64,000 nt of DNA from Trichoderma breve. Lineage: Eukaryota > Ascomycota > Sordariomycetes > Hypocreales > Hypocreaceae. The stretch covers positions 1,178,001-1,242,000 of the forward strand of contig NC_079237.1 of the NCBI RefSeq assembly GCF_028502605.1, given 5' to 3'. A program made the translations under genes and the position numbers. The notes under the pieces were generated by a model that did not search any database, had not been told where the DNA came from, and saw only the letters and a list, made by a program, of their open reading frames with translations. Shown here in pieces: positions 1 through 64,000 of the stretch (its first letter is position 1; each line of letters opens with the position of its first letter).

Positions 1-2732
1 TGTCTGTTCATTAGTTATAACTGGACTTGAATAGCGTCTAGTTGCGTGATGACTCTGTCTTTAGTCAGCTTGTTACAGAAATAGCGGCAAGAGAAGAGCT
101 ATCTTTTCGACATGTCTCACACCGACAAGAAAGCCATTCTCATCTTGAAATTCTGATTCGTGTTAGAAAAGTTTCATTATTACCATTTAGGCATGTGAGG
201 CGCGTTGTCGCTGCTCTCGCCTACCGCCTCGGGGTCCGCCTCGGGGTCCGCGTGGGGAGGGATCTGCGAGCTAAAGTTAGCAACTATTACTTTTAAATAA
301 TGGAAAGCTCTCCACTTGCCTTTTGCTATGATAAAGTGAGACGAATGCAATGCTGCTGGTTGGTTATCGTCTTCAATTGAACTTACACAGCCCAACCTCC
401 AGTGGGCATTTGCATAACCATGAATGCTCATGCTGCACGGTGCGGGCGTCTATGGGGTTGACACCGTATCTCTTTGGATGAGAATACTCGTTCGGCTTAC
501 AACCATTACTTTCCAAGAGAGTCGTAAATCCACTGTTCTTCTTGAACCCTTCTGCAACGAAGGAGCCAATAAACTTGGAGATCGCGTCTGATAGAAAAAA
601 AAGATCCTACCGGAAGAATATTTTTGGCGAAGGTGATGAACCGATTTGGCTAATTCTAATCCAAGGCAGATCGTCAGAGAGAGAGCAAAAGGTCCCTCAC
701 GGGGCACACAATAGCGCCAAATGGAGGCTTTGTGGGTTACTAAACCTTCAAAGAGTCGACCACTACTCTCTCAGGCTCTCTGCATATTCTGATGAAGCTA
801 TTTTTAAAGCACATTTTTATATCAAATAAGCCTGAAAGATAGATTTTTGTAACCTCGCAGCCTTTGAATAAGACATTCTGCGTATTTTACCACTATGAAT
901 GCACTACCTTTGATGGGGCCACGCTTGCAACAGCGTCCGTGATTAGTGTGCCGGTGCCTCTAGCTGGACTTATGGTTTGCTTTAAAATCGCACGCTCTCG
1001 TTGTAGTTAGGCATAAATGGCCATATATAAAAATATCATCTTCATTCAAAAACCACAATTTAAAGCTATAGCTGGTCTCTAAATGGCTCTTCAAGTTTTT
1101 ATAGGGCTACCGCATCTATGGCATGGGGGGTGGCGTCGCGGACAGTCCCTTAGCTATGGTGGTCTTGGGCATGTCCGGTTAGTATATCCGACGCCATGCA
1201 CATAGCTCTCTAGTATCTAGAACAACTATTATCATAGGGAAAGGGGTCTTCTCTGGTGGAAACAAATACGACATTGCTTAAGTCACCTTTAAACCAGAGG
1301 ATGTTCGCAATGAAGGATCACATGCAAATTGAATGTCTATTATCCCCGCTTTTCAGCCTCCTCGTCAGTTACATCGTCAAAACGTGGATGGTGGATAATA
1401 CAACTGCTAGTGATATAGGTGAGCCTCGTGTCTTCAATTTTACAACGAAGAAAGCCTTGGTACTTCCAATATCAATGTCGTTCACCTAACTCAGCTGGAT
1501 CCACTCTGTTTCAAAAGACTGAGCCAACAGCAATAGATTAGAGGTACAGTAAGGTTGTATATGCTGCAGCCGTCGGACATTTGATCGACAGATATGGTAA
1601 AAAAACTGAGCAAAGGAATACAACTTAGTGTGTAAGCAAAAAGACTTGGTTTCAGCATCACATGCGCGATTCGGCCAACCCAGTGAGGGGGCTGCTTCAG
1701 CCTTCAGATTCTGGACATCTCAAAATAGCCCCCAAACTTCGCCATTCATTGGGAATGGGCCGTGCCGGTCGGGCGGAACGCTAATATATTGTCAAGGCTT
1801 TATTGGCCAACTGAAGAAACCCTGTCAATGTGTGCCTCGTCTAGCGCAAGTCTTATCCTATTTGGTCGTTGCTGAACATTAGAACCAACAACATCTTTAC
1901 AAATTTCAGAAGGGATCATTGGCTCGATACGAGCCTTCTATTTCTGGGGACGGATTTCAGCCGATGGTGTGCTTCAAAGACGCAAAAGGGTTTCCCGAAT
2001 GTACATATACCTGCCAAACATGGACCTTTCAAGGTCGTAACTGACTGGCAATCTGCACGGTACGAGTGCAAGTTTGACAGCATAAGTTGGAGGTTGCCAG
2101 ATTATGATAAACATGGCATTATTTCGATTTAAACCATGTAGAGACTTGAATTCGAAGAAGATTCCCTGTTGGGTGATTAAGTTCCCGAAATATCACATTT
2201 GGAGATGGCATCTCAGCATACATATATGCTGCACAGCTGGTACTGGCGTATAACGGAGGCCTTGCATAATGCGATAGGTAGAATCGCCATATTGACTACC
2301 TATATGTAGAATAAAAATTAAAGGTAGTTATCTGACTCTGTAGACTATTTGTCCTGTCTTCCGAGTCAAGCACATGTACCTGTACCTCTGTCTCTAGCCC
2401 GTATCTTTTCTTTCCCCTCCATCACACGGCCAAGCCGAACAACCTTACCTCAAGGCGATCGAACAGGATTGTTATTGCATAAACGAGCTTCCTATTCGGA
2501 TTAGTCGCATACTATCAATAAATAAAAGACGTATCATCTTCAAGCAGATGACTGTTCCGTAAGGCTCATTAAGATGGCGGTGCAATCAGCATGCAATCTA
2601 TCGGTTAAATAGTCCATGGAACTAAATTTATTGTCGCTATAGGTGCCTTATATTAATACAGATATCTCTATTGAGATCCCCTTGGCGTAAATCATAGCCC
2701 AAGTCCACCGCAGAGAGATTCCATATTGCAAT
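1..2732. other. Intergenic, no supported gene
   Basis: About 2.7 kb with only short open frames that have no recognisable domain, no convincing splice structure and no repeat. The last few hundred bases should contain the promoter of the gene starting at 2733. I see nothing else in it. Confidence 0.6.
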
Positions 2733-4178
2733 ATGACAACTACCAATCCGATTCAGTATCCCGTTTTTGAAGAACTTGCTTTTATACAAGCAAGTCTCGA
2801 TGAGTTTCGAAAACGCAACCCTAAATCTAAGCCTCTGAGATGTCGCGCTTCGCTAAGTAAAGGCTCGCGCCGCTGTCAACATAACGGTTGGTCAAAAGAC
2901 CAAGATGCAGAAGCCAAGGAGCTGTTTTTTGAGTTCAATCATATGACGGAATGCCCTGAAACTGATATTCTACACGAAAAGATGGAGCTTATCATTACCT
3001 ACACGTACTGTCCTAGTCACCTTGGAACCGCTCTCCAGGCTTTTCGCAAGTGGGAAAAACAACGGTCGACGGTCGCTTCCAGTCTACCGCTGCCACCCTC
3101 GTCTCCATCTCCATCTGCATCCGCGTCTCTGTCTCCATTATCATCATTTGATGACACTTTTTCAACAACCCTGTCTGAGATCAGCTATGCAACCTCTCAA
3201 AGTTCTCTTCCTGTTGACGCCATTCACCCTCAGCCGGTTTCAGATTGTGAATCGGATAATGTCCTTGAAGATGACGCGAAAACCGCCCTCAGAAAAACCA
3301 CTTCCGACTCAATACATACCATAGATATCAATACTGAGACAGATGATACCAACGGCGATGTTCAGAAGCGAAGCAAGAAGACTCCTGATTTTGGAGATGC
3401 TATTCCTATACGCAGACGGTCAATGAGAAATCACTCGACAGTGTTCCAAGTAATCATGGAACACCCAAAAGGGCAAATGATGCAAGAAGGTATCATTTAT
3501 GTCCTTGAACACAAGAAAGTCCCCGATACGTTCAATATTGGCTTCGCAACCGGGGACGCAAAAGAAGAATTAAGCCGGACCTATAACTGTCACGGAGTTG
3601 ATACGGAGAGTATCTATGAAAGTAATGAGATATTTCATGGAGCACGACAGGCTGAGAAAATTATACATACTTGGTTATTCAGTCAAAATATTTTTATCCA
3701 GGAATGTGGAGAATGCGGTAAGTCCCACGGAGCATGGTTCAGAGGCTCCAGAAAACCGATACTTGAAACGGTTTCCTACATAGAAACCTTTGTCCAGATG
3801 CCCGCATATGTGGAAGAAAACGGAGAATGGAAGCTCTCTGCTGAGGCATATGAAGTAGTGAAGCCAATGTGCCACTTTGATCCGTCGCTATTGTCAAAGT
3901 ATGGGAACACAGTCCAAAAAGTGGCGAAAGCATCTTTGGGGGCCATCGAAGAAGCTATGCCACCGAAGACTCCTCAAGAGGCAGGTGAACGTGTGACTCA
4001 GGCAGTTGATATAAATGTTTCGATAAATGTGCAAGCGACCTCAAAGGTCATACTATCGGAGATTCCTCAAGAGTCAAACAAAGGTAAAGAGCCGAAAGCG
4101 TCGCTCAAACAGCGCGTGAGCGAAGGTGCATCGGGGGTGATGGAAGACTTGAAGAGATTTTTTCGGAAAAAAACCTAA
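2733..4178 (+). CDS. T5orf172 (MUG113/DUF1766-like) GIY-YIG-related protein
   Basis: A single 481-aa exon. The region from about residue 250 to 365 resembles the T5orf172/MUG113 family, a divergent branch of the GIY-YIG nuclease fold: it opens with GIIYVLEH, continues with FNIGFAT in the place of the second GIY-YIG strand, and has a RQAEKIIHTWL helix. The N-terminal 100 residues carry spaced Cys/His (C37, C48, H50, C74, C93, H96) that could bind a metal. They are followed by a Ser/Pro-rich low-complexity linker (about 115-160) and a basic patch. This layout (Cys-rich head, disordered linker, T5orf172) is common in fungal accessory genes. Whether it cuts DNA is unknown; the canonical tyrosines are partly replaced. 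The start is the first ATG of the open frame. Confidence 0.75.
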   Translation: MTTTNPIQYPVFEELAFIQASLDEFRKRNPKSKPLRCRASLSKGSRRCQHNGWSKDQDAEAKELFFEFNHMTECPETDILHEKMELIITYTYCPSHLGTALQAFRKWEKQRSTVASSLPLPPSSPSPSASASLSPLSSFDDTFSTTLSEISYATSQSSLPVDAIHPQPVSDCESDNVLEDDAKTALRKTTSDSIHTIDINTETDDTNGDVQKRSKKTPDFGDAIPIRRRSMRNHSTVFQVIMEHPKGQMMQEGIIYVLEHKKVPDTFNIGFATGDAKEELSRTYNCHGVDTESIYESNEIFHGARQAEKIIHTWLFSQNIFIQECGECGKSHGAWFRGSRKPILETVSYIETFVQMPAYVEENGEWKLSAEAYEVVKPMCHFDPSLLSKYGNTVQKVAKASLGAIEEAMPPKTPQEAGERVTQAVDINVSINVQATSKVILSEIPQESNKGKEPKASLKQRVSEGASGVMEDLKRFFRKKT

Positions 4179-5653
4179 CAACCAATCGATCTTGTGAAGT
4201 AGCATCCGAGGGGGATGATATAATTTAGGCAGACGATAGTATATGAGTTTCTGTGTATTTTGTATTATTTATTAAGCTACGTACTGCGAATATGCTAGTC
4301 ATTCTGTTTACATCCAGACTGTTTTTTTTAAAAAGAATAGTTGAATGATGAAGTTGCTAAGATCGTGTAGTGTGACTAGCTGGTAAAATACTATTTCGAG
4401 TAGTTGTGTAGGAAGATTACCAGGTGGCAGGTGGATTCTTCGAACATAGTCGAAGCAGTGTTGCATACCTATATACAATACCTCCCTGGCCTCTATTTTG
4501 CTAGGATAAGTATTTGTGTTTGATATAGTTGCAACAGTATATAATCGTATAGTAGCAATACAATTCTTGGTGGTAGAGCGGACCTGTGAATAGAGACGTA
4601 AATAATTATAAAATTTATGGACCTGTATTTTCAGCTGTGTTTTTCTACTTCGTCTTTTTCTTTTGGGAGAAGGAAAAAGAAAAATGAAGAAAAATATGAA
4701 AGAAGAGAAAGAAATCTTCTGTATATGTGAGCTCTTGACTGCCATATGTATACTAAATAGAAACTTGAAGCCATCATCAAATCGTACTCTAGGTATGCGG
4801 CGCTACTAGCCTCTGCCATCCGCCTTTTAGCTACCTGTCTGTCAAAGGGATCTCACGTCAGAATCGCAGTAATTTCTTTTTGTTATGACAGATAATGTAT
4901 AGAGTAAAAATTGTGGTTGATACAGAGCGCGACTTTGTCCAAGAGTACAGGCAAGGCGCCAGTACTATTCCCTCGAAACGACATACATGTAGGAGACAGT
5001 CGTCTCTACATAAGATTGTGAAGTTAGAATCTATTAAATATAGTGCTTTTGGCTGGTTCCTACCGATTGGAGTTATTTTAAAATATAATTTTTCTTCGCC
5101 CCTGGAACATGGCAAAACTACAGTTTAGTAAAGTGAATCTCATATAGAGTTTCTGGTCTCAATTCTCAATGGTTGTAATGTCTTGAAGCATGCATATATG
5201 TATCAGAGTGTGCTTTCAGGCCAATGTGAATCAAATCATCTTTAAAATTGATTCATCGCCTTTTAAACCTTTGCTATTATTTAAATAGCCAAACATCTGC
5301 AGAATGATGAAGAGCAGGAAACAAGAATTCCTTTTCCGTTTCCACTTGGCTGTAGATAAAAGGCTGCGCACGTGATTGTTATAATTAGTCATCTGTATAT
5401 ACATGTATGTAATTTGTGGCTTTAGTGAGAGCGAAAACTTCAAGTCACAGCCCGACGACAAGCAAGCAAGTATTGGTCACAGGGGGCATCCAGCCTTCCA
5501 AAAATTCTGATAGAGAACTCGCGGCTGTTCTGATCTATCTACGTGTTTTTTAAGCATTCCTCAGTCTTCCCGTGTAGTATTGCACTTGTAAGCTTTTCCT
5601 CAAGTGTAGTTGTTGGGCAGCTAACCATTCAACCGGCCAACAGCAGCCTCCAA
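4179..5653. other. Intergenic, AT-rich
   Basis: Roughly 1.5 kb between the T5orf172 gene and the methyltransferase. It has A/T- and purine-rich tracts (for example 4655-4715) that create spurious open frames. No coding unit or RNA gene is supported. Confidence 0.5.
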
Positions 5654-6499
<846 letters not shown>

Positions 6500-6958
6500 T
6501 GTGCATTGAATAGACGTTGATAAGCGCTTGGACCGTTTGAACCGCGAGAATACTTGCGAGGAGAGGTATCGAAACCATTATAGACTACATTACGAATCAC
6601 GACGTTGATAAAAACCTTGAACTTACTATTAAATGGCTAGCATAATTTTATACATGAAAATTCATCTCCACCCTGCAAACTTGTCTTCTACTCCCTTTGC
6701 CACACTCCGCAGCTCAGTGTAACATCAGCTCAGCTTCCAATGACCCCTGTAACACAAGCTTCATCTGTTGTGTTTAAAAAATCATCAGATTAAATTGTAA
6801 TCACATACACGTCTTTTTCTTGCTTTAAGAGAACGCATCGGCGTGGACCGCATGGGTTCGGCTTAGTTAACATTGACTTGAGGTTGCATATTAGTTAGAG
6901 TGCTTTGGAAACAATCGAAGCAGCTAAAGAAACGCTAAAAATACATATTTGAACAAGT
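6500..6958. other. Convergent intergenic spacer
   Basis: About 460 bp between the 3' ends of the methyltransferase (+) and the PigL_N-like gene (-). It presumably holds both terminators. No gene seen. Confidence 0.5.
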
Positions 6959-8288
6959 TCATTTCATAGATGTTAACTTGAATCCTTCTCCGTATCGTTC
7001 ATGGAACTCGGTGTGTCGACTAACTGGTTCCCTGTCAGCTGGTCCCGTTGGAGTGCCCTTGCGTGCAGACGGTTGTTCATCATACACATTCCTGATGGTG
7101 ACCGTCACCATGTCTCGCGATATCTGTCGCACTGTTTCATCATTCATGCGCCCGCCGATCTGCCTCGACCTCCATCCCAGCCCTCGATTTGTTCCATGAA
7201 GAGTCTTTTCGTCGGTGGCGACCATGACCTGGTGAGCGTCGCCGGTCGCATGGTTCTCTATCACGCTGGTTTCTTTCTCAAAATAAGATCCTGCCTTGGA
7301 TAGGATGTTCATGGACTCAAAGGTTGACTCCCACTCTTCTCTTAACCTGGCAATATCGGCCGCTTCCTCTGGGCTCGAACTCGAGGCCTTCATCTTTTCC
7401 GTCAGCCGATTGAATAGAAGCCTCTCGTGTTCCTTCAGTTTCGCTGCCATGCGTGTAAGGCTGTGTTGGCACTCTTGCAAACCCTCGTGGGTGATTCTCT
7501 CGGATATGGAGGCGTTATTAGAACTACCAGCCGTGCCCGCGGCAGGATCTCTCGCATACTTGACTTGAAGTTCTGCGATGTGACTGGACAGCTGGGCGAC
7601 AATTGCCAGACTCTTTTCCGTGCTCAATTTTTCCTCCTTGATCTGCATCAGCTCAGACGTATCTAGAGTAGAATCTGACACGCTCTTCCCAAGCAGGTCG
7701 TCAAGCTTTTCATTTATCTCCTCGAGACGATCTTCAAACTGCTCTCTGGCGGTACATATAAGATCATTATAGCCCTCAATGTTTTCAGCCGTGGCGGCGG
7801 ATCTGCGACTGCTCAAGATAATAGAGTTAGATATGTTATAGACAAAGGCGCAAGAAATGCGGGTAAACTTACAGATTTGCGTCTGTGAGGGCAATTGTGA
7901 TGGTCATCTTGTAGCCGGCGAGCAGTCGCCTGAAGCCATCCATATCTTCTCCCATGTATCGCAGCTTTGCCCAATCTCTAAGACTGGTCCGAGTGGCGGT
8001 AGATCTTGACGAGACCTTCTTTATTTGCTGCTCAAAGGCTTGGCAGGCCTTGCCGCACTGTCGCAGAGGCAACTCAAGCGAAGAAAGATCAATGTCGGTG
8101 GTCGCCTTGACTGTCTCAACCAGCGAGCCCAGCACCTCACTCAGGGCGCCCGCTTCCTCCGCGAGTTCGCGCACACGCTGTTGGTGAGATTGATAGCTGT
8201 TGATTGTCTCATAGAGGGCGACACTAGACTGGAAGGCGAATTGGCCCAAGGCCAGCAGTCCGGATGCTATCCCGATAGCTTCCGCCAT
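6959..8288 (-). CDS. Stand-alone fungal STAND N-terminal domain (PigL_N-like) protein
   Basis: Two exons (8288-7873, 7808-6959; 64-bp intron with GTAAGT donor and CTAAC branch) give 421 aa. The N-terminal 130 residues (MAEAIGIASGLLALGQFAF..., then a Ser/Leu-rich amphipathic helix and LPLRQCGKACQAFEQQIKK) match the domain found at the N-terminus of many fungal STAND/NLR proteins and in the azaphilone cluster protein PigL. Next come a predicted coiled-coil stretch rich in E, K and Q, and a polar tail. There is no NB-ARC, NACHT or repeat domain, so this is an effector- or adaptor-type domain on its own. It lies about 1 kb downstream of a CorA-like gene on the same strand. An in-frame ATG-less extension reaches about 8573, but MAEAIG is the family's usual start. 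The biochemical role of this domain is not established. Confidence 0.75.
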
Positions 8289-9272
8289 GATTCCAGTTAT
8301 CTCAGTGCTAGCTAATGAGGATGTGGAATTGAGGATATGTCGAGAGCTCCCTCTCTCTTCAGCTCGTAGAATGGGGACAGAGGATAGATAATGGTCCAAG
8401 AGGCTCTTAGGCAACAGTTCGTCTCTGGTTAGGCGCCGGCCATGAGGGCCGTTTCCGTCTCTCTTCTTACTGGCAGTGGAAGCGCCAGGCTTAGGCGCCA
8501 ACAGAGCTGTCGAAATCCACTCTTGTTCCGTGGAGGGATTGGAACTGGGAGATCGTGGCAAAGATTGGCCCATTTGACTTTTAGTAATAGCCTCCAGATC
8601 TTGGTCTGGCGGCTGGGCGCTTAGTCACATCCCCACCCCCAAATCGTCTGTCTGTAAATAGATGTAGATGGACATGCAGATGGAATGCGATGCGTCGTCA
8701 CTTTGAGGTGGTTAGCATGTCTATATGATCTGGAAACATTGTCTTTTCTTTACAGGTCCATAGGCCACTCAGATTCCATATTCTCACCATCTACGGCAAA
8801 AGTAGAGACCATTGCAACCTGGGCTTAAGTTGCTCTGATGAGAATGGCCGAAATTGAGTTTGGTCGCAAGAAACCGTCGTGCGAAGGTAAGCAGAACACA
8901 GAATGCTAATGATAGAGTCAGTATGCACATATATAATTGTATATATCAAAAGCCTGCCAAATAGCAGGAACAACATATATCAATATTATAGCCGCGGATC
9001 TTGACCACGTGCCAAATTGCGGGTGGTACACCAGCTGCGCCGTGCTTTAGACGAACACAACGTCTTTGCCCACTCGTTCACTTTTATTATAAATAATGGT
9101 GAATTGGAGATATCTAAGTTGCTATGTCGTTAATAGATCTACATGCCATTTCATAACATTATCGTCTTTAGTTACAGATCATGTACTAGAATTCCCACAT
9201 TTTCGATGGAGGTGCTATTTGTAGACTCTCTGCCCTCCCTCATCTCACTTCCATCGCCTATTCACGTATCCA
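8289..9272. other. Intergenic / promoter of PigL_N-like gene
   Basis: About 980 bp between two minus-strand genes. The part nearest 8288 is open in frame with the downstream gene to about 8573 and could be leader or coding. The rest shows only AT-rich spacer. Confidence 0.4.
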
Positions 9273-12200
9273 TCAGCATCTCATAGGTGCCAAGCTATCT
9301 TCTGTATTTCGTCTTCTCATCACAAATCTCTCGTCGGACCCATCAAGCCCTTTAAAATTTTCGTTATTGCTGCGCCGCCAGCCAGGTACATTCCGGACTT
9401 TGCTCCTTATCAGAGTCTTAAAGTCTTGTCTATCCGTTCTATCTTGCTTCACCACGGTCGCTGGATTCAATTCCTTCCATCGTGTCCCGAGCGATGTCCG
9501 ACCATTCGTATGGTGAAATGTTGATGGCGAATATTGATGACTTTGATCTTGCATTCTGTGAATCATCCAGTCGCGGATTTCTTCACCTTTGTACCCATAA
9601 GCCCATGCCAGAGACAAGACTACTACCGTCATCGGTACTCCGGTAATCCAAAAGATCTGCTGGTTCCAATTTGAATCCCTCACGTCTACCGTATTCATGC
9701 CGAGGAAGCTGGACACAAATGACAGCGGCAGGAAAAATAGAGTAACGACAGTAAAAACTCGGATCGCTTTTCCATGGTCTTCTTCCATGATCTCAATCGT
9801 TTGTTTCACCTGGTCCTTCAAAATCCACAGTCTTGTCGCCAAATTGTCAATTTCTCGCCGTCTGTCTATCAGTTGGTGTAATTGAACATTGCCGTATTGA
9901 ACCTCTGCTCGAAATTCTCGGAGTCGCGTCTCCGTAGTATATCGAGAAGTGAGAGGATCGATAACAGTCAAAACATTGTACAGACAGCTTTCTTGACTGT
10001 CGACCAATTTATCCAACGCTTGAAGCTCTTCCTCGAGGCCATGAATATCCAAGAACACCCGTTTCCGAGGCCGGTTATTAGCTTGGAAATGAAGCCGAGA
10101 AGTGTACTCTTTATACAGCTGCAAAAGAATATCCTTCACATAAGAGCGACCCATAAAAGATGGCTGCAGCAGAGGCCGTTGGATGCCTGACATGAATGCC
10201 AAGGCGAGAAATTGGACTCGGACACTCTCAGCCTCGAGCATCTCCGAATGAGATCCAATGCCAGATAGGAATATGTCTTTCTTGGCGCTCTCTAAAAGGT
10301 CTATGATGCGTTCGTTTGCATCCATTTCCAGGGACAAAAGCTCTTCAATCTTCCGATCAATTCGTTGAATCAACGGAAAGTTCTCTAGTGAACTTCCACT
10401 GATCAAGTCTCGCCGTCGATTGACAAGAGACAATTGTTTGGAGCGAAAGACGAACATTTTGACAATTTGTTGGAATGCATGTGTAATATTCCCTGACAGA
10501 GGAGGTGTGGATACTGCATCGCTCGTTGAAGAATCTCTCGCCGTCATATTATGCAATTCTCTCACGTAGTCACTGATATAAGAAAGCTCCTCGATGAAGT
10601 CTTCCATGATCCCCAGGAGCCCATCTCGTGAACTTCGCATAGGGTATCCATCGTGCCAAATGCGATGCAACCATACATAGCAAGGGTCGTCATATGGCCG
10701 ATCGGAACCACCATGCTGGCAGTCAATGTGTTTTTCGTGCAAATGATCCAGGGCATCCCTAGCTGATTGGTAAGGCGTCGCGTCCTTGCAATCTCCACAA
10801 ACCAAATAGTGTATCTTGCCTGAGATTGGTTTTCGTTTTTTGTTATCCATTTTCTTGACCTGGCTCGAGAAATTACGTATGATGTATGTGCACTCAGAAT
10901 CGTGTCCTCTCTGGCTCTCTTCCCAGAGAAGTTGCTGCCGTCGATCAAATGACATCAGTATTGGTGAATTGGGATAGAGACAGAAGATGGAGATTGCTCA
11001 CCAGGCACATTATATCCACACAACCCCAAAGTCGTTTCATCAAGGTATGTATTCTCGACCCGCCGGTGTTTGGTATGAACGACCATACAATCTGCTGGCT
11101 CATGCCAACTAGTTGTTTAACAAGTGTTTTGTCGTGGCTTATGAGACCAAGAGCCTGCGTTTGGTAAAAATTTGTTTCTACATTTGAACGTCGGCTTGTT
11201 GAGCTGTTTGTCGAATTGTATGCATCGTCAGATGTGGGCTTAGTGTCGCTTCTCTGAACTTCAGAGTTTGTCGGATCGTTGTCCACGCTTGTGCCGAGCG
11301 CTTCCAAAGGTTCAGCATTGTTCTCTTCGCTCTCTCTATTTAGCTTTTCAGCTTGATTTGCAGGGGAATGGAGCCTTAATATGTTGGCCGCCCTCAAATC
11401 CACAGTTTCTTGAGCACTCAGCCTGTTCGGCGGGATGGATTCACCCTGACTGATGTCCAGGTCCTGTCCCAAAACTGGCTCGTGGAGCGACTCCTGTCTC
11501 GATAATACATCATCCATAGTCAATTCTGGAACTTTTGAATAGTACCTGCTAATAGGATCATCGGACATCCGCTCATCGATTTGATCAAGAAGCTTAATCA
11601 GGGTCTGCTCTGGATTATCGTTCGATGAGAATGTACCTATCGCGCTGCCTTGCTTCCAGAAAAAGAATGGCACAGCTGTTTGTACGGGCAATGTTTCCAC
11701 TTTGGTAGCATTTGAACTACCGTAAGGAGACATCTCTGCATTTTCGTGGTAGTCAGAGTATTCTATTTGGGGGTGAAACCGGACTCCTGGTCTCGAAGAA
11801 GAATCGTGGGCCAAATTTGGACTGTCCCGCTTCCAAGCTCGTCTTTTCCGCGTACGAGTTCTTCCACGCGAATAGAAGGAATCTTCTGTGGAGCTTGAGA
11901 GAGAACGAGATCGTGAGCGAAACTCTTTATATGAATCGCTCCGTGAAAAGCTGGCACTATTTCTTAGAGAATGTCTTTTCTCTGATGCGTTTTCCTGATT
12001 GCCGAATTTAGGGGAGATAAACGGATAGAAATGGTTTCTTTGGCTCTTTAGCATCAAATCATCGTCTAAGTTGAGCTCGGAAGTCGTATCTTGTAAAGTG
12101 GCCTGAGCTGGGTCATCGTATGCGTGTTTATCGATGTTGTCCTCATCAGAAGACTCAGATCCATCCTCTATATGAACCTTTTGATATGCTGTTGCTGGTC

Positions 12201-14333
12201 TATTTAATTGGCTTGCAGGTGTCTCTTCGTGTTCACGTAACTCATCATCTCCCTTTTGAATGTTGGGATCCTTAGTGGAGCTGAGTGTATCTTTCAGCAA
12301 TAATACATCTGAAGCCTCTTCTTCGGATGTCTTGACTTTGCCGTCGTCACCAAGGTAGGAAAACTGATCATCGAGATGCGTGAGAATTTCTTTAGTATGA
12401 TTGCTCACATCTTGAGAGTCGCGCATCGATGTGGTACCTTGCTCAGGCTTTGACCAATTTTCGTCGCTGCTGTCAAGCGTGATGATTGTAGGGAGACTCT
12501 TATTTTCGGGGTTTAAGTAAATTTTGGCTTCTGCTCCGGATCTTTGATCTTTGGTCTCGGCGGGCTCGCTGTACGATCGAGTGCTGATGGGAGGCCTTGC
12601 ATGTCTAGGCGGTCTTGGCGTTGAAGTTCTTTTCGCTACCGCTCTTCTTTCGTCAGAAGAGGAATTCCCATCATACCTATCCTCAGAATGGCGTGATGTG
12701 CTGGCTTTTGAGCTGTGGCGACGGTCGCGATGTGCGTAATCAAGTAATAAAAGTCTTCTAATGCCCGAACGATTGCTGATCCGACTAGAAACACTCGATG
12801 AGCGCGATGCTGGGGTCTTTCGCTCGATAAGATAAAATTTAAGTACCGATGGCTTCGTTGCTTTTGCGATTTCGACCCATCTTTCAGCCGTTATTACTTC
12901 GTCTGCCTCGTCTACTAGCTCATAGTCCATAATACTCATGAGATTGCCGTGAACAGTAAATATCACATGTCGAAAGAGATCTACCCATGGCGTCTTTGAC
13001 GATATACTCATGCTATGCTGTGAACCATTTGTGTCGATAACCTCAATTCTTAAGGGTTGCTTGAAATAGTCGGTACGCTTCTCAATTGAGCCACCAAGCA
13101 AATCGTCCGTTGGTCGGTCTGAAAGGGTTATCAGGATATCTGACCCTATCACAAGACACCACAATTGATTGACATATAAGGTATCATTTGACTGACTGCC
13201 CGCCGACATCTTGTGTATAACTTGATGCTTGCCCCTGCTTGTTACGACATCAAATCCGTAAAGATTCTGAAGGAGAGTTCGAGGATAGTATTCATCTCTT
13301 TCACGAGACCCGTGGGTATTTCTCGACGACGCCAACTCCGCAAATGGGAACGCAATAAAAATGACAGGTTCTGTGACTACAAAATTGCGCGAGTCGTGAG
13401 GCATGTGACGGGTGCCAGTAAAACGCACAACCGAGCCCGGCTCGATGTATGCTCCATTCTCTGCTTCTCGGAGAAAAGACCTTTCGACAGTTTCAAGTAG
13501 TAAGATGGCGACTCTTCGAATATCTCCATTAATTATTGGGCAGTCCATGACGAGTTTCTGCATCATCATTAGTCAGTGCAATCAGGAATAATAAGCCATG
13601 GTATCCTACTTCCAGAACCTTTACGCTCATCGAAGAACGTTGAACATGGCTAGCTAAGGAGTCAATTTTCTAAGGAGATTTTGAAGGACGATGTGATTAC
13701 TTACAGCCATTTGGCTTGCACCAATGCAGAATCCTCATCGTCTTTGCTAGGGCCTTGTGGGCAAAAAAGCGTGATTTTTTCTTGTCCCATCTCACCTATA
13801 GAATACTTTATTGAATAGATTGATTGGAGGTGCGTTGTACCAATCTTTTTATCGTAGCTCTTTTCAACTTTCCACGCTGAGTTTGAGTCTGCAAGATTTG
13901 TATAAAGAGGCAAGCTTTGTTCGTTATTACTTGGGAGAGTCACTGTGCACGACAGGCCGGCATCCTCAACTTCTTCGGCTTTTTTCCCGTCATTTTCAAT
14001 CCCTTCAACAAAGTTGGGTCTACTGCTGACATTCTCCCCAGCAATTTTATCACCGCTGGGTAGGGGTGGTGTGCCTGATGAAGCGTTTCGAATGTTATAA
14101 GATTCTGTGCTGTAATGGTGCTCCCAGGATGCTGAATCCTCTGGTATGGGTATTTCTTCATAAAGAGAATCAATATTGTGTTTATTTTTATAGGTATTTT
14201 CGTAAAAAGGACGGAATTCCGGTTTAGGTGAGCTCAGCCGTTTACTGTTGGAGGTCCTAGCAGAGATACCTCTGTATCTCCGAAGCGGCTCATCGCCGCT
14301 GTGCCGACGGCGTGGAGAAGGCGAACTGTCCAT
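9273..14333 (-). CDS. Very long CorA-like Mg2+ transporter family protein
   Basis: Four exons (14333-13705, 13649-13625, 13557-11002, 10934-9273) give 1623 aa. Exon 2 is a 25-bp microexon; only with it do the phases fit, and it restores WLHVQR..MS, a segment typical of fungal CorA-like proteins. The C-terminus has the CorA core: a long helical region, then two hydrophobic segments (VFTVVTLFFLPLSFVSSFLG and WITGVPMTVVVLSLAWAY) with the signature GMN at about residues 1482-1484. The N-terminal 1000 residues are mostly polar and disordered (Ser/Arg/Asp/Glu-rich). A Cys/His group (CGDC...HLHEKH) lies early in the last exon. CorA proteins are pentameric Mg2+ channels; for these fungal relatives transport is unproven. 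It is divergent from a HET gene, 465 bp away. The true start could lie further upstream: another frame stays open to about 14547. Confidence 0.8.
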
Positions 14334-14798
14334 TTTCTAGTTCGAATTGTTTTGTAAGCCATTTTTCTAGAAACAGGAATTGCGGAGGGTTGCGGCTCGT
14401 TAGTTCCGCATAGAGAGTCCTAGGATCCGAACCTGTATGCATATCCCGGGCTCGTGTTTGAACCGTGGGATTCAAAGTCGCGGTGTACGGCAGCTGGACT
14501 TCCAAGGGACAGGGATCGGAAGATGGGAGTGTGTACTCATTGGTCAATCCCTAACTCGATAGGCAGATTTTGACATATTAATTCCAGCTAGCATTAGTCT
14601 GGTAGCTGTGACTGCAGTGCCAGTTTGATGTCAGACAAGTGAGCGGGGATGACAGCCTTCCATCGCAATCCTTGGAGGGGTTTATCACTAGGCTGCCGTC
14701 AGCAGTATTGTGGGACATGTGAGAACATGCACCTTTATATAGCTAGGTATAGGTAGAGGGACGCAGAAGCGCATGAGTTGTACGGAGTAGACCTCATA
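14334..14798. promoter_or_regulatory. Shared divergent promoter of CorA-like and HET genes
   Basis: 465 bp separate the start codons of the minus-strand CorA-like gene and the plus-strand HET gene. A TATA-like TTATATAGC stands near 14734, about 65 bp upstream of the HET start. Co-regulation is inferred from the geometry only. Confidence 0.45.
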
Positions 14799-17144
14799 AT
14801 GGAAGAATTAGACTTGAGAAATTTCGACTTAGTGGTGCTTTTTTTTATTTTTTATTTTTTGTTTACTTCTAGGGAGCCGGACGTCAATTTCGATGACCAA
14901 TGTCCCCATTTGCTGCTTGGCCCTCATCGATCCGCAGTCAGGGCCTTTGGGAAGATTGAAGTCAATGTGAGATTGAAAATTCTTGTTGAAGAGGCTGCGC
15001 GGTGCGTCGAATGCAGTCTACTACTCCAAGCTGTGTACAATTTCAAGCCTAGTTGGATCAGTGCCGACAAAAACGGCAAATGGATGCGCGTCGAGAAATG
15101 GAGCACTTACACTGTCAGGCTCTTTTCAAGGAGGATCTCAGTTGGCTCATTTCAGATGCTTCACCGATCAAAGGGTAGGCTACACAGGATGTCTTCTTCA
15201 GCTCATAAACTTGCTTATGCGTTTACTTCTCTATTATTATATACTGACCACACCTATATAGATGAACCTTTTTATGAGTCAGGGGATCCAAACGCTGAGT
15301 CTACCGATATCCTGCGAAGACCTCGGGCTCAAGCATTGGAAGTCATCCCAGATTCATCTTCCAAGGCTGCTATAGATCGCGCCTCTCGATGGCTCTCCCA
15401 TTGTCTTGAGCACGATGAGGCATGTGAATTACCAAACACAGAGTTTATGCCCAAACTACTTATAGATGTCGGTTCTGAGGATGACGCTATAAAACCATTC
15501 CTCTATAAACCCACTGAAGTGACACCATACACATGCCTAAGCTACTGCGGGGGATCCGATACCGAAGATGTTTTGTGGACAACCGCAGAGAATTTGGAAG
15601 CGCACTATGAGTCGATTCCATGGTCCAAGGTACCTCTTGGTATAAGAGACGCCATTATAGTCTGCCGCGGTCTCAAGATTCGCAGCTTGTGGGTAGACTC
15701 TTTGTGTATCATCCACGACGATTCCGTGGCTTGGCGCAGTGATGCGGCAGAAATAAACCGCATTTATCTATATTCTCGGCTTTCAATCGCAGCTCTTGAA
15801 CCGGCGACATGCAAGTCACGATTTTTGGGACCCCAGAAGTTTGCGCACCCTGCCTGGCAGAGTTGCTTTACGGCTGACACTCCACTTAACCCGAAGGAGC
15901 CACCTCTTGAGGTTTTTGTGAGACCATGCCTTGCGGAAAATGCTGAGTACAAGGAGGACTTGTCAAGAAGCTCTCTCGATAAACGAGGATGGTCTCTTCA
16001 GGAAAGTCTAATACCGACCCGTCGGTTGTGCTTCAATGGCAACGAGATGATTTGGCAGTGTCTGTGTCGAACAATATGTGAGTGCGGTCACATATTGTGG
16101 AAGCCTCAATCCTCTGGGTTTGGGCGTTTAGGGACGCATCTCAAGTCGAAGCGCTTGAAAGCAGACGTAGTGCTCTCCGACCCACAGCCAGCATGGCAGA
16201 GCTGGCATCAGTCGGACAGATATGACTATCGTCGAAGCGGCCCCGGGTATCCCAAAAATCCATATAAAAGATGGAGAGACATTGTAGTGGAATACACAAA
16301 GCGCGGTCTTATCCTCCGAAAAGATAAGTTGAATGCTGTCTCAGGGCTGGCTATGCTAGCTCGTGAAAGTCTTCCAGAGAACCCGCAAGATCAAGGATAT
16401 GGACACCCTGAAGAGTATCTGGCGGGCCTTTGGAGAGGAGAATTCCATTTCGACCTTGCATGGATGGTAAAATCACCCGTTGCGGAGCAGGGCATAGCGG
16501 AGAGATCGAGCATCCCAAGTTGGTCATGGGCGTCCGTTAACGCGCCTGTGACGTACAAATTCGACGACCCGGTAGAAACATGGAAGCATACCCCTTATCT
16601 TATAGAACGCGTCAAGGTGGAAAGTGTTACATGCATGAGGGAAGTTACAAACGAGGAAACAAGTAATGTTATAAGTGGCGAGGCCATCTTGACAGGTCTT
16701 ATATCTCATGTGAAGCTGGCTGTGATGCTTGACTCAGGCGGAATGGCGAAAGCATATGTGAGATCTGCAAATTTACGCTCCTATAAGGTGAAACTGGACC
16801 GACCGAGAAGCTTGACAATCCTCTCTGGAGAGCGGCAGAGTGACTGCTGGATGAAAGGTACCTGCCAGCACGGAGATGACTGCTGTAAATGGACGATGGA
16901 AGAACATGATGAGAAGCTTATTTGCATTGTGCTGTTTACATGGACTGCCCCCGTCAACAAGAACGATTACTATGGTAACCCGAGGCCAAATATGGGACCG
17001 GAACCCTGGTTTTTGGTGCTGAAGCCGTCTACTTCGGTTGACGGCGCATTTGAGAGGATAGGTATTGGACATCATGCCCACTGGGACATCGAGAAATGTA
17101 AGCTCTTTGAGGATGAAGAGCTTGCTACAGTGAAAATAGTTTAG
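14799..17144 (+). CDS. HET-domain (heterokaryon incompatibility) protein 1
   Basis: Open over 781 aa from the ATG at 14799. HET domains trigger cell death when activated in fungal non-self recognition. The core is recognisable: YTCLSYCGG (about 244-252), then KVPLGIRDAIIVCRGLKIRSLWVDSLCI, SDAAEINRIYLYSRLSIAAL, and RGWSLQESLI further on. A likely 87-bp intron at 15175-15261 (GTAGGC...TATATAG) is a multiple of three, so it is invisible as a frame break. Removing it joins HRSK to DEPFYESGDP, which fits the family's usual GDP motif better, and gives 752 aa. The first 30 residues are very hydrophobic (FFIFYFLF) and T-rich in DNA, so the true N-terminus is uncertain. The C-terminal half has no domain I recognise. 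Confidence 0.85.
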   Translation: MEELDLRNFDLVVLFFIFYFLFTSREPDVNFDDQCPHLLLGPHRSAVRAFGKIEVNVRLKILVEEAARCVECSLLLQAVYNFKPSWISADKNGKWMRVEKWSTYTVRLFSRRISVGSFQMLHRSKGRLHRMSSSAHKLAYAFTSLLLYTDHTYIDEPFYESGDPNAESTDILRRPRAQALEVIPDSSSKAAIDRASRWLSHCLEHDEACELPNTEFMPKLLIDVGSEDDAIKPFLYKPTEVTPYTCLSYCGGSDTEDVLWTTAENLEAHYESIPWSKVPLGIRDAIIVCRGLKIRSLWVDSLCIIHDDSVAWRSDAAEINRIYLYSRLSIAALEPATCKSRFLGPQKFAHPAWQSCFTADTPLNPKEPPLEVFVRPCLAENAEYKEDLSRSSLDKRGWSLQESLIPTRRLCFNGNEMIWQCLCRTICECGHILWKPQSSGFGRLGTHLKSKRLKADVVLSDPQPAWQSWHQSDRYDYRRSGPGYPKNPYKRWRDIVVEYTKRGLILRKDKLNAVSGLAMLARESLPENPQDQGYGHPEEYLAGLWRGEFHFDLAWMVKSPVAEQGIAERSSIPSWSWASVNAPVTYKFDDPVETWKHTPYLIERVKVESVTCMREVTNEETSNVISGEAILTGLISHVKLAVMLDSGGMAKAYVRSANLRSYKVKLDRPRSLTILSGERQSDCWMKGTCQHGDDCCKWTMEEHDEKLICIVLFTWTAPVNKNDYYGNPRPNMGPEPWFLVLKPSTSVDGAFERIGIGHHAHWDIEKCKLFEDEELATVKIV

Positions 17145-18069
17145 ACTATTTGGGCAATGCAATTTGACCAATCTGTATACATGTATGCGACCCCGTGTAA
17201 GTAGACAAAATGCATAGCCAAGATCGCGCTTGAGTAACAGTCAAATACATACAAACGCGACATACATATTCCATGATCTTTGGAAGATCTCCATTTTAAT
17301 GTCACCCTTTTCATATTTACTCAAGCATATAACGGTCATTTCCCCCATTTATCCACTACCGCAAGAATCACTCGCTAAATCGCTGTAGCATGCGAGCAGA
17401 GCCATCTCTGGGAAAATTCACCTGGATCTAATAACCCGACTTATAATTATCTTCAAGCATAATACATTCATTTTCCTCCAAGGTAACATTCTTCTTTGCA
17501 GTTTCTACTCGCATCTCTTTCATGGTACCCCCACATGAATTTTGGCAGCTGCTTACTGTCCTTGGTTGGCGAAGTTGAACTAAGAGCAATATCTCGTTTT
17601 CCATCAACATTTGCGTCCGTGTTTCAGAAATTACAGCACCACGGATCATAGAAGAGCATATGCTTTTAGAATAATAACAAAAAATGAACCAAAAATCACA
17701 TTCAAGTCATGAGCCCGCTAGAGACACAAGCTGTTCTTGCTTGCTCAGCGCAAATTCACTAGGACCAATCATAGGACTGGAAAAATACAACGGAAATGCA
17801 CGAACGGTTACGACGGAATGTAAGACGAAGATTGTAGATGTTTTATCTCGTCATTTGCCCCATCGGGATTAGCACACGAATATTAATTAATATCGCAGTG
17901 CGTGACTATAGACGAGGCTCAGTCGATGTGCGGGCAACTGAAGTCCCTACTCTTCCGATATCCAGAGCCTGGCTTCAAAGGCGCCCTTCTCTGATGGTTA
18001 CATCGCCCTTCATCGTCGCATTAAACTCTCAATAATGCTTCTCTCCCTTGGCTAGGCGAGAAGATAGCC
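17145..18069. other. Intergenic spacer
   Basis: About 925 bp upstream of the NLR gene. Only short open frames with no recognisable motif; presumably terminator of the HET gene and promoter of the next. Confidence 0.5.
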
Positions 18070-21000
18070 ATGGCGACGAGCTTCGCGACGACAGGCCGCC
18101 TTCAGGTGTTGCGAGAACCAGGTGATCAGTTTCAAGATGGTGTCGAGTAGGACAAATGAGCAACCAGATCCAGCGCAATTCCTTTTCTAACGTAAAAATT
18201 CTAGCATTGTCCTTATTCCTGGTATAGGAACCACCTCGCCAGAAAATTGGCCGTTTGCCGACCGGGATTGGCTCACGAGCCTACCTGGTTCTGGTGCTGG
18301 GGCTCGCATTCTCGCATACGAATATGCTTCCCCATTTGCGGTCACCAAGCCATCATGGGAGTCGATTTTAATGTTAGGCTATGATCTTCTCCAACATTTA
18401 CTTGATGTGCGATCACAGGCAACCTATAATTCTGTAAGTGAAACCCGCGGACTTCGACCACTGAGTTTTTGAATCTGCCGCGGTGATTTTCTGATGCACA
18501 TGCTCTAGGTCGACACAAAACCGATTGTGGTAGTCTGCCACAGTTTAGGTGGTATTGTAGTCAAGCAAGCTTTGTGTGTCGCTAACAAGCAATTTCCTCG
18601 TTACGGATCGATTGTCAATGCCATAGCTGGTGTCATCTTCCTAAGCACTCCGCATCGCTATGGAGACAAGGCCACGAGCTTGTCGCGTTTTCGAGATGTC
18701 CTTGAGGCGACGACGGGAAAAAGCCTAAAGATTCCGAGCGCAAATATTGAGCAAGAAGGTGCCATTCTGCTTGATTTGGCAGATCGGTTCGAAGGAATCT
18801 CATTTCGTACCCCGATACTGTCAGTATACGAGCTACGTGAATCAAAGAATACTTCAACACCATTGCGCCCAAAATATCAACAGGTAATATGAAAGTTTAA
18901 GCTTTTTTTGGTTTATTCATGCTAATCGAAGATTCTAGCTGGTCAACCGCGAAGCTTGCTCGACTCATGCTCCAATGGAAACAGTGATTGGGCTCAATCT
19001 CAATCATAACGATACATGCCTTTTTACCAAGAGCGTTGGAGGCGAAGGCCTATCTGAACTCAACAAATTCATGTATGAGACTTTGCGTGATGCTGTTCAG
19101 CTCGTTGCAATCCGACTCGAGGACCGTATGTAAACCATCTTTAAACCCCAGAGACCAGAATGCTAACAACGTCAAGAGGAGTATCAGTACGCAACAATGA
19201 GCTCTTATTCGCCCACAATAAGCGAAATGCCCCTCAAACGTGAGTTTAAGTTTCATGGTTTACCAAGTCGTTATACTGACACGAATTAGTTGAGCAAATG
19301 GAACTCACCGAATGGCCTTCGAACAACGCAACGGAATGGCCGTCCAATAGAGCAACCGAAGGAACGTCTCTATCAGGCTTTGAACTTGTACATCCTTCAA
19401 CACCAAATCCAGAGACACGAAAAACCCTTCATTTACCGTGTTTCCTTCTCAACACACATACTTCGAATGCCGACTTTTGTGGCCGCGAAGATATCTTGGA
19501 GCGACTTGCCACCGAGCTATTGCCTTCTAAAAACGCTGTGACAGCATCAGGAACTGCTCTGCGGCAATTCGCTCTTTGCGGATTTGGAGGAATCGGAAAG
19601 ACTGAGATAGCTCGCGAGTTTGCCAGACGACACAGAGAATCGTTTGATGCCGTGTTCTGGGTCATAGCGGATGAGATTGCAAAACTTGATCAACATTTCC
19701 AGCAAATCTCGTTGGCACTGGGGCTTGAAACTTCGGCTGAGTGTAAAAGTCAAGTGGTAAGCCGAGAGATTGTGAAAGGATGGCTCTCCAACCCTCGAAA
19801 AAATTTGTCGGGACTGGACGAGTTTGCTCAGCCCGGTCAAGTGAAATCAGAAGCGAACTGGCTGCTCATCTTCGACAACGCAGATGATCCCATGATCCTA
19901 GCTGACTACTGGCCGCAAGGGAGCGGATCAATTCTCATCACTAGCCGTGATCCATTGGCAAAAAGCATGTTTACAAGACGGCCTCAGGGTATAGATCTCG
20001 GTCCACTATCAGAGCAAGACAGCATGTCCCTATTCAATCACCTTACTACGGCTGCTGGTGACTCAGAAGGCGACACCGCACGAAAAATCGCCGATGCACT
20101 TGGCGGAGTGCCATTGGCCATTTCTCAGATGGCAGGCATCATCCGTCGCCAGGACCTTACCTTGGATGAATTTCTGGAGCTCTATGCAGATCACGAAGAG
20201 CATGCTAGCCTTTACGAGACAAAATTTGACACCAATTTGATCACTTATCGCTACTCTCTGTCTACCGTTTGGGCATTTGAGAAATTGAAGCCTCATGCTC
20301 GGCAATTGTTAGAGCTAATCTCATTTCTTGATCCCGATGCTATAGGAGAAGATTTGCTGATGGCAGCGTCTATGGAACTGTTTTCCGACGGCGCACAGTT
20401 CAAGAAGAGTAATTACATGGAAGCTCGATCTGATCTATTACAGTCGTCTCTCGTCTTTAGGGATAAGCAAAAGCAGCAGATATCAGTTCATCGCCTAGTA
20501 CAAGATGCAGTTTTAACAACAATGGATGTCGAAAAGAAGCAATTCATGTTTGGTCAAGTTGCTCGAATCCTTTGGGCTGACTGGCCATCAGCAATGCCTA
20601 AGCCGTCAAGAGAGCCAGTACTACCCAAGCCCAAATCAAGCGGCGGCAGATTACACGTCTCTAGATGGCCCGTATGTGCATCGATTTACCCTCATGTCCT
20701 CAAGATGCACCAACTTTGGTCGACAATATCAGATCTTTCTGAAGCAACTAGCCTGCTTTTCGCAAAACTCCTTGTTGAAGCTGCTTGGTACGTATATTTA
20801 ATACATCCCCAGAAGTCTAATCGTTCGAAATAGCCTAACGTTACCAGGTATCAAAAGGAGCGGGGACGGACACAACATTTCGACGGCTTCTTCTCTACAG
20901 CTATCCGCATATGCGACCCGTCAACACATCCAGATCGAGATGCTCTACTGGCAGATGTTCATTTTTGCTTAGGGGCTGTTGCCATGGATGCAAGCGATTT

Positions 21001-21823
21001 TAATGCAAGTCGCATTCAGAAAGAACTCTCCCTCGAATATGTATCCAAAATTTGCAAGGAATTGGGAACTCAAGATGAGAGATTATACCTCGCTCTCGCA
21101 GAGCTAGGCATCTCGCGCATCCAGGATAAACGATACGAAGAAGGTGAAGCTGCTCTTAAGGAGGCTCTGCGCATGCGCAAAGCTCTCGGCAACTACATTC
21201 CTAGGTCGGGCGAGGCCAATCTAAGCTGGGCTCTTCTCGCGCAGGGTAAACTAGAAGAATGCGACACGCTTCTTCTGGATAGTTTGGCCGGTAGAGAAAA
21301 GGCTTTAGGGAAAGATGACAGGGAATCCGTTCGAACTGGACTGATACTCTATGCGCTTGGCAACCTTCGCGCCGCTCAAGATAGGTGGGAGGAAAGTTTC
21401 GAATACCACCAGAGAGCATGGCGCCATATGCTTGCGACAGTAGGGGAACGAGATTTCTACACAGCAAATGTCTTCCACAAGTTGGCTGAGCACTACATTC
21501 GCTTAGGTCAGAACGAAGAAGCTATGTAAGTGCCGCAATATTTAATTTTAACAGCAAGTGTTTACCTTCTAACGTGTATTAGTGCAATGATCAACTGGGC
21601 GCTGGATATCTGGTCTGTAGATCCGACAGCGCATAAGAATGAGATTGCCCGCACGACTTTTCTCAAAGGAAAGTTGTTTGAAGCAACAGGAAAGGCACAG
21701 AAGGCTTCTATTGCTCTTAGGGTTTCCTGTCGCTTGAGAAAAGAGATTACGAAGGATGATCGCGATGCGAAAAGTTTGACGACTAAAGATTTTGACGAAA
21801 TTGTTGCCTTTTGGGCTCGTTAA
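18070..21823 (+). CDS. NLR-like protein: alpha/beta hydrolase - NB-ARC - TPR
   Basis: Eight exons (18070-18146, 18205-18433, 18509-18883, 18939-19125, 19177-19239, 19290-20787, 20848-21525, 21583-21823) give 1115 aa. The N-terminal part is a lipase/serine-esterase-like fold: VDIVLIPGIG, then the nucleophile elbow CHSLGG (Ser about residue 114). The centre is an NB-ARC ATPase: P-loop GFGGIGKT (about 408-415), Walker B LLIFDNADD (about 502-510), sensor ITSRDP and the GVPLA motif (about 584). The C-terminus has tetratricopeptide-like helical repeats (EEGEAALKEAL, ALGNLRAAQDRWEESFEYHQRA). This is the effector, switch and sensor layout of STAND proteins. Ligand sensing by the repeats is known for the class; here it is inference. 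It is convergent with a CorA-like gene, 238 bp away. Exon 5's acceptor (AAG) is the weakest splice call. Confidence 0.85.
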
Positions 21824-22061
21824 TGATACTCCCTTTTTTTGGTTGACGGTAAAAGAATGTAACAAATTTAATGATTATTATCACACTTCATCAAATCGGA
21901 TTGTAAGCTATGTAGCTAGATAACATTCTAGCTGAAAAAATGCTACATATATATACAGTAGTCCAACAGTCCTTGCGAATATCTACCTCATAATATACCT
22001 AGAGTGTTCAGTAGCGTCTATCGTGGAGGAATTAAGCACCAATCTACTTCATTAGACAAGA

Positions 22062-23936
22062 TTATACCGTATGGCTTGGATCTTTATCACTTCCCCCAGC
22101 GATACTTCTTCTCCTAGCATACAAAACGCCCTTCCAGAGTCTCATCCAGTGCCGTTTCAGGTACTGGTAGTCCCAGAGATAAAACACATAGGCGAACAGT
22201 GTAATCGGGACACACAAGACAAAAAACCACCAAAATCTTACCGCATTCTGCCCTAGCAGATCGACATTCATGCCAAACAGGCTGGAACTAAAATTGAGAG
22301 GAATAAAGAGCGTCGCAAGAATAGTAAGCTTCTTGACGCGTTCTGACTGTTCAATGGCCTTCCGAGATTCCTCAATCGTGGCTTTGTTCATTGCTAGAGT
22401 GATGCCGCTGGTACAAAGATTTGACAACTCAATGCAACGAATACGAAGCTCTTCATAGTCATCCATAACGCCTCTCGTTGTAAAGGTGCCGTCAGAGCTA
22501 CTGGATCCGAAATTTCTGACTGTGTCAGAATCGGATGGCTGCCGCCGCGTGCCAACTCCTAGACTTGGAGGCAATGGACTTTCCGCTCTAGCTCTGCCGA
22601 AGATCTGGTAGCTTCTTTCAGCTAATTTGTTTAGTACAAGAGAAGTATCTTTCAGCTGCTGTGCATGACGAGTGAGAATATTGGAAAAGTACTGAAGGGT
22701 TCCTAGCGCATCAGTCGAAACTCCTTCAACGATGGTGTTTATCTGGATTTGTATTCTAGACTCGATCAAGTTCAGAAACTGAACTTCGGAAAAGGCTGCG
22801 TGTGCAAATAATGGGATGCACATAGAAAGCGGATCTTGTGGTGCTCGACGGGTCAAATCGACAAGCGCAACCAGTGAGTCATATTGTAAAGGTAGAATAG
22901 CTGTACTTTGTTGTATTTGCGATGAGACATTTGCATCCGGATCAAAACGATTTGTGGTTGTTCGAAATGCCATTTTAGGATGGTGTTGAAGAACGGGAAG
23001 TGACGTGGCTTTCGACTCAATATGACTCGTCCATGGTCCCGGAGGAGATTTCTCTAAGGGTCTACCTTGGTCCATCCAAGCAATAACTGTAGCCACGTTT
23101 AGTACACATTGTCCCTTCTCTTACAAGACCCAGCATCATGTCTTACCAGCCCAGCCACTCTCCGTCTTGGTAATACAGAGTGAAATCCATTGTTCAATCA
23201 CAGAGAATGAAGAGCACACTGTAGAATACTCGCGCACCAACGAGTCTCCGCAACATACTCGAGTAGAGCCAAGTTGTTGGATTTTGTACGTCGCAAGTTC
23301 AGCAGCTTGTTCCGAGCGCTGCAGCTGGAGATCCTGTCCGCCGAAATCATCGCGATGAAGGAGCGTGTTTACGCAAAGTCGAAACAAGTTCTTTGAAGAA
23401 CTAGGAAGTGATGGAGTACTATACGCATGTCTGTCAATGCTCGCAGAAAGAAAGTCCATGTGTCGCCTGAAGAACTCCGGATCAATGCCATATTTGCTGC
23501 CAATTGCTGACACCCACGACGGCGAGATGAAGCCCCGAATGAAGACTATTTGCCCCGCGCCTCCCGGCGGAATAGATGTCACCGCGGAAAAGGCTTCATG
23601 CTCGTGCTGACCATACTGCTGCATATCCCACTTTCTTTCCCCACTGTTGTACACGATAACTAAGTCATGGGGCTCTTCAGACTTGGAAACAAATAGAGGC
23701 GCTTCTTCTCTCGGACTTGCTGGGTGAATTAAGCTGCGGTCTTGTAGCATCCATTCTCCAAGGTCGACGAAATTGTTTCCTGGGAAGACTGAGGTGCTTG
23801 AATATCTCCTCGAGAGCGAGATGATTGCTCGGGTATAGTTTTCCGGTGAAGCTATTATAGAGTCAATAAGTAAACCGTGTATTGCTGTCACTTCGATAAA
23901 GCGTCAATCCTTACAAGCGACCTTTCTGCGTTCCAT
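22062..23936 (-). CDS. CorA-like Mg2+ transporter family protein 2
   Basis: Three exons (23936-23915, 23851-23147, 23086-22062) give 583 aa. The first exon is only 22 bp (MERRKVA) and was chosen because the long open frame lacks an ATG, while this ATG, a GTAAGG donor and a TAG acceptor match in phase. The C-terminus carries the CorA pair of membrane segments (LTILATLFIPLNFSSSLFG and WWFFVLCVPITLFAYVFYLW) with GMN at about residue 513. The N-terminal half is soluble and begins with residues typical of fungal CorA-like proteins (FVDLGEWMLQ, IVFIRGFISPSWV). CorA channels carry Mg2+ across membranes; activity of this fungal subgroup is untested as far as I know. It is about a third the length of the CorA-like protein at 9.3-14.3 kb. 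Confidence 0.83.
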
Positions 23937-24780
23937 GTCCTATTGAGTAACATTATTTGCAAACTGGTTGTCATATTACACGCGGCCTTGGTACCGCACA
24001 ATGTAGCGCAATGGTCAACGCGGCGGACAGTCGAACAAGGGCCGAATAGAATAGTCGGGGTACATGATCGAGACAAAAGCTGACACAGCGCCCAGCCTTT
24101 ATATATGAAGAGCACAGCTGAACGAGGCTGTATCCCTCGGTAACCCGGTACTATGGTCACCAGTCCACGGACAAGTGTTTGCGCCGATGCATGAGGCCAT
24201 TACAGGGCTCAGCATAATAAGCTGTAATACTGCTTAGGGCTAACCACACAAGACATAAGTAGGGATCACAATCCATGCAAGTGTGCGACTGAAGAGAGTG
24301 ATAAATAGTTCTATACTGTTGAACAAACGGAAAAGGCCGCGGATAAGCTGAAGTTGGTGGCGGGGCAGAAGCAAACATACCAGACGCTATACCTGTCCCG
24401 ACCGGCGCTTGCTGTTGGCGACCCTCCAAAACACGCAATATTCAATCTATTTCCCCTATAATTAGTTCTGAGACGATTCCTAGTGACATCGGCTGTGGCG
24501 CGACGGCGCCGGGCGCTAGAGTTGTGTTGGGAACCTGAGCTATCAGTCTCTCTACGCCCACGTGAGAGCGGCTCCTCCTAGCTTTGTAGAGTGTAACATA
24601 GACTTTTGCTGTTGCTTACATTGAGTGTCATAGTTGGTTGGCCGACACCGGAATCTTTCAATAGTTTGATCTCCAAGTCCTATCGCAAAGAACATAGCCT
24701 ACACTCAAGTCGAACTTGACAACCCGTTCGAGTTTCCTTCTTCGTCTAACTCCTGGCCCTGTCAATTTGGGTCAGTTCCC
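23937..24780. other. Divergent intergenic region
   Basis: About 840 bp between the start codons of the CorA-like gene (-) and the HAD phosphatase (+). It includes a TATA-like TATATA near 24101-24106, suitable for the minus-strand gene. No gene seen. Confidence 0.45.
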
Positions 24781-25761
24781 ATGTCAGAAATCATGGCTCC
24801 GCGTAAGACAGAGTGCGTGATCTCCCACATGTCATCCGAAGGTGGTCCCTAACAAGGTCATTATTGGTCATCTACATCAAAGTCCACATAACATTACCAT
24901 TACCACTATAGACAGGAGCTAAACAATAGATATGTTGTCAGCAGATTTCCGTCAATCCGGGCTTGTATTTTCGACATGGACGGGCTGCTCATCAACTCGG
25001 AGGACATAATCACTCAGTCCATCAACCTACTGCTGGAAAAATACTCAAGACCGGCGATTACTCGGACAATCCGTGCTCAGCTCATGGGTATCCCAGACTC
25101 TACAAATGGCGATGTCTTTCACAACTGGGCAAAGTTGCCCATTCCTCGCGAGCAATTCGCTCGTGAATCAAGTGAACAGATGCACGCGCTGTTTCCGAAC
25201 TGTGAGCCGCTGCCTGGTGCGGTGAAGCTTTTGTCAAATCTGAACCGTGCACGGAGTGCTTCTTTGGGAGACCCAATTGAGTTGGCTTTAGCGTCCACTA
25301 CAAAGAGCAACAGCTATGAGTTGAAAGTTACACGGCCAGAAACAAAGCGACTACTTGACACTTTCCAGCCTGATAGACGGATTTTGGGGGATGACCCACG
25401 AGTTCCAAAGGGTCGAGGGAAGCCAGCGCCAGATATGTATCTAATAGCCCTCCAGGCGCTAAACACGGCCGCTGGTCCTGACGCGAAGCCCATCTTACCC
25501 AGCGAATGCTTAGTCTTTGAAGATAGCATCATTGGGGTAGAAGCTGGGAGGCGGGCTGGAATGAGAGTTATTTGGGTGCCGCATTCAGATTTGGCGATCG
25601 AATATCAAGACAGGGAGGATGTTGTGCTCGCTGGAAGGACGGGATTGGTGGAGATTGGAGACACTTGGCAACTAGGGGAAATTGGTGATGATTGGGCCGA
25701 ACGCATATCGAGTCTGGAGCACTTCGATTATGAAAAATACGGCATTAATATACCACTCTAG
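24781..25761 (+). CDS. HAD-superfamily phosphatase (HDHD1/GPP-like)
   Basis: Two exons (24781-24812, 24912-25761) give 293 aa. All four HAD motifs are present: FDMDGLL (Asp32 nucleophile, Asp34 acid/base), LASTTKS (motif II Thr/Ser), KGRGKPAPD (motif III Lys) and VFEDSIIGVEAGRRAGM (motif IV acids). The cap lies between motifs I and II, as in subfamily IA enzymes such as pseudouridine-5'-phosphatase and DL-glycerol-3-phosphatase. The substrate cannot be read from sequence. The start is inferred: the long exon has no ATG in frame before motif I, and splicing from the ATG at 24781 with a GTGCGT donor and TATAG acceptor gives MSEIMAPRKTEQELNNR in phase. The alternative donor GTGATC three bases later with the GACAG acceptor also keeps frame. 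Confidence 0.82.
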
Positions 25762-27110
25762 ACATTTTAAAGCAACTACGGCTCGTATATAACAATTTCA
25801 CCAATATTTTAGCCCTTAGCGCCAAATATCAGCAAGTCAAAAATAGCGTTGCATATGACATCTCATGGCGGACAGTCAACTATGGAGCCACATAGTTTAT
25901 GGGCTGCTTGCCACTACACGCGCCTATATCTTCAGGATATCTGATATGAGAATCCCATCAAGTTCTTATACGTAGGGGTTTTTTCTTTTACCTTTCTTTT
26001 TTTTTTTTTTTTTTTTTCTTTTTGATCTCTCTCTTGTAGAGCTTGGGGCTTATGCCACGAGCTCGCTCTTATGATCGTAGCATTTAGCTTGCAGGCTAGG
26101 CGTTATCAAATAATAGCGATCCGCTATGTAGATCGATTATGGAGAGTACTTTCTCGGAGAAAGTGAGTCTAGGACAGAACACTACATGATTCGAAAGTCA
26201 GCTCAATCATAGAAAACAAGATTGAGTAACCACCGAATATATGCCTAGGTAGGTAAGTTCATACATCCATATAGGCAATTGGCATAGCAAATTTTTGAAA
26301 TCGCCATTAGCAATGGCTTCATATGCGAACGAAGTTGAAGCTATTGGGTAGCGCTAGAGGAGGATGAAAGTGACCAGTATCGTACTTTATCGAATGTGTG
26401 TCTACAGATTTCAATATTTTTCGAGCAATGTCATCACCATAAGACTGGATCAGAAATTGAGTTAGGCAGCAAATATCGTTCATTTTCGAAAAAAAAAAAA
26501 AAAAAAAAGTTTCACTGACATCGATTATCAGCAGTCCAAATCGACCAAAAGCAAGAGGGTGGAAACGAGTTTCGAGGAAGGTAATCCAGACAGTCTGAAA
26601 TATCCAGAGGGCTATTTGGTTACTCAATAATGATATCTTGAGTCTCGTATATAAAAATCGAATCTTCGATGCTCGGCGATATGATCAAGAAGCATCCTCC
26701 GGTATGAGCAGTATGAGGAGGTAATGACTCTGAGGTTTCGAAGCCAACAGTGCTGCCACAAAAGAGGGTACAAGACCAGATTATGGATGAAACTTGCACA
26801 AAAAAGAAGATGTCTTCAGCTCTCACATTCAACACGTCTTGGAAAAGGCGTCTAGGCGTACGTGGCATGATGCTACATGTGAGAGGCTTGTTGTGGGGTA
26901 CAGCCCTCTTCATCTACCGTCAATGACACGACAAGAATATTGCCTAAAATTCTCAAATGTCGGTTCAAGGGCATTACCAAAACAAGTTAACCATTACGCT
27001 TCGTGCCGAATCATCCCCAATGCCGTGAGCGAGACTGCCAGCAACGGCCTAATGCCGGCTCATTCGAATCCAAGTAAGGTATCGGGTGGTCGCGACTGAC
27101 CTTTGCAGAT
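25762..27110. other. Intergenic with homopolymer tracts
   Basis: Holds a long T tract at about 25999-26019, interrupted T runs on both sides of it, and an A tract of about 19 at 26490-26508. Short open frames here have no recognisable domain. No gene supported. Confidence 0.5.
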
Positions 27111-27513
27111 CTAACATGTGTCCGGCTGAGTAGGTGTAGATTAGCCTGCCAATAGTGAATATTTATGGCAAATGTAATACTCTAGGCGTCAAGAGTCCAA
27201 TCGGGATATATGGCTACCATGAAAATGTGATTTAGCCTAATTCTACACGTGGGAGTGTGAGGATGAATGTCTGGGGGAACGGAATACAACAGTAACTAGA
27301 ACAAATTGGGGCTTTTGTATAAAACAAGGCGATGATGAAGAGTAAATGTTGGATAATGTGAATAAAATCAGTAATTAATGCCTATATAGGTCCCTGTTGA
27401 AATTCTCGATGCTATATAACCTCCTACCTGCCCCCAACGTCATTCAACCTTCAAACAATAAGCATCTTATACCATAAGCTTCTGAGTTCGACATCTCTAT
27501 TATAAAGCCAAAC
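27111..27513 (+). promoter_or_regulatory. axe1 promoter with Xyr1-type, CCAAT and Cre1-type sites
   Basis: Upstream of axe1 there are two Xyr1-type GGCTAA motifs on the minus strand (27141-27146 and 27232-27237). Two CCAAT boxes (27149-27153 and 27197-27201), which the Hap2/3/5 complex binds, lie close by. One SYGGRG match for the carbon repressor Cre1, CTGGGG, is at 27271-27276, and a TATATAA box at 27413-27419 sits about 95 bp before the ATG. The motif identities are from known Trichoderma cellulase/xylanase regulation; function here is inferred. Confidence 0.55.
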
Positions 27514-28554
27514 ATGCCTTCGGTTAAGAGCACCCTCGCCTTTTTGCTGGGCCAAGCTCTTCTTACTACTGCTAGCCCAGTAGAGGGTGAGATTGTTCAG
27601 AAACGACAATGCCCGGGAATTCATGTCTTCGGTGCCCGTGAGACCACAGTAGGCCCAGGATATGGTTCCTCCGCTACTGTTGTGAACCTGGTCATCGCCG
27701 CCCATCCGGGAACTACATCTGAGGCAATTGTTTATCCAGCTTGCGGTGGTCAGGCCTCTTGTGGCGGCATTCAGTATAATGCCTCTGTTGTGGCCGGTAT
27801 CAACGCCGTAGCCACGGCAGTGAATAACTTCCACAACTCTTGCCCAGACACTCAGTTGGTGTTGGTCGGATACTCGCAGGTTTGCCTCTCTTCTCTCGCT
27901 CTATCTCTTTTTACATTAAACCAGATGCTTATGAGTTATATGAAAGGGCGGCCAAATTTTTGATGATGCGCTTTGTGGAGGAGGTGACACCGGCGAAGGA
28001 TATCCTAACACTGCTGTTCCGATATCTGCAGGAGCAGTCGCTGCTATTAAGGCCGCCATCTTTATGGGAGATCCTCGAAATATTCACGGATTGTCATACA
28101 ATGTCGGAACCTGCACTGCTCAGGGTGTAAGTATTCGCCGTGTTACGAAGTTAGTCATCCTCTACAGAGTATTGTTTTCTAATTTTCTACTTTTTACCAG
28201 TTTGACCCCCGCCCAGCTGGGTTCGTTTGCCCCAGCGCATCTAAGATCCAGTCATACTGCGATGCCCCAGACCCATACTGCTGCAACGGAAACGACGCGA
28301 ACACTCACCAAGGTTACGGTCAGGAGTACGGCCAGCAAGCTCTCGCTTTTATCAACAGCAAGCTCTCCTCGGGTGGCACTACTCCCCCTCCGTCCTCAAC
28401 GGCAGGCACCTCTTCCACTAAAACTGGCAGCTCCCCCGGCCCAACCCAGACTCAGTATGGACAGTGTGGTGGTATCGGCTGGACTGGTCCCACACAATGT
28501 GCTACTGGCTTTACTTGTAAAGTCCTGAACTCGTACTACTCTCAGTGCTTGTAA
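27514..28554 (+). CDS. axe1: Acetylxylan esterase, CE5 with C-terminal CBM1
   Basis: Three exons (27514-27879, 27947-28126, 28201-28554) give 299 aa. It is a secreted enzyme that removes acetyl groups from xylan. Signal peptide about 1-21, then a short propeptide ending at KR (30-31), giving a mature Gln-Cys N-terminus. The cutinase-like CE5 domain has the nucleophile in GYSQ (Ser121), with Asp206 and His218 completing the triad. These positions equal the T. reesei AXE1 residues S90/D175/H187 once a 31-residue pre-pro peptide is added. Motifs [20 protein letters not shown] and [10 protein letters not shown] are family-typical. A Thr/Ser/Pro-rich linker (about 237-263) leads to a fungal cellulose-binding module (about 266-299) with its Cys and aromatic residues. 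Intron 1 ends in an AAG acceptor, judged by homology. Confidence 0.95.
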
Positions 28555-29592
28555 AGAGCGCGAGAATGAGTTGCGGTGGAAGGTTCAAAGGCATCATATC
28601 TTGAGATATGCTTAGGACCAGGTACATAGTGCCTACTCTTACTGCTAATAATATACGCTCGTTTGTTGCCATGGAATTTTACAATTAGCGATGGAATAAA
28701 AAATATATTAATGCATTAACCATAAAGCATTATGTGTTCAAGAGCTCACATATAAGCCAAAAAGAAACGTTTTCAACGTTGACATAACTCCGTATTACTA
28801 AATATTACATCTATCCTATTATTCTCCGTGGAAGGCTATGGTCTCGAACGTGCAAAAATGTCTCGATCTTATTTGTGACGCCCATCGTTAATGCGACAGA
28901 AATGAATAACGCAAGAATACCACAATATAATGATGGACTTTGGCGAGCGTGTGTACACTCTGGATTGCTGCATTCGTCTGTTCTCTCCATAAGTATTTTG
29001 TCATCAGTTCATGTAGGAAATATGCTCACTGTTGATACAGTATTGATACTCCAGTAAAATCCTTGAAAATATCAGAGATATCGTTGCCTACACTCTGTTC
29101 GTACCCTATAATGTTACATATTGACATCATCAACTATTCACCTGTTTACAGATTGAAGAGAATAGTTAAAGAGAACTTGTTCAGTTGGGCCAGTGGAAAC
29201 CCATAGTATAACTGTACAGCGTCGATTATAGTGGGTGAGTACATGCTTAATCAGGGGAGAGAGACAATGCTATAAGTCATGATGAACATCACCAGCGAGT
29301 TCACCTCTGTACGTGCCAGAAAATTGTAAACTTCCATTGGCTCCAGGACTAAGTGAGCATTGTGCCAAGGTCCATCTAGACAACTATTGACCAACGAATA
29401 TAATAAGTCAGATAATATAGATTGCGAATACCCTGAGTTGATTTCTGTTATTATGAACGAATATGTAGGCAAAACGTAATGAGTTGTTATTGTAAGGAAT
29501 AGACTAACACACGTTGTAGGATGTTGTTTTAAGTATGTTCGCTAATAAGGTTTGTCTGTAAAGTATACCTATATATGTTCTTTCTAACAATT
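28555..29592. other. Convergent intergenic spacer, AT-rich
   Basis: About 1 kb between axe1 (+) and the NACHT-ankyrin gene (-). Only AT-rich sequence with short open frames; no gene or repeat recognised. Confidence 0.5.
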
Positions 29593-32500
29593 TCAACACT
29601 TTGAATCATCCGGATTTAAGATTATTTGATCCCACATGTCCTTCATTTTAAGCTGAGCTTCATATGGACACCCCTTTGCATATATTAGTGGTGTCCCACC
29701 GATTTTATCTTCCGCATTAACATCCGCCCCCCTTTTAAGCAACAACTGGACCGTATCTTGGTTATGATATGCTGATACCGCGTATGATAATGGTGTCTTG
29801 CCAAGATTATCTTTAACGTTAACATCCGCACCCCCTTTGAGCAACAGCTGGACCGTATCTCCGTTATAATATGTTGATACTGCGTATGATAATGGCGTCT
29901 TGCCATAATTATCTCTAACGTTAACGTCCGCGCCCCAGTTAAGCAGCAGCTGGACCGTATCTTGGGGATTATAAGCTGATACAACGTATGATAATGGTGT
30001 CTTGCCATGATTATCTTTAGCATTCACATCTGCACCTTTTGCAAGAAGCAGTTGGATTATATCTTCATCATAGCCTTTTAATACTGCATGTGATAAGGGC
30101 GTTCTGCCATCATTATCTTTGGCGTTAACATCTGCCCCTCTTTTAAGAAGTAGCTGGATCGCAGCTTTTTGATGAGGACCTGTAAAACGCCACATGGTCG
30201 CTATTGCATGTGATAATGGCGTGGCGCCATTATTATCTTTAGCATTGACATCTGCACCTCTCTCAAGCAGCAGCTTAACCAGAGGTTCGTTGTCTTCGAG
30301 ACATACTACATATGAGAGTGGCGTCCTGCCGACCGAGTCTTGAACGTTAATTTTTGCGCCTTTGTCAAGTAATATTTCAACCACAGCCCTACTAGCATTA
30401 TATGCGGCTGGTAATGGCGCCTTGCCATGGCTGTCTTTCATCTCGAGGTCTGCACCTCTATGAAGCAAAACCTCAACTGTAGTTTTCTTGCCGTTCTCTA
30501 TCCCGTAAAATAATGGCGTTTTCTTTTCCTTGTCTTGAGCGTCAATTTCCGCACCTCTGTCAAGCAGCAGTTGAACCATATATGGGCTGCCAGATTGTGC
30601 TGCATATGATAGGGGCGTTCTGCTCATTTGGTCTTTAGCATCAATTCCCACGCCCCTGCTAAGCAATAGTTTGACCATAGCTTCGCTGCCACGCTGTACT
30701 GCATAAGATAATAACGCTCCGCTTATTTGATCTTCAGTATCAATTCCTGGGCCCGTGTCAAGCAATAGTTTGACCATAGCTTCACTGTCAGACTGTATTG
30801 CATAAGATAATGGCGTCTTGTTGTCAAAATCTTGAACATTGATCCTCGCGCCTCTACTAACCAATAGTCGGACTGTATCTTCACTGCCGGACTCTACCGC
30901 ATATGATAATGGAGAGCGGCCTTCATATCCATTGTTAATGTCAACACCACTATTGAGCGATTGCTCAACGAGGGAATAAAGACCTTTGTTAGCTGCCATC
31001 ACGAGAAACATGCGGCCATTGCCATCTGTGTCGACAATCTTTGCACCATTCCCAAGCAGGAAATCAGCATTAGCTTGTTGACCGTTCGAGACAGCAGCTA
31101 AAAGTGCTGCCAAATAATCGAGATCGGCGCCTCTATCGAGAAATAATTTTAGGATAGACTGATGGCCATTCCTAGCAGCGATGTTTAGATTTCCTTGAGT
31201 GTAGGGGCGTAGGTCCAAATTCCTGGGGCGAGCCATTTTAAGGTAAACGGCAGCAGACAAAGTGGCGCCCTTCATGATGAAATCACTAAAACTGCGTGCT
31301 TGAGAAAATTTGAAACTCCTCCCAAGGCTATTTTTTTCAATACCATCAGAATAATAGTCGTCAACAATATCGTGAAATGAAGGCTCAATCTCCAAATAAG
31401 CATCTAAAAACACTCGGGTTGATTCAAAGCTATTCATCGCCAAGGCTGCAAATACTGGTGCCCCATAGCGTTCCGGTTCTATTTTTAGGAAAGATAATAT
31501 GCACGGGTGGCGCCTGATCAGATGGCTCATGTTAAATTCGGCCAGGATATACAGAAAGCTCACGTTCCGTTTATGTCGCCTTATCTCATGCCTTTCGAGG
31601 AAATTATCGAGTTGAATCCAATCATCCAGCGGAAATTCTTTGAGAATCTCAGGCTGGTTGGCACCATGAGCCTCCGCCTCGTTTGCGTGATGTAGAACGT
31701 TTTTCACAGCGTATTCTAAGAACGGAAAGGAAGCGTTGGCTAATTTGCGAGGCTGGCTTTTTGCTTCTTCAGGTGCTACCCTTGCCGCCATTTCGAGATA
31801 AGCAGGTTTGCCGATAGCAATGTAATTCAAACAACACTGCTTCAATCGCTCGTGGCCGTCCCCGTGCACATCTGCCTGAAGATCAGGCCAAATATCTCTT
31901 AGTCCATTTTCTTTGAGGAGATAATCTTTAACCGATTCATGTATAAACTGAACAGTCGGAGTCTTAGACTTTGTTACTTCCGTAAGGCCTTTAGATGAAT
32001 TCAATATGAACCTTTCGATATCAGAAGCTGTAATCTCATTTGGTTGCCACTCATATAGAACATTGGATAACATTGCAAAATATAATTGCTCCGGTCGCAG
32101 AGGTTGTTTCGTGAAAAGCACCCACTGAATACAGAGGAGCAACTCATCAGCATCCTGTCGATCGCGAGTTAAAATGTCGCGGAATAATTCATGGAGATCT
32201 GCTGGGATCTCTTGTAGTCTTTTCCTCAGGACATGAATGCGGCCTTTATCATGTTCCTTGTTCAGAATACTAACAACCAGAACAACCCACATAAAGACAC
32301 CCGAGGCTTTTTCTTGAAGTTCGGCGCGGATTTGGTTCGCAAGAGCGCTACTCCCAATCTTCAGTTCGCTATTGATATAACTAATCATGTCCTGAGTGTG
32401 TCCTTCCTGGCCTTCGAGGGTCAGATTTAGGCCTTTCGAAATTGAGACATGAGGATAATGGCGACTTGAAAAGCAGACACGGAAACTTCCAGCTGTAGGC

Positions 32501-34197
32501 GATTCACCAACGCGTTCAAAAAACTTGATCATATTGCGAATTTGGTTCTCATCGCATTCATCCAAAGCATCAATAAAACAGATGATACTCGATTCTTTGA
32601 GGTTTTGGATAGCTTGATCCAATAAGTTTGTCAATATTTCCGCGGTCCAGCGGTACTCTTCTCCAGGCCATGCTGTTATTTTAGGTAACTCAAGGTTATT
32701 TCGCAGCTCTGGTAGTTTTTCAAGGAGTTGTAATAAAAGTGACCGATACATTCCAACCGTAGATTTCTCCAACTCCTCTCCCCGTGCATTGAAGAAAAAG
32801 TAAATGATAGTTTTGTCTCTCATTGTCTTTTTAGCGCTGTTAAGAGCGAATTTCATAAGTGTTGACTTTCCAGTTCCAGGTTTGCCCTTGATCCACAGAA
32901 ATCCACGGTGCTCACTAATTTTGGCTGTGTCTAACCAGTTGATGTATTCAGATTTGTGCAGCAGCCACCGACATGTCTTGGCATGAGCGTTTTTAATGGT
33001 CATTTGACGGGCCTCAATTTGATCAAACCGTAAAGAATCTAGCAGTGCATTCATCTGCTCGACACTGATTGTATATGGCATTTTCTCTTGTAGTGGAAGT
33101 TGACTTGAGGCTGAGTTGATTGTGCTTTGTGGAGCGGCAGATTCTAATGGAGGGAGACGGTTAATAAGGTCTTTTGCATATGCAGCGGCCGCCATTGCGG
33201 CATAACCCTGCCAAATCTCATTCGTATGTGAGTCTGAATAGTCACATATACCTCGAATGACCAAGCATGGAAAGGTGTTCATAAGACCGCCCGCTTCCTT
33301 TTCAAAGCAGAGCACATGATATTCCGAGGACATCTTATCTCGAATTATGGCGTTCTTCATTAACTGATTCGCAGAAGCAATCATTCCGTAGTGAATAACC
33401 AAGCTGCTATTCTCTTGAGTTCTTCTCGGTCGTATAATTAATGAGTCATCGCCACAAGATTTGGCACAATCAGAACCGTCGTTTGAGGGGTGAACAAATG
33501 TGTTACAGTAGAGCCTGTCACTGCTTTCATGAGGCCGGCTGTATTTCCCTAATAACTTTGGACTTCTTTCAAGGGTGATTTTGATAGTCTCTTCAAGTTG
33601 ATGGCCTTCGCATTCGTATTGTGCCATCAAACCAGTCATGGCAGTTCTGAGGATCATGGGCGACTGGTCGAGGAATCGCGTTGGCTGAAAAGGTTGACCT
33701 TGAATCGTTCTTCCATAATCATACTGAAAAACACCACTCTTGCCATTACTAGGAGCGCTGACCACAATGTCGCCTAAGCGGATGTCATTTCTTTCGCTAG
33801 GTGCCCCGCCTCCGATGCCAACCATCAGACGGATCCTGATGTTGGGAAAATTATGCGACATGTCTGCTGCAACAGTCGCTGCCGATGCTGTTCCATATTC
33901 TCCGGTGGGTAAGGTAGCAATAACAACGTTGTGCTTTCCGATGCGACCAAGCGTGAAATCGCTTTGGTTGGCCTGAGATACTTTTTCTGGTCCTGCGTGC
34001 TTTTCATCGAGAATGGCTCGTGCAGCCACATACTCTGTGGTCGCAGCGCAGATCCATCCAACGGTGTATTCGGCGTTCGGTTTCTGCTGAAGATAGTTTC
34101 CTCGCAAATTCTGGTCGCTGATAGGCGTCTTCAGTCTCTTTTCCCTGCCGATTGCGGGGTCTTGGTGGTGGTGGTTAATGCTTAGAACTCGCTTCAT
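29593..34197 (-). CDS. NLR: PNP_UDP-like domain - NACHT - ankyrin repeats
   Basis: A single exon of 1534 aa. Residues about 44-350 are a purine-nucleoside-phosphorylase-like domain (VGWICAATTEY, VVIATLPTGEYGTASAA, LMVGIGGGAPS, FPCLVIRGICDYSDSH), found at the N-terminus of many fungal NLRs. The NACHT NTPase has P-loop GKPGTGKST (about 436-444) and Walker B ICFIDALDECDE (about 538-548), with FSSRHYP as sensor. From about residue 1000 to the end there are about 15 ankyrin repeats, most with the consensus TPLSYAV...LLL.RGADVNAKD. The last four are nearly identical with a 34-residue period. Such NLRs act as STAND switches in fungal non-self recognition; the enzyme activity of the PNP-like domain here is unproven. 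The ATG at 34197 is the first in the frame. Confidence 0.9.
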   Translation of the reverse strand: MKRVLSINHHHQDPAIGREKRLKTPISDQNLRGNYLQQKPNAEYTVGWICAATTEYVAARAILDEKHAGPEKVSQANQSDFTLGRIGKHNVVIATLPTGEYGTASAATVAADMSHNFPNIRIRLMVGIGGGAPSERNDIRLGDIVVSAPSNGKSGVFQYDYGRTIQGQPFQPTRFLDQSPMILRTAMTGLMAQYECEGHQLEETIKITLERSPKLLGKYSRPHESSDRLYCNTFVHPSNDGSDCAKSCGDDSLIIRPRRTQENSSLVIHYGMIASANQLMKNAIIRDKMSSEYHVLCFEKEAGGLMNTFPCLVIRGICDYSDSHTNEIWQGYAAMAAAAYAKDLINRLPPLESAAPQSTINSASSQLPLQEKMPYTISVEQMNALLDSLRFDQIEARQMTIKNAHAKTCRWLLHKSEYINWLDTAKISEHRGFLWIKGKPGTGKSTLMKFALNSAKKTMRDKTIIYFFFNARGEELEKSTVGMYRSLLLQLLEKLPELRNNLELPKITAWPGEEYRWTAEILTNLLDQAIQNLKESSIICFIDALDECDENQIRNMIKFFERVGESPTAGSFRVCFSSRHYPHVSISKGLNLTLEGQEGHTQDMISYINSELKIGSSALANQIRAELQEKASGVFMWVVLVVSILNKEHDKGRIHVLRKRLQEIPADLHELFRDILTRDRQDADELLLCIQWVLFTKQPLRPEQLYFAMLSNVLYEWQPNEITASDIERFILNSSKGLTEVTKSKTPTVQFIHESVKDYLLKENGLRDIWPDLQADVHGDGHERLKQCCLNYIAIGKPAYLEMAARVAPEEAKSQPRKLANASFPFLEYAVKNVLHHANEAEAHGANQPEILKEFPLDDWIQLDNFLERHEIRRHKRNVSFLYILAEFNMSHLIRRHPCILSFLKIEPERYGAPVFAALAMNSFESTRVFLDAYLEIEPSFHDIVDDYYSDGIEKNSLGRSFKFSQARSFSDFIMKGATLSAAVYLKMARPRNLDLRPYTQGNLNIAARNGHQSILKLFLDRGADLDYLAALLAAVSNGQQANADFLLGNGAKIVDTDGNGRMFLVMAANKGLYSLVEQSLNSGVDINNGYEGRSPLSYAVESGSEDTVRLLVSRGARINVQDFDNKTPLSYAIQSDSEAMVKLLLDTGPGIDTEDQISGALLSYAVQRGSEAMVKLLLSRGVGIDAKDQMSRTPLSYAAQSGSPYMVQLLLDRGAEIDAQDKEKKTPLFYGIENGKKTTVEVLLHRGADLEMKDSHGKAPLPAAYNASRAVVEILLDKGAKINVQDSVGRTPLSYVVCLEDNEPLVKLLLERGADVNAKDNNGATPLSHAIATMWRFTGPHQKAAIQLLLKRGADVNAKDNDGRTPLSHAVLKGYDEDIIQLLLAKGADVNAKDNHGKTPLSYVVSAYNPQDTVQLLLNWGADVNVRDNYGKTPLSYAVSTYYNGDTVQLLLKGGADVNVKDNLGKTPLSYAVSAYHNQDTVQLLLKRGADVNAEDKIGGTPLIYAKGCPYEAQLKMKDMWDQIILNPDDSKC
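29650..30160 (-). repeat. 102-bp tandem repeats coding ankyrin units
   Basis: Within the ankyrin region of the NACHT gene, the same DNA phrase (CTGGACCGTATCT or a close variant) recurs at 29746, 29848, 29950 and, more diverged, 30052, exactly 102 bp apart. Each unit codes a 34-aa ankyrin repeat. Similarity at the DNA level, not only protein, points to recent duplication or conversion. Confidence 0.85.
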
Positions 34198-35999
34198 CTT
34201 TCGTCGATTGCTTTATATGGACTTAGTTGTAGCGCTTAACAGGAGCTATAGGCGATTAATCACATACCGTGTACATATGTGCTAATAATGTTATTTCGCA
34301 CAAGGGATGCATCGGTTTGACTCTTCAAATATATGCAATGTGTGTTAAAAGATCGTTGCAGAGGCGAATAGCCTAGCTATGCTTGCTTCAACAGTTGGGC
34401 ATCAAGCAAAAATAAAGCGGCATGAGAATCCGCTGCAGGATTCAGCCTTGCGGCTTATATTTGCAGGATCTCGTGCCCGATACAGAACAAAACATCACAT
34501 GATCAATGACCAATGATACGATGGGAAAATTGGCGGGGAGGCCAGTTAATATCATCAAACCAGGCAGCTATGAAAGTTCCGATTGAGGCGAGGATAGGAA
34601 AAGAACATTTGTATATAATACTAGACTGAAAAACAAATTTTATGTTACAGATCTAGAAGTAGCAGTAGCCTCTGAAATCACTACAAATCAGATTTTTTTA
34701 TCTGATTTAAAAGCGAAATATCCAGCTGAAGCAAGTAGTAGAAAAAGGAACATGAGGAGCGGATAAATGTCGAGCAGGTTCAGAACGCCCCGGACTGATA
34801 CAAGTACTAAAGGCTCAAGACTAGATTTATGTACATGTAATTGGCCGTTGAACACTCTATGCAGTTACTAATTGCAACTGATCTAAAAAGACATAAAATT
34901 AGAATCAGGTTTTCACGACCCATTAATGATCCTTAGATAAAAGAAGCATAATCATCATTCCATAATATTACAAACGATATACTTGATCGTAATTCCAACG
35001 TATAGCACGGGCATAGGTAACTGCGTACCTAGCCAGCACCTCAAATTGAATCTTAAGGACACCGGTATTATCAACTGCCAAAGGTGCGGAGTGATACACG
35101 GAAACGGAATCTTTACATGCTTCATGCTGGAGCCGCAATAGTTGCTGAGATTACCTGTTGGTATATGTTGATCCTTTGCGCTACCCCTATCCTCCTACAC
35201 CCAAACATGTGACTGCCAGTTATACGACGGCAGCTGTAGACATCGCCAGCGATGTTAAAGAAGTTTCATCAATTGGGTTACTGGTCACCACCTTTCACCA
35301 TCTTACCTGTCAACTAGCTAGACGGCTAACCTCGTAACCTTTCGCCAGTTTCCCAGCAAGTTCTCCTTGGCAATTATCAACTCAACCAAAGTTTGGTATT
35401 CGTATTGTAAGAGTAGCGATATAAAAAAATATACGATTATTATATATGCGGCTTATGTATTCGCCTCCTAAAAAAGGCTCTCCATAGATGACTCCTGATC
35501 CAGATGCAAAGTAGCTTTTTCGGAGATTTTCCTAAACAAGACTTGCCATCCTTTTTCTCATTCATCTGATATGTGATGGCTCAGTGATATAATCTCAGCT
35601 TTTATCACGATTAGTGCAATTGAACTCAGTTTTTCCCAACTTGCTGCCCAATTAGCAGGGGTATCCGTCGCGTATCCCAACCCTTTCCGACCTAGGGTAC
35701 CTCTAGCTGATTAAATGAATCAACGTTCCTCCCTCCATTCAAGACCTTGAGGGCTGATGTAATTCGACAGAATCCGTATGCAGTCCTCTCATAAGCTCTT
35801 TGTAATATTTTAAAATCTGACTTAATTTAACATGCTTCCTTAGCTGGTGAAGGCCTTCTGTTATCAGTCTTCTTCTGCTTTATACTCGTCGGCATTTCTT
35901 TGCCGTCCATTCCAGAACAGCTGGATTAATGGTAGCGGTAAGCACGAAGGGTGGAGCTAATGGGTACCTTTATAGTACTGCCTAACTTAGCTGGATAAT
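34198..35999. other. Intergenic, AT-rich, no supported gene
   Basis: About 1.8 kb upstream of the NACHT gene with no open frame of interest. The first 300 bp presumably hold that gene's promoter. Confidence 0.5.
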
Positions 36000-36019
36000 A
36001 GTTCCTCAACTGTTAAACA

Positions 36020-36410
36020 GGGGTCCTATTGCTTCTAATGCCGCTTGATCCGTAAACAACAGCCAATGATCAAAGAATCAAGGACTAGAACCGATAATGC
36101 CTCTGAAACAGGTGTAATAAGTAGTGTGGGATCTATTTACGGGATGATAACGGAAGATTTTTCTCGAGAAACTGCTTTTATTCTTACACCAATAGCAAAA
36201 GAAAGTATTGACCAAGTTCCTAATAGGGAAAGAAATCCTATAGAACAATTACCTACTTTACGTCACTGCCCTATTTGAAGAAGTGTAAGATTTGTCATGA
36301 CAATAGGAATATAGGCCAAGAACTTAGAGTTTTACAAGGCCGAAGTACTTGATCTCACCCACCGATAGGCTACTGCAATTGGGGTGGGGTGATATTTTGC
36401 TGATATTGGT
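36020..36410 (-). pseudogene. Decayed relic of a multi-span membrane protein (rhodopsin/PTH11-like?)
   Basis: On the minus strand, translation with stops ignored gives AYIPIVMTNLTLLQIGQ, stop, RKVGNCSIGFLSLLG..., VRIKAVSREKSSVIIP, stop, IDPTLLITPVSEALSV. The order of hydrophobic helix, RKVG, LLG..., VRIK, then IDPT...V(S)E resembles the last helices of the fungal rhodopsin/PTH11-like integral membrane domain (LWNLQ..RRKV...LG...IVR...D.T......E). At least two stops interrupt it and no intact frame exists. The plus-strand open frame over the same bases (36045-36278) looks like its shadow. Assignment is by eye and tentative. Confidence 0.3.
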
Positions 36411-36415
36411 TTGCT

Positions 36416-36501
36416 TTCTTGATCTGGTGATTTTTATGGAATCAAGAGATGCTTGATATTCTTGATCTGGTGATGTGTATGGAACCAAGAGATATTTCTT
36501 C
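36416..36501. repeat. Imperfect 43-bp tandem duplication
   Basis: TTCTTGATCTGGTGA at 36416-36430 recurs at 36459-36473. The flanking phrase TATGGAAxCAAGAGAT also repeats with the same 43-bp offset. It lies about 220 bp upstream of the secreted-protein gene. Confidence 0.7.
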
Positions 36502-36717
36502 TCAATGGAACGGATGAATCACCCATTAGTAAGAAGAGAGGGCAATGTGATGAATGGACTGCAAGTGAGCTCAAAAATCAATATAAAGTCACATTGCGAA
36601 GCATCATGGGAAAAGTCTCTGAAGAGGAGCATCAGCACTTACAAAGGTGTAAACTGACTCTCAGTACGCTGAGTAAATGGTATACTCCCATTATTTGAAT
36701 ATATACCATTGGACATA

Positions 36718-38208
36718 ATGGGTTTCGTTTCCAAAATAGTGCCACTTGTAGTGACACTGCTACTTGCACCACGCACCGCTACCTCTACGCCTACAGCCGA
36801 GCCTGCAACTTCACTCGTCAATGACACTCTAGCAGTGAACACTACTGCCATTGGGCTTAACGCAACGGCGTTCGCCAATCTCCTAAATATTACGACGTTG
36901 TACAACATTACGACTCCGGAAGATGCATTTGCGCAATACCCCGAAGGAGCTTCTCTGTTTGATGCACTGGCTGCTTTTGAAAAAGAGACAAACCTCGTAG
37001 GCAGTGCAACATCAGAGCATGTTTCAGCATATTATGTGCATAAAGCCGCCATGGCTGACATCGAATGCCATAATGAAACATACCAAATGTTGAGTCATGG
37101 ACGCTTCCTCAGAGCCAATTACACGCAGGCTTTGAAGTATGGCCATGTTTACGGAAATATCACTGCAAAGAGTGGCTCTTGTGTAACTAAAGGCATGACA
37201 AGATTGAATACCAGTAACCAAAAGCGATTTTTTGGTGCTCTTTTCGCCAATGCGGCTCTTTGGTTTTCAGGAATCTCATTCGCTGGCCAACTCTTCAATG
37301 CGGCATGCCAAATCACCAATCAGTTTAACCAACACTCTGTCGGACGGCCTGTGTGTATTGGAGCCAGCATCTTAACAGCAATGGGCGGTGGATCGAATCT
37401 TTGGCAGGCTTGGAACACTGCCCAAACGGCTGTTACGCGAACACCTTCGTTTAATGACTATGGAGTATGGCAAACAGGCAGTGGATATCAAGTAGAGTTA
37501 CAAGGACTTTCTGATCGCAGTACATCTGACTTTGACTGGGAGTCAGAAATGCCGGGCATGCTCCATGGCTATGAGAATAGGAATTTGACATGGGCGGAAT
37601 TTTACGGAGCTAACATCACCCACCCGGGCTCCTACTATTACGACGGATCGCGTGGTGGCATAGCCATGCCGATACAATTTTTCCATCAACCACACCCAAC
37701 AAACGCTAGTCGTATGACGACTCATCTTGGAGTCGATCTCACTGGAAAGTCTATCCGCAAGCGGGAGATGGTGTTAAGAAAGCGTCAGAATCCCAACGAC
37801 CAAAACACTTGGTGCAATGGAGGACCATCAGTTGCAACATTTGGACCTCCAGAAAACGATGTACCTGCTTGGGAGGTGGGGTACTGCGATGAAGATGACA
37901 ACTCAGGAGAGTCAGCAGATGGTGGCGCCGGAGCATTATACTACGGCTTTGACTCATACGCACCGAACGAGAATTCAGCCTTGGGATGGGACATGGGTCT
38001 CGATGATTCGGGAGACCAACAAGGGTTTCAGGAAGCATATGATGCAGTCTATGAGCAAGTTTCTGGGGATCAGATTTGGGAATCTTGTGTCTGTATGCAG
38101 GAAAATGGACAGTGGACTAACACCGGATCCCTTCAATATTCCTGGGATGATACCTACAATGGGTATTCGGAGTGCTGGAATGCTAACTGTGATGGTGGAG
38201 GAGATTAA
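36718..38208 (+). CDS. Secreted protein of unknown function with KR processing sites
   Basis: A 496-aa open frame from the ATG at 36718. The first 26 residues form a signal peptide (MGFVSKIVPLVVTLLLAP...). Many NxS/T sequons mark the first 160 residues. Three Lys-Arg pairs (169-170, 348-349, 355-356) are candidate Kex2 sites and would split the product into an N-terminal piece, a middle piece that starts with a hydrophobic FFGALFANAALWFSG segment, and an acidic Cys/Gly/Trp-rich C-terminal piece. I recognise no domain. A pre-pro, multi-chain layout is known in secreted fungal killer-type proteins, but no homology is claimed. The middle hydrophobic segment could instead be a membrane anchor. 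It lies between an NLR and a HET gene and is convergent with the latter. Confidence 0.7.
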   Translation: MGFVSKIVPLVVTLLLAPRTATSTPTAEPATSLVNDTLAVNTTAIGLNATAFANLLNITTLYNITTPEDAFAQYPEGASLFDALAAFEKETNLVGSATSEHVSAYYVHKAAMADIECHNETYQMLSHGRFLRANYTQALKYGHVYGNITAKSGSCVTKGMTRLNTSNQKRFFGALFANAALWFSGISFAGQLFNAACQITNQFNQHSVGRPVCIGASILTAMGGGSNLWQAWNTAQTAVTRTPSFNDYGVWQTGSGYQVELQGLSDRSTSDFDWESEMPGMLHGYENRNLTWAEFYGANITHPGSYYYDGSRGGIAMPIQFFHQPHPTNASRMTTHLGVDLTGKSIRKREMVLRKRQNPNDQNTWCNGGPSVATFGPPENDVPAWEVGYCDEDDNSGESADGGAGALYYGFDSYAPNENSALGWDMGLDDSGDQQGFQEAYDAVYEQVSGDQIWESCVCMQENGQWTNTGSLQYSWDDTYNGYSECWNANCDGGGD

Positions 38209-38960
38209 AGCAGAGCTGACAATTGTTGGTCTGGCTGCCAATGTTGCGGCTTGCCTCTTATGGTCGCAAAGATGATCGAGATGATCCATGATAGATCAAC
38301 TGGATATATAAGTTCACTTCTTACGCTCATTTAGATAGCTGGAATAGCCAGCTGTTAATCACAGGCTCATGATTGGACTGCATTTCTAACTCTTACTTTC
38401 TGTCAACGCTTATATTGTTTACGTGGTGTGACTGTGAATCTCGATGCTGAGGCTGGTTACCTGATTCATAGATTGCGAAGTCCTGACTAGCAGTTGACCG
38501 TCCTACAAGCCAGGGCTAACATCTACTGTTCCGCCAGTAGGAGATAAAATGAACTCCCTTTTCTCATCGTATCTTTTCACATGATAAAGTATAGTCTGTA
38601 TTAGCACTTGTTTAATGTGTTAAATACCCAGTATTCGAGACTGGTATCCAGAACTTCGGTGACTATTAACTGCATTGGGAAAGTATACCCAGATGATATC
38701 TTCACCATTAACGGCAGAATCTTCAACAATTCCTAACAATATGTCTTAATTTGAATCAATGTATAATTGCCACTACTACGCCCGCTTTATCATGGCGTTT
38801 GGATACATGGCAGATATAATTAGCAATGAAGTCTTTGATTGGTCTTTGACATCTCTGTAGACTAAAGCAGGATACTACGTATGCTGGATGTTGGCTCGTC
38901 ACTCTCTCATCATAGCTGTCGGGCTATTTATTACCAGTTCAACTATATAATGTCTTGATA
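38209..38960. other. Convergent intergenic spacer
   Basis: About 750 bp between the secreted-protein gene (+) and HET gene 2 (-); AT-rich, nothing recognised. Confidence 0.5.
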
Positions 38961-40535
38961 TTAATCACCATCGGCGCAATCGCACTCAGTTATTTTTGAT
39001 CCTGGAGATCCCCCTATTCGCAAATGACTCCTCCGTGTTTTGCCCACAAACTCTTCGGGCACACCACTATGTCCTGGAAAACATTCCCATGCACCACTCT
39101 TGGATTTCTTAATTTCATATGCCGCTAGGTGTTGAATAAACCCATTGGTTGGAATAATGAAATCCTCGGCCCCTATGAGCATGACGTGAGTTGAGTCGGC
39201 ATTTGATAGATTCCAGTGATATGCTTCCCCATAGCCATTGACAACTAAGGGCTCATTGGCTCGGTTGTTTTGAATCTCAAAGATTTCTGTACACACCAGA
39301 TCGCTATTGTCCGAAGAAGCAGCTGCGGGAATCAGAATCTTAATATTGAATATCTTCATGTACGTCTGAGTCAAGATATACTTTTCAACAGGAACGGGCT
39401 GCTTTTCGACTATGAATATTGGGGTTTGCTGAACGTCAAAGGTCGGAATGGTAGGAAACAGCCTCTGTCGAAGTTCACGGGGCGCGCCATGTTCCATAAT
39501 ATCCAGCCACGACGGAAATGACATTGATGTCTTCCTCACAACCTCAGCAATAAGATCTTCTCTACTGCGGTTGTAATCGACCTCGATTTCAACGCCCAGC
39601 AAATGCATCATGCTATACACTGTATCCTGGGGATATTTCGATTTGCGCAACCACAAACTCCGCCAAACACCAACTTGCCTCATGGCGGGTGTTGTGGCCA
39701 ACAAAAGAGCTGCGAAAGCCCAAACAACTGCGCCATCGCCGAGACATTTCAACAACCACCTCCCTTTTCGGACAACTTCGCCTGTTTTTCTGTTGGTGAC
39801 TTCGATATGTATTACACCCTGGAGATGATTCAGGATACCCCGTATATCTGCTAATGCAAGGCTATCCTCAAGGTAGGTAAAATCCTGATAGCCTGGCCAA
39901 GCAGATCTTTCTGTAAAAAGATAGTCATCAATCTTTTGTTTGAGTAACCACACGTAATCCATGCCTAGCACATATGTGTTTGGACATAGAGCTGCCTCCT
40001 GAACTGTCCACGCTCGACTAGCCCATTCAGTCTCAATTTCGAAATCTTGAGCTGCAGAAACGCCACCGGGCATGACTATAACTGCCGTCGCATTCTTGTA
40101 TATGTTGCCCATGTTGGGAATTTGGAGTTTCTTGTCGTCTAGAGAGTTTTGATGAACACAGATGAAATCAAGCCATAGTAATTCGCATCCCAAATGTCGA
40201 GCTGCAAGTGCTGCTTGGCGCAGACCATGCCAACTGATTGTAGATGGGGAACTATCGCCCATGTCAATGTGTAGAGGCCGATTCGCAATCGTGCTAAGCC
40301 TCATGACCTCGGGAGAAGAGTTCCAAGTGTGTGATATGGCGACATATTTGGGAAGTTGACCGTCGACATTATTCCAGTCCAAGTCCCTCCATTCCAAAAG
40401 AGAGAACTCAGCATTGGTCAGTGCTAAAAGGCCGCTCACAGTAATGAATCTTGAAGCGCCATCCACATGGTTTGACTGGTAGCTCCAAGTTGTTTGATCT
40501 GCCTCGTAGAATGTTTTAATTGGAATGCCGGTCAT
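38961..40535 (-). CDS. HET-domain protein 2
   Basis: 524 aa from the ATG at 40535. The frame stays open to 40652 without an ATG, so an upstream exon is possible. The HET core is clear: KYVAISHTW (about 63-71), ELLWLDFICVHQ (about 118-129), IPNMGNIYKNATAVIVMPGG, and RAWTVQEAAL (about 174-183). HET domains mediate incompatibility cell death. A hydrophobic stretch of about 18 residues (VVWAFAALLLATTPAM, about 270-285) follows the core. It could be a membrane segment, which is not usual in the family. The C-terminal 200 residues have no domain I know. It stands at the edge of the accessory region, next to the siderophore transporter. Confidence 0.85.
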   Translation of the reverse strand: MTGIPIKTFYEADQTTWSYQSNHVDGASRFITVSGLLALTNAEFSLLEWRDLDWNNVDGQLPKYVAISHTWNSSPEVMRLSTIANRPLHIDMGDSSPSTISWHGLRQAALAARHLGCELLWLDFICVHQNSLDDKKLQIPNMGNIYKNATAVIVMPGGVSAAQDFEIETEWASRAWTVQEAALCPNTYVLGMDYVWLLKQKIDDYLFTERSAWPGYQDFTYLEDSLALADIRGILNHLQGVIHIEVTNRKTGEVVRKGRWLLKCLGDGAVVWAFAALLLATTPAMRQVGVWRSLWLRKSKYPQDTVYSMMHLLGVEIEVDYNRSREDLIAEVVRKTSMSFPSWLDIMEHGAPRELRQRLFPTIPTFDVQQTPIFIVEKQPVPVEKYILTQTYMKIFNIKILIPAAASSDNSDLVCTEIFEIQNNRANEPLVVNGYGEAYHWNLSNADSTHVMLIGAEDFIIPTNGFIQHLAAYEIKKSKSGAWECFPGHSGVPEEFVGKTRRSHLRIGGSPGSKITECDCADGD

Positions 40536-40900
40536 ATTTCGAACTTTTCTCAGGCTCCTCGAGTAAACCAGATTTGCCAGTTCTAGACGGATGGTGGGAG
40601 AGAATGCCAGCTTAAATGGAAGATTATGAATAGCTCTTGTATTGGGCACCAATGTTGGGCATCAAGTCCTTCAGGTGCTTAAGATGAGGTTTCTCACTGC
40701 ATACATTTACAAAGCTAAGCATTTACACCGACTCTATTAGCGTGGTGTGTCTTTACTTTATTATTGGAATTATCAAGATCTCATATATCTTGATAGTGGT
40801 CAATGCCATCTGTCGACGAGCGACTAGTATGGACCTTGCGGCTGTTGTTATATACTACAATCTGCGGTAGCTTAGTACCTTCAATATCTAAACTCGGTGA
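40536..40900. other. Intergenic spacer
   Basis: 365 bp between HET gene 2 and the transporter, both on the minus strand. The part to 40652 is open in frame with the HET gene. Nothing else seen. Confidence 0.4.
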
Positions 40901-42774
40901 TTAGATGACGTTGCCACGAGTCTGCTTAACATCACGAAGCTTGATATCTCGCCACATCCAAGTACAACCCCAGCCAACCACTATGAAGCATACACTAGTG
41001 ATGAGCATGAGACGTTGTGACTCTCCATATGCAAGAGAAATCCCATGTCGGATCTCTGTGCCTTCAGGGTATCCAAGCTGGGTGTAGATGCTGCTGAAGA
41101 TTGCGTCGACCGGAGCATCGGCTGGAAGATTCTTGATCAGGTTCTTCTTGAACGTGCCCGTCCAAATGGCAGCAGCAATGGTTGACCCAATGGCGCTGCC
41201 AATACTGGAGAATAGGTCGAGAATAGCCATGATAACAGCGACATGTTGGTGGTCTGAAGGAGCCATCATGGCCATTTCTCCAGCAACGACCATGGGGCCA
41301 CCAGCGAAGGCAACGAAGATCTGTGTCATGATGACATAGCCAATGCTCTGGTCAGGCTGTCGGAATTTGATCATAAGACCAACGCCAAGAAGCATGAGAG
41401 GGAGCGCATACAAAGTCGCGGACCACTTGAACCTGCCAGACAAGCGGATGAAGTAAGCAAGGAGGAGAGCCGCGAAACAAGAGCCGACACGGTAAATGTT
41501 GCCAATGTAAGTGGCTTTGGTAATACCAGTATTCCAGACAACCAGCAGCATGGAGCTGAAATAGCTGCCCCAGATGGCCGAATTAGCAAACACAAAGAGG
41601 AACATGAGCCCAGCGAAGAATACTGTCCGGTCCATGAGAAGGTTCACCGGCACAAATTTGACAGGAGCCAGGTACGCCTCGTAGAAGACAAAAGCGATGA
41701 TGAGAAGACCGCCAACGATGATGAAAGCGATGATGATTGGTGCTCGCCACTGCTCAGCCTGGTATGAGTAGATCGAGAAGGAAAGCAGAAACAAGGCCAT
41801 TCCAGTAGCAAGAATGAGGATGCCGATGAGATCAACATCGATGCAGTATTTCTTTATCGAAGCAAGAGTAAGTCGTCCAGATTTCGATTCCAGCAGCCCT
41901 TGCTTACGAGCCTTGACGTGGTTCCAGATGAAGAGGAATCCAAGGGGTCCGACGACTACTGGGGTCACAATGGCCCATATTCCAAAGCCCCATCGCCAGC
42001 CAATACCAGCGATGACGCTGTCCGAGATTGGTCCACCAGCGAAAGTTGTTGCGATATAAGGAGACGTTGCAAAGGCAAGCATCAGGGGTCGGTTAAGGAG
42101 GGAGGTTGTGTCGGCAATGAAGATGGTGATACAGTAGCTGACGCCTTGGGCGCTAGAAGATGCGAATATGGTTAGTCAAGTATGAAAAGCGAAAGGATAA
42201 TCATAGGACTTACCCAATGGATGAAAAGACTTGAGCGGCAGCATAAGTCTTGACGTTGTTACAACCAGCCATCATGATAAATCCAATAACCCAAATGAAC
42301 AGAGTGAGAAGCAAGCCCTGAGGTCTACCCCAAGTGTCGAGGATCTTGGCCAGGGGAAGCTTCGTCAGTCCACCGAATAAGCTAGCCATGATGCCGGTAG
42401 CCGCAGTCAAAGAGTGTTGCTGGAAAGAACTGGTGACGAATGGGTTGAGAGCACCGGTGACGACCTCTTCGATCGATGTAATAAAGTAAATAAGCCAGAT
42501 ACTGTTGCAATGATGTCAACGTTAGCAAGCTGTGATGTTCCCATCATGTGAAATCATCATCGTACATCACATAGGCAGCAACCATGTGCCACTTAGTCCA
42601 CACTTGGGCCGCAGCCTCGATCTTCTGAACACCCCCTTGCGCATCTTTCTCCAAGTCATCGTTGAAATCAGACTTTTCGACGGGATTGTTCTGTCCAGTG
42701 CCTTTTTCATCGGCAATCTCTGGAGCAACAGTAGTTACGTCCCCCTCAGGGGTAGTCTTGGAGAACAAGCCCAT
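40901..42774 (-). CDS. Siderophore-iron transporter (MFS, SIT/MirB-like)
   Basis: Three exons (42774-42566, 42501-42214, 42152-40901) give 582 aa. These proton symporters bring ferric-siderophore complexes across the plasma membrane. Family hallmarks: WTKWHMVAAYV...WLIYFITSIEEVV at the first membrane span, LNPFVTSSFQQHSL, LTKLPLAKILDTWGRPQG between spans 2 and 3, TYAAAQVFSSIGAQGVSYC, and GGPISDSVIAGIGWRWGFGIWAI later. About 14 membrane segments can be counted, the number expected for the SIT subfamily, after an acidic cytosolic N-terminus of about 60 residues. A TATAAAAGG box lies about 115 bp upstream (42887-42895, minus strand). Three Sre-type sites lie a further 330-370 bp upstream, so iron repression is likely. 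Divergent from a CFEM gene. Confidence 0.92.
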
Positions 42775-43772
42775 TATGAGGGATATGTCCCGCTCAGGAG
42801 ATACTTAAATGGCAAAGAAAAGCCAGAGCTGAGAAAAGAAAGTGGCTAAGCTAGACACTTTTCGGGCGAGAGCCCGGCTTTTGCAGCCTTTTATATCTAT
42901 ACAACCCAGCTATCCCATGTGACACCCAGTCTTGGCAGTACCAACAACTACATGACTCAGACTAAATGAAAACCAAGAGAAATCGGGTCCGCGGGAACGT
43001 TGGCATAACGCGATCGAAACCAACAGGGTCACATCGCAAGAAAACATTCGAAAATCCCTCTCGGAGAGCGATCGGTGTGCGAAGAAAACAGCGATTAAAA
43101 CTCTCTCAAAAAGACGGGAGCAAGGGTATATGTAGGCATGGCAAGGATTAAAAGCGCGGCCCCCCTCTTTTGCGCAATCCTCGGCATGCAGGTTCGGGGA
43201 TGGCATCCAATGATTTGATCTTATCTGATGATCTGATAAAATTTTTTATCTGATCATCTCCACCGCCTTCACACCATTACACCACTTCTAGCAAAGCCGC
43301 CGAGATTCAGCTCTCGTATAGCGCCAAATAGTTGTTAGCTTGGGAGCCGGTGCTGGCACGGCACGGCTTGGCGAGGAAGCTGCCAAACTGCATGTGAAAC
43401 TAGAGTAGGATCTTAGAGCGATTTCGGCTTGGGAATCCTTGCACTAGAAGCACGAGACTTGCTGGTTGTTGGCACTTCTATTGAATAAGGTTAATCAGGA
43501 AAGGTTCAGTCCGAAGGTCCAGAAAAGCTCGGATGTTGACAGCAAAGGTTCCGTCGATTTGGGCTGAGCTTCTGCACGCGGGATTTAGACAGTTCTCGAT
43601 TTAGACAGCTCTCCGAGTTGCATATATGTAGCCGACCCTCGGTGTGTCGAAGTAATCCAGGTTTTTTTAATTCCTTTGCTTCTTCTTCTTTTTACCAGAT
43701 CAAGTCCTAATTTTGAGCCCTTAATTCTTCATCAAAAACTACTCTTTTTAGAGTTATTAATCAATCGTTATA
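42775..43772. promoter_or_regulatory. Shared iron-responsive intergenic region
   Basis: About 1 kb between the divergent start codons of the siderophore transporter and the CFEM gene. It contains the transporter's TATA box and the cluster of three Sre-type sites listed separately. Poly-pyrimidine CTTCTTCTTCTT near 43679-43690 probably marks the CFEM core promoter. Confidence 0.6.
43221..43254. promoter_or_regulatory. Three Sre/SreA-type GATA sites (ATCWGATAA)
   Basis: TTATCTGAT at 43221-43229 (reverse complement ATCAGATAA), ATCTGATAA at 43231-43239, and TTATCTGAT at 43246-43254. All three fit exactly the ATCWGATAA consensus of the iron-sensing GATA repressors SreA/Sre1, which shut down siderophore and reductive iron uptake genes in iron-replete cells. 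They lie 447-480 bp from the transporter ATG and about 520-550 bp from the CFEM ATG. Confidence 0.8.
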
Positions 43773-44502
43773 ATGAAGACTACCTCATTCCTCCTTGCCG
43801 CCTCAATGGCTGGCGCTGTGGTTGCGCAGAAACTGTCGGATTACTTTCCGGAATGCTCCCTGAACTGTCTTGAGCAAGGAACTACTTCCGCTACTGACTG
43901 CACTCTCGGTGATGCAGTGTGCTTCTGTGTGCAGAGCAACTACGAGGCCATCTACAACGCAGAGCTTTCCTGCGTCCTCAAGGATTGCGGTGCCGACGTC
44001 TCCGTCGGTAAGTCTACCATTAGAATCGATGAAGGAGGAGAGACTTTGAGACGGACAAACTAACACACATGATACAGACAAGGTCCTCCCTGCTGCGATT
44101 CAGTTTTGCTCTGCCGCTACTGCTTCTGCTTCTGCCACTGCCGCTGCCCCGGCTGAGTCTACATCTGCCACCTCCGCCGCCACGACTGAGACGACTGAGA
44201 CGACATCACATGCGGCTCCTTCTTCTTCTTCTTCTTCTTCTTCTTCTTCTTCTTCTTCTTCTTCTTCTTCTTCTTCGTCTTCTTCCGAAGCATCTGAGAC
44301 TTCCGCTCCGCAAACGACATCTTCTGCTGCTCGCTCAACTTCCGCTCCTCAAACCACTGCTACAAGCTCGACTCCGGTCGGATCTGGTCGTCCTGTGACG
44401 ACCGCCAGCACCACGGCTGCGTTTAGCACTGCTGCAGCTGCAGCTGCTGGGCCAATGGTGACTGCTGCCATGCTCATTGCCGGCGCCGTTGCCATGTTGT
44501 AA
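43773..44502 (+). CDS. CFEM-domain GPI-anchored cell surface protein
   Basis: Two exons (43773-44007, 44078-44502) give 219 aa. Signal peptide about 1-18. The CFEM domain has its eight cysteines (C28, C32, C43, C50, C52, C67, C72, C89), the last one restored by splicing. Asp47, three residues before C50, sits where the haem-iron axial ligand lies in Candida Csa2. A Ser/Thr/Ala-rich stalk follows, including about 18-19 consecutive serines coded by a TCT repeat. The C-terminus is hydrophobic (GPMVTAAMLIAGAVAML), as for GPI attachment. CFEM proteins bind haem or iron, or act at the wall in host contact. The divergent siderophore transporter and shared Sre-type sites favour an iron role here. Confidence 0.92.
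44221..44285 (+). repeat. TCT trinucleotide microsatellite in the CFEM stalk
   Basis: A pure TCT run from 44221 to about 44276, then one TCG and more TCT. It codes a polyserine tract. Such runs often vary in copy number between strains, and here length change stays in frame. Confidence 0.9.
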
Positions 44503-45645
44503 TGGCATTACAAATGTGAACCAGATTCCATACTGTTGTTTCTGGCGTGACAATATAGGTTTGAATGGATGGAGATGTTAATATCGATGCTCACAATGTG
44601 GATGGAGACGAAACGTTACATAAGCCTGCTTGATGACACGAAATGACAGAGATGGACGGAGATAATGCTAGCAAGAGGTAGAAATAGTAATATGTAGATA
44701 TAAGATACAAGATCAGGCGCACCCATGTCCACGTTATGACGTGTAGCTGCAAGCACGGCAGTACATAAGCAACGACCGCGTCTCGTCTTTGATCCATCCA
44801 GGCCTGAAGTTCCGTCATCAACAAATTAACAAATCGAAAACATCAATGTCAGTCAAAAGGCAGATCATCGGCGCGGACAGCGATTGATTGATTGGTACCC
44901 GGTACCTGCGGCCTGTGCCAGCCCGGCAGACTGGCGGTGTCCGCGGCGGCAAATCACGCCGTCGCGGGCCATGATGTCAGCGTATCAGCGCCTGCCAGAG
45001 CCCGCAACAGCGCACATGCAGGCGGCGCAGGCCCTTATAGGTGCCAGGTACTGGGTACATGTACACGCACATGCACGGGAGCAGCAGCAGCCAGCGTCCC
45101 CCAAACACGCCCAAGGGCCCCAAGGGCTCAAGGGTCCAATCCAGTCCAATCCAGTCCAGCGCAGCGCATCACACGATGACGGGCATCCGTCAATCTGCGG
45201 TTTCAGAGCCTCCATCTCCTGTGCAACTTTCTGTGCCCAGTCCAGTGTTTACGTGGCGCGCGATGGAGACTGAGGGAGAACCGGGCGAAAAAGGGACCTC
45301 CACGTGACCCTTTTTTTCGCATGTCCCGTTTTCCCATTTCCAGCCCACGACGTGCCGCCCACGCCAAGGGACCCGACCCGACTCCCCCCACCGACCCGTA
45401 TGCGGCAGGTCACGATTCTCGCCTGGCGCTGACCCAGACTCTCTCGCTGCTTCGAGGGCAGAAAAAAAAAGGATCCTGAGAAGCTCCCCAAAGGCTGCCT
45501 GAGAGTCGCTGCTGCTGCCGTTGCCGCCGCTGCTGCTTTCACGGGCTGCCGCTGGGGGTCGTGTCCAGCCTGACTGGGCACCTGAATCCGATTCCGAGCC
45601 TCGGCCTTCTCCCGTCTCAGTCTCAGCCTCATCCGATCCGCCGCC
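44503..45645. other. Intergenic, GC-rich toward the right
   Basis: About 1.1 kb. Contains short direct repeats (AGTCCAATCC at about 45133-45153) and a near-palindrome GGTACCCGGTACC at 44895-44907. The right part is the promoter and leader of the Myb-like gene, GC-rich enough to leave all frames open. No gene supported. Confidence 0.5.
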
Positions 45646-46961
45646 ATGTCTGAAGACGACATCGACCTCGCCGGCCACGACGGACAAGGGCCCGGCCGAG
45701 TCGACCGCGACCGCCGGGCGCCCAGGTTCAGCTGGACGCCCGCCTACGAGGCCACCTTCTTCCGCAGCCTGTGCGAGAGCGTCCAGCTGGGCATGCGAGA
45801 AAACAGCAGCTTCAAGGCCGAGGCCTGGGAGCGCGCCGCCCAGGCCCTGCAGGAACACCACGGCGCTTACCCGGCTAAAAGCCATCTCATCAACAAGAGC
45901 GACAATGCTCGGAAACGCTTTCGACTGTGGCGAGGCCTTCGAGAGGACCCGGACTTTATTTACAACCCCGTGTCGAGGACGGTGACGGCGACCGAGGAGG
46001 CATGGAGAGCGCATATCGAGGTGAGTTGGGGGCCAGCCATGGCTCGCCCACACGCCGAAAACTCGGGTTACTGATCGGGACGTAGCGAGAGCCTTTGTCG
46101 CGAGCCCTCAGGGGGAGGCCCTTTGACCACGAGGAATACATGGAGGTGCTGTATCCGGACGTGGTTGGGTCGGGGGGAGCTCCCAAGAGAATCATGAAGC
46201 CTCGACGAAAGACTGACGGCCAACCTTGCGACGACTCGGAGATGCCAGGGACTGGCGTGTTGAATCTTCAAACCGACCCGACACCGCTCATAACAGAAAC
46301 CACCGACGTGCCGAGCCAACAGCCGCCGCCGCACAAGAGTCCGCAGAATCAAGCATCGGCAGCTTCTTCATCCGCTTCTGGAACTCAGCAACGACCGACT
46401 ACAGCACCTTCGATACCTCGCAATCTCACCGCCGCACAAGGCGCAGCTCTGACGCCCCCTGAAGAGTCGGTTCCCCAGAGCCGGAAGCGTCCTTCACCTA
46501 TGGGTCCCCTACAGTCTGCCGGCGATCTTGCTCAGTCAACCTCTGGGTCAGCTATCCCACCATCAGCACTTCCAACCTCGCCGGAAAAGCGCCGCCGACT
46601 GTCGTCCCGGGACGACGTTACTTCCAATACAAGCGCAGCTACTCCATTGCTTGGATCGTCTGCTCTCCCGGTCCCAGGCACCAGATCCACAGTCGAGCCT
46701 CGATCGCGCCCAGAAACTCAGGTTGCCGGACTTCAGTCCATCTTGGAGGAGCTTGTCTCTCTGTCAAAGGCGAGCAGGGCGCGTATGTGGAGGGAGGAAG
46801 CTGTTGACCTACTATTCAAAGAATTCGCAACCGAAGACGCAGACGTGCAGATTAAAATTTCCGAGAAAGTGTTAAACGACGAGCACAAGGCCATGGTGTT
46901 TTGCAAGATGCCGTTGCATCTGAGGCAGCACTGGGTCAAAAGACTTGGGGGCCTCGGATAA
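45646..46961 (+). CDS. Myb/SANT-like DNA-binding domain protein
   Basis: Two exons (45646-46020, 46086-46961) give 416 aa. Residues about 25-125 form a Myb/SANT-like domain of the Myb_DNA-bind_3 type: FSWTPAYEATFFRSLCE, then WERAAQALQEHHG, INKSDNARKRFRLWRGL and DPDFIYNPVSRTVTATEEAW. After the intron comes the companion piece RGRPFDHEEYMEVLYPDVVGSG, usual for the family. The middle is a long Ser/Pro/Gln-rich disordered region with a basic KRRRLSSRDD patch (a possible nuclear signal). The C-terminal 80 residues are helical (LQSILEELVSLSKASRA). This domain class is shared with proteins derived from Harbinger-type transposons, but this copy looks like a host gene. Targets unknown. Confidence 0.8.
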
Positions 46962-48198
46962 TGAAAGAGCGACTTGAAAGATACCCCAATTGATTCCTGG
47001 CACATCAGGGACCATGAAACTGATTTTTTCTTTTTGTACGAAAGACCAGAGACGGAGCAGTTTTTGATGTTGGAATTTTTAAACGTTTTAGCGGCGTGAT
47101 GGTGTCGAGGACTCATGTGGAAGAGGCGTGTTGAGAGATACCATGATACCCAGATTCGCGGCGTTGGAATCACTTTTGCATTTCAGCGAAGATTGTTGTT
47201 GTCGTTATACATAATACGGACGGCCGAATGGCGTTGTGTGTTATTGCATTCATGTTGACTCGCTGTCATGAACCAACTTCTTGTTTGTACCATTTTTTTT
47301 CCATCTTCATCTTCATCTTCATCATCTTCTTTTTTGTTTTTCACCATATACCTTTCGGGCTCACAAGCCAATTTTTTTGTTCACGACGATGAGTTGAGGG
47401 AAGTTTATCGGTCATTTGAGATGAATAGCTCTTTTGTATTAAGCCAATCAAATTTTAAACCTGCGAAACTAGGTAGCAAATTGCCTCTTTTGAACTGGGA
47501 CTTAATTGTGTTTGGACAGGGGAGCATTGAACACAGTGCGATGGCTGCGCGATATGATGTGATTCTCTGTCTTCTTAACCATTCATCTAGTCAGAAGGCT
47601 CTCTCTCTCGATTGGCTCTGCGAAGCATGAATTGCGAAGAATTAGCTCACGATGCTGCGAATGGAGGGGCGGAGCTGGCGAGTAATGCGCCGCCAGATGC
47701 AGAGATGCAGGAAACAAAGTGGGTTGCCAGGAGAGCAGAATCTTGGCTTAAACCAGTGGTGTGTATCGCAATTAGACAACGCTCTGGTTTCCCTCCAATG
47801 GGTCTTTTTATTTTCGCTAAAACCACAAACACGGTGTTTGCAGCCGTTTTTATTTCTAAAACATGCATAAAACCCCTGCCCGGCTTGATGTAATGGCGTA
47901 ATGGAAGCCATTTTGTCATGCCAAGGCACGAGAACGATCTGCGATGCCGAGGTCGAGCCGCATACGTCATCATCACGGCTTGAGACATGATTTAGTCTGG
48001 CTTTAGGCGTGACTTTGTGTTTGCGTCACATGAAGGAGCTCAATTGGCTTTTCGGCTTAGTACTTAAGGCATTGAATCCCCTTTTTCTAGATTCTCTCTG
48101 ATCGACAAAGCTAAATAAACAAATCTTCACCAACTTCCTCGCCAGAGATTCAACGCAATTGCTATTTCTAGCCTTTTTTCAATTGACAAACATTGACC
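46962..48198. other. Intergenic spacer
   Basis: About 1.2 kb. A CATCTT-rich stretch at about 47299-47330 opens frames on both strands. The CT-rich end near 48080-48190 is the leader of the OM14-like gene. No gene supported. Confidence 0.5.
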
Positions 48199-48943
48199 AG
48201 TAAGTGATGACGCTTCTTACTGAAGCTGGCTAGTCCAACAGACACTGTAAGATGATCACGGCACTAACAATGAGCTGCGAATAGTGTCTTACGCCGACGT
48301 TGCTGCACAGGGTGCCAAACAGACCCCTGAAGAGGTAAGCTCTCACACGAGCCTAGCAAGCTGCTTCCTCCCAAGCAGATACAGCTCTCGAAACAAAGAA
48401 AAACACAAACAATGAAAAGAGAGGCGAATCCCTTCAAATGCTCGCAAATCGCTCTAACCGCTGATGTCATAGGCCGCCGCCCCTCAGCCCCCCGAAATCA
48501 TCCCCAGTGAAACCGCCTCCACAGCATCTCTCATCGACGTCGACATGCCCAGCGTCCACACCGTCCGATCAGACTTCCTCGAGCAGGACGTCCAAACCGA
48601 GACCCAAGCCGAGCGCATCAAGCGCGAGCAAGAGGCCGCCCGCGCCGCCCAGGCGGCATCCAAGAAGAAGGCCGCCAGCAAGGCCAGAAAGGCCGACTCC
48701 TGGATCACGCGCCAGTTTTCCCAGCTCTCCGACGGCAGCGTCACGGCCATTGCCATTGCCAACGTCTTTGGCGTCGTGGGCGTGAGCGGCTTCCTGGGGT
48801 ATCGCGCGTGGGGCCTCTACGAGAGGAGCCGGCTGGACTGGAAGCATGTGGGCGTTGGCTTTGGAGTTTTGGCTGCTGTTGGCGCTGTGGAGGCGGTGCT
48901 TGGGCGGTACCTGTACAGGAGCAAGGAGGAGGATTCTTCATGA
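48199..48943 (+). CDS. om14: OM14-like mitochondrial outer membrane protein
   Basis: Exons 48199 (one coding base), 48285-48334 and 48473-48943 give 173 aa. The start codon is split: A at 48199, a GTAAGT...CTAAC...TAG intron of 85 bp, then TG. The spliced N-terminus MSYADVAAQGAKQTPEE is typical of this fungal family, as are SETASTASLIDVD and VRSDFLEQDVQTETQAERI. A basic coiled-coil region (about 70-100) precedes two membrane segments (VTAIAIANVFGVVGVSGFLGY and VGVGFGVLAAVGAVEAVLG). In yeast OM14 is a receptor for ribosomes carrying mitochondrial precursors and partners with porin. Function in filamentous fungi is inferred from the family. No alternative in-frame ATG exists before residue 53. 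Confidence 0.82.
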
Positions 48944-49603
48944 AGAGCCGATTTTAAAACGGCCAAAGATTGAATTTCCGTGATGACTGCTTCATTTCTT
49001 TTGTTGTTGTTTTCGGTTTGGGCGTTTGGGATCAAGGGAGAGCTTAGCTGTTGAACGCGTATCTCATCTCTGGTTTATGGCCATCATCACATGTTGCTAC
49101 TGGCCGCTACATACTCAAATAACGAACATAAAATCAATATTTTAATCAAAACCAATTTCATCTCTACTTTAGTTGTTTCTCACCTCATCAGCCATGTACA
49201 GTGAAATTCACCCATTTCGTGGGACAGTGCATCCCCCAAGCCGCACAGCTCGTTCACATGCTCACCAAGCCCGCCAGAATATGTGACGTCATCGTCATCA
49301 TCTCACGAAGCCCATCAGCGTTTCCCTTCGCCCATCTCTACACCAAGTGTCAACTCACGATACCCCATAGAAATAACCCTCAGACAAGCAAAAAATAATT
49401 CAGCAAATAATTTTAATCACAAAGAGAAAAAGAAAAGAAAGAAATCTGCAAAGATTCGACCAGACAATCCGTAACCAAGCCGAACATCCGAACAGCCCCC
49501 TTGATATAAAGCTAGACCAAAAAGCCCGCCTACTTCCTTCAACTCAACACACACACCTACACATATCTCGCCTCTTTATCTCCCTCATATATTCTCCCCG
49601 CCT
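48944..49603. other. Intergenic spacer
   Basis: 660 bp holding the OM14 terminator and the acetyltransferase promoter; a CA/CT-rich leader precedes 49604. Nothing else recognised. Confidence 0.5.
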
Positions 49604-50451
49604 ATGCTCCCGTTAAAATACAAATCCAAAACCCGCCTCAACTCCATCATGCACTCCCTCCGCCTCCGCCCCGCGCGCGACGAAGACGTCCCCGCCATGG
49701 CCGCCCTCGAAGTCGCCGCCTTCCTCGACAGCCCCATGCACAAGGCCATGTTCCCCAAACGCCTGCGCACCAAGCCCGGAACCCAGGACCAGCTCGAGTG
49801 GAACATTTCGCGCATGCGCAAGGGCCTGGCGGACCCGAACCTGCACTACCTCGTCGTCCTCACGGAGGCACCTGAGGAGGGCGAGATCATCGTGGGTTGC
49901 GCAGAGTGGTCGGCGCCGGCGGCGGACGAGTACGAGTCTGGGGATAATGAGGAGGAGGGGAAGAGCGAGGAGGAAAAGGCAAAGGATATGGAGCTGAGGT
50001 TGGCTAGGTTGCCGCCGTTTCTGGATAAGGGCGCGTTGTTGGATGCTAATGACGAGGTTATGGAGTTGATTGAAAAGTCCAAGGATGCGTTTCAGGGAGA
50101 GAACCGGCATAAGATGTGGAGTGAGTTTTTGCATGAATGTGTTGGTGTTTACGATATGAGGAACAGTATGCTAATCATACATCTGCTTTTCTAGCTCTCA
50201 ACTCCATCTCAGTGGACGGCGATTATCGAGGCATTGGCATCGGCAAGATGATGACGCGGTGGGGAATGGACCGAGCAGATCAAGACAAGACGGGCATATG
50301 GATCATATCGTCTCCCCTAGGCCAGCAGCTATACAAGTCATTGGGATTCAGACAAGTCGCCGAGGGATCGAGATTGGGCGAGCCTCAGTATCTCATGCTC
50401 AAGTTTTACGATCCTGGAAGTCAGCAAAACGGCGTGAACACGGTGGCATAA
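49604..50451 (+). CDS. GNAT-family N-acetyltransferase
   Basis: Two exons (49604-50120, 50195-50451) give 257 aa. The opening LRLRPARDEDVPAMAALEVAAF is the first strand and helix of the GNAT fold. The acetyl-CoA pyrophosphate loop R-G-I-G-I-G-K (about 184-190) follows SISVDGDYR after the splice, and LGQQLYKSLGFRQV is the usual C-terminal motif (last helix and strand). An acidic insertion (EEEGKSEEEKAKD, about 115-128) separates the halves, as in many fungal GNATs of the puromycin-resistance-like type. The substrate is unknown; small-molecule acetylation is the usual role. The second ATG at 49649 (MHSLRLRP) may be the real start, giving 242 aa. Confidence 0.87.
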
Positions 50452-50959
50452 GGGGGACGGCATGATGGGCATGGCAAAATTGAGAGCGAAGCGGAATTTG
50501 GCATCTAGCTTGAGGGATAGAAGGCGTTGGGACTTTGGTCATTGCGGCTTTTCGCATGAGTGTATTCGTATAAGTGCTTTAGAGTGATTTCAGCATAGGG
50601 AGTAGCCTTACGTGCATGATATTTAGCATGATTTTGGCGTTATCTCTTGATTCTTTGGCCTCATACCACGATTCACTGCCCAGTCCTAAGCTGCATCACG
50701 CTCGGCTGCTAAGGGCACCTCGCCCAGATTGCAAAGTTGAATGTCGTAAATTAACCCCCTAGTTTATACAATGTCTACCGTCCTATGACCTTTTTTCCGC
50801 ACCCATTCATACAGCGTTGGATACATCAGACCCTCTTTACCAAAGGTGCCTGCTTAGAATACACTGAAGACAATCTCGTAGGATCGATTGCCTTCTTTTT
50901 GCTCCGTCCATCTTCTTCCCTGCCTTTTATTTATTCTATTTTTGTTTCATCGTCCGTCC
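50452..50959. other. Convergent intergenic spacer
   Basis: About 510 bp between the acetyltransferase (+) and Mia40 (-) stop codons. Nothing recognised beyond presumed terminators. Confidence 0.5.
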
Positions 50960-51983
50960 TTAGTTCTCCTTCTTCTGTTCCTTGACCTCCTCAGTCAAGG
51001 GTGAGCCCTTGACCAGCTTGACTCCGGGGAGGTTGTCCGTCTCCGCAGCATCCGAGTTACGACCCCCAACACGGCCGTTCTCTCGAAGCTGTTGTCGGTC
51101 TTCGGCGAGGATCTCGGCGGCCTCGGTGGCTTCGGGGGCTGCCACCGCTGCAGCAGGAGCAGCAGACGCTACCTCCTCGCCGCCTTCGGCCTCAGCAGCA
51201 TCAGCCTCTTCAAGCTCGGAGCCGTAGATCTCTGGGTACTTTCGGAAACATTCTTGCATGCCCCTACAATGTTGTCAGTCAAAGTCTCTCACTGTGGTAT
51301 ACATCACCCAGGCGGTTCATACTGGAACTTTTCAATGCAGTCCATGCCCTTGGGCTCCTCGGTAGAGTAGACGAAGCAGCTAAAGGCAGTCTTGAACTCC
51401 TCTCCACAGGGGCCATGCGCCATGCCACCCAGGCAGGGGCAGTCCCAGTTAATCTCTCCAGTCTCTGGGTTGAAAGCTCCCTCCTGGCTGGCCTCCTCCT
51501 CGAGTGCCTCGGGTCCGCCAAAGCCGGCTGCGCTCTGAGCGGGTGCTTCTGACTTGTCGTCCATCTTGACAGCCTCCGTCTTGGGAGCCTCTGTCTTCTT
51601 AGTAGCCGGCTCAACAGACTTAGGGCTGACTTCCTTTCGCTTCTGCTCGATCAGGGCGTCGACGGTGGGCAGTTCGTTTTCGGTATAGGGCGCAGGGATG
51701 GGCAAGGCGTGAGCTGCTCCAGGAATTAGCAAAACCACCATGACGCTTACATGCGGGATGTATATCATGACATACCCTCGGCCTCGTCCGCAAAGACGGA
51801 GCTTGTGTTATAGTAGTAAACACCAGCAACAGCCAAACCCCACCGAGCCGCAGAGCTCTTCCATGACCGAGACTTGTCTGCGGGAGCCGTTGAGGCAAAT
51901 CGCCGGGGAGCCGTCCGGACCAGAGAAGTGCGCAAACCGCCAACAGCAGGCCGTGAGGCCGTTCTCAGAGCTGCACGATACAT
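50960..51983 (-). CDS. mia40: Mia40/Tim40 mitochondrial intermembrane space import oxidoreductase
   Basis: Three exons (51983-51776, 51713-51323, 51263-50960) give 300 aa. Mia40 oxidises and traps small cysteine proteins entering the intermembrane space. The N-terminus is an Arg/Ser/Ala-rich mitochondrial presequence followed by a membrane anchor ([11 protein letters not shown], about 50-66), the fungal form. A Lys/Glu linker leads to the catalytic CPC (C161, C163) and a twin CX9C pair (C172/C182 and C194/C204) in the order [21 protein letters not shown]...[14 protein letters not shown]; the second pair is completed only by removing the 59-bp intron. The C-terminal tail is acidic and Ala-rich. 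Divergent from thiamine pyrophosphokinase with about 1 kb between them. Confidence 0.95.
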
Positions 51984-53037
51984 TATGGCGAAGTGATTAT
52001 GCGGATGGACAAGCTGAAATATCAATGAGGGGAAGAGGAAGAAGATTACAAAGGAAAGCAGCAGCAATGCCTACGCAGGCTGGATATGTAATCGCGGAAA
52101 AAAAAAGAGCTGGATCGGCTCCATGACAAAATCGCCAGATTGGTCAGCGAACCGAGCGCATCTCCAACTTCCGGGCCAAGAAAGTGCATGCGCTTGCGCC
52201 TGTGAGAAAAAATGTTTGGCCGAGGATTATCCAGATATGTTGCCGCAGTGCAGTGGGCCATTTGCCAGCTCCATGCTAATTGAATCAATGCGCTGAATGT
52301 ATTACTACCGCAATGACCAAAATGGATGGCCTGAGCTGAGCGCATTGCAGGCCGCAAACAGCAAGGCGATCAATTGCCCGACCTGGGCTGATACCTGGAG
52401 GCTGCAGGTACTTTGTTTGCGCTCATGTGATATCCGAGGATCTGCAAGCCCAGGTATCTTATGCAGGGCCTCGATAATGCAACGAATTAAGATTAGTACC
52501 AACTATAGCATCCAAAGTAAAACAAGAAAAAAGAACCTTAAAAAGAGAAAAGAATCATGATGCCAGCTGTTCCTTAAACGCACCATCCAAACAGCTCTTG
52601 ATTTTTTTACTTCTTTGTCTCAACATTCCAGTTGCATCAACTCCTGACTAAGCACTCGCTTGAAACAAGCCTTCTTGGTACCTGCAGGATTCCGTGCTGA
52701 GCAGCGGCCAGGGCCTGTCGCAGGTGGTGAGCTTTGACTGAGGCCATTGCTCACATCACAGCTGGAGCTCCTTTACGAGCTGAAATCCCAGGTCGTACGG
52801 GCGAGCTCAAGCGCTCCCTTTTCTTTTTTGCCAACAGAACCTGGAGGGGAGCGAGATTAGTGGCTGGTGTTTTTTTTTTTAAACTCTTGATAAATAGCGC
52901 CCCTCTTCGTCATCATATGCGCATGAGTTTGATTCTCAGCTTTCGACGCCCTTCACGTTCCTTTTCTCTCTGATCCTCACTCAAACCCCGCCACCAAGCA
53001 AACAAACAAAAAACAACCCGGCATCTTCTTCTTCGCG
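51984..53037. other. Divergent intergenic region
   Basis: About 1.05 kb between the start codons of Mia40 and thiamine pyrophosphokinase. It has short inverted repeats, for example ACCTGGGCT (52380-52388) and AGCCCAGGT (about 52446-52454), and no supported gene. Confidence 0.5.
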
Positions 53038-53973
53038 ATGGCTTCGGTCTTCGAGTGGCAGCCTAATAGGTTTCTGCAGGACCAGCCGAGTCCTCAGCCT
53101 TTTGCCCTCCTGGTGCTCAACCAGCCGCTCAAGAACAGCAGCAACCTGCGCAAGCTTTGGAGACACTGTATGTCGAAATGTTGCCCCTCCATGTGCAAGA
53201 AAAAATGCTTACCCTCGACACACAGCATCTCTCCGCGTAGCTGCTGACGGAGGCGCCAATCGTCTCCATGAGCTTTCTTCGTTTCAGGGCAAATTTGTGA
53301 GTTGTCCTTATTTTTCATCACGCCTAGTTTCATCATTGGTCTCTTTGAACTATCGTGATGTGATTACGAACTGTGCCTAATGTATTTGCAGTCGAACCTT
53401 CAAGTCATCATTGGCGATCTCGATTCATTGAGGCCGTCAGTCCACAACTTCTACACCTCCCAGCACACCCCCGCCCAGATCATCCATGATACCGACCAAG
53501 AAACCACCGACTTTGGCAAGGCCATCACCTGGATCCGCAAAACGCAGCCCGCTGGAACCGACATCATCGCCCTAGGTGGTATTGGCGGCCGTATTGACCA
53601 GGGACTCAGTCAGCTCCACCACCTCTACCTCTTCCAGCCCGATCCCGCGTATGAAAATGGCCGCATCTACCTTCTCTCCGGATCCAGCTTGACCTTTCTC
53701 CTAAAGGCGGGCACTCATCGCATCCAGGTCAAAGAGGACGGTGAGGAGGAGGTGTTTGGCAAGCACGTGGGAATCATTCCACTCCAGGAGCCAAGCCGCA
53801 TCACAACCAAGGGTCTGGAGTGGGACGTCACCGACTGGGAAACGCGAATGGGCGGCAGAGTTAGCACCAGCAACCATGTTCTCCCAGAAACCAAGGTCGT
53901 CGAGGTGCAAACGACCAAGGATGTCCTCTTCACGATAGCGCTGAGCAATACCGAGGGCGAGGAGGACGGGTAG
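53038..53973 (+). CDS. thi80: Thiamine pyrophosphokinase
   Basis: Three exons (53038-53167, 53226-53296, 53392-53973) give 260 aa. The enzyme moves pyrophosphate from ATP to thiamine, making thiamine diphosphate in the cytosol. Family motifs appear once spliced: ALLVLNQPL, RVAADGGANRLHEL, IIGDLDSLRP (Mg/ATP site), DQETTDFGKAI (catalytic acids), IALGGIGGRIDQGLSQLH, and the C-terminal GLEWDVTDW...MGGRVSTSN thiamine pocket. Exon phases 1 and 0 agree with these motifs. Length is normal for fungal enzymes. The ATG at 53038 is in a good context and gives MASVFEWQP, usual for filamentous fungi. No TPP riboswitch signature was identified in its short introns. Confidence 0.94.
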
Positions 53974-54098
53974 TGTATGTGCTTGGGAATGACATTGCAC
54001 CATCTTTTTGATAGCTTCCAAAGAAATTATGAACGGCCTTTTTGCTTCCTTGATATCCATACCTAACGCCATTGCGCCTCTCCGCATGCAAACTCCCA

Positions 54099-54902
54099 TC
54101 ATCGTAAAAAGTGAATAACAAGCCAACAAAACAAGAAGAAGATAATGACTCCCGCGACAAATATCCACTTGTCCTCGCGGGCACGGCGCTCGACCATGCG
54201 GATAGTGTCGCCGCTCACACCCAATGTATTGGCAACGCCGTACAGGCGCTTCTGCGTGTTTTTCAGCGTTTCGCGCTGCTGGCCCAAATCTCCCAGCACG
54301 GCTTGTCCACGCGCGATGAAGTCGTCCAAGGCATGGTTCGTATTGCTAAAGAAGTTTTGTTCTCGGAAAGCATGAGCTTCGCGCACCTCGTCGCCAGCGC
54401 CGGTCGTCAGCGAAGTACTATTCGAGCTTGTATGCCGGGGCTGGAATGATGAATGCGTCGTCGTTCCGGCGGCATTGGCGTAAGGATTCTCCGGCGTAGC
54501 ATTATATGGTCTTCTTCCGAGCAGCTCCGACCGGTTATGATTGTGTTGCGCCTCCTCCCTAGTTCGCTTCACCACATCGAGGCTGCCACGGAACTCTGAC
54601 AGCTCATCGCGAAACCTCTTGACACGCTCATATGCTTCTTCCTGCTTCTTGGGCACAATCTCCTGGCGCGCAAGGCTGTGATATTCGTCGAGCGACTTTG
54701 AAAAGGACGTCAAGGACACGGACACGCTTCCAATCTCGGCGGGCGTTGGTAGGCTCTTGGACTCGAGGTTGGAGAGGTCACTGCGGATGGCCTTGCTCTG
54801 CCGCAGAACTGTGTTGTATGCGACATTCTGGATGATTCGTCAGTATAATTAAAAAAGGCATATTTATATATATCATCGTGAGGCTAGTCTCCCACTTACC
54901 AT
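54099..54902 (-). CDS. bos1: Bos1/membrin-type Qb-SNARE
   Basis: Two exons (54902-54900 and 54827-54099) give 243 aa. Bos1 acts in fusion of ER-derived vesicles with the Golgi. The first coding exon is only the ATG, followed at once by a GTAAGT donor; the 72-bp intron joins it to AAT GTC GCA, giving MNVAYNTVLRQSK, which matches the conserved MN..YN start of Bos1. The SNARE motif spans about 150-215 (NTNHALDDFIARGQAVLGDLGQQRETLKNTQKRLYGVANTLG, broken here by family-typical heptads), followed by ERRAREDKWIF and a single C-terminal anchor (VAGVIIFFLFCWLVIHFL). Membrin rather than Gos1 is indicated by the NTLGVS..TIR..ERRA..D segment. Convergent with thiamine pyrophosphokinase, 125 bp apart. Confidence 0.9.
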
Positions 54903-55725
54903 CTTGACGAAACTGAAGACTTACGAATGCAAGTCTTACACTTTGATGCCCCCTTGGAGGAGCTATTCATCCACCAAGGTTCATAATAGGCGCCTGCTTA
55001 GTGGACACATCGCTGTAAATCCACGGAACCAGTGGTTTTTCCATGCCGCTGCGCTAGAAGGTACCATGGCCTTGTATCTTTTTTCTGTAGCTCTTCCTTT
55101 GGTGGATCGAGATCGCGGCTAGTGGAGTCAAACATCTCCATCAACACGGAAAAAAAGGCCGACTTGGCAACATTAATTCAGACGAAGAATGTATTCGATA
55201 ATACAATACAAAGCCCTGATATGATTTATAAGAATACTCCATTTACATGATGTGAAACAAATAACGGAACTGTGAAGCCGGTCAGCGCAGTGCCCGCTGT
55301 TAGAATCACGGTATAGCTTCAAAATCACGAAGTGCATATAGCCGTTTAAAACACGGCTTGCATCCTCCTCGATCGGCATCACGATTATCTGTTCTCGGCA
55401 ATGGCAAAGGCGCCGTCCGATACGCGGAACCTCCTGTCGTGCTTTGGACCACAAAATGACCTGTAGAAAAGCGTTTCATCGTGATATACTGCCTATTCAG
55501 GCCAACAACTGGATTTTGCCGATCTCGGCACCGAGCGCGGCGACATCTTCACGGCTCGTAGTTGCCGAATACTGACCGATAGAATGGAGAAGCATTCACG
55601 TTTTTTTCTTCCTTTGCTCTTATCCCCGACTTTGGATTTCTTTACCAAGTATAAGTTGCCAGCTCCCAACTGTCAACTCTTAGGGCTTCGCAGGAGATGA
55701 GATCAACATCGTCACTATAAGCGCC
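54903..55725. other. Divergent intergenic region
   Basis: About 820 bp between bos1 (-) and the exporter gene (+). No gene recognised; CT-rich leader near 55600-55625 precedes the exporter. Confidence 0.5.
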
Positions 55726-57279
55726 ATGGGATCACCAGAAGATACGACAAGCATTTCAGAGTCGGATAAGAACCGACTCTCAGTTGAGATCGCCGACCCA
55801 GAAAAACAACCCGTGCCAGTGGAGGAAACAATTCCCCCTCCATACTCGGTCTTCACGACATGGCAGAAACGAATGTTGGCTCTTGGAGCCGCCTCGACGG
55901 CCTTCTTCTCTCCTATATCAGCTCAGATCTACTTGCCAGCGTTGACACAGCTCTCAGATGAGCTTGATGTTTCAAGCACCCAAATAAACCTTACCATTAC
56001 GACTTATATGATCTTTCAGGGCATCACCCCCATGTTTCTCGGTTCTCTGGCAGACAGTGGTGGAAGGCGACCGGCATACATCGTCTGCTTCGTGATATAC
56101 ATTGGCGCCAACATTGGTCTTGCTCTAGCTCCCAGCTATGGTGCCATTCTCGGTCTCAGGTGTCTTCAGTCGGCAGGTTCAAGCACCACCGTAGCACTGT
56201 GTATGGCTGTCGTGGCCGATGTCATTACATCTGCTGAGCGAGGCCAATATGTCGGCTTCACTGTTGTGCCTGTAGTTCTCGCCCCAGCTCTTGGTCCCAT
56301 TATCGGAGGTGCTCTGGCTCAGACGCTTGGCTGGAGGTCCATATTTTGGTTCTTGACCATAATGGCTGGAGTGACGGTTGTCCTCATTTTCATGTTTTTG
56401 CCAGAGACATGCCGTCACATTGTCGGCGACGGTTCAATCTACCCACCACCTCTGTACAGATCAGGGTGGCAGATTTTGACATCACATCGAAACAAGGGCC
56501 GTAAAGCTCCTCCTGCAGAAAACTCGTTCAAATTCAAGCCTCCCAATGTTTTGGGTTCTCTGCTCATGCTGCTGGAGAAGGAGACTGGATTACTCCTTGG
56601 TACCAGTAGTCTCATCTTTGCCGGGTTTTACTGTATTGCCTCCGCAATGCCCACTCTGTTTAAAAACTCCTATGGATATGACGAGATCACAGTGGGACTG
56701 ATGTACTTGCCGTTGGCCTTTGGCTCGATTCTGGCTGCTCTGATAGTTGGTCCTGGAATCAACTGGAACTATAAACGACACTGCCAAAAGCTCGGCATCC
56801 CTCTAGACCGCAGCCGCCAGCAGGATCTTTCTGGCTTTCCCATTGAGCGTGTGCGTCTAGAGATTGGACTACCGTTGCTTGGTGTTAGTGGTCTCTCTCT
56901 GATCGGTTGGGGGTGGGCTATGAATTATGTCGTTCATGTTTCTGTCCCTTGCATCCTGAGCTGCTTGATGGGCATGGGCATGATTGGCTTCAACAACACG
57001 TCCAACACTTTGCTAGTCGACATTCATCCTGGAAAGGCGGGCACTGCAACCGCTGCAAACAACTTTACTCGATGTCTCGTTGGGGCTGGGGCCAGTGCGG
57101 CTATAGTTCCCTTGATAAACGCCATTGGTGTAGGCTGGACGTTTACTATGCTTGGTCTCATTTACGGTGCTTGCGCCTTGCCATTGATGCTCATCATGGT
57201 AAAGGGCATTGCTTGGAGGGCTGAGAAGAAGGCAAAGGAAGAACGCAAACAGAAGAAGAAGGAAGAAGCTTCTCGGTGA
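55726..57279 (+). CDS. MFS drug:H+ antiporter, DHA1 family (Qdr/Aqr-like)
   Basis: A single 517-aa exon with 12 expected membrane segments. The cytosolic N-terminus (about 45 residues) ends TWQKRMLALGAAS. Span 1 carries FFSPISAQIYLPAL, typical of Qdr/Aqr/Flr-type exporters. The loop between spans 2 and 3 has GSLADSGGRRPAY (MFS motif A). Span 4-5 has AERGQYVGFTVVPVVLAPALGPIIGGALAQTLGWRSIFW, including motif C of drug antiporters. A central loop of about 60 residues carries YPPPLYRSGW. The family exports weak acids, drugs and sometimes polyamines. Substrate unknown. It precedes a P450 on the same strand with 0.8 kb between, so a detoxification or small metabolite pair is possible but unproven. 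Confidence 0.9.
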   Translation: MGSPEDTTSISESDKNRLSVEIADPEKQPVPVEETIPPPYSVFTTWQKRMLALGAASTAFFSPISAQIYLPALTQLSDELDVSSTQINLTITTYMIFQGITPMFLGSLADSGGRRPAYIVCFVIYIGANIGLALAPSYGAILGLRCLQSAGSSTTVALCMAVVADVITSAERGQYVGFTVVPVVLAPALGPIIGGALAQTLGWRSIFWFLTIMAGVTVVLIFMFLPETCRHIVGDGSIYPPPLYRSGWQILTSHRNKGRKAPPAENSFKFKPPNVLGSLLMLLEKETGLLLGTSSLIFAGFYCIASAMPTLFKNSYGYDEITVGLMYLPLAFGSILAALIVGPGINWNYKRHCQKLGIPLDRSRQQDLSGFPIERVRLEIGLPLLGVSGLSLIGWGWAMNYVVHVSVPCILSCLMGMGMIGFNNTSNTLLVDIHPGKAGTATAANNFTRCLVGAGASAAIVPLINAIGVGWTFTMLGLIYGACALPLMLIMVKGIAWRAEKKAKEERKQKKKEEASR

Positions 57280-58093
57280 TGGAGTGATGAAATAACATGA
57301 CGGAAGACGCTGGAGGCATTTGAACGAGGCGCTTTTCGTCAAGATACCCATTTCTCTTAGATTAAAAGCATGCGAAAAATGCACATACTACTTAGCATTG
57401 TAGCGATTTACATAGATACTGTTTAATATAATCATACAGATTGATCATCAATTCTTTGCAACTCCGGTGATCGTGGTGAAGTAGTTATTTACCTATGTTG
57501 TAATGGGCGACGATTGCTCTAAAGTCGATTTGCGATAGGAATTATTCTCTGCTCCTGGAGTTGTTTGCTAATTGCAACATTCATGTAAGTCTGGATTCAA
57601 TGCTACTCGTCATGTTTTACCTGAAAAGCTTTAATTCTCTTTAATGCCCACATTCCATGTTAAGCCTCGAGGATTCAGGCCACAAAGTATAACTGATGAA
57701 GGTTCAAGACCAAACTCAAAATATATATGCAAAAAAGCCCGATTAACAAGGTTCAAGCACAACACAGCTGGCTTCAAGCCAGCGCAAAGTAAACATTGCA
57801 AGCAACTACACCTCAGATTAATATACCCTTTCTCTTTTTCGATTCTCCATTCCAGTGAATTGTTGTGATGAATGGCGCCAACACCTACCCTGCAGCGATC
57901 ACTAAAAATTCAATTAGCGAATTAGCCCACAATGATTACTCAGCAGAAAATCGGGCCTAAAGATGAAGCTTTCCACAGCTTTGGCTCTAAAAATAAGTTC
58001 TGCAAAAGAAACAAAACAGACATACGAGTTATGGGACATCTCGATTGACTATTGTCTCGCTCTTTAACCAGCTGAATGTGCTATGGGTGAGAA
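57280..58093. other. Intergenic spacer
   Basis: About 815 bp, AT-rich, between exporter and P450 genes on the same strand. Nothing recognised. Confidence 0.5.
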
Positions 58094-59846
58094 ATGGGGC
58101 CCGAGCTGATATGGACTTCCATTTGGGCTCTGTGTTACGGCATTGGTTTACTGCTCTTGAGCATCTCAACCATTGTGTTTTATAGGCTGTTTCTTCACCC
58201 GCTTTCACGAGTCCCTGGCCCGAGACTTGCCGCCGTTTCCAACATATGGCATGCGTATCACGCTCGAAATGGACGAATGTTTGAACTGGGCCGGACTTTG
58301 CACCAGAAATATGGCGAAGTTGTGCGGATTGGCCCTAATGAACTGTGGTTTAACAGCCCAGAAGCTTTTGACAAGATTTACAGTACGTTGAGGATGTATG
58401 GATGGTACCTATGATTTGATATAGAGAGGCTAATGATTCTCAAAGGTAGCACAAAGGGATTCGAAAAGACGGATTTTTATTGTACGTTGGGCCGGAGCGT
58501 GATGATAATCGTGTGCTAATGGGCAGCTATAGTGGCAACCAGCTTGAGTACGCCCAAGATCGATTGCTTCTTGCGGCCTCACTTTGCCGATAGTTTGGAT
58601 CTACTTTCGGAGCGAGACATGAAGCGCTACCGTCTTCAAAGACGATTGATAGGGCGGGTCTACCAAACGGCCAGTGTGATCAAGTTCGAAGCAGCAGTCG
58701 ACGAGGTTATCAAGCAGGCGATTGCCCGATTGGAAGCCCTCGATGGTGCTGAGATAGACTTGAAGGAGTGGATGCACATCATTGCCGTGGAATGTCTTGG
58801 AGCTTCAGTCATCTCGTGGTCCCCAGGGTTGCTTAAAGCGGGAACAGACTGGGGATCCAGCGCTCATAGTTACCTTGGCTGGAGAAGGAAGAGCGTCATG
58901 GGACTTTTCCCAACTCTGACCAAAATGACAATGCGGTCGAACCTCTTTGAGTGGATATTCAGGGATGTCTGGGACCTGAAGTACGTTGCTACGCCCAACT
59001 TCAGGTCCTTCTTTCCTGTGAGTCGTGACCACTGAGCCTCAACTCTCAATAGACTCTTACTTACTTGCCGACTAGGATGTGGGGAAGCGAATCTCTCGAA
59101 GAATCAAATCTACCTTGAAACCAAATGCCCCTAAAGATAACCGAGCAGATCTGCTGGCGGATCTCATCCAGCTTCATAAAGACAAACCAGATTTCACCGA
59201 GAACTATCTCAGGAAAATGGCCGTGACCAATTTTGGAGCGGGACATGAGACAATGGCATCGACTTTGACATCAATTTTCACCATGATTGGAACACACGAC
59301 GACGTGCAGAAAAGAGTAAAGCAAGAGATCCGGGATGCCATGGATGCCTCGTCGTATGCAGGTACAACCCAGCTGCAATATACTCGCGCAGCAATAAGAG
59401 AGGCTATGCGCCTCCACCCGGTCCTGAGCATGTCTCTTCCTCGCCGCGTTCCTGATATGGGCTCCCATATTCATGGCTACTTCATTCCGGGAGGCACGAC
59501 AGTCGGGTGCAACCCCGTGGCGTTGCATCGAAATGCAAATGTCGTGATAGGACCAGATCCAGATGCCTACAACCCTGATCGCTGGCTCGGTGGCGAGACT
59601 TTGGACATTCGCCTCATGGACCGATATAGTCTCAACTGGGGCGGCGGACCGAGGACTTGTCCGGGAAAGAACTTGGCCGAAATGGTTGTATATAAAGTCG
59701 TATCAGCCCTATTCGAGCGATTCGATGTGGAGGTGGCAACACCGCCGGAAATTGGGCAGCCGTCATACTTCTTGTCAATGATTACGGGAGTCAAGGCCCG
59801 GTTCTCGTCTGTCGCTCCACAGATGGCGGGGAAAGACTGTCTCTAG
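58094..59846 (+). CDS. Cytochrome P450 monooxygenase (pisatin demethylase-like)
   Basis: Four exons (58094-58382, 58446-58481, 58533-59017, 59076-59846) give 526 aa; exon 2 is 36 bp and codes STKGFEKTDFY. The N-terminus has one membrane anchor (ALCYGIGLLLLSISTIVFY) followed by HPLSRVPGPRLAAVSNIW. The I-helix oxygen motif is FGAGHETMAS (about 323-332). The K-helix ExxR is EAMR (about 379-382), the PERF-type motif is YNPDRW, and the haem loop is WGGGPRTCPG with Cys about 465; Trp replaces the usual Phe at the start of the loop. FGAGHET is typical of the CYP57/pisatin demethylase-like group in fungi. It sits on the ER membrane and oxidises small lipophilic substrates; which one is unknown. Confidence 0.9.
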
Positions 59847-62800
59847 GGACTGGATTATGTGGTCAACATGGAATATTTTATGAAGTCCGAAGTACTACTC
59901 CGTACTGGTATTGGGCTTCTGCAAAGGCTGCCGGATCAAGTCCGACAATGACCGGACTTGTGGTTTCTCTCGGGATTAAACACCACCCAGAGAACGGTGT
60001 CGGCTTTTCGTACTAAAGTCCGCCGAAGATGCAGCTGAAAAGGAGTGCAGAATGTCACCCATGCTGCCTCATTTGGTGGGTGATTCAGAAAAGGCAACTC
60101 GGCAGTGGTTTCTGCATTGCTTGGGAGAGTCAACGTCACTTGGTGTCGGATTCTGGCAATTTGCCAGACGCATCGCCTGCAATGTCAATCCTTTGGCAAC
60201 TGTTGGTTGTTTCAAGGTCGCATTGCGCATATCAAATGACATCTCCGAGCCAAATTTAATGCTCTTTCTCGCGTTATTCTAATGTGGTATTCCAAGACGC
60301 TAAGTTGTGAAGAATTGGTGCCGTGCATTCATCATATTTGACCAAGACCTCACCTCCAAATGCCAAGGAATGGACTGTGGAGCCAACCGTATTGCTAACG
60401 GAGATGGGTATCGAACAAGGGAAAGCGTAGTTGTTTTGAGGTTTTATCAAGCTCATGAAGTGGTTTCAAAGACTTGTCGCGGGCGTTGGTTGACTGAGAC
60501 AACAATTAACAAGGTGGCTCCAGCCATGAGCAGAATTTTCTCTCACAACCGCCGTTAAACTTTTGGCTGAGTTAAAGGTATGCTCGCGCCTCCCTCGGCC
60601 CTCTCACTGGTCAGATCGGAAAGGGTGACGATGGGGCAAAGTTCGAATGTTTGGCGAACCGCCACCTTTCGTTGGCTTCGTCCTCGGGGACGCCTCAGAG
60701 AAGAAGACGGCGTTGCCTTTCCGCTATCCAAAATTGTACGAGTGTTCTAACCAAGCCAAACATGCGCCATCCCCGCTTCTTCGTGCACCCCGGACATGCC
60801 TAGAAATGTTATCGAAGCTTTCCATTCGTGGCGTTCTTAGAGGACAACAAATGGCCGAGCGACTTGGCCAGAAGCAGCTGAGGTCTGGTCAGCCTCCCCC
60901 CACTTAGACGCCTGAGGCCCTTGGCGCGCCTTTCTGTACTGGCCAGGTTCGGAAAGGTGGTGGTCAACGGGCTGATATTAACTGTTACATGCGAAGTGCT
61001 TGGAACGGGTAACCCGTACTCGTACTGAATCAAGATGGCTAATGACTTCCTTCGTATGAGAGTCAAGGCGGGCTCTGCCAAGTGATAAAGCATCCGGCTA
61101 GCACCAATGAGCAACTGGCTGGCCTTGATAAGGCAGGACGATGATGCGCCCACCAGGCTGTAACAGCTGACAATGTCAGGTAACAACGAAAGGACATGGA
61201 CTCTTTTCAGGTAGAGGGTGCGGCTGAATGTGTCCAAAAAAAGGCCCTTGTCTCGATCTCAACCTGCAGAATCCTTTCAGACCCCAAAACCAACGACATG
61301 CCATGGTTAGCCGTCTCTGGCCGCCGTGCGCTAGCCAAATAGCCTTTTTTCTCGTCCTGTAGGTCAGAAGGAGTTTGCGACAAGAATGCGGTTACTTGTA
61401 TCCGTAACATCATCACAATGACTGATGCTGACAGCTACTGGCTGAACAAAAACACGAACTTTACCCCATATGGGGTAATCTAGATTTCTTGGCTCAACTC
61501 GACGTCAAAATCCAAAGGACTGGGTGAAGCTCGGTCTCTCCCCAGATATTCCCCAATATCTTGACTAACAGATTGCTTTTCATCCCCATCACAAGATTGA
61601 CACAAAGCGTGCCATTACGAGAAGTTTTGAATACAGTGGCAAACGCCCCACAAAACCCCGTATGATTCTTGAGATAAACATGTGCAACGAGAAACTTGTC
61701 ATGACTAGGTGCTGGTGCTGTGGGCCTCGGGGCAGTCGGTAGGGTTGCATCCATCGGATTGGAGAGGACCAACAAGGGACGGTCTACGCTTCTCCTCACT
61801 GCCATGAGTGGTGATGGTGATGCTGCAAAGAGTCGATCGCGATGAGCACAGTAGCGCTCCTAGACCAAACCACATGTATCGTCAAATGCCCTTGGCAGCG
61901 GACTTTTGCGTGAGCCACATGGACATGGCTTCCCATCGTGCATCCTTAGACTGGCCGCCACGAGCTGGGAGCGGCTATTTCGACCACTCTGTTGCCCTGG
62001 CCCCTTGAAAACTCGAAAAGCGATTGGATGAAATTGCCAGCATTGGTTCCCCTACCGGGCTGCACTCCGTCACGCCACCCGCTCTTGGGCTTAGACCAAC
62101 GGCAAATTCCTGCTGAGGCGTCCAGGAACAAAGAGCGCAGCCAGCACTAGCAAAGCATCAGCATTGTTGGTTGATTCAAAGTCTTTTTTCTTTCTCCTTT
62201 CCCGGCCGAATGACTCTTGGCCGCCTTTTTCGACTCTGCCGCTGATTGCGTGCTTCGGAGCCCTCCCGGAGTCCAGACCAATCGGGGGCTGGAATGCTGA
62301 TACATCGACTAATACGCATTACGAGTAATTCCGTCGAGGCTCGGTGTGCCATTAGTCGTTGGGATGTTCTTATGGAGCAACGCACCGTTCTTAAAAGTAA
62401 CCTTGGTATTTGAGCTTTACGCTTGAAATTAGAAAGCGACGGGGGACCCTCCGGTATCTGTGGAGCGTCGCATGTCGACCCTGTCAGCCAGCAAGCTTAA
62501 AGAGAATACCGGCGATGCCATTGGCCGCGGCATCCTGAGGATGGGGACAAGGGACTTTTGCAGAGTGGCGCCTGTGCATGATTGAGTCCAAAGCCGTTCG
62601 CTCACCATGCCCGGAGAAGCCTAGGGGCCCATCCTGGCCATGCTTACGGCGAATTTCCCGTGGTGTTTTTGCCATTGCCGGGCCCGGCCGAAAAGAAAGA
62701 AGAAAAAAAGCATAACAAGCTTAAGGTTTTGGTTACACGGAAAAAAAAAAGGTCTGCAGCATGCAACCATACGAGTACGGGTTGGCTCAGCAAACGATGG

Positions 62801-63840
62801 CGATCGCATGCGTCCGAATCCATCCTGGGGGCCACAACGCTTGCGGATGCTTGTTTTCTCGTAGAAGATTCGCATCAGGACGCAGGTAATCGATCTCGGC
62901 GACATCAGCCAAGAAATAAGATAGCGATTATTCGCCAGGCTCAATATCTGTGTCATCGCTTAGATGCCAAGCAGGCTATCTGTCGCTGCCCCGCCGCCAT
63001 CACATGGCTTGTCGTGTGCTTCCCCCAAGGAGATCCATTGTTTGCTCTGCGTCGACGAACCTGGAACTGGTGCTAGGCAGCTAGTCTGGCGCGCCAACTC
63101 GCTGGGTCGTTTTGGAAGCATGAGCGAGAGCCTTGCGGGCATTGATGCATCGATTTGCCTTTGCCTGTTCCTGCGTGTAGCAGAGATCTAGGCTGGGGCC
63201 TCGGACAGGACGAGGCCACACAGCCTCGATCAGCATCAGCCGTGGAACCAACAACGGCATGTGAGTCTAAAATAACCGAGGAGACAGCGTTGGGTTGCAG
63301 GCGTCGTTACATTGTGGGGGATACAGACAAGCCGTACGAGTATGGGTGCAAGCATCCTTGGCGAGAGGGACTGGAAGCATGGCGATGCTGGCGGTCAGTG
63401 GCCCCAATCGACAAGTATCAATCCGGGCAATTCGCCATGCCATGCGCTCCGCATTAGCTCGTGTAAATTCCACACCTCTTCACTATCAATCTGGCGTCTC
63501 GCCACCTCCACTTGGACCCTTTCTTGCCTGGTGGCCCCGGCATTGGTCCGGGATCTTTTGTTTAGTTGCCACAGGCTTCGCCTGAAGTGGTATCGCCCTC
63601 CGGCGGCTGCTAGTCTTGGCCCGAGAGCATATCGACCGGCGTTGATGTGGTGTGCTTGGCGTGTTGCCTCTTGTAGTACAGGAGCAACTAACACTAGTAA
63701 CAAGGTTTAACCTCGTTTCGCCTCCATACCAGGAGAGCAAGATACGATACGGGGACGAACAAGGCCAGGTCAGCACATGGCATGGTTTGGGGTATCTGTT
63801 CCGCAGCCAACTAATTGTCTCAACCCCCATTGACTCGGGT
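59847..63840. other. Long intergenic region, no supported gene
   Basis: About 4 kb with many short frames open on both strands but no domain, no consistent splicing and no repeat family. It contains an 18-bp perfect palindrome (listed separately) and an A tract near 62742-62751. A large regulatory upstream region of the gene beyond the window, an unrecognised non-coding RNA, or decayed sequence are all possible. Confidence 0.5.
61461..61478. promoter_or_regulatory. 18-bp perfect palindrome TTACCCCATATGGGGTAA
   Basis: The 18 bases equal their own reverse complement. The half site TTACCCCA holds CCCC, as in zinc-finger stress sites, around a CATATG centre. Role unknown; no gene lies within 1.5 kb. 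Confidence 0.4.
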
Positions 63841-64000
63841 TTTCTATATAAGTGAACCCTTTGGCCTCACACTCAATGGCTTCTTTTTCCTTCTCCTTGT
63901 GCTGCGAAGCCCGTCCGTCTCTTGCCCACTTCATTTGCTGGGTCGTCAATTCGAGCCACTTAGAAGCTCGCCAGGTTCCCTTCAACCTACCTTCACCATG
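63841..64000 (+). promoter_or_regulatory. Core promoter and start codon of a gene beyond the window
   Basis: TATATAAG at 63845-63852, then a CT-rich stretch (TTCTTTTTCCTTCTCCTTG) and, as the last bases of the window, CTTCACCATG, with ATG at 63998-64000 in ideal CACC context. This is the usual layout of a strongly expressed fungal gene reading rightward. The coding part is outside the window, so its identity is unknown. Confidence 0.5.

Follow-up and report, generated by a model that had tools for sequence, protein, structure and literature searches.

A siderophore-type transporter gene and a CFEM gene stand head-to-head in the analysed stretch of Trichoderma breve DNA (64 kb in full, called the window below), and the 998 bp between them contain three exact matches to ATCWGATAA inside 34 bp. 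The question raised by this arrangement is whether the sites form an iron element of the Sre type and, if they do, whether that element governs the transporter alone or the CFEM gene as well. Gene models, homology, whole-genome counts of the motif and the published record were brought to bear on it; published work is cited by its PMC number and from excerpts.

The gap and its flanking genes

The gap spans positions 42775–43772. Pattern search placed the three-site cluster at 43221–43254, with exact ATCWGATAA at 43221–43229 (−), 43231–43239 (+) and 43246–43254 (−), precisely where the first-pass annotation had put the sites. The first two together make up a 19-bp palindrome, TTATCTGATGATCTGATAA = TTATCWGATNATCWGATAA (43221–43239), and the third stands separately; neither this palindrome nor the matching triplet at sidA described below had been noted by the earlier reader. 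HGATAR occurs in the gap at the three cluster sites and nowhere else. The cluster lies near the centre, 447 bp from the ATG of the transporter and 519 bp from that of the CFEM gene.

Two other promoter motifs were recorded in the gap. A TATAAA on the transporter strand (42890–42895, −), about 115 bp before the transporter ATG, may belong to a core promoter. The sole CCAAT box of the gap (43207–43211, +) lies 9 bp before the first site and was considered as a possible CBC/HapX site; pattern search over the gap found no ATTGG. The check for HapX covered the spacing CSAATN12RWT, a motif quoted from an excerpt of PMC10602907, and the candidate was rejected on that spacing, the bases found 12 positions on from this CCAAT being TCT (by eye).

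The transporter gene (MirB/Sit-like MFS; 40901–42774, −) encodes 582 aa once two introns are spliced out, the splicing model having exons at 42774–42566, 42501–42214 and 42152–40901. Its product shares 99% identity with a Trichoderma sp. SZMC 28012 protein and, over its full length, 60–68% with proteins that carry the name siderophore iron transporter mirB; a function as a SIT/Mir siderophore transporter is predicted from this. Searched separately in Pfam, its exons scored above the cut-off for TRI12 and slightly below the corresponding one for MFS_1. Downstream of the transporter lies a gene with a HET (heterokaryon incompatibility) domain (38961–40658, −; Pfam E 1.2e-17).

The CFEM gene (43773–44502, +) has a single intron (exons 43773–44007 and 44078–44502) and encodes 219 aa, laid out as an apparent signal peptide, a CFEM domain with eight cysteines and Asp47, a Ser/Thr-rich stalk and a hydrophobic C-terminus. 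A GPI anchor is suggested by the last of these; like the signal peptide, it was judged by eye. The domain reached 32.1 bits in Pfam against a cut-off of 22, and the best match of the protein was to Trichoderma sp. SZMC 28011 (84%). All 23 aligned sequences keep the eight cysteines that characterise CFEM domains (C28, C32, C43, C50, C52, C67, C72 and C89). Gene models and homology agree with the first-pass annotation in placing the cluster between a siderophore-type transporter and a CFEM gene of opposite orientation. Within the stalk, a CTT microsatellite (window 44219–44285, 22 copies) is translated into a run of about 20 serines; the length of the stalk probably varies, since this run is shorter in the closest homologue (P0001).

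Site clusters across the genome

Four ATCWGATAA are present in the whole window, against a mean of 1.45 in shuffled sequence; because four were reached in 6 of 100 shuffles, the window count alone is unremarkable and it is the clustering that is striking. Counts of motifs in the window are also inflated, since tandem arrays at 29717–30158 and 30587–30816 repeat GATA cores in register. These arrays consist of 102-base and 99-base units and possibly represent a repeat-protein gene.

Genome-wide (38.55 Mb), ATCWGATAA was counted 596 times and a reversed control pattern 409 times. At the genome density 0.015 sites would be expected per 998 bp, with a Poisson probability of about 6e-7 for three or more, so that the motif of Sre-regulated promoters is both present in this gap and enriched there over the genome. 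Pairs of sites with a gap of at most 30 bp, sought in three orientations, were found at six places: C2:1435674, C3:6126058, C6:29122, C6:412711, C6:1221221 (this locus) and C7:1843168. The reversed controls gave two pairs in the same-strand orientation and none in either of the other two. Uniform placement of 596 sites (3000 runs), a simulation that ignores uneven base composition, produced on average 0.29 adjacent pairs (never more than 4) and 0.0003 triples. The genome holds two tight triplets, C6:412711 and this locus, both beside iron-uptake genes. A chance arrangement without function would draw on the abundance of single sites and on the two same-strand control pairs; set against the number of triples expected under uniform placement it is exceedingly improbable, and chance clustering was rejected on the whole-genome counts and the simulation.

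What the clusters adjoin was then read from the neighbouring genes. The triplet at C6:412711 lies between sidA (L-ornithine/L-lysine monooxygenase) and a minus-strand NRPS gene with AMP-binding, condensation and carrier domains, and its third core (triplet at local L035:5012–5046) stands, by eye, at nearly the same distance as in the transporter/CFEM gap. A published account of T. reesei puts the L-ornithine oxygenase gene directly below that for ferricrocin synthase (PMC4812632, excerpt). Two clusters, C6:29122 and C3:6126058, precede paralogues of the transporter; the one at C3:6126058 has only 28–32% identity, Pfam matched none of its exon pieces, and inspection by eye for a second gene beside that cluster turned up nothing convincing. 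The cluster at C7:1843168 is separated by 2.1 kb from a mitochondrial carrier gene, counted to its open frame and with the first exon not located; relatives of this carrier go by the names arg-13 or ornithine carrier. In A. fumigatus, SreA-dependent repression of the arg-13 homologue (amcA/AmcA) and its activation by HapX have been reported (PMC4387927, excerpt). The remaining cluster, C2:1435674, stands before a Pyr_redox_2 oxidoreductase without known iron role. On this reading five of the six multi-site places are iron-uptake or siderophore loci. The oxidoreductase (local L033:5303–6235), which has an exact 19-bp palindrome in front, is a candidate member of the iron regulon. Both tight triplets occupy gaps between divergent genes and the pairs have no evident divergent partner, an observation that with n=2 is too small to conclude from.

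The exact palindrome occurs at four places (this locus, sidA, C2 and C7) and, with one mismatch, at three further ones. These are C5:241336, upstream of another transporter of the same type (C5:239210); C5:2172152, about 0.4 kb before an AMP-binding enzyme, which we take to resemble SidI, with another transporter locus about 6 kb away; and C2:2403380, where the gene that follows is apparently unrelated. Allowing up to two mismatches gave a count of 10 for the palindrome and of four for its control. At C2 and C7 the palindromes (local L033:4975–5003 and L036:4969–4997) are followed by the same ten bases, TTTTTCTTGG, a match longer than binding needs.

Upstream sites were also counted from the side of the transporters, in 1.5-kb flanks. 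Nine transporter loci, our own among them, reached E 1e-18 or better; seven of these had ATCWGATAA upstream and none of 11 weaker MFS matches did, a twelfth weak match without a locus being left out. The closest paralogues of our transporter (C2:421611 and C2:409458, the closest 46% identical) are without a site in the same upstream flank.

A candidate regulator is encoded in the genome. GATA fingers gave eight hits at seven places; at one place two fingers 0.5 kb apart share an open frame and enclose a cysteine-rich stretch, CPGGGRCNGTGGAEGCNGCPAYN. Two GATA fingers flanking such a stretch are the mark of Sre proteins. A single HapX-type motif was found in the genome. DNA binding is reported to depend on a cysteine-rich region of this kind (PMC10938068, excerpt). 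The first-pass annotation had treated the Sre consensus as established for SreA/Sre1, with which the literature is in accord: ATCWGATAA is over-represented upstream of SreA-regulated genes and fits the in vivo sites of Sre orthologues (PMC2610380), and in Fusarium graminearum the promoters occupied by FgSreA contain ATCWGATA (PMC10602907; both from excerpts). The further GATA fingers, together with the likeness of GATA cores to one another, would allow the sites to be used by another GATA factor, acting in nitrogen, light or development, in place of Sre. We regard this as very unlikely, given that clusters of the extended motif mostly adjoin siderophore genes and that the same motif is the one enriched in SreA-regulated genes. 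Assignment to the Sre type is well supported because the clusters keep this company and the genome encodes an Sre-like factor; judged from sequence, the 34-bp cluster is very likely an Sre-type iron element, through which the transporter is very likely repressed by iron.

The CFEM side of the gap

Control of the CFEM gene by the same cluster is plausible from the head-to-head genes, the near-central position of the cluster and the paired contigs of homologues. Among the best 120 of 991 transporter homologues, four species were also represented in the CFEM set, and in three of these the two homologues lie on contigs of equal size, a common contig being a weak proxy for linkage that does not show adjacency: Neonectria ditissima (112,764), Paramyrothecium foliicola (8,042,417) and Bombardia bombarda (1,713,393). 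In the fourth, Cosmosporella sp., they are on different contigs. Of these contigs, that of N. ditissima alone is short enough to speak strongly for linkage.

The genome has 22 CFEM domain hits, six of which form one tandem array. None of the 21 hits other than ours has ATCWGATAA upstream, in 1.5-kb flanks counted from the domain hit instead of the gene start and with the six array members each counted; one (L019) has the motif on its downstream side. The association with the sites may therefore be due to the transporter alone. The cluster would then be a real Sre element for the transporter, and its CFEM neighbour would be under an iron-independent control of its own, for instance as a wall protein. 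The contrast between seven of nine transporters and none of 21 CFEM hits is what such an arrangement would produce, among recognised genes a head-to-head partner is not evident at four of the six clusters, and CfmA–C, CFEM proteins of A. fumigatus, have a part in the structure of the cell wall (PMC12054149, excerpt). It accounts less readily for a cluster set near the middle of a gap between head-to-head genes, for the other tight triplet also standing in a two-sided gap (sidA/NRPS) and for the equal-sized contigs in three of four comparable species. Exclusive control of the transporter is accordingly possible but on the unlikely side, and we lean, with some reserve, towards shared control, in which the cluster would switch both the transporter and the CFEM gene.

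Under shared control, Sre would bind the palindrome and the third site of the cluster when iron is sufficient; the bound factor would repress the transporter to the left and, by extension, the CFEM gene to the right. Iron starvation would lift the repression. The derepressed transporter would import siderophore-bound iron, and the CFEM protein in the cell wall may either capture iron in the form of haem or of some other ferric ligand, or adapt the wall to uptake.

As to the ligand, the first-pass annotation had set Asp47 at the haem-iron ligand position. The codon (43911–43913, +) specifies a residue that aligns with an Asp of Csa2 and is invariant in 23 of 23 aligned homologues. Csa2 (4y7s) was the only PDB match of the single CFEM sequence up to E 10 (E 1.5e-5, with an Asp in the same column), and it was found at E 0.011 by a profile built from the CFEM alignment. 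Comparison of the fold gave no PDB match up to E 10 with Foldseek and a weak match to Csa2 with VIA-align. The position of the residue is thus as described, but it does not discriminate: 21 of the 22 CFEM hits of the genome have Asp there and one has Asn (three of the 22 read by eye), and for this reason Asp47 is not specific evidence and was rejected as an argument for haem binding.

Known systems and significance

In A. fumigatus the bidirectional ftrA/fetC promoter likewise has two divergent iron genes with ATCWGATAA in their common gap, where a GATAA on the opposite strand precedes the motif, TTATCAATCAGATAA. When this two-sided SreA motif was mutated, ftrA was derepressed in the presence of iron, the effect being reported for the ftrA side in the excerpted account (PMC10294635). 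Unlike the present locus, that promoter serves genes of reductive iron uptake, has a pair of sites and not three, and includes no CFEM gene in the same account. The fio1-fip1 genes of S. pombe are divergent. The in vivo Sre-orthologue sites of this gene cluster, of the S. pombe siderophore transporter gene str1 and of U. maydis sid1 comply with ATCWGATAA (PMC2610380, excerpt). These systems differ from ours in belonging to other fungi and, as excerpted, in having no CFEM partner.

SFU1 of Candida albicans encodes a GATA-type repressor. Its deletion led to overexpression of all iron uptake genes tested, a set with CFEM genes of haem uptake (RBT5, PGA7) and a transporter gene (SIT1) in it; a divergent pair or a common site cluster is absent from the excerpted account (PMC5717023). 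Outside Candida, CFEM proteins of Beauveria bassiana and Verticillium dahliae have been tied to iron, and iron deficiency induced almost all of nine CFEM genes studied in V. dahliae (PMC12054149, PMC8867779, PMC10100745). The novelty that the first-pass annotation had implied for a CFEM–iron link beyond Candida was therefore overstated. The Beauveria and Verticillium cases differ from ours in that no link to a siderophore transporter promoter appears in the excerpts (PMC12054149, PMC8867779). Already published, then, are links of CFEM proteins to iron in fungi other than Candida, the sharing of one promoter of Sre type by two genes, and the derepression of CFEM genes together with SIT1 when Sfu1 is lost. 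A CFEM gene sharing its promoter with a siderophore transporter was not found in the literature searched, which took in few subscription journals and was consulted in excerpts.

Filamentous fungi have many CFEM proteins, as the 22 domain hits here illustrate, and few with a settled role. The locus singles out one of them as possibly belonging to the iron regulon, paired with a siderophore-type transporter, and its role can therefore be tested by one promoter mutation and one gene deletion. Its interest is moderate, because one filamentous-fungal CFEM protein thereby gains a testable place in iron uptake. Tight clusters of ATCWGATAA, found mostly at siderophore loci, offer a simple way to seek the iron regulon of Trichoderma. 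It is conceivable, and in our estimate unlikely, that the two products form a functional unit: the CFEM protein, anchored in the wall, would capture ferric siderophores, or some other ferric ligand that is not haem, and pass them on to the transporter regulated along with it. If this were true, some CFEM proteins of filamentous fungi would serve siderophore uptake and not only the capture of haem.
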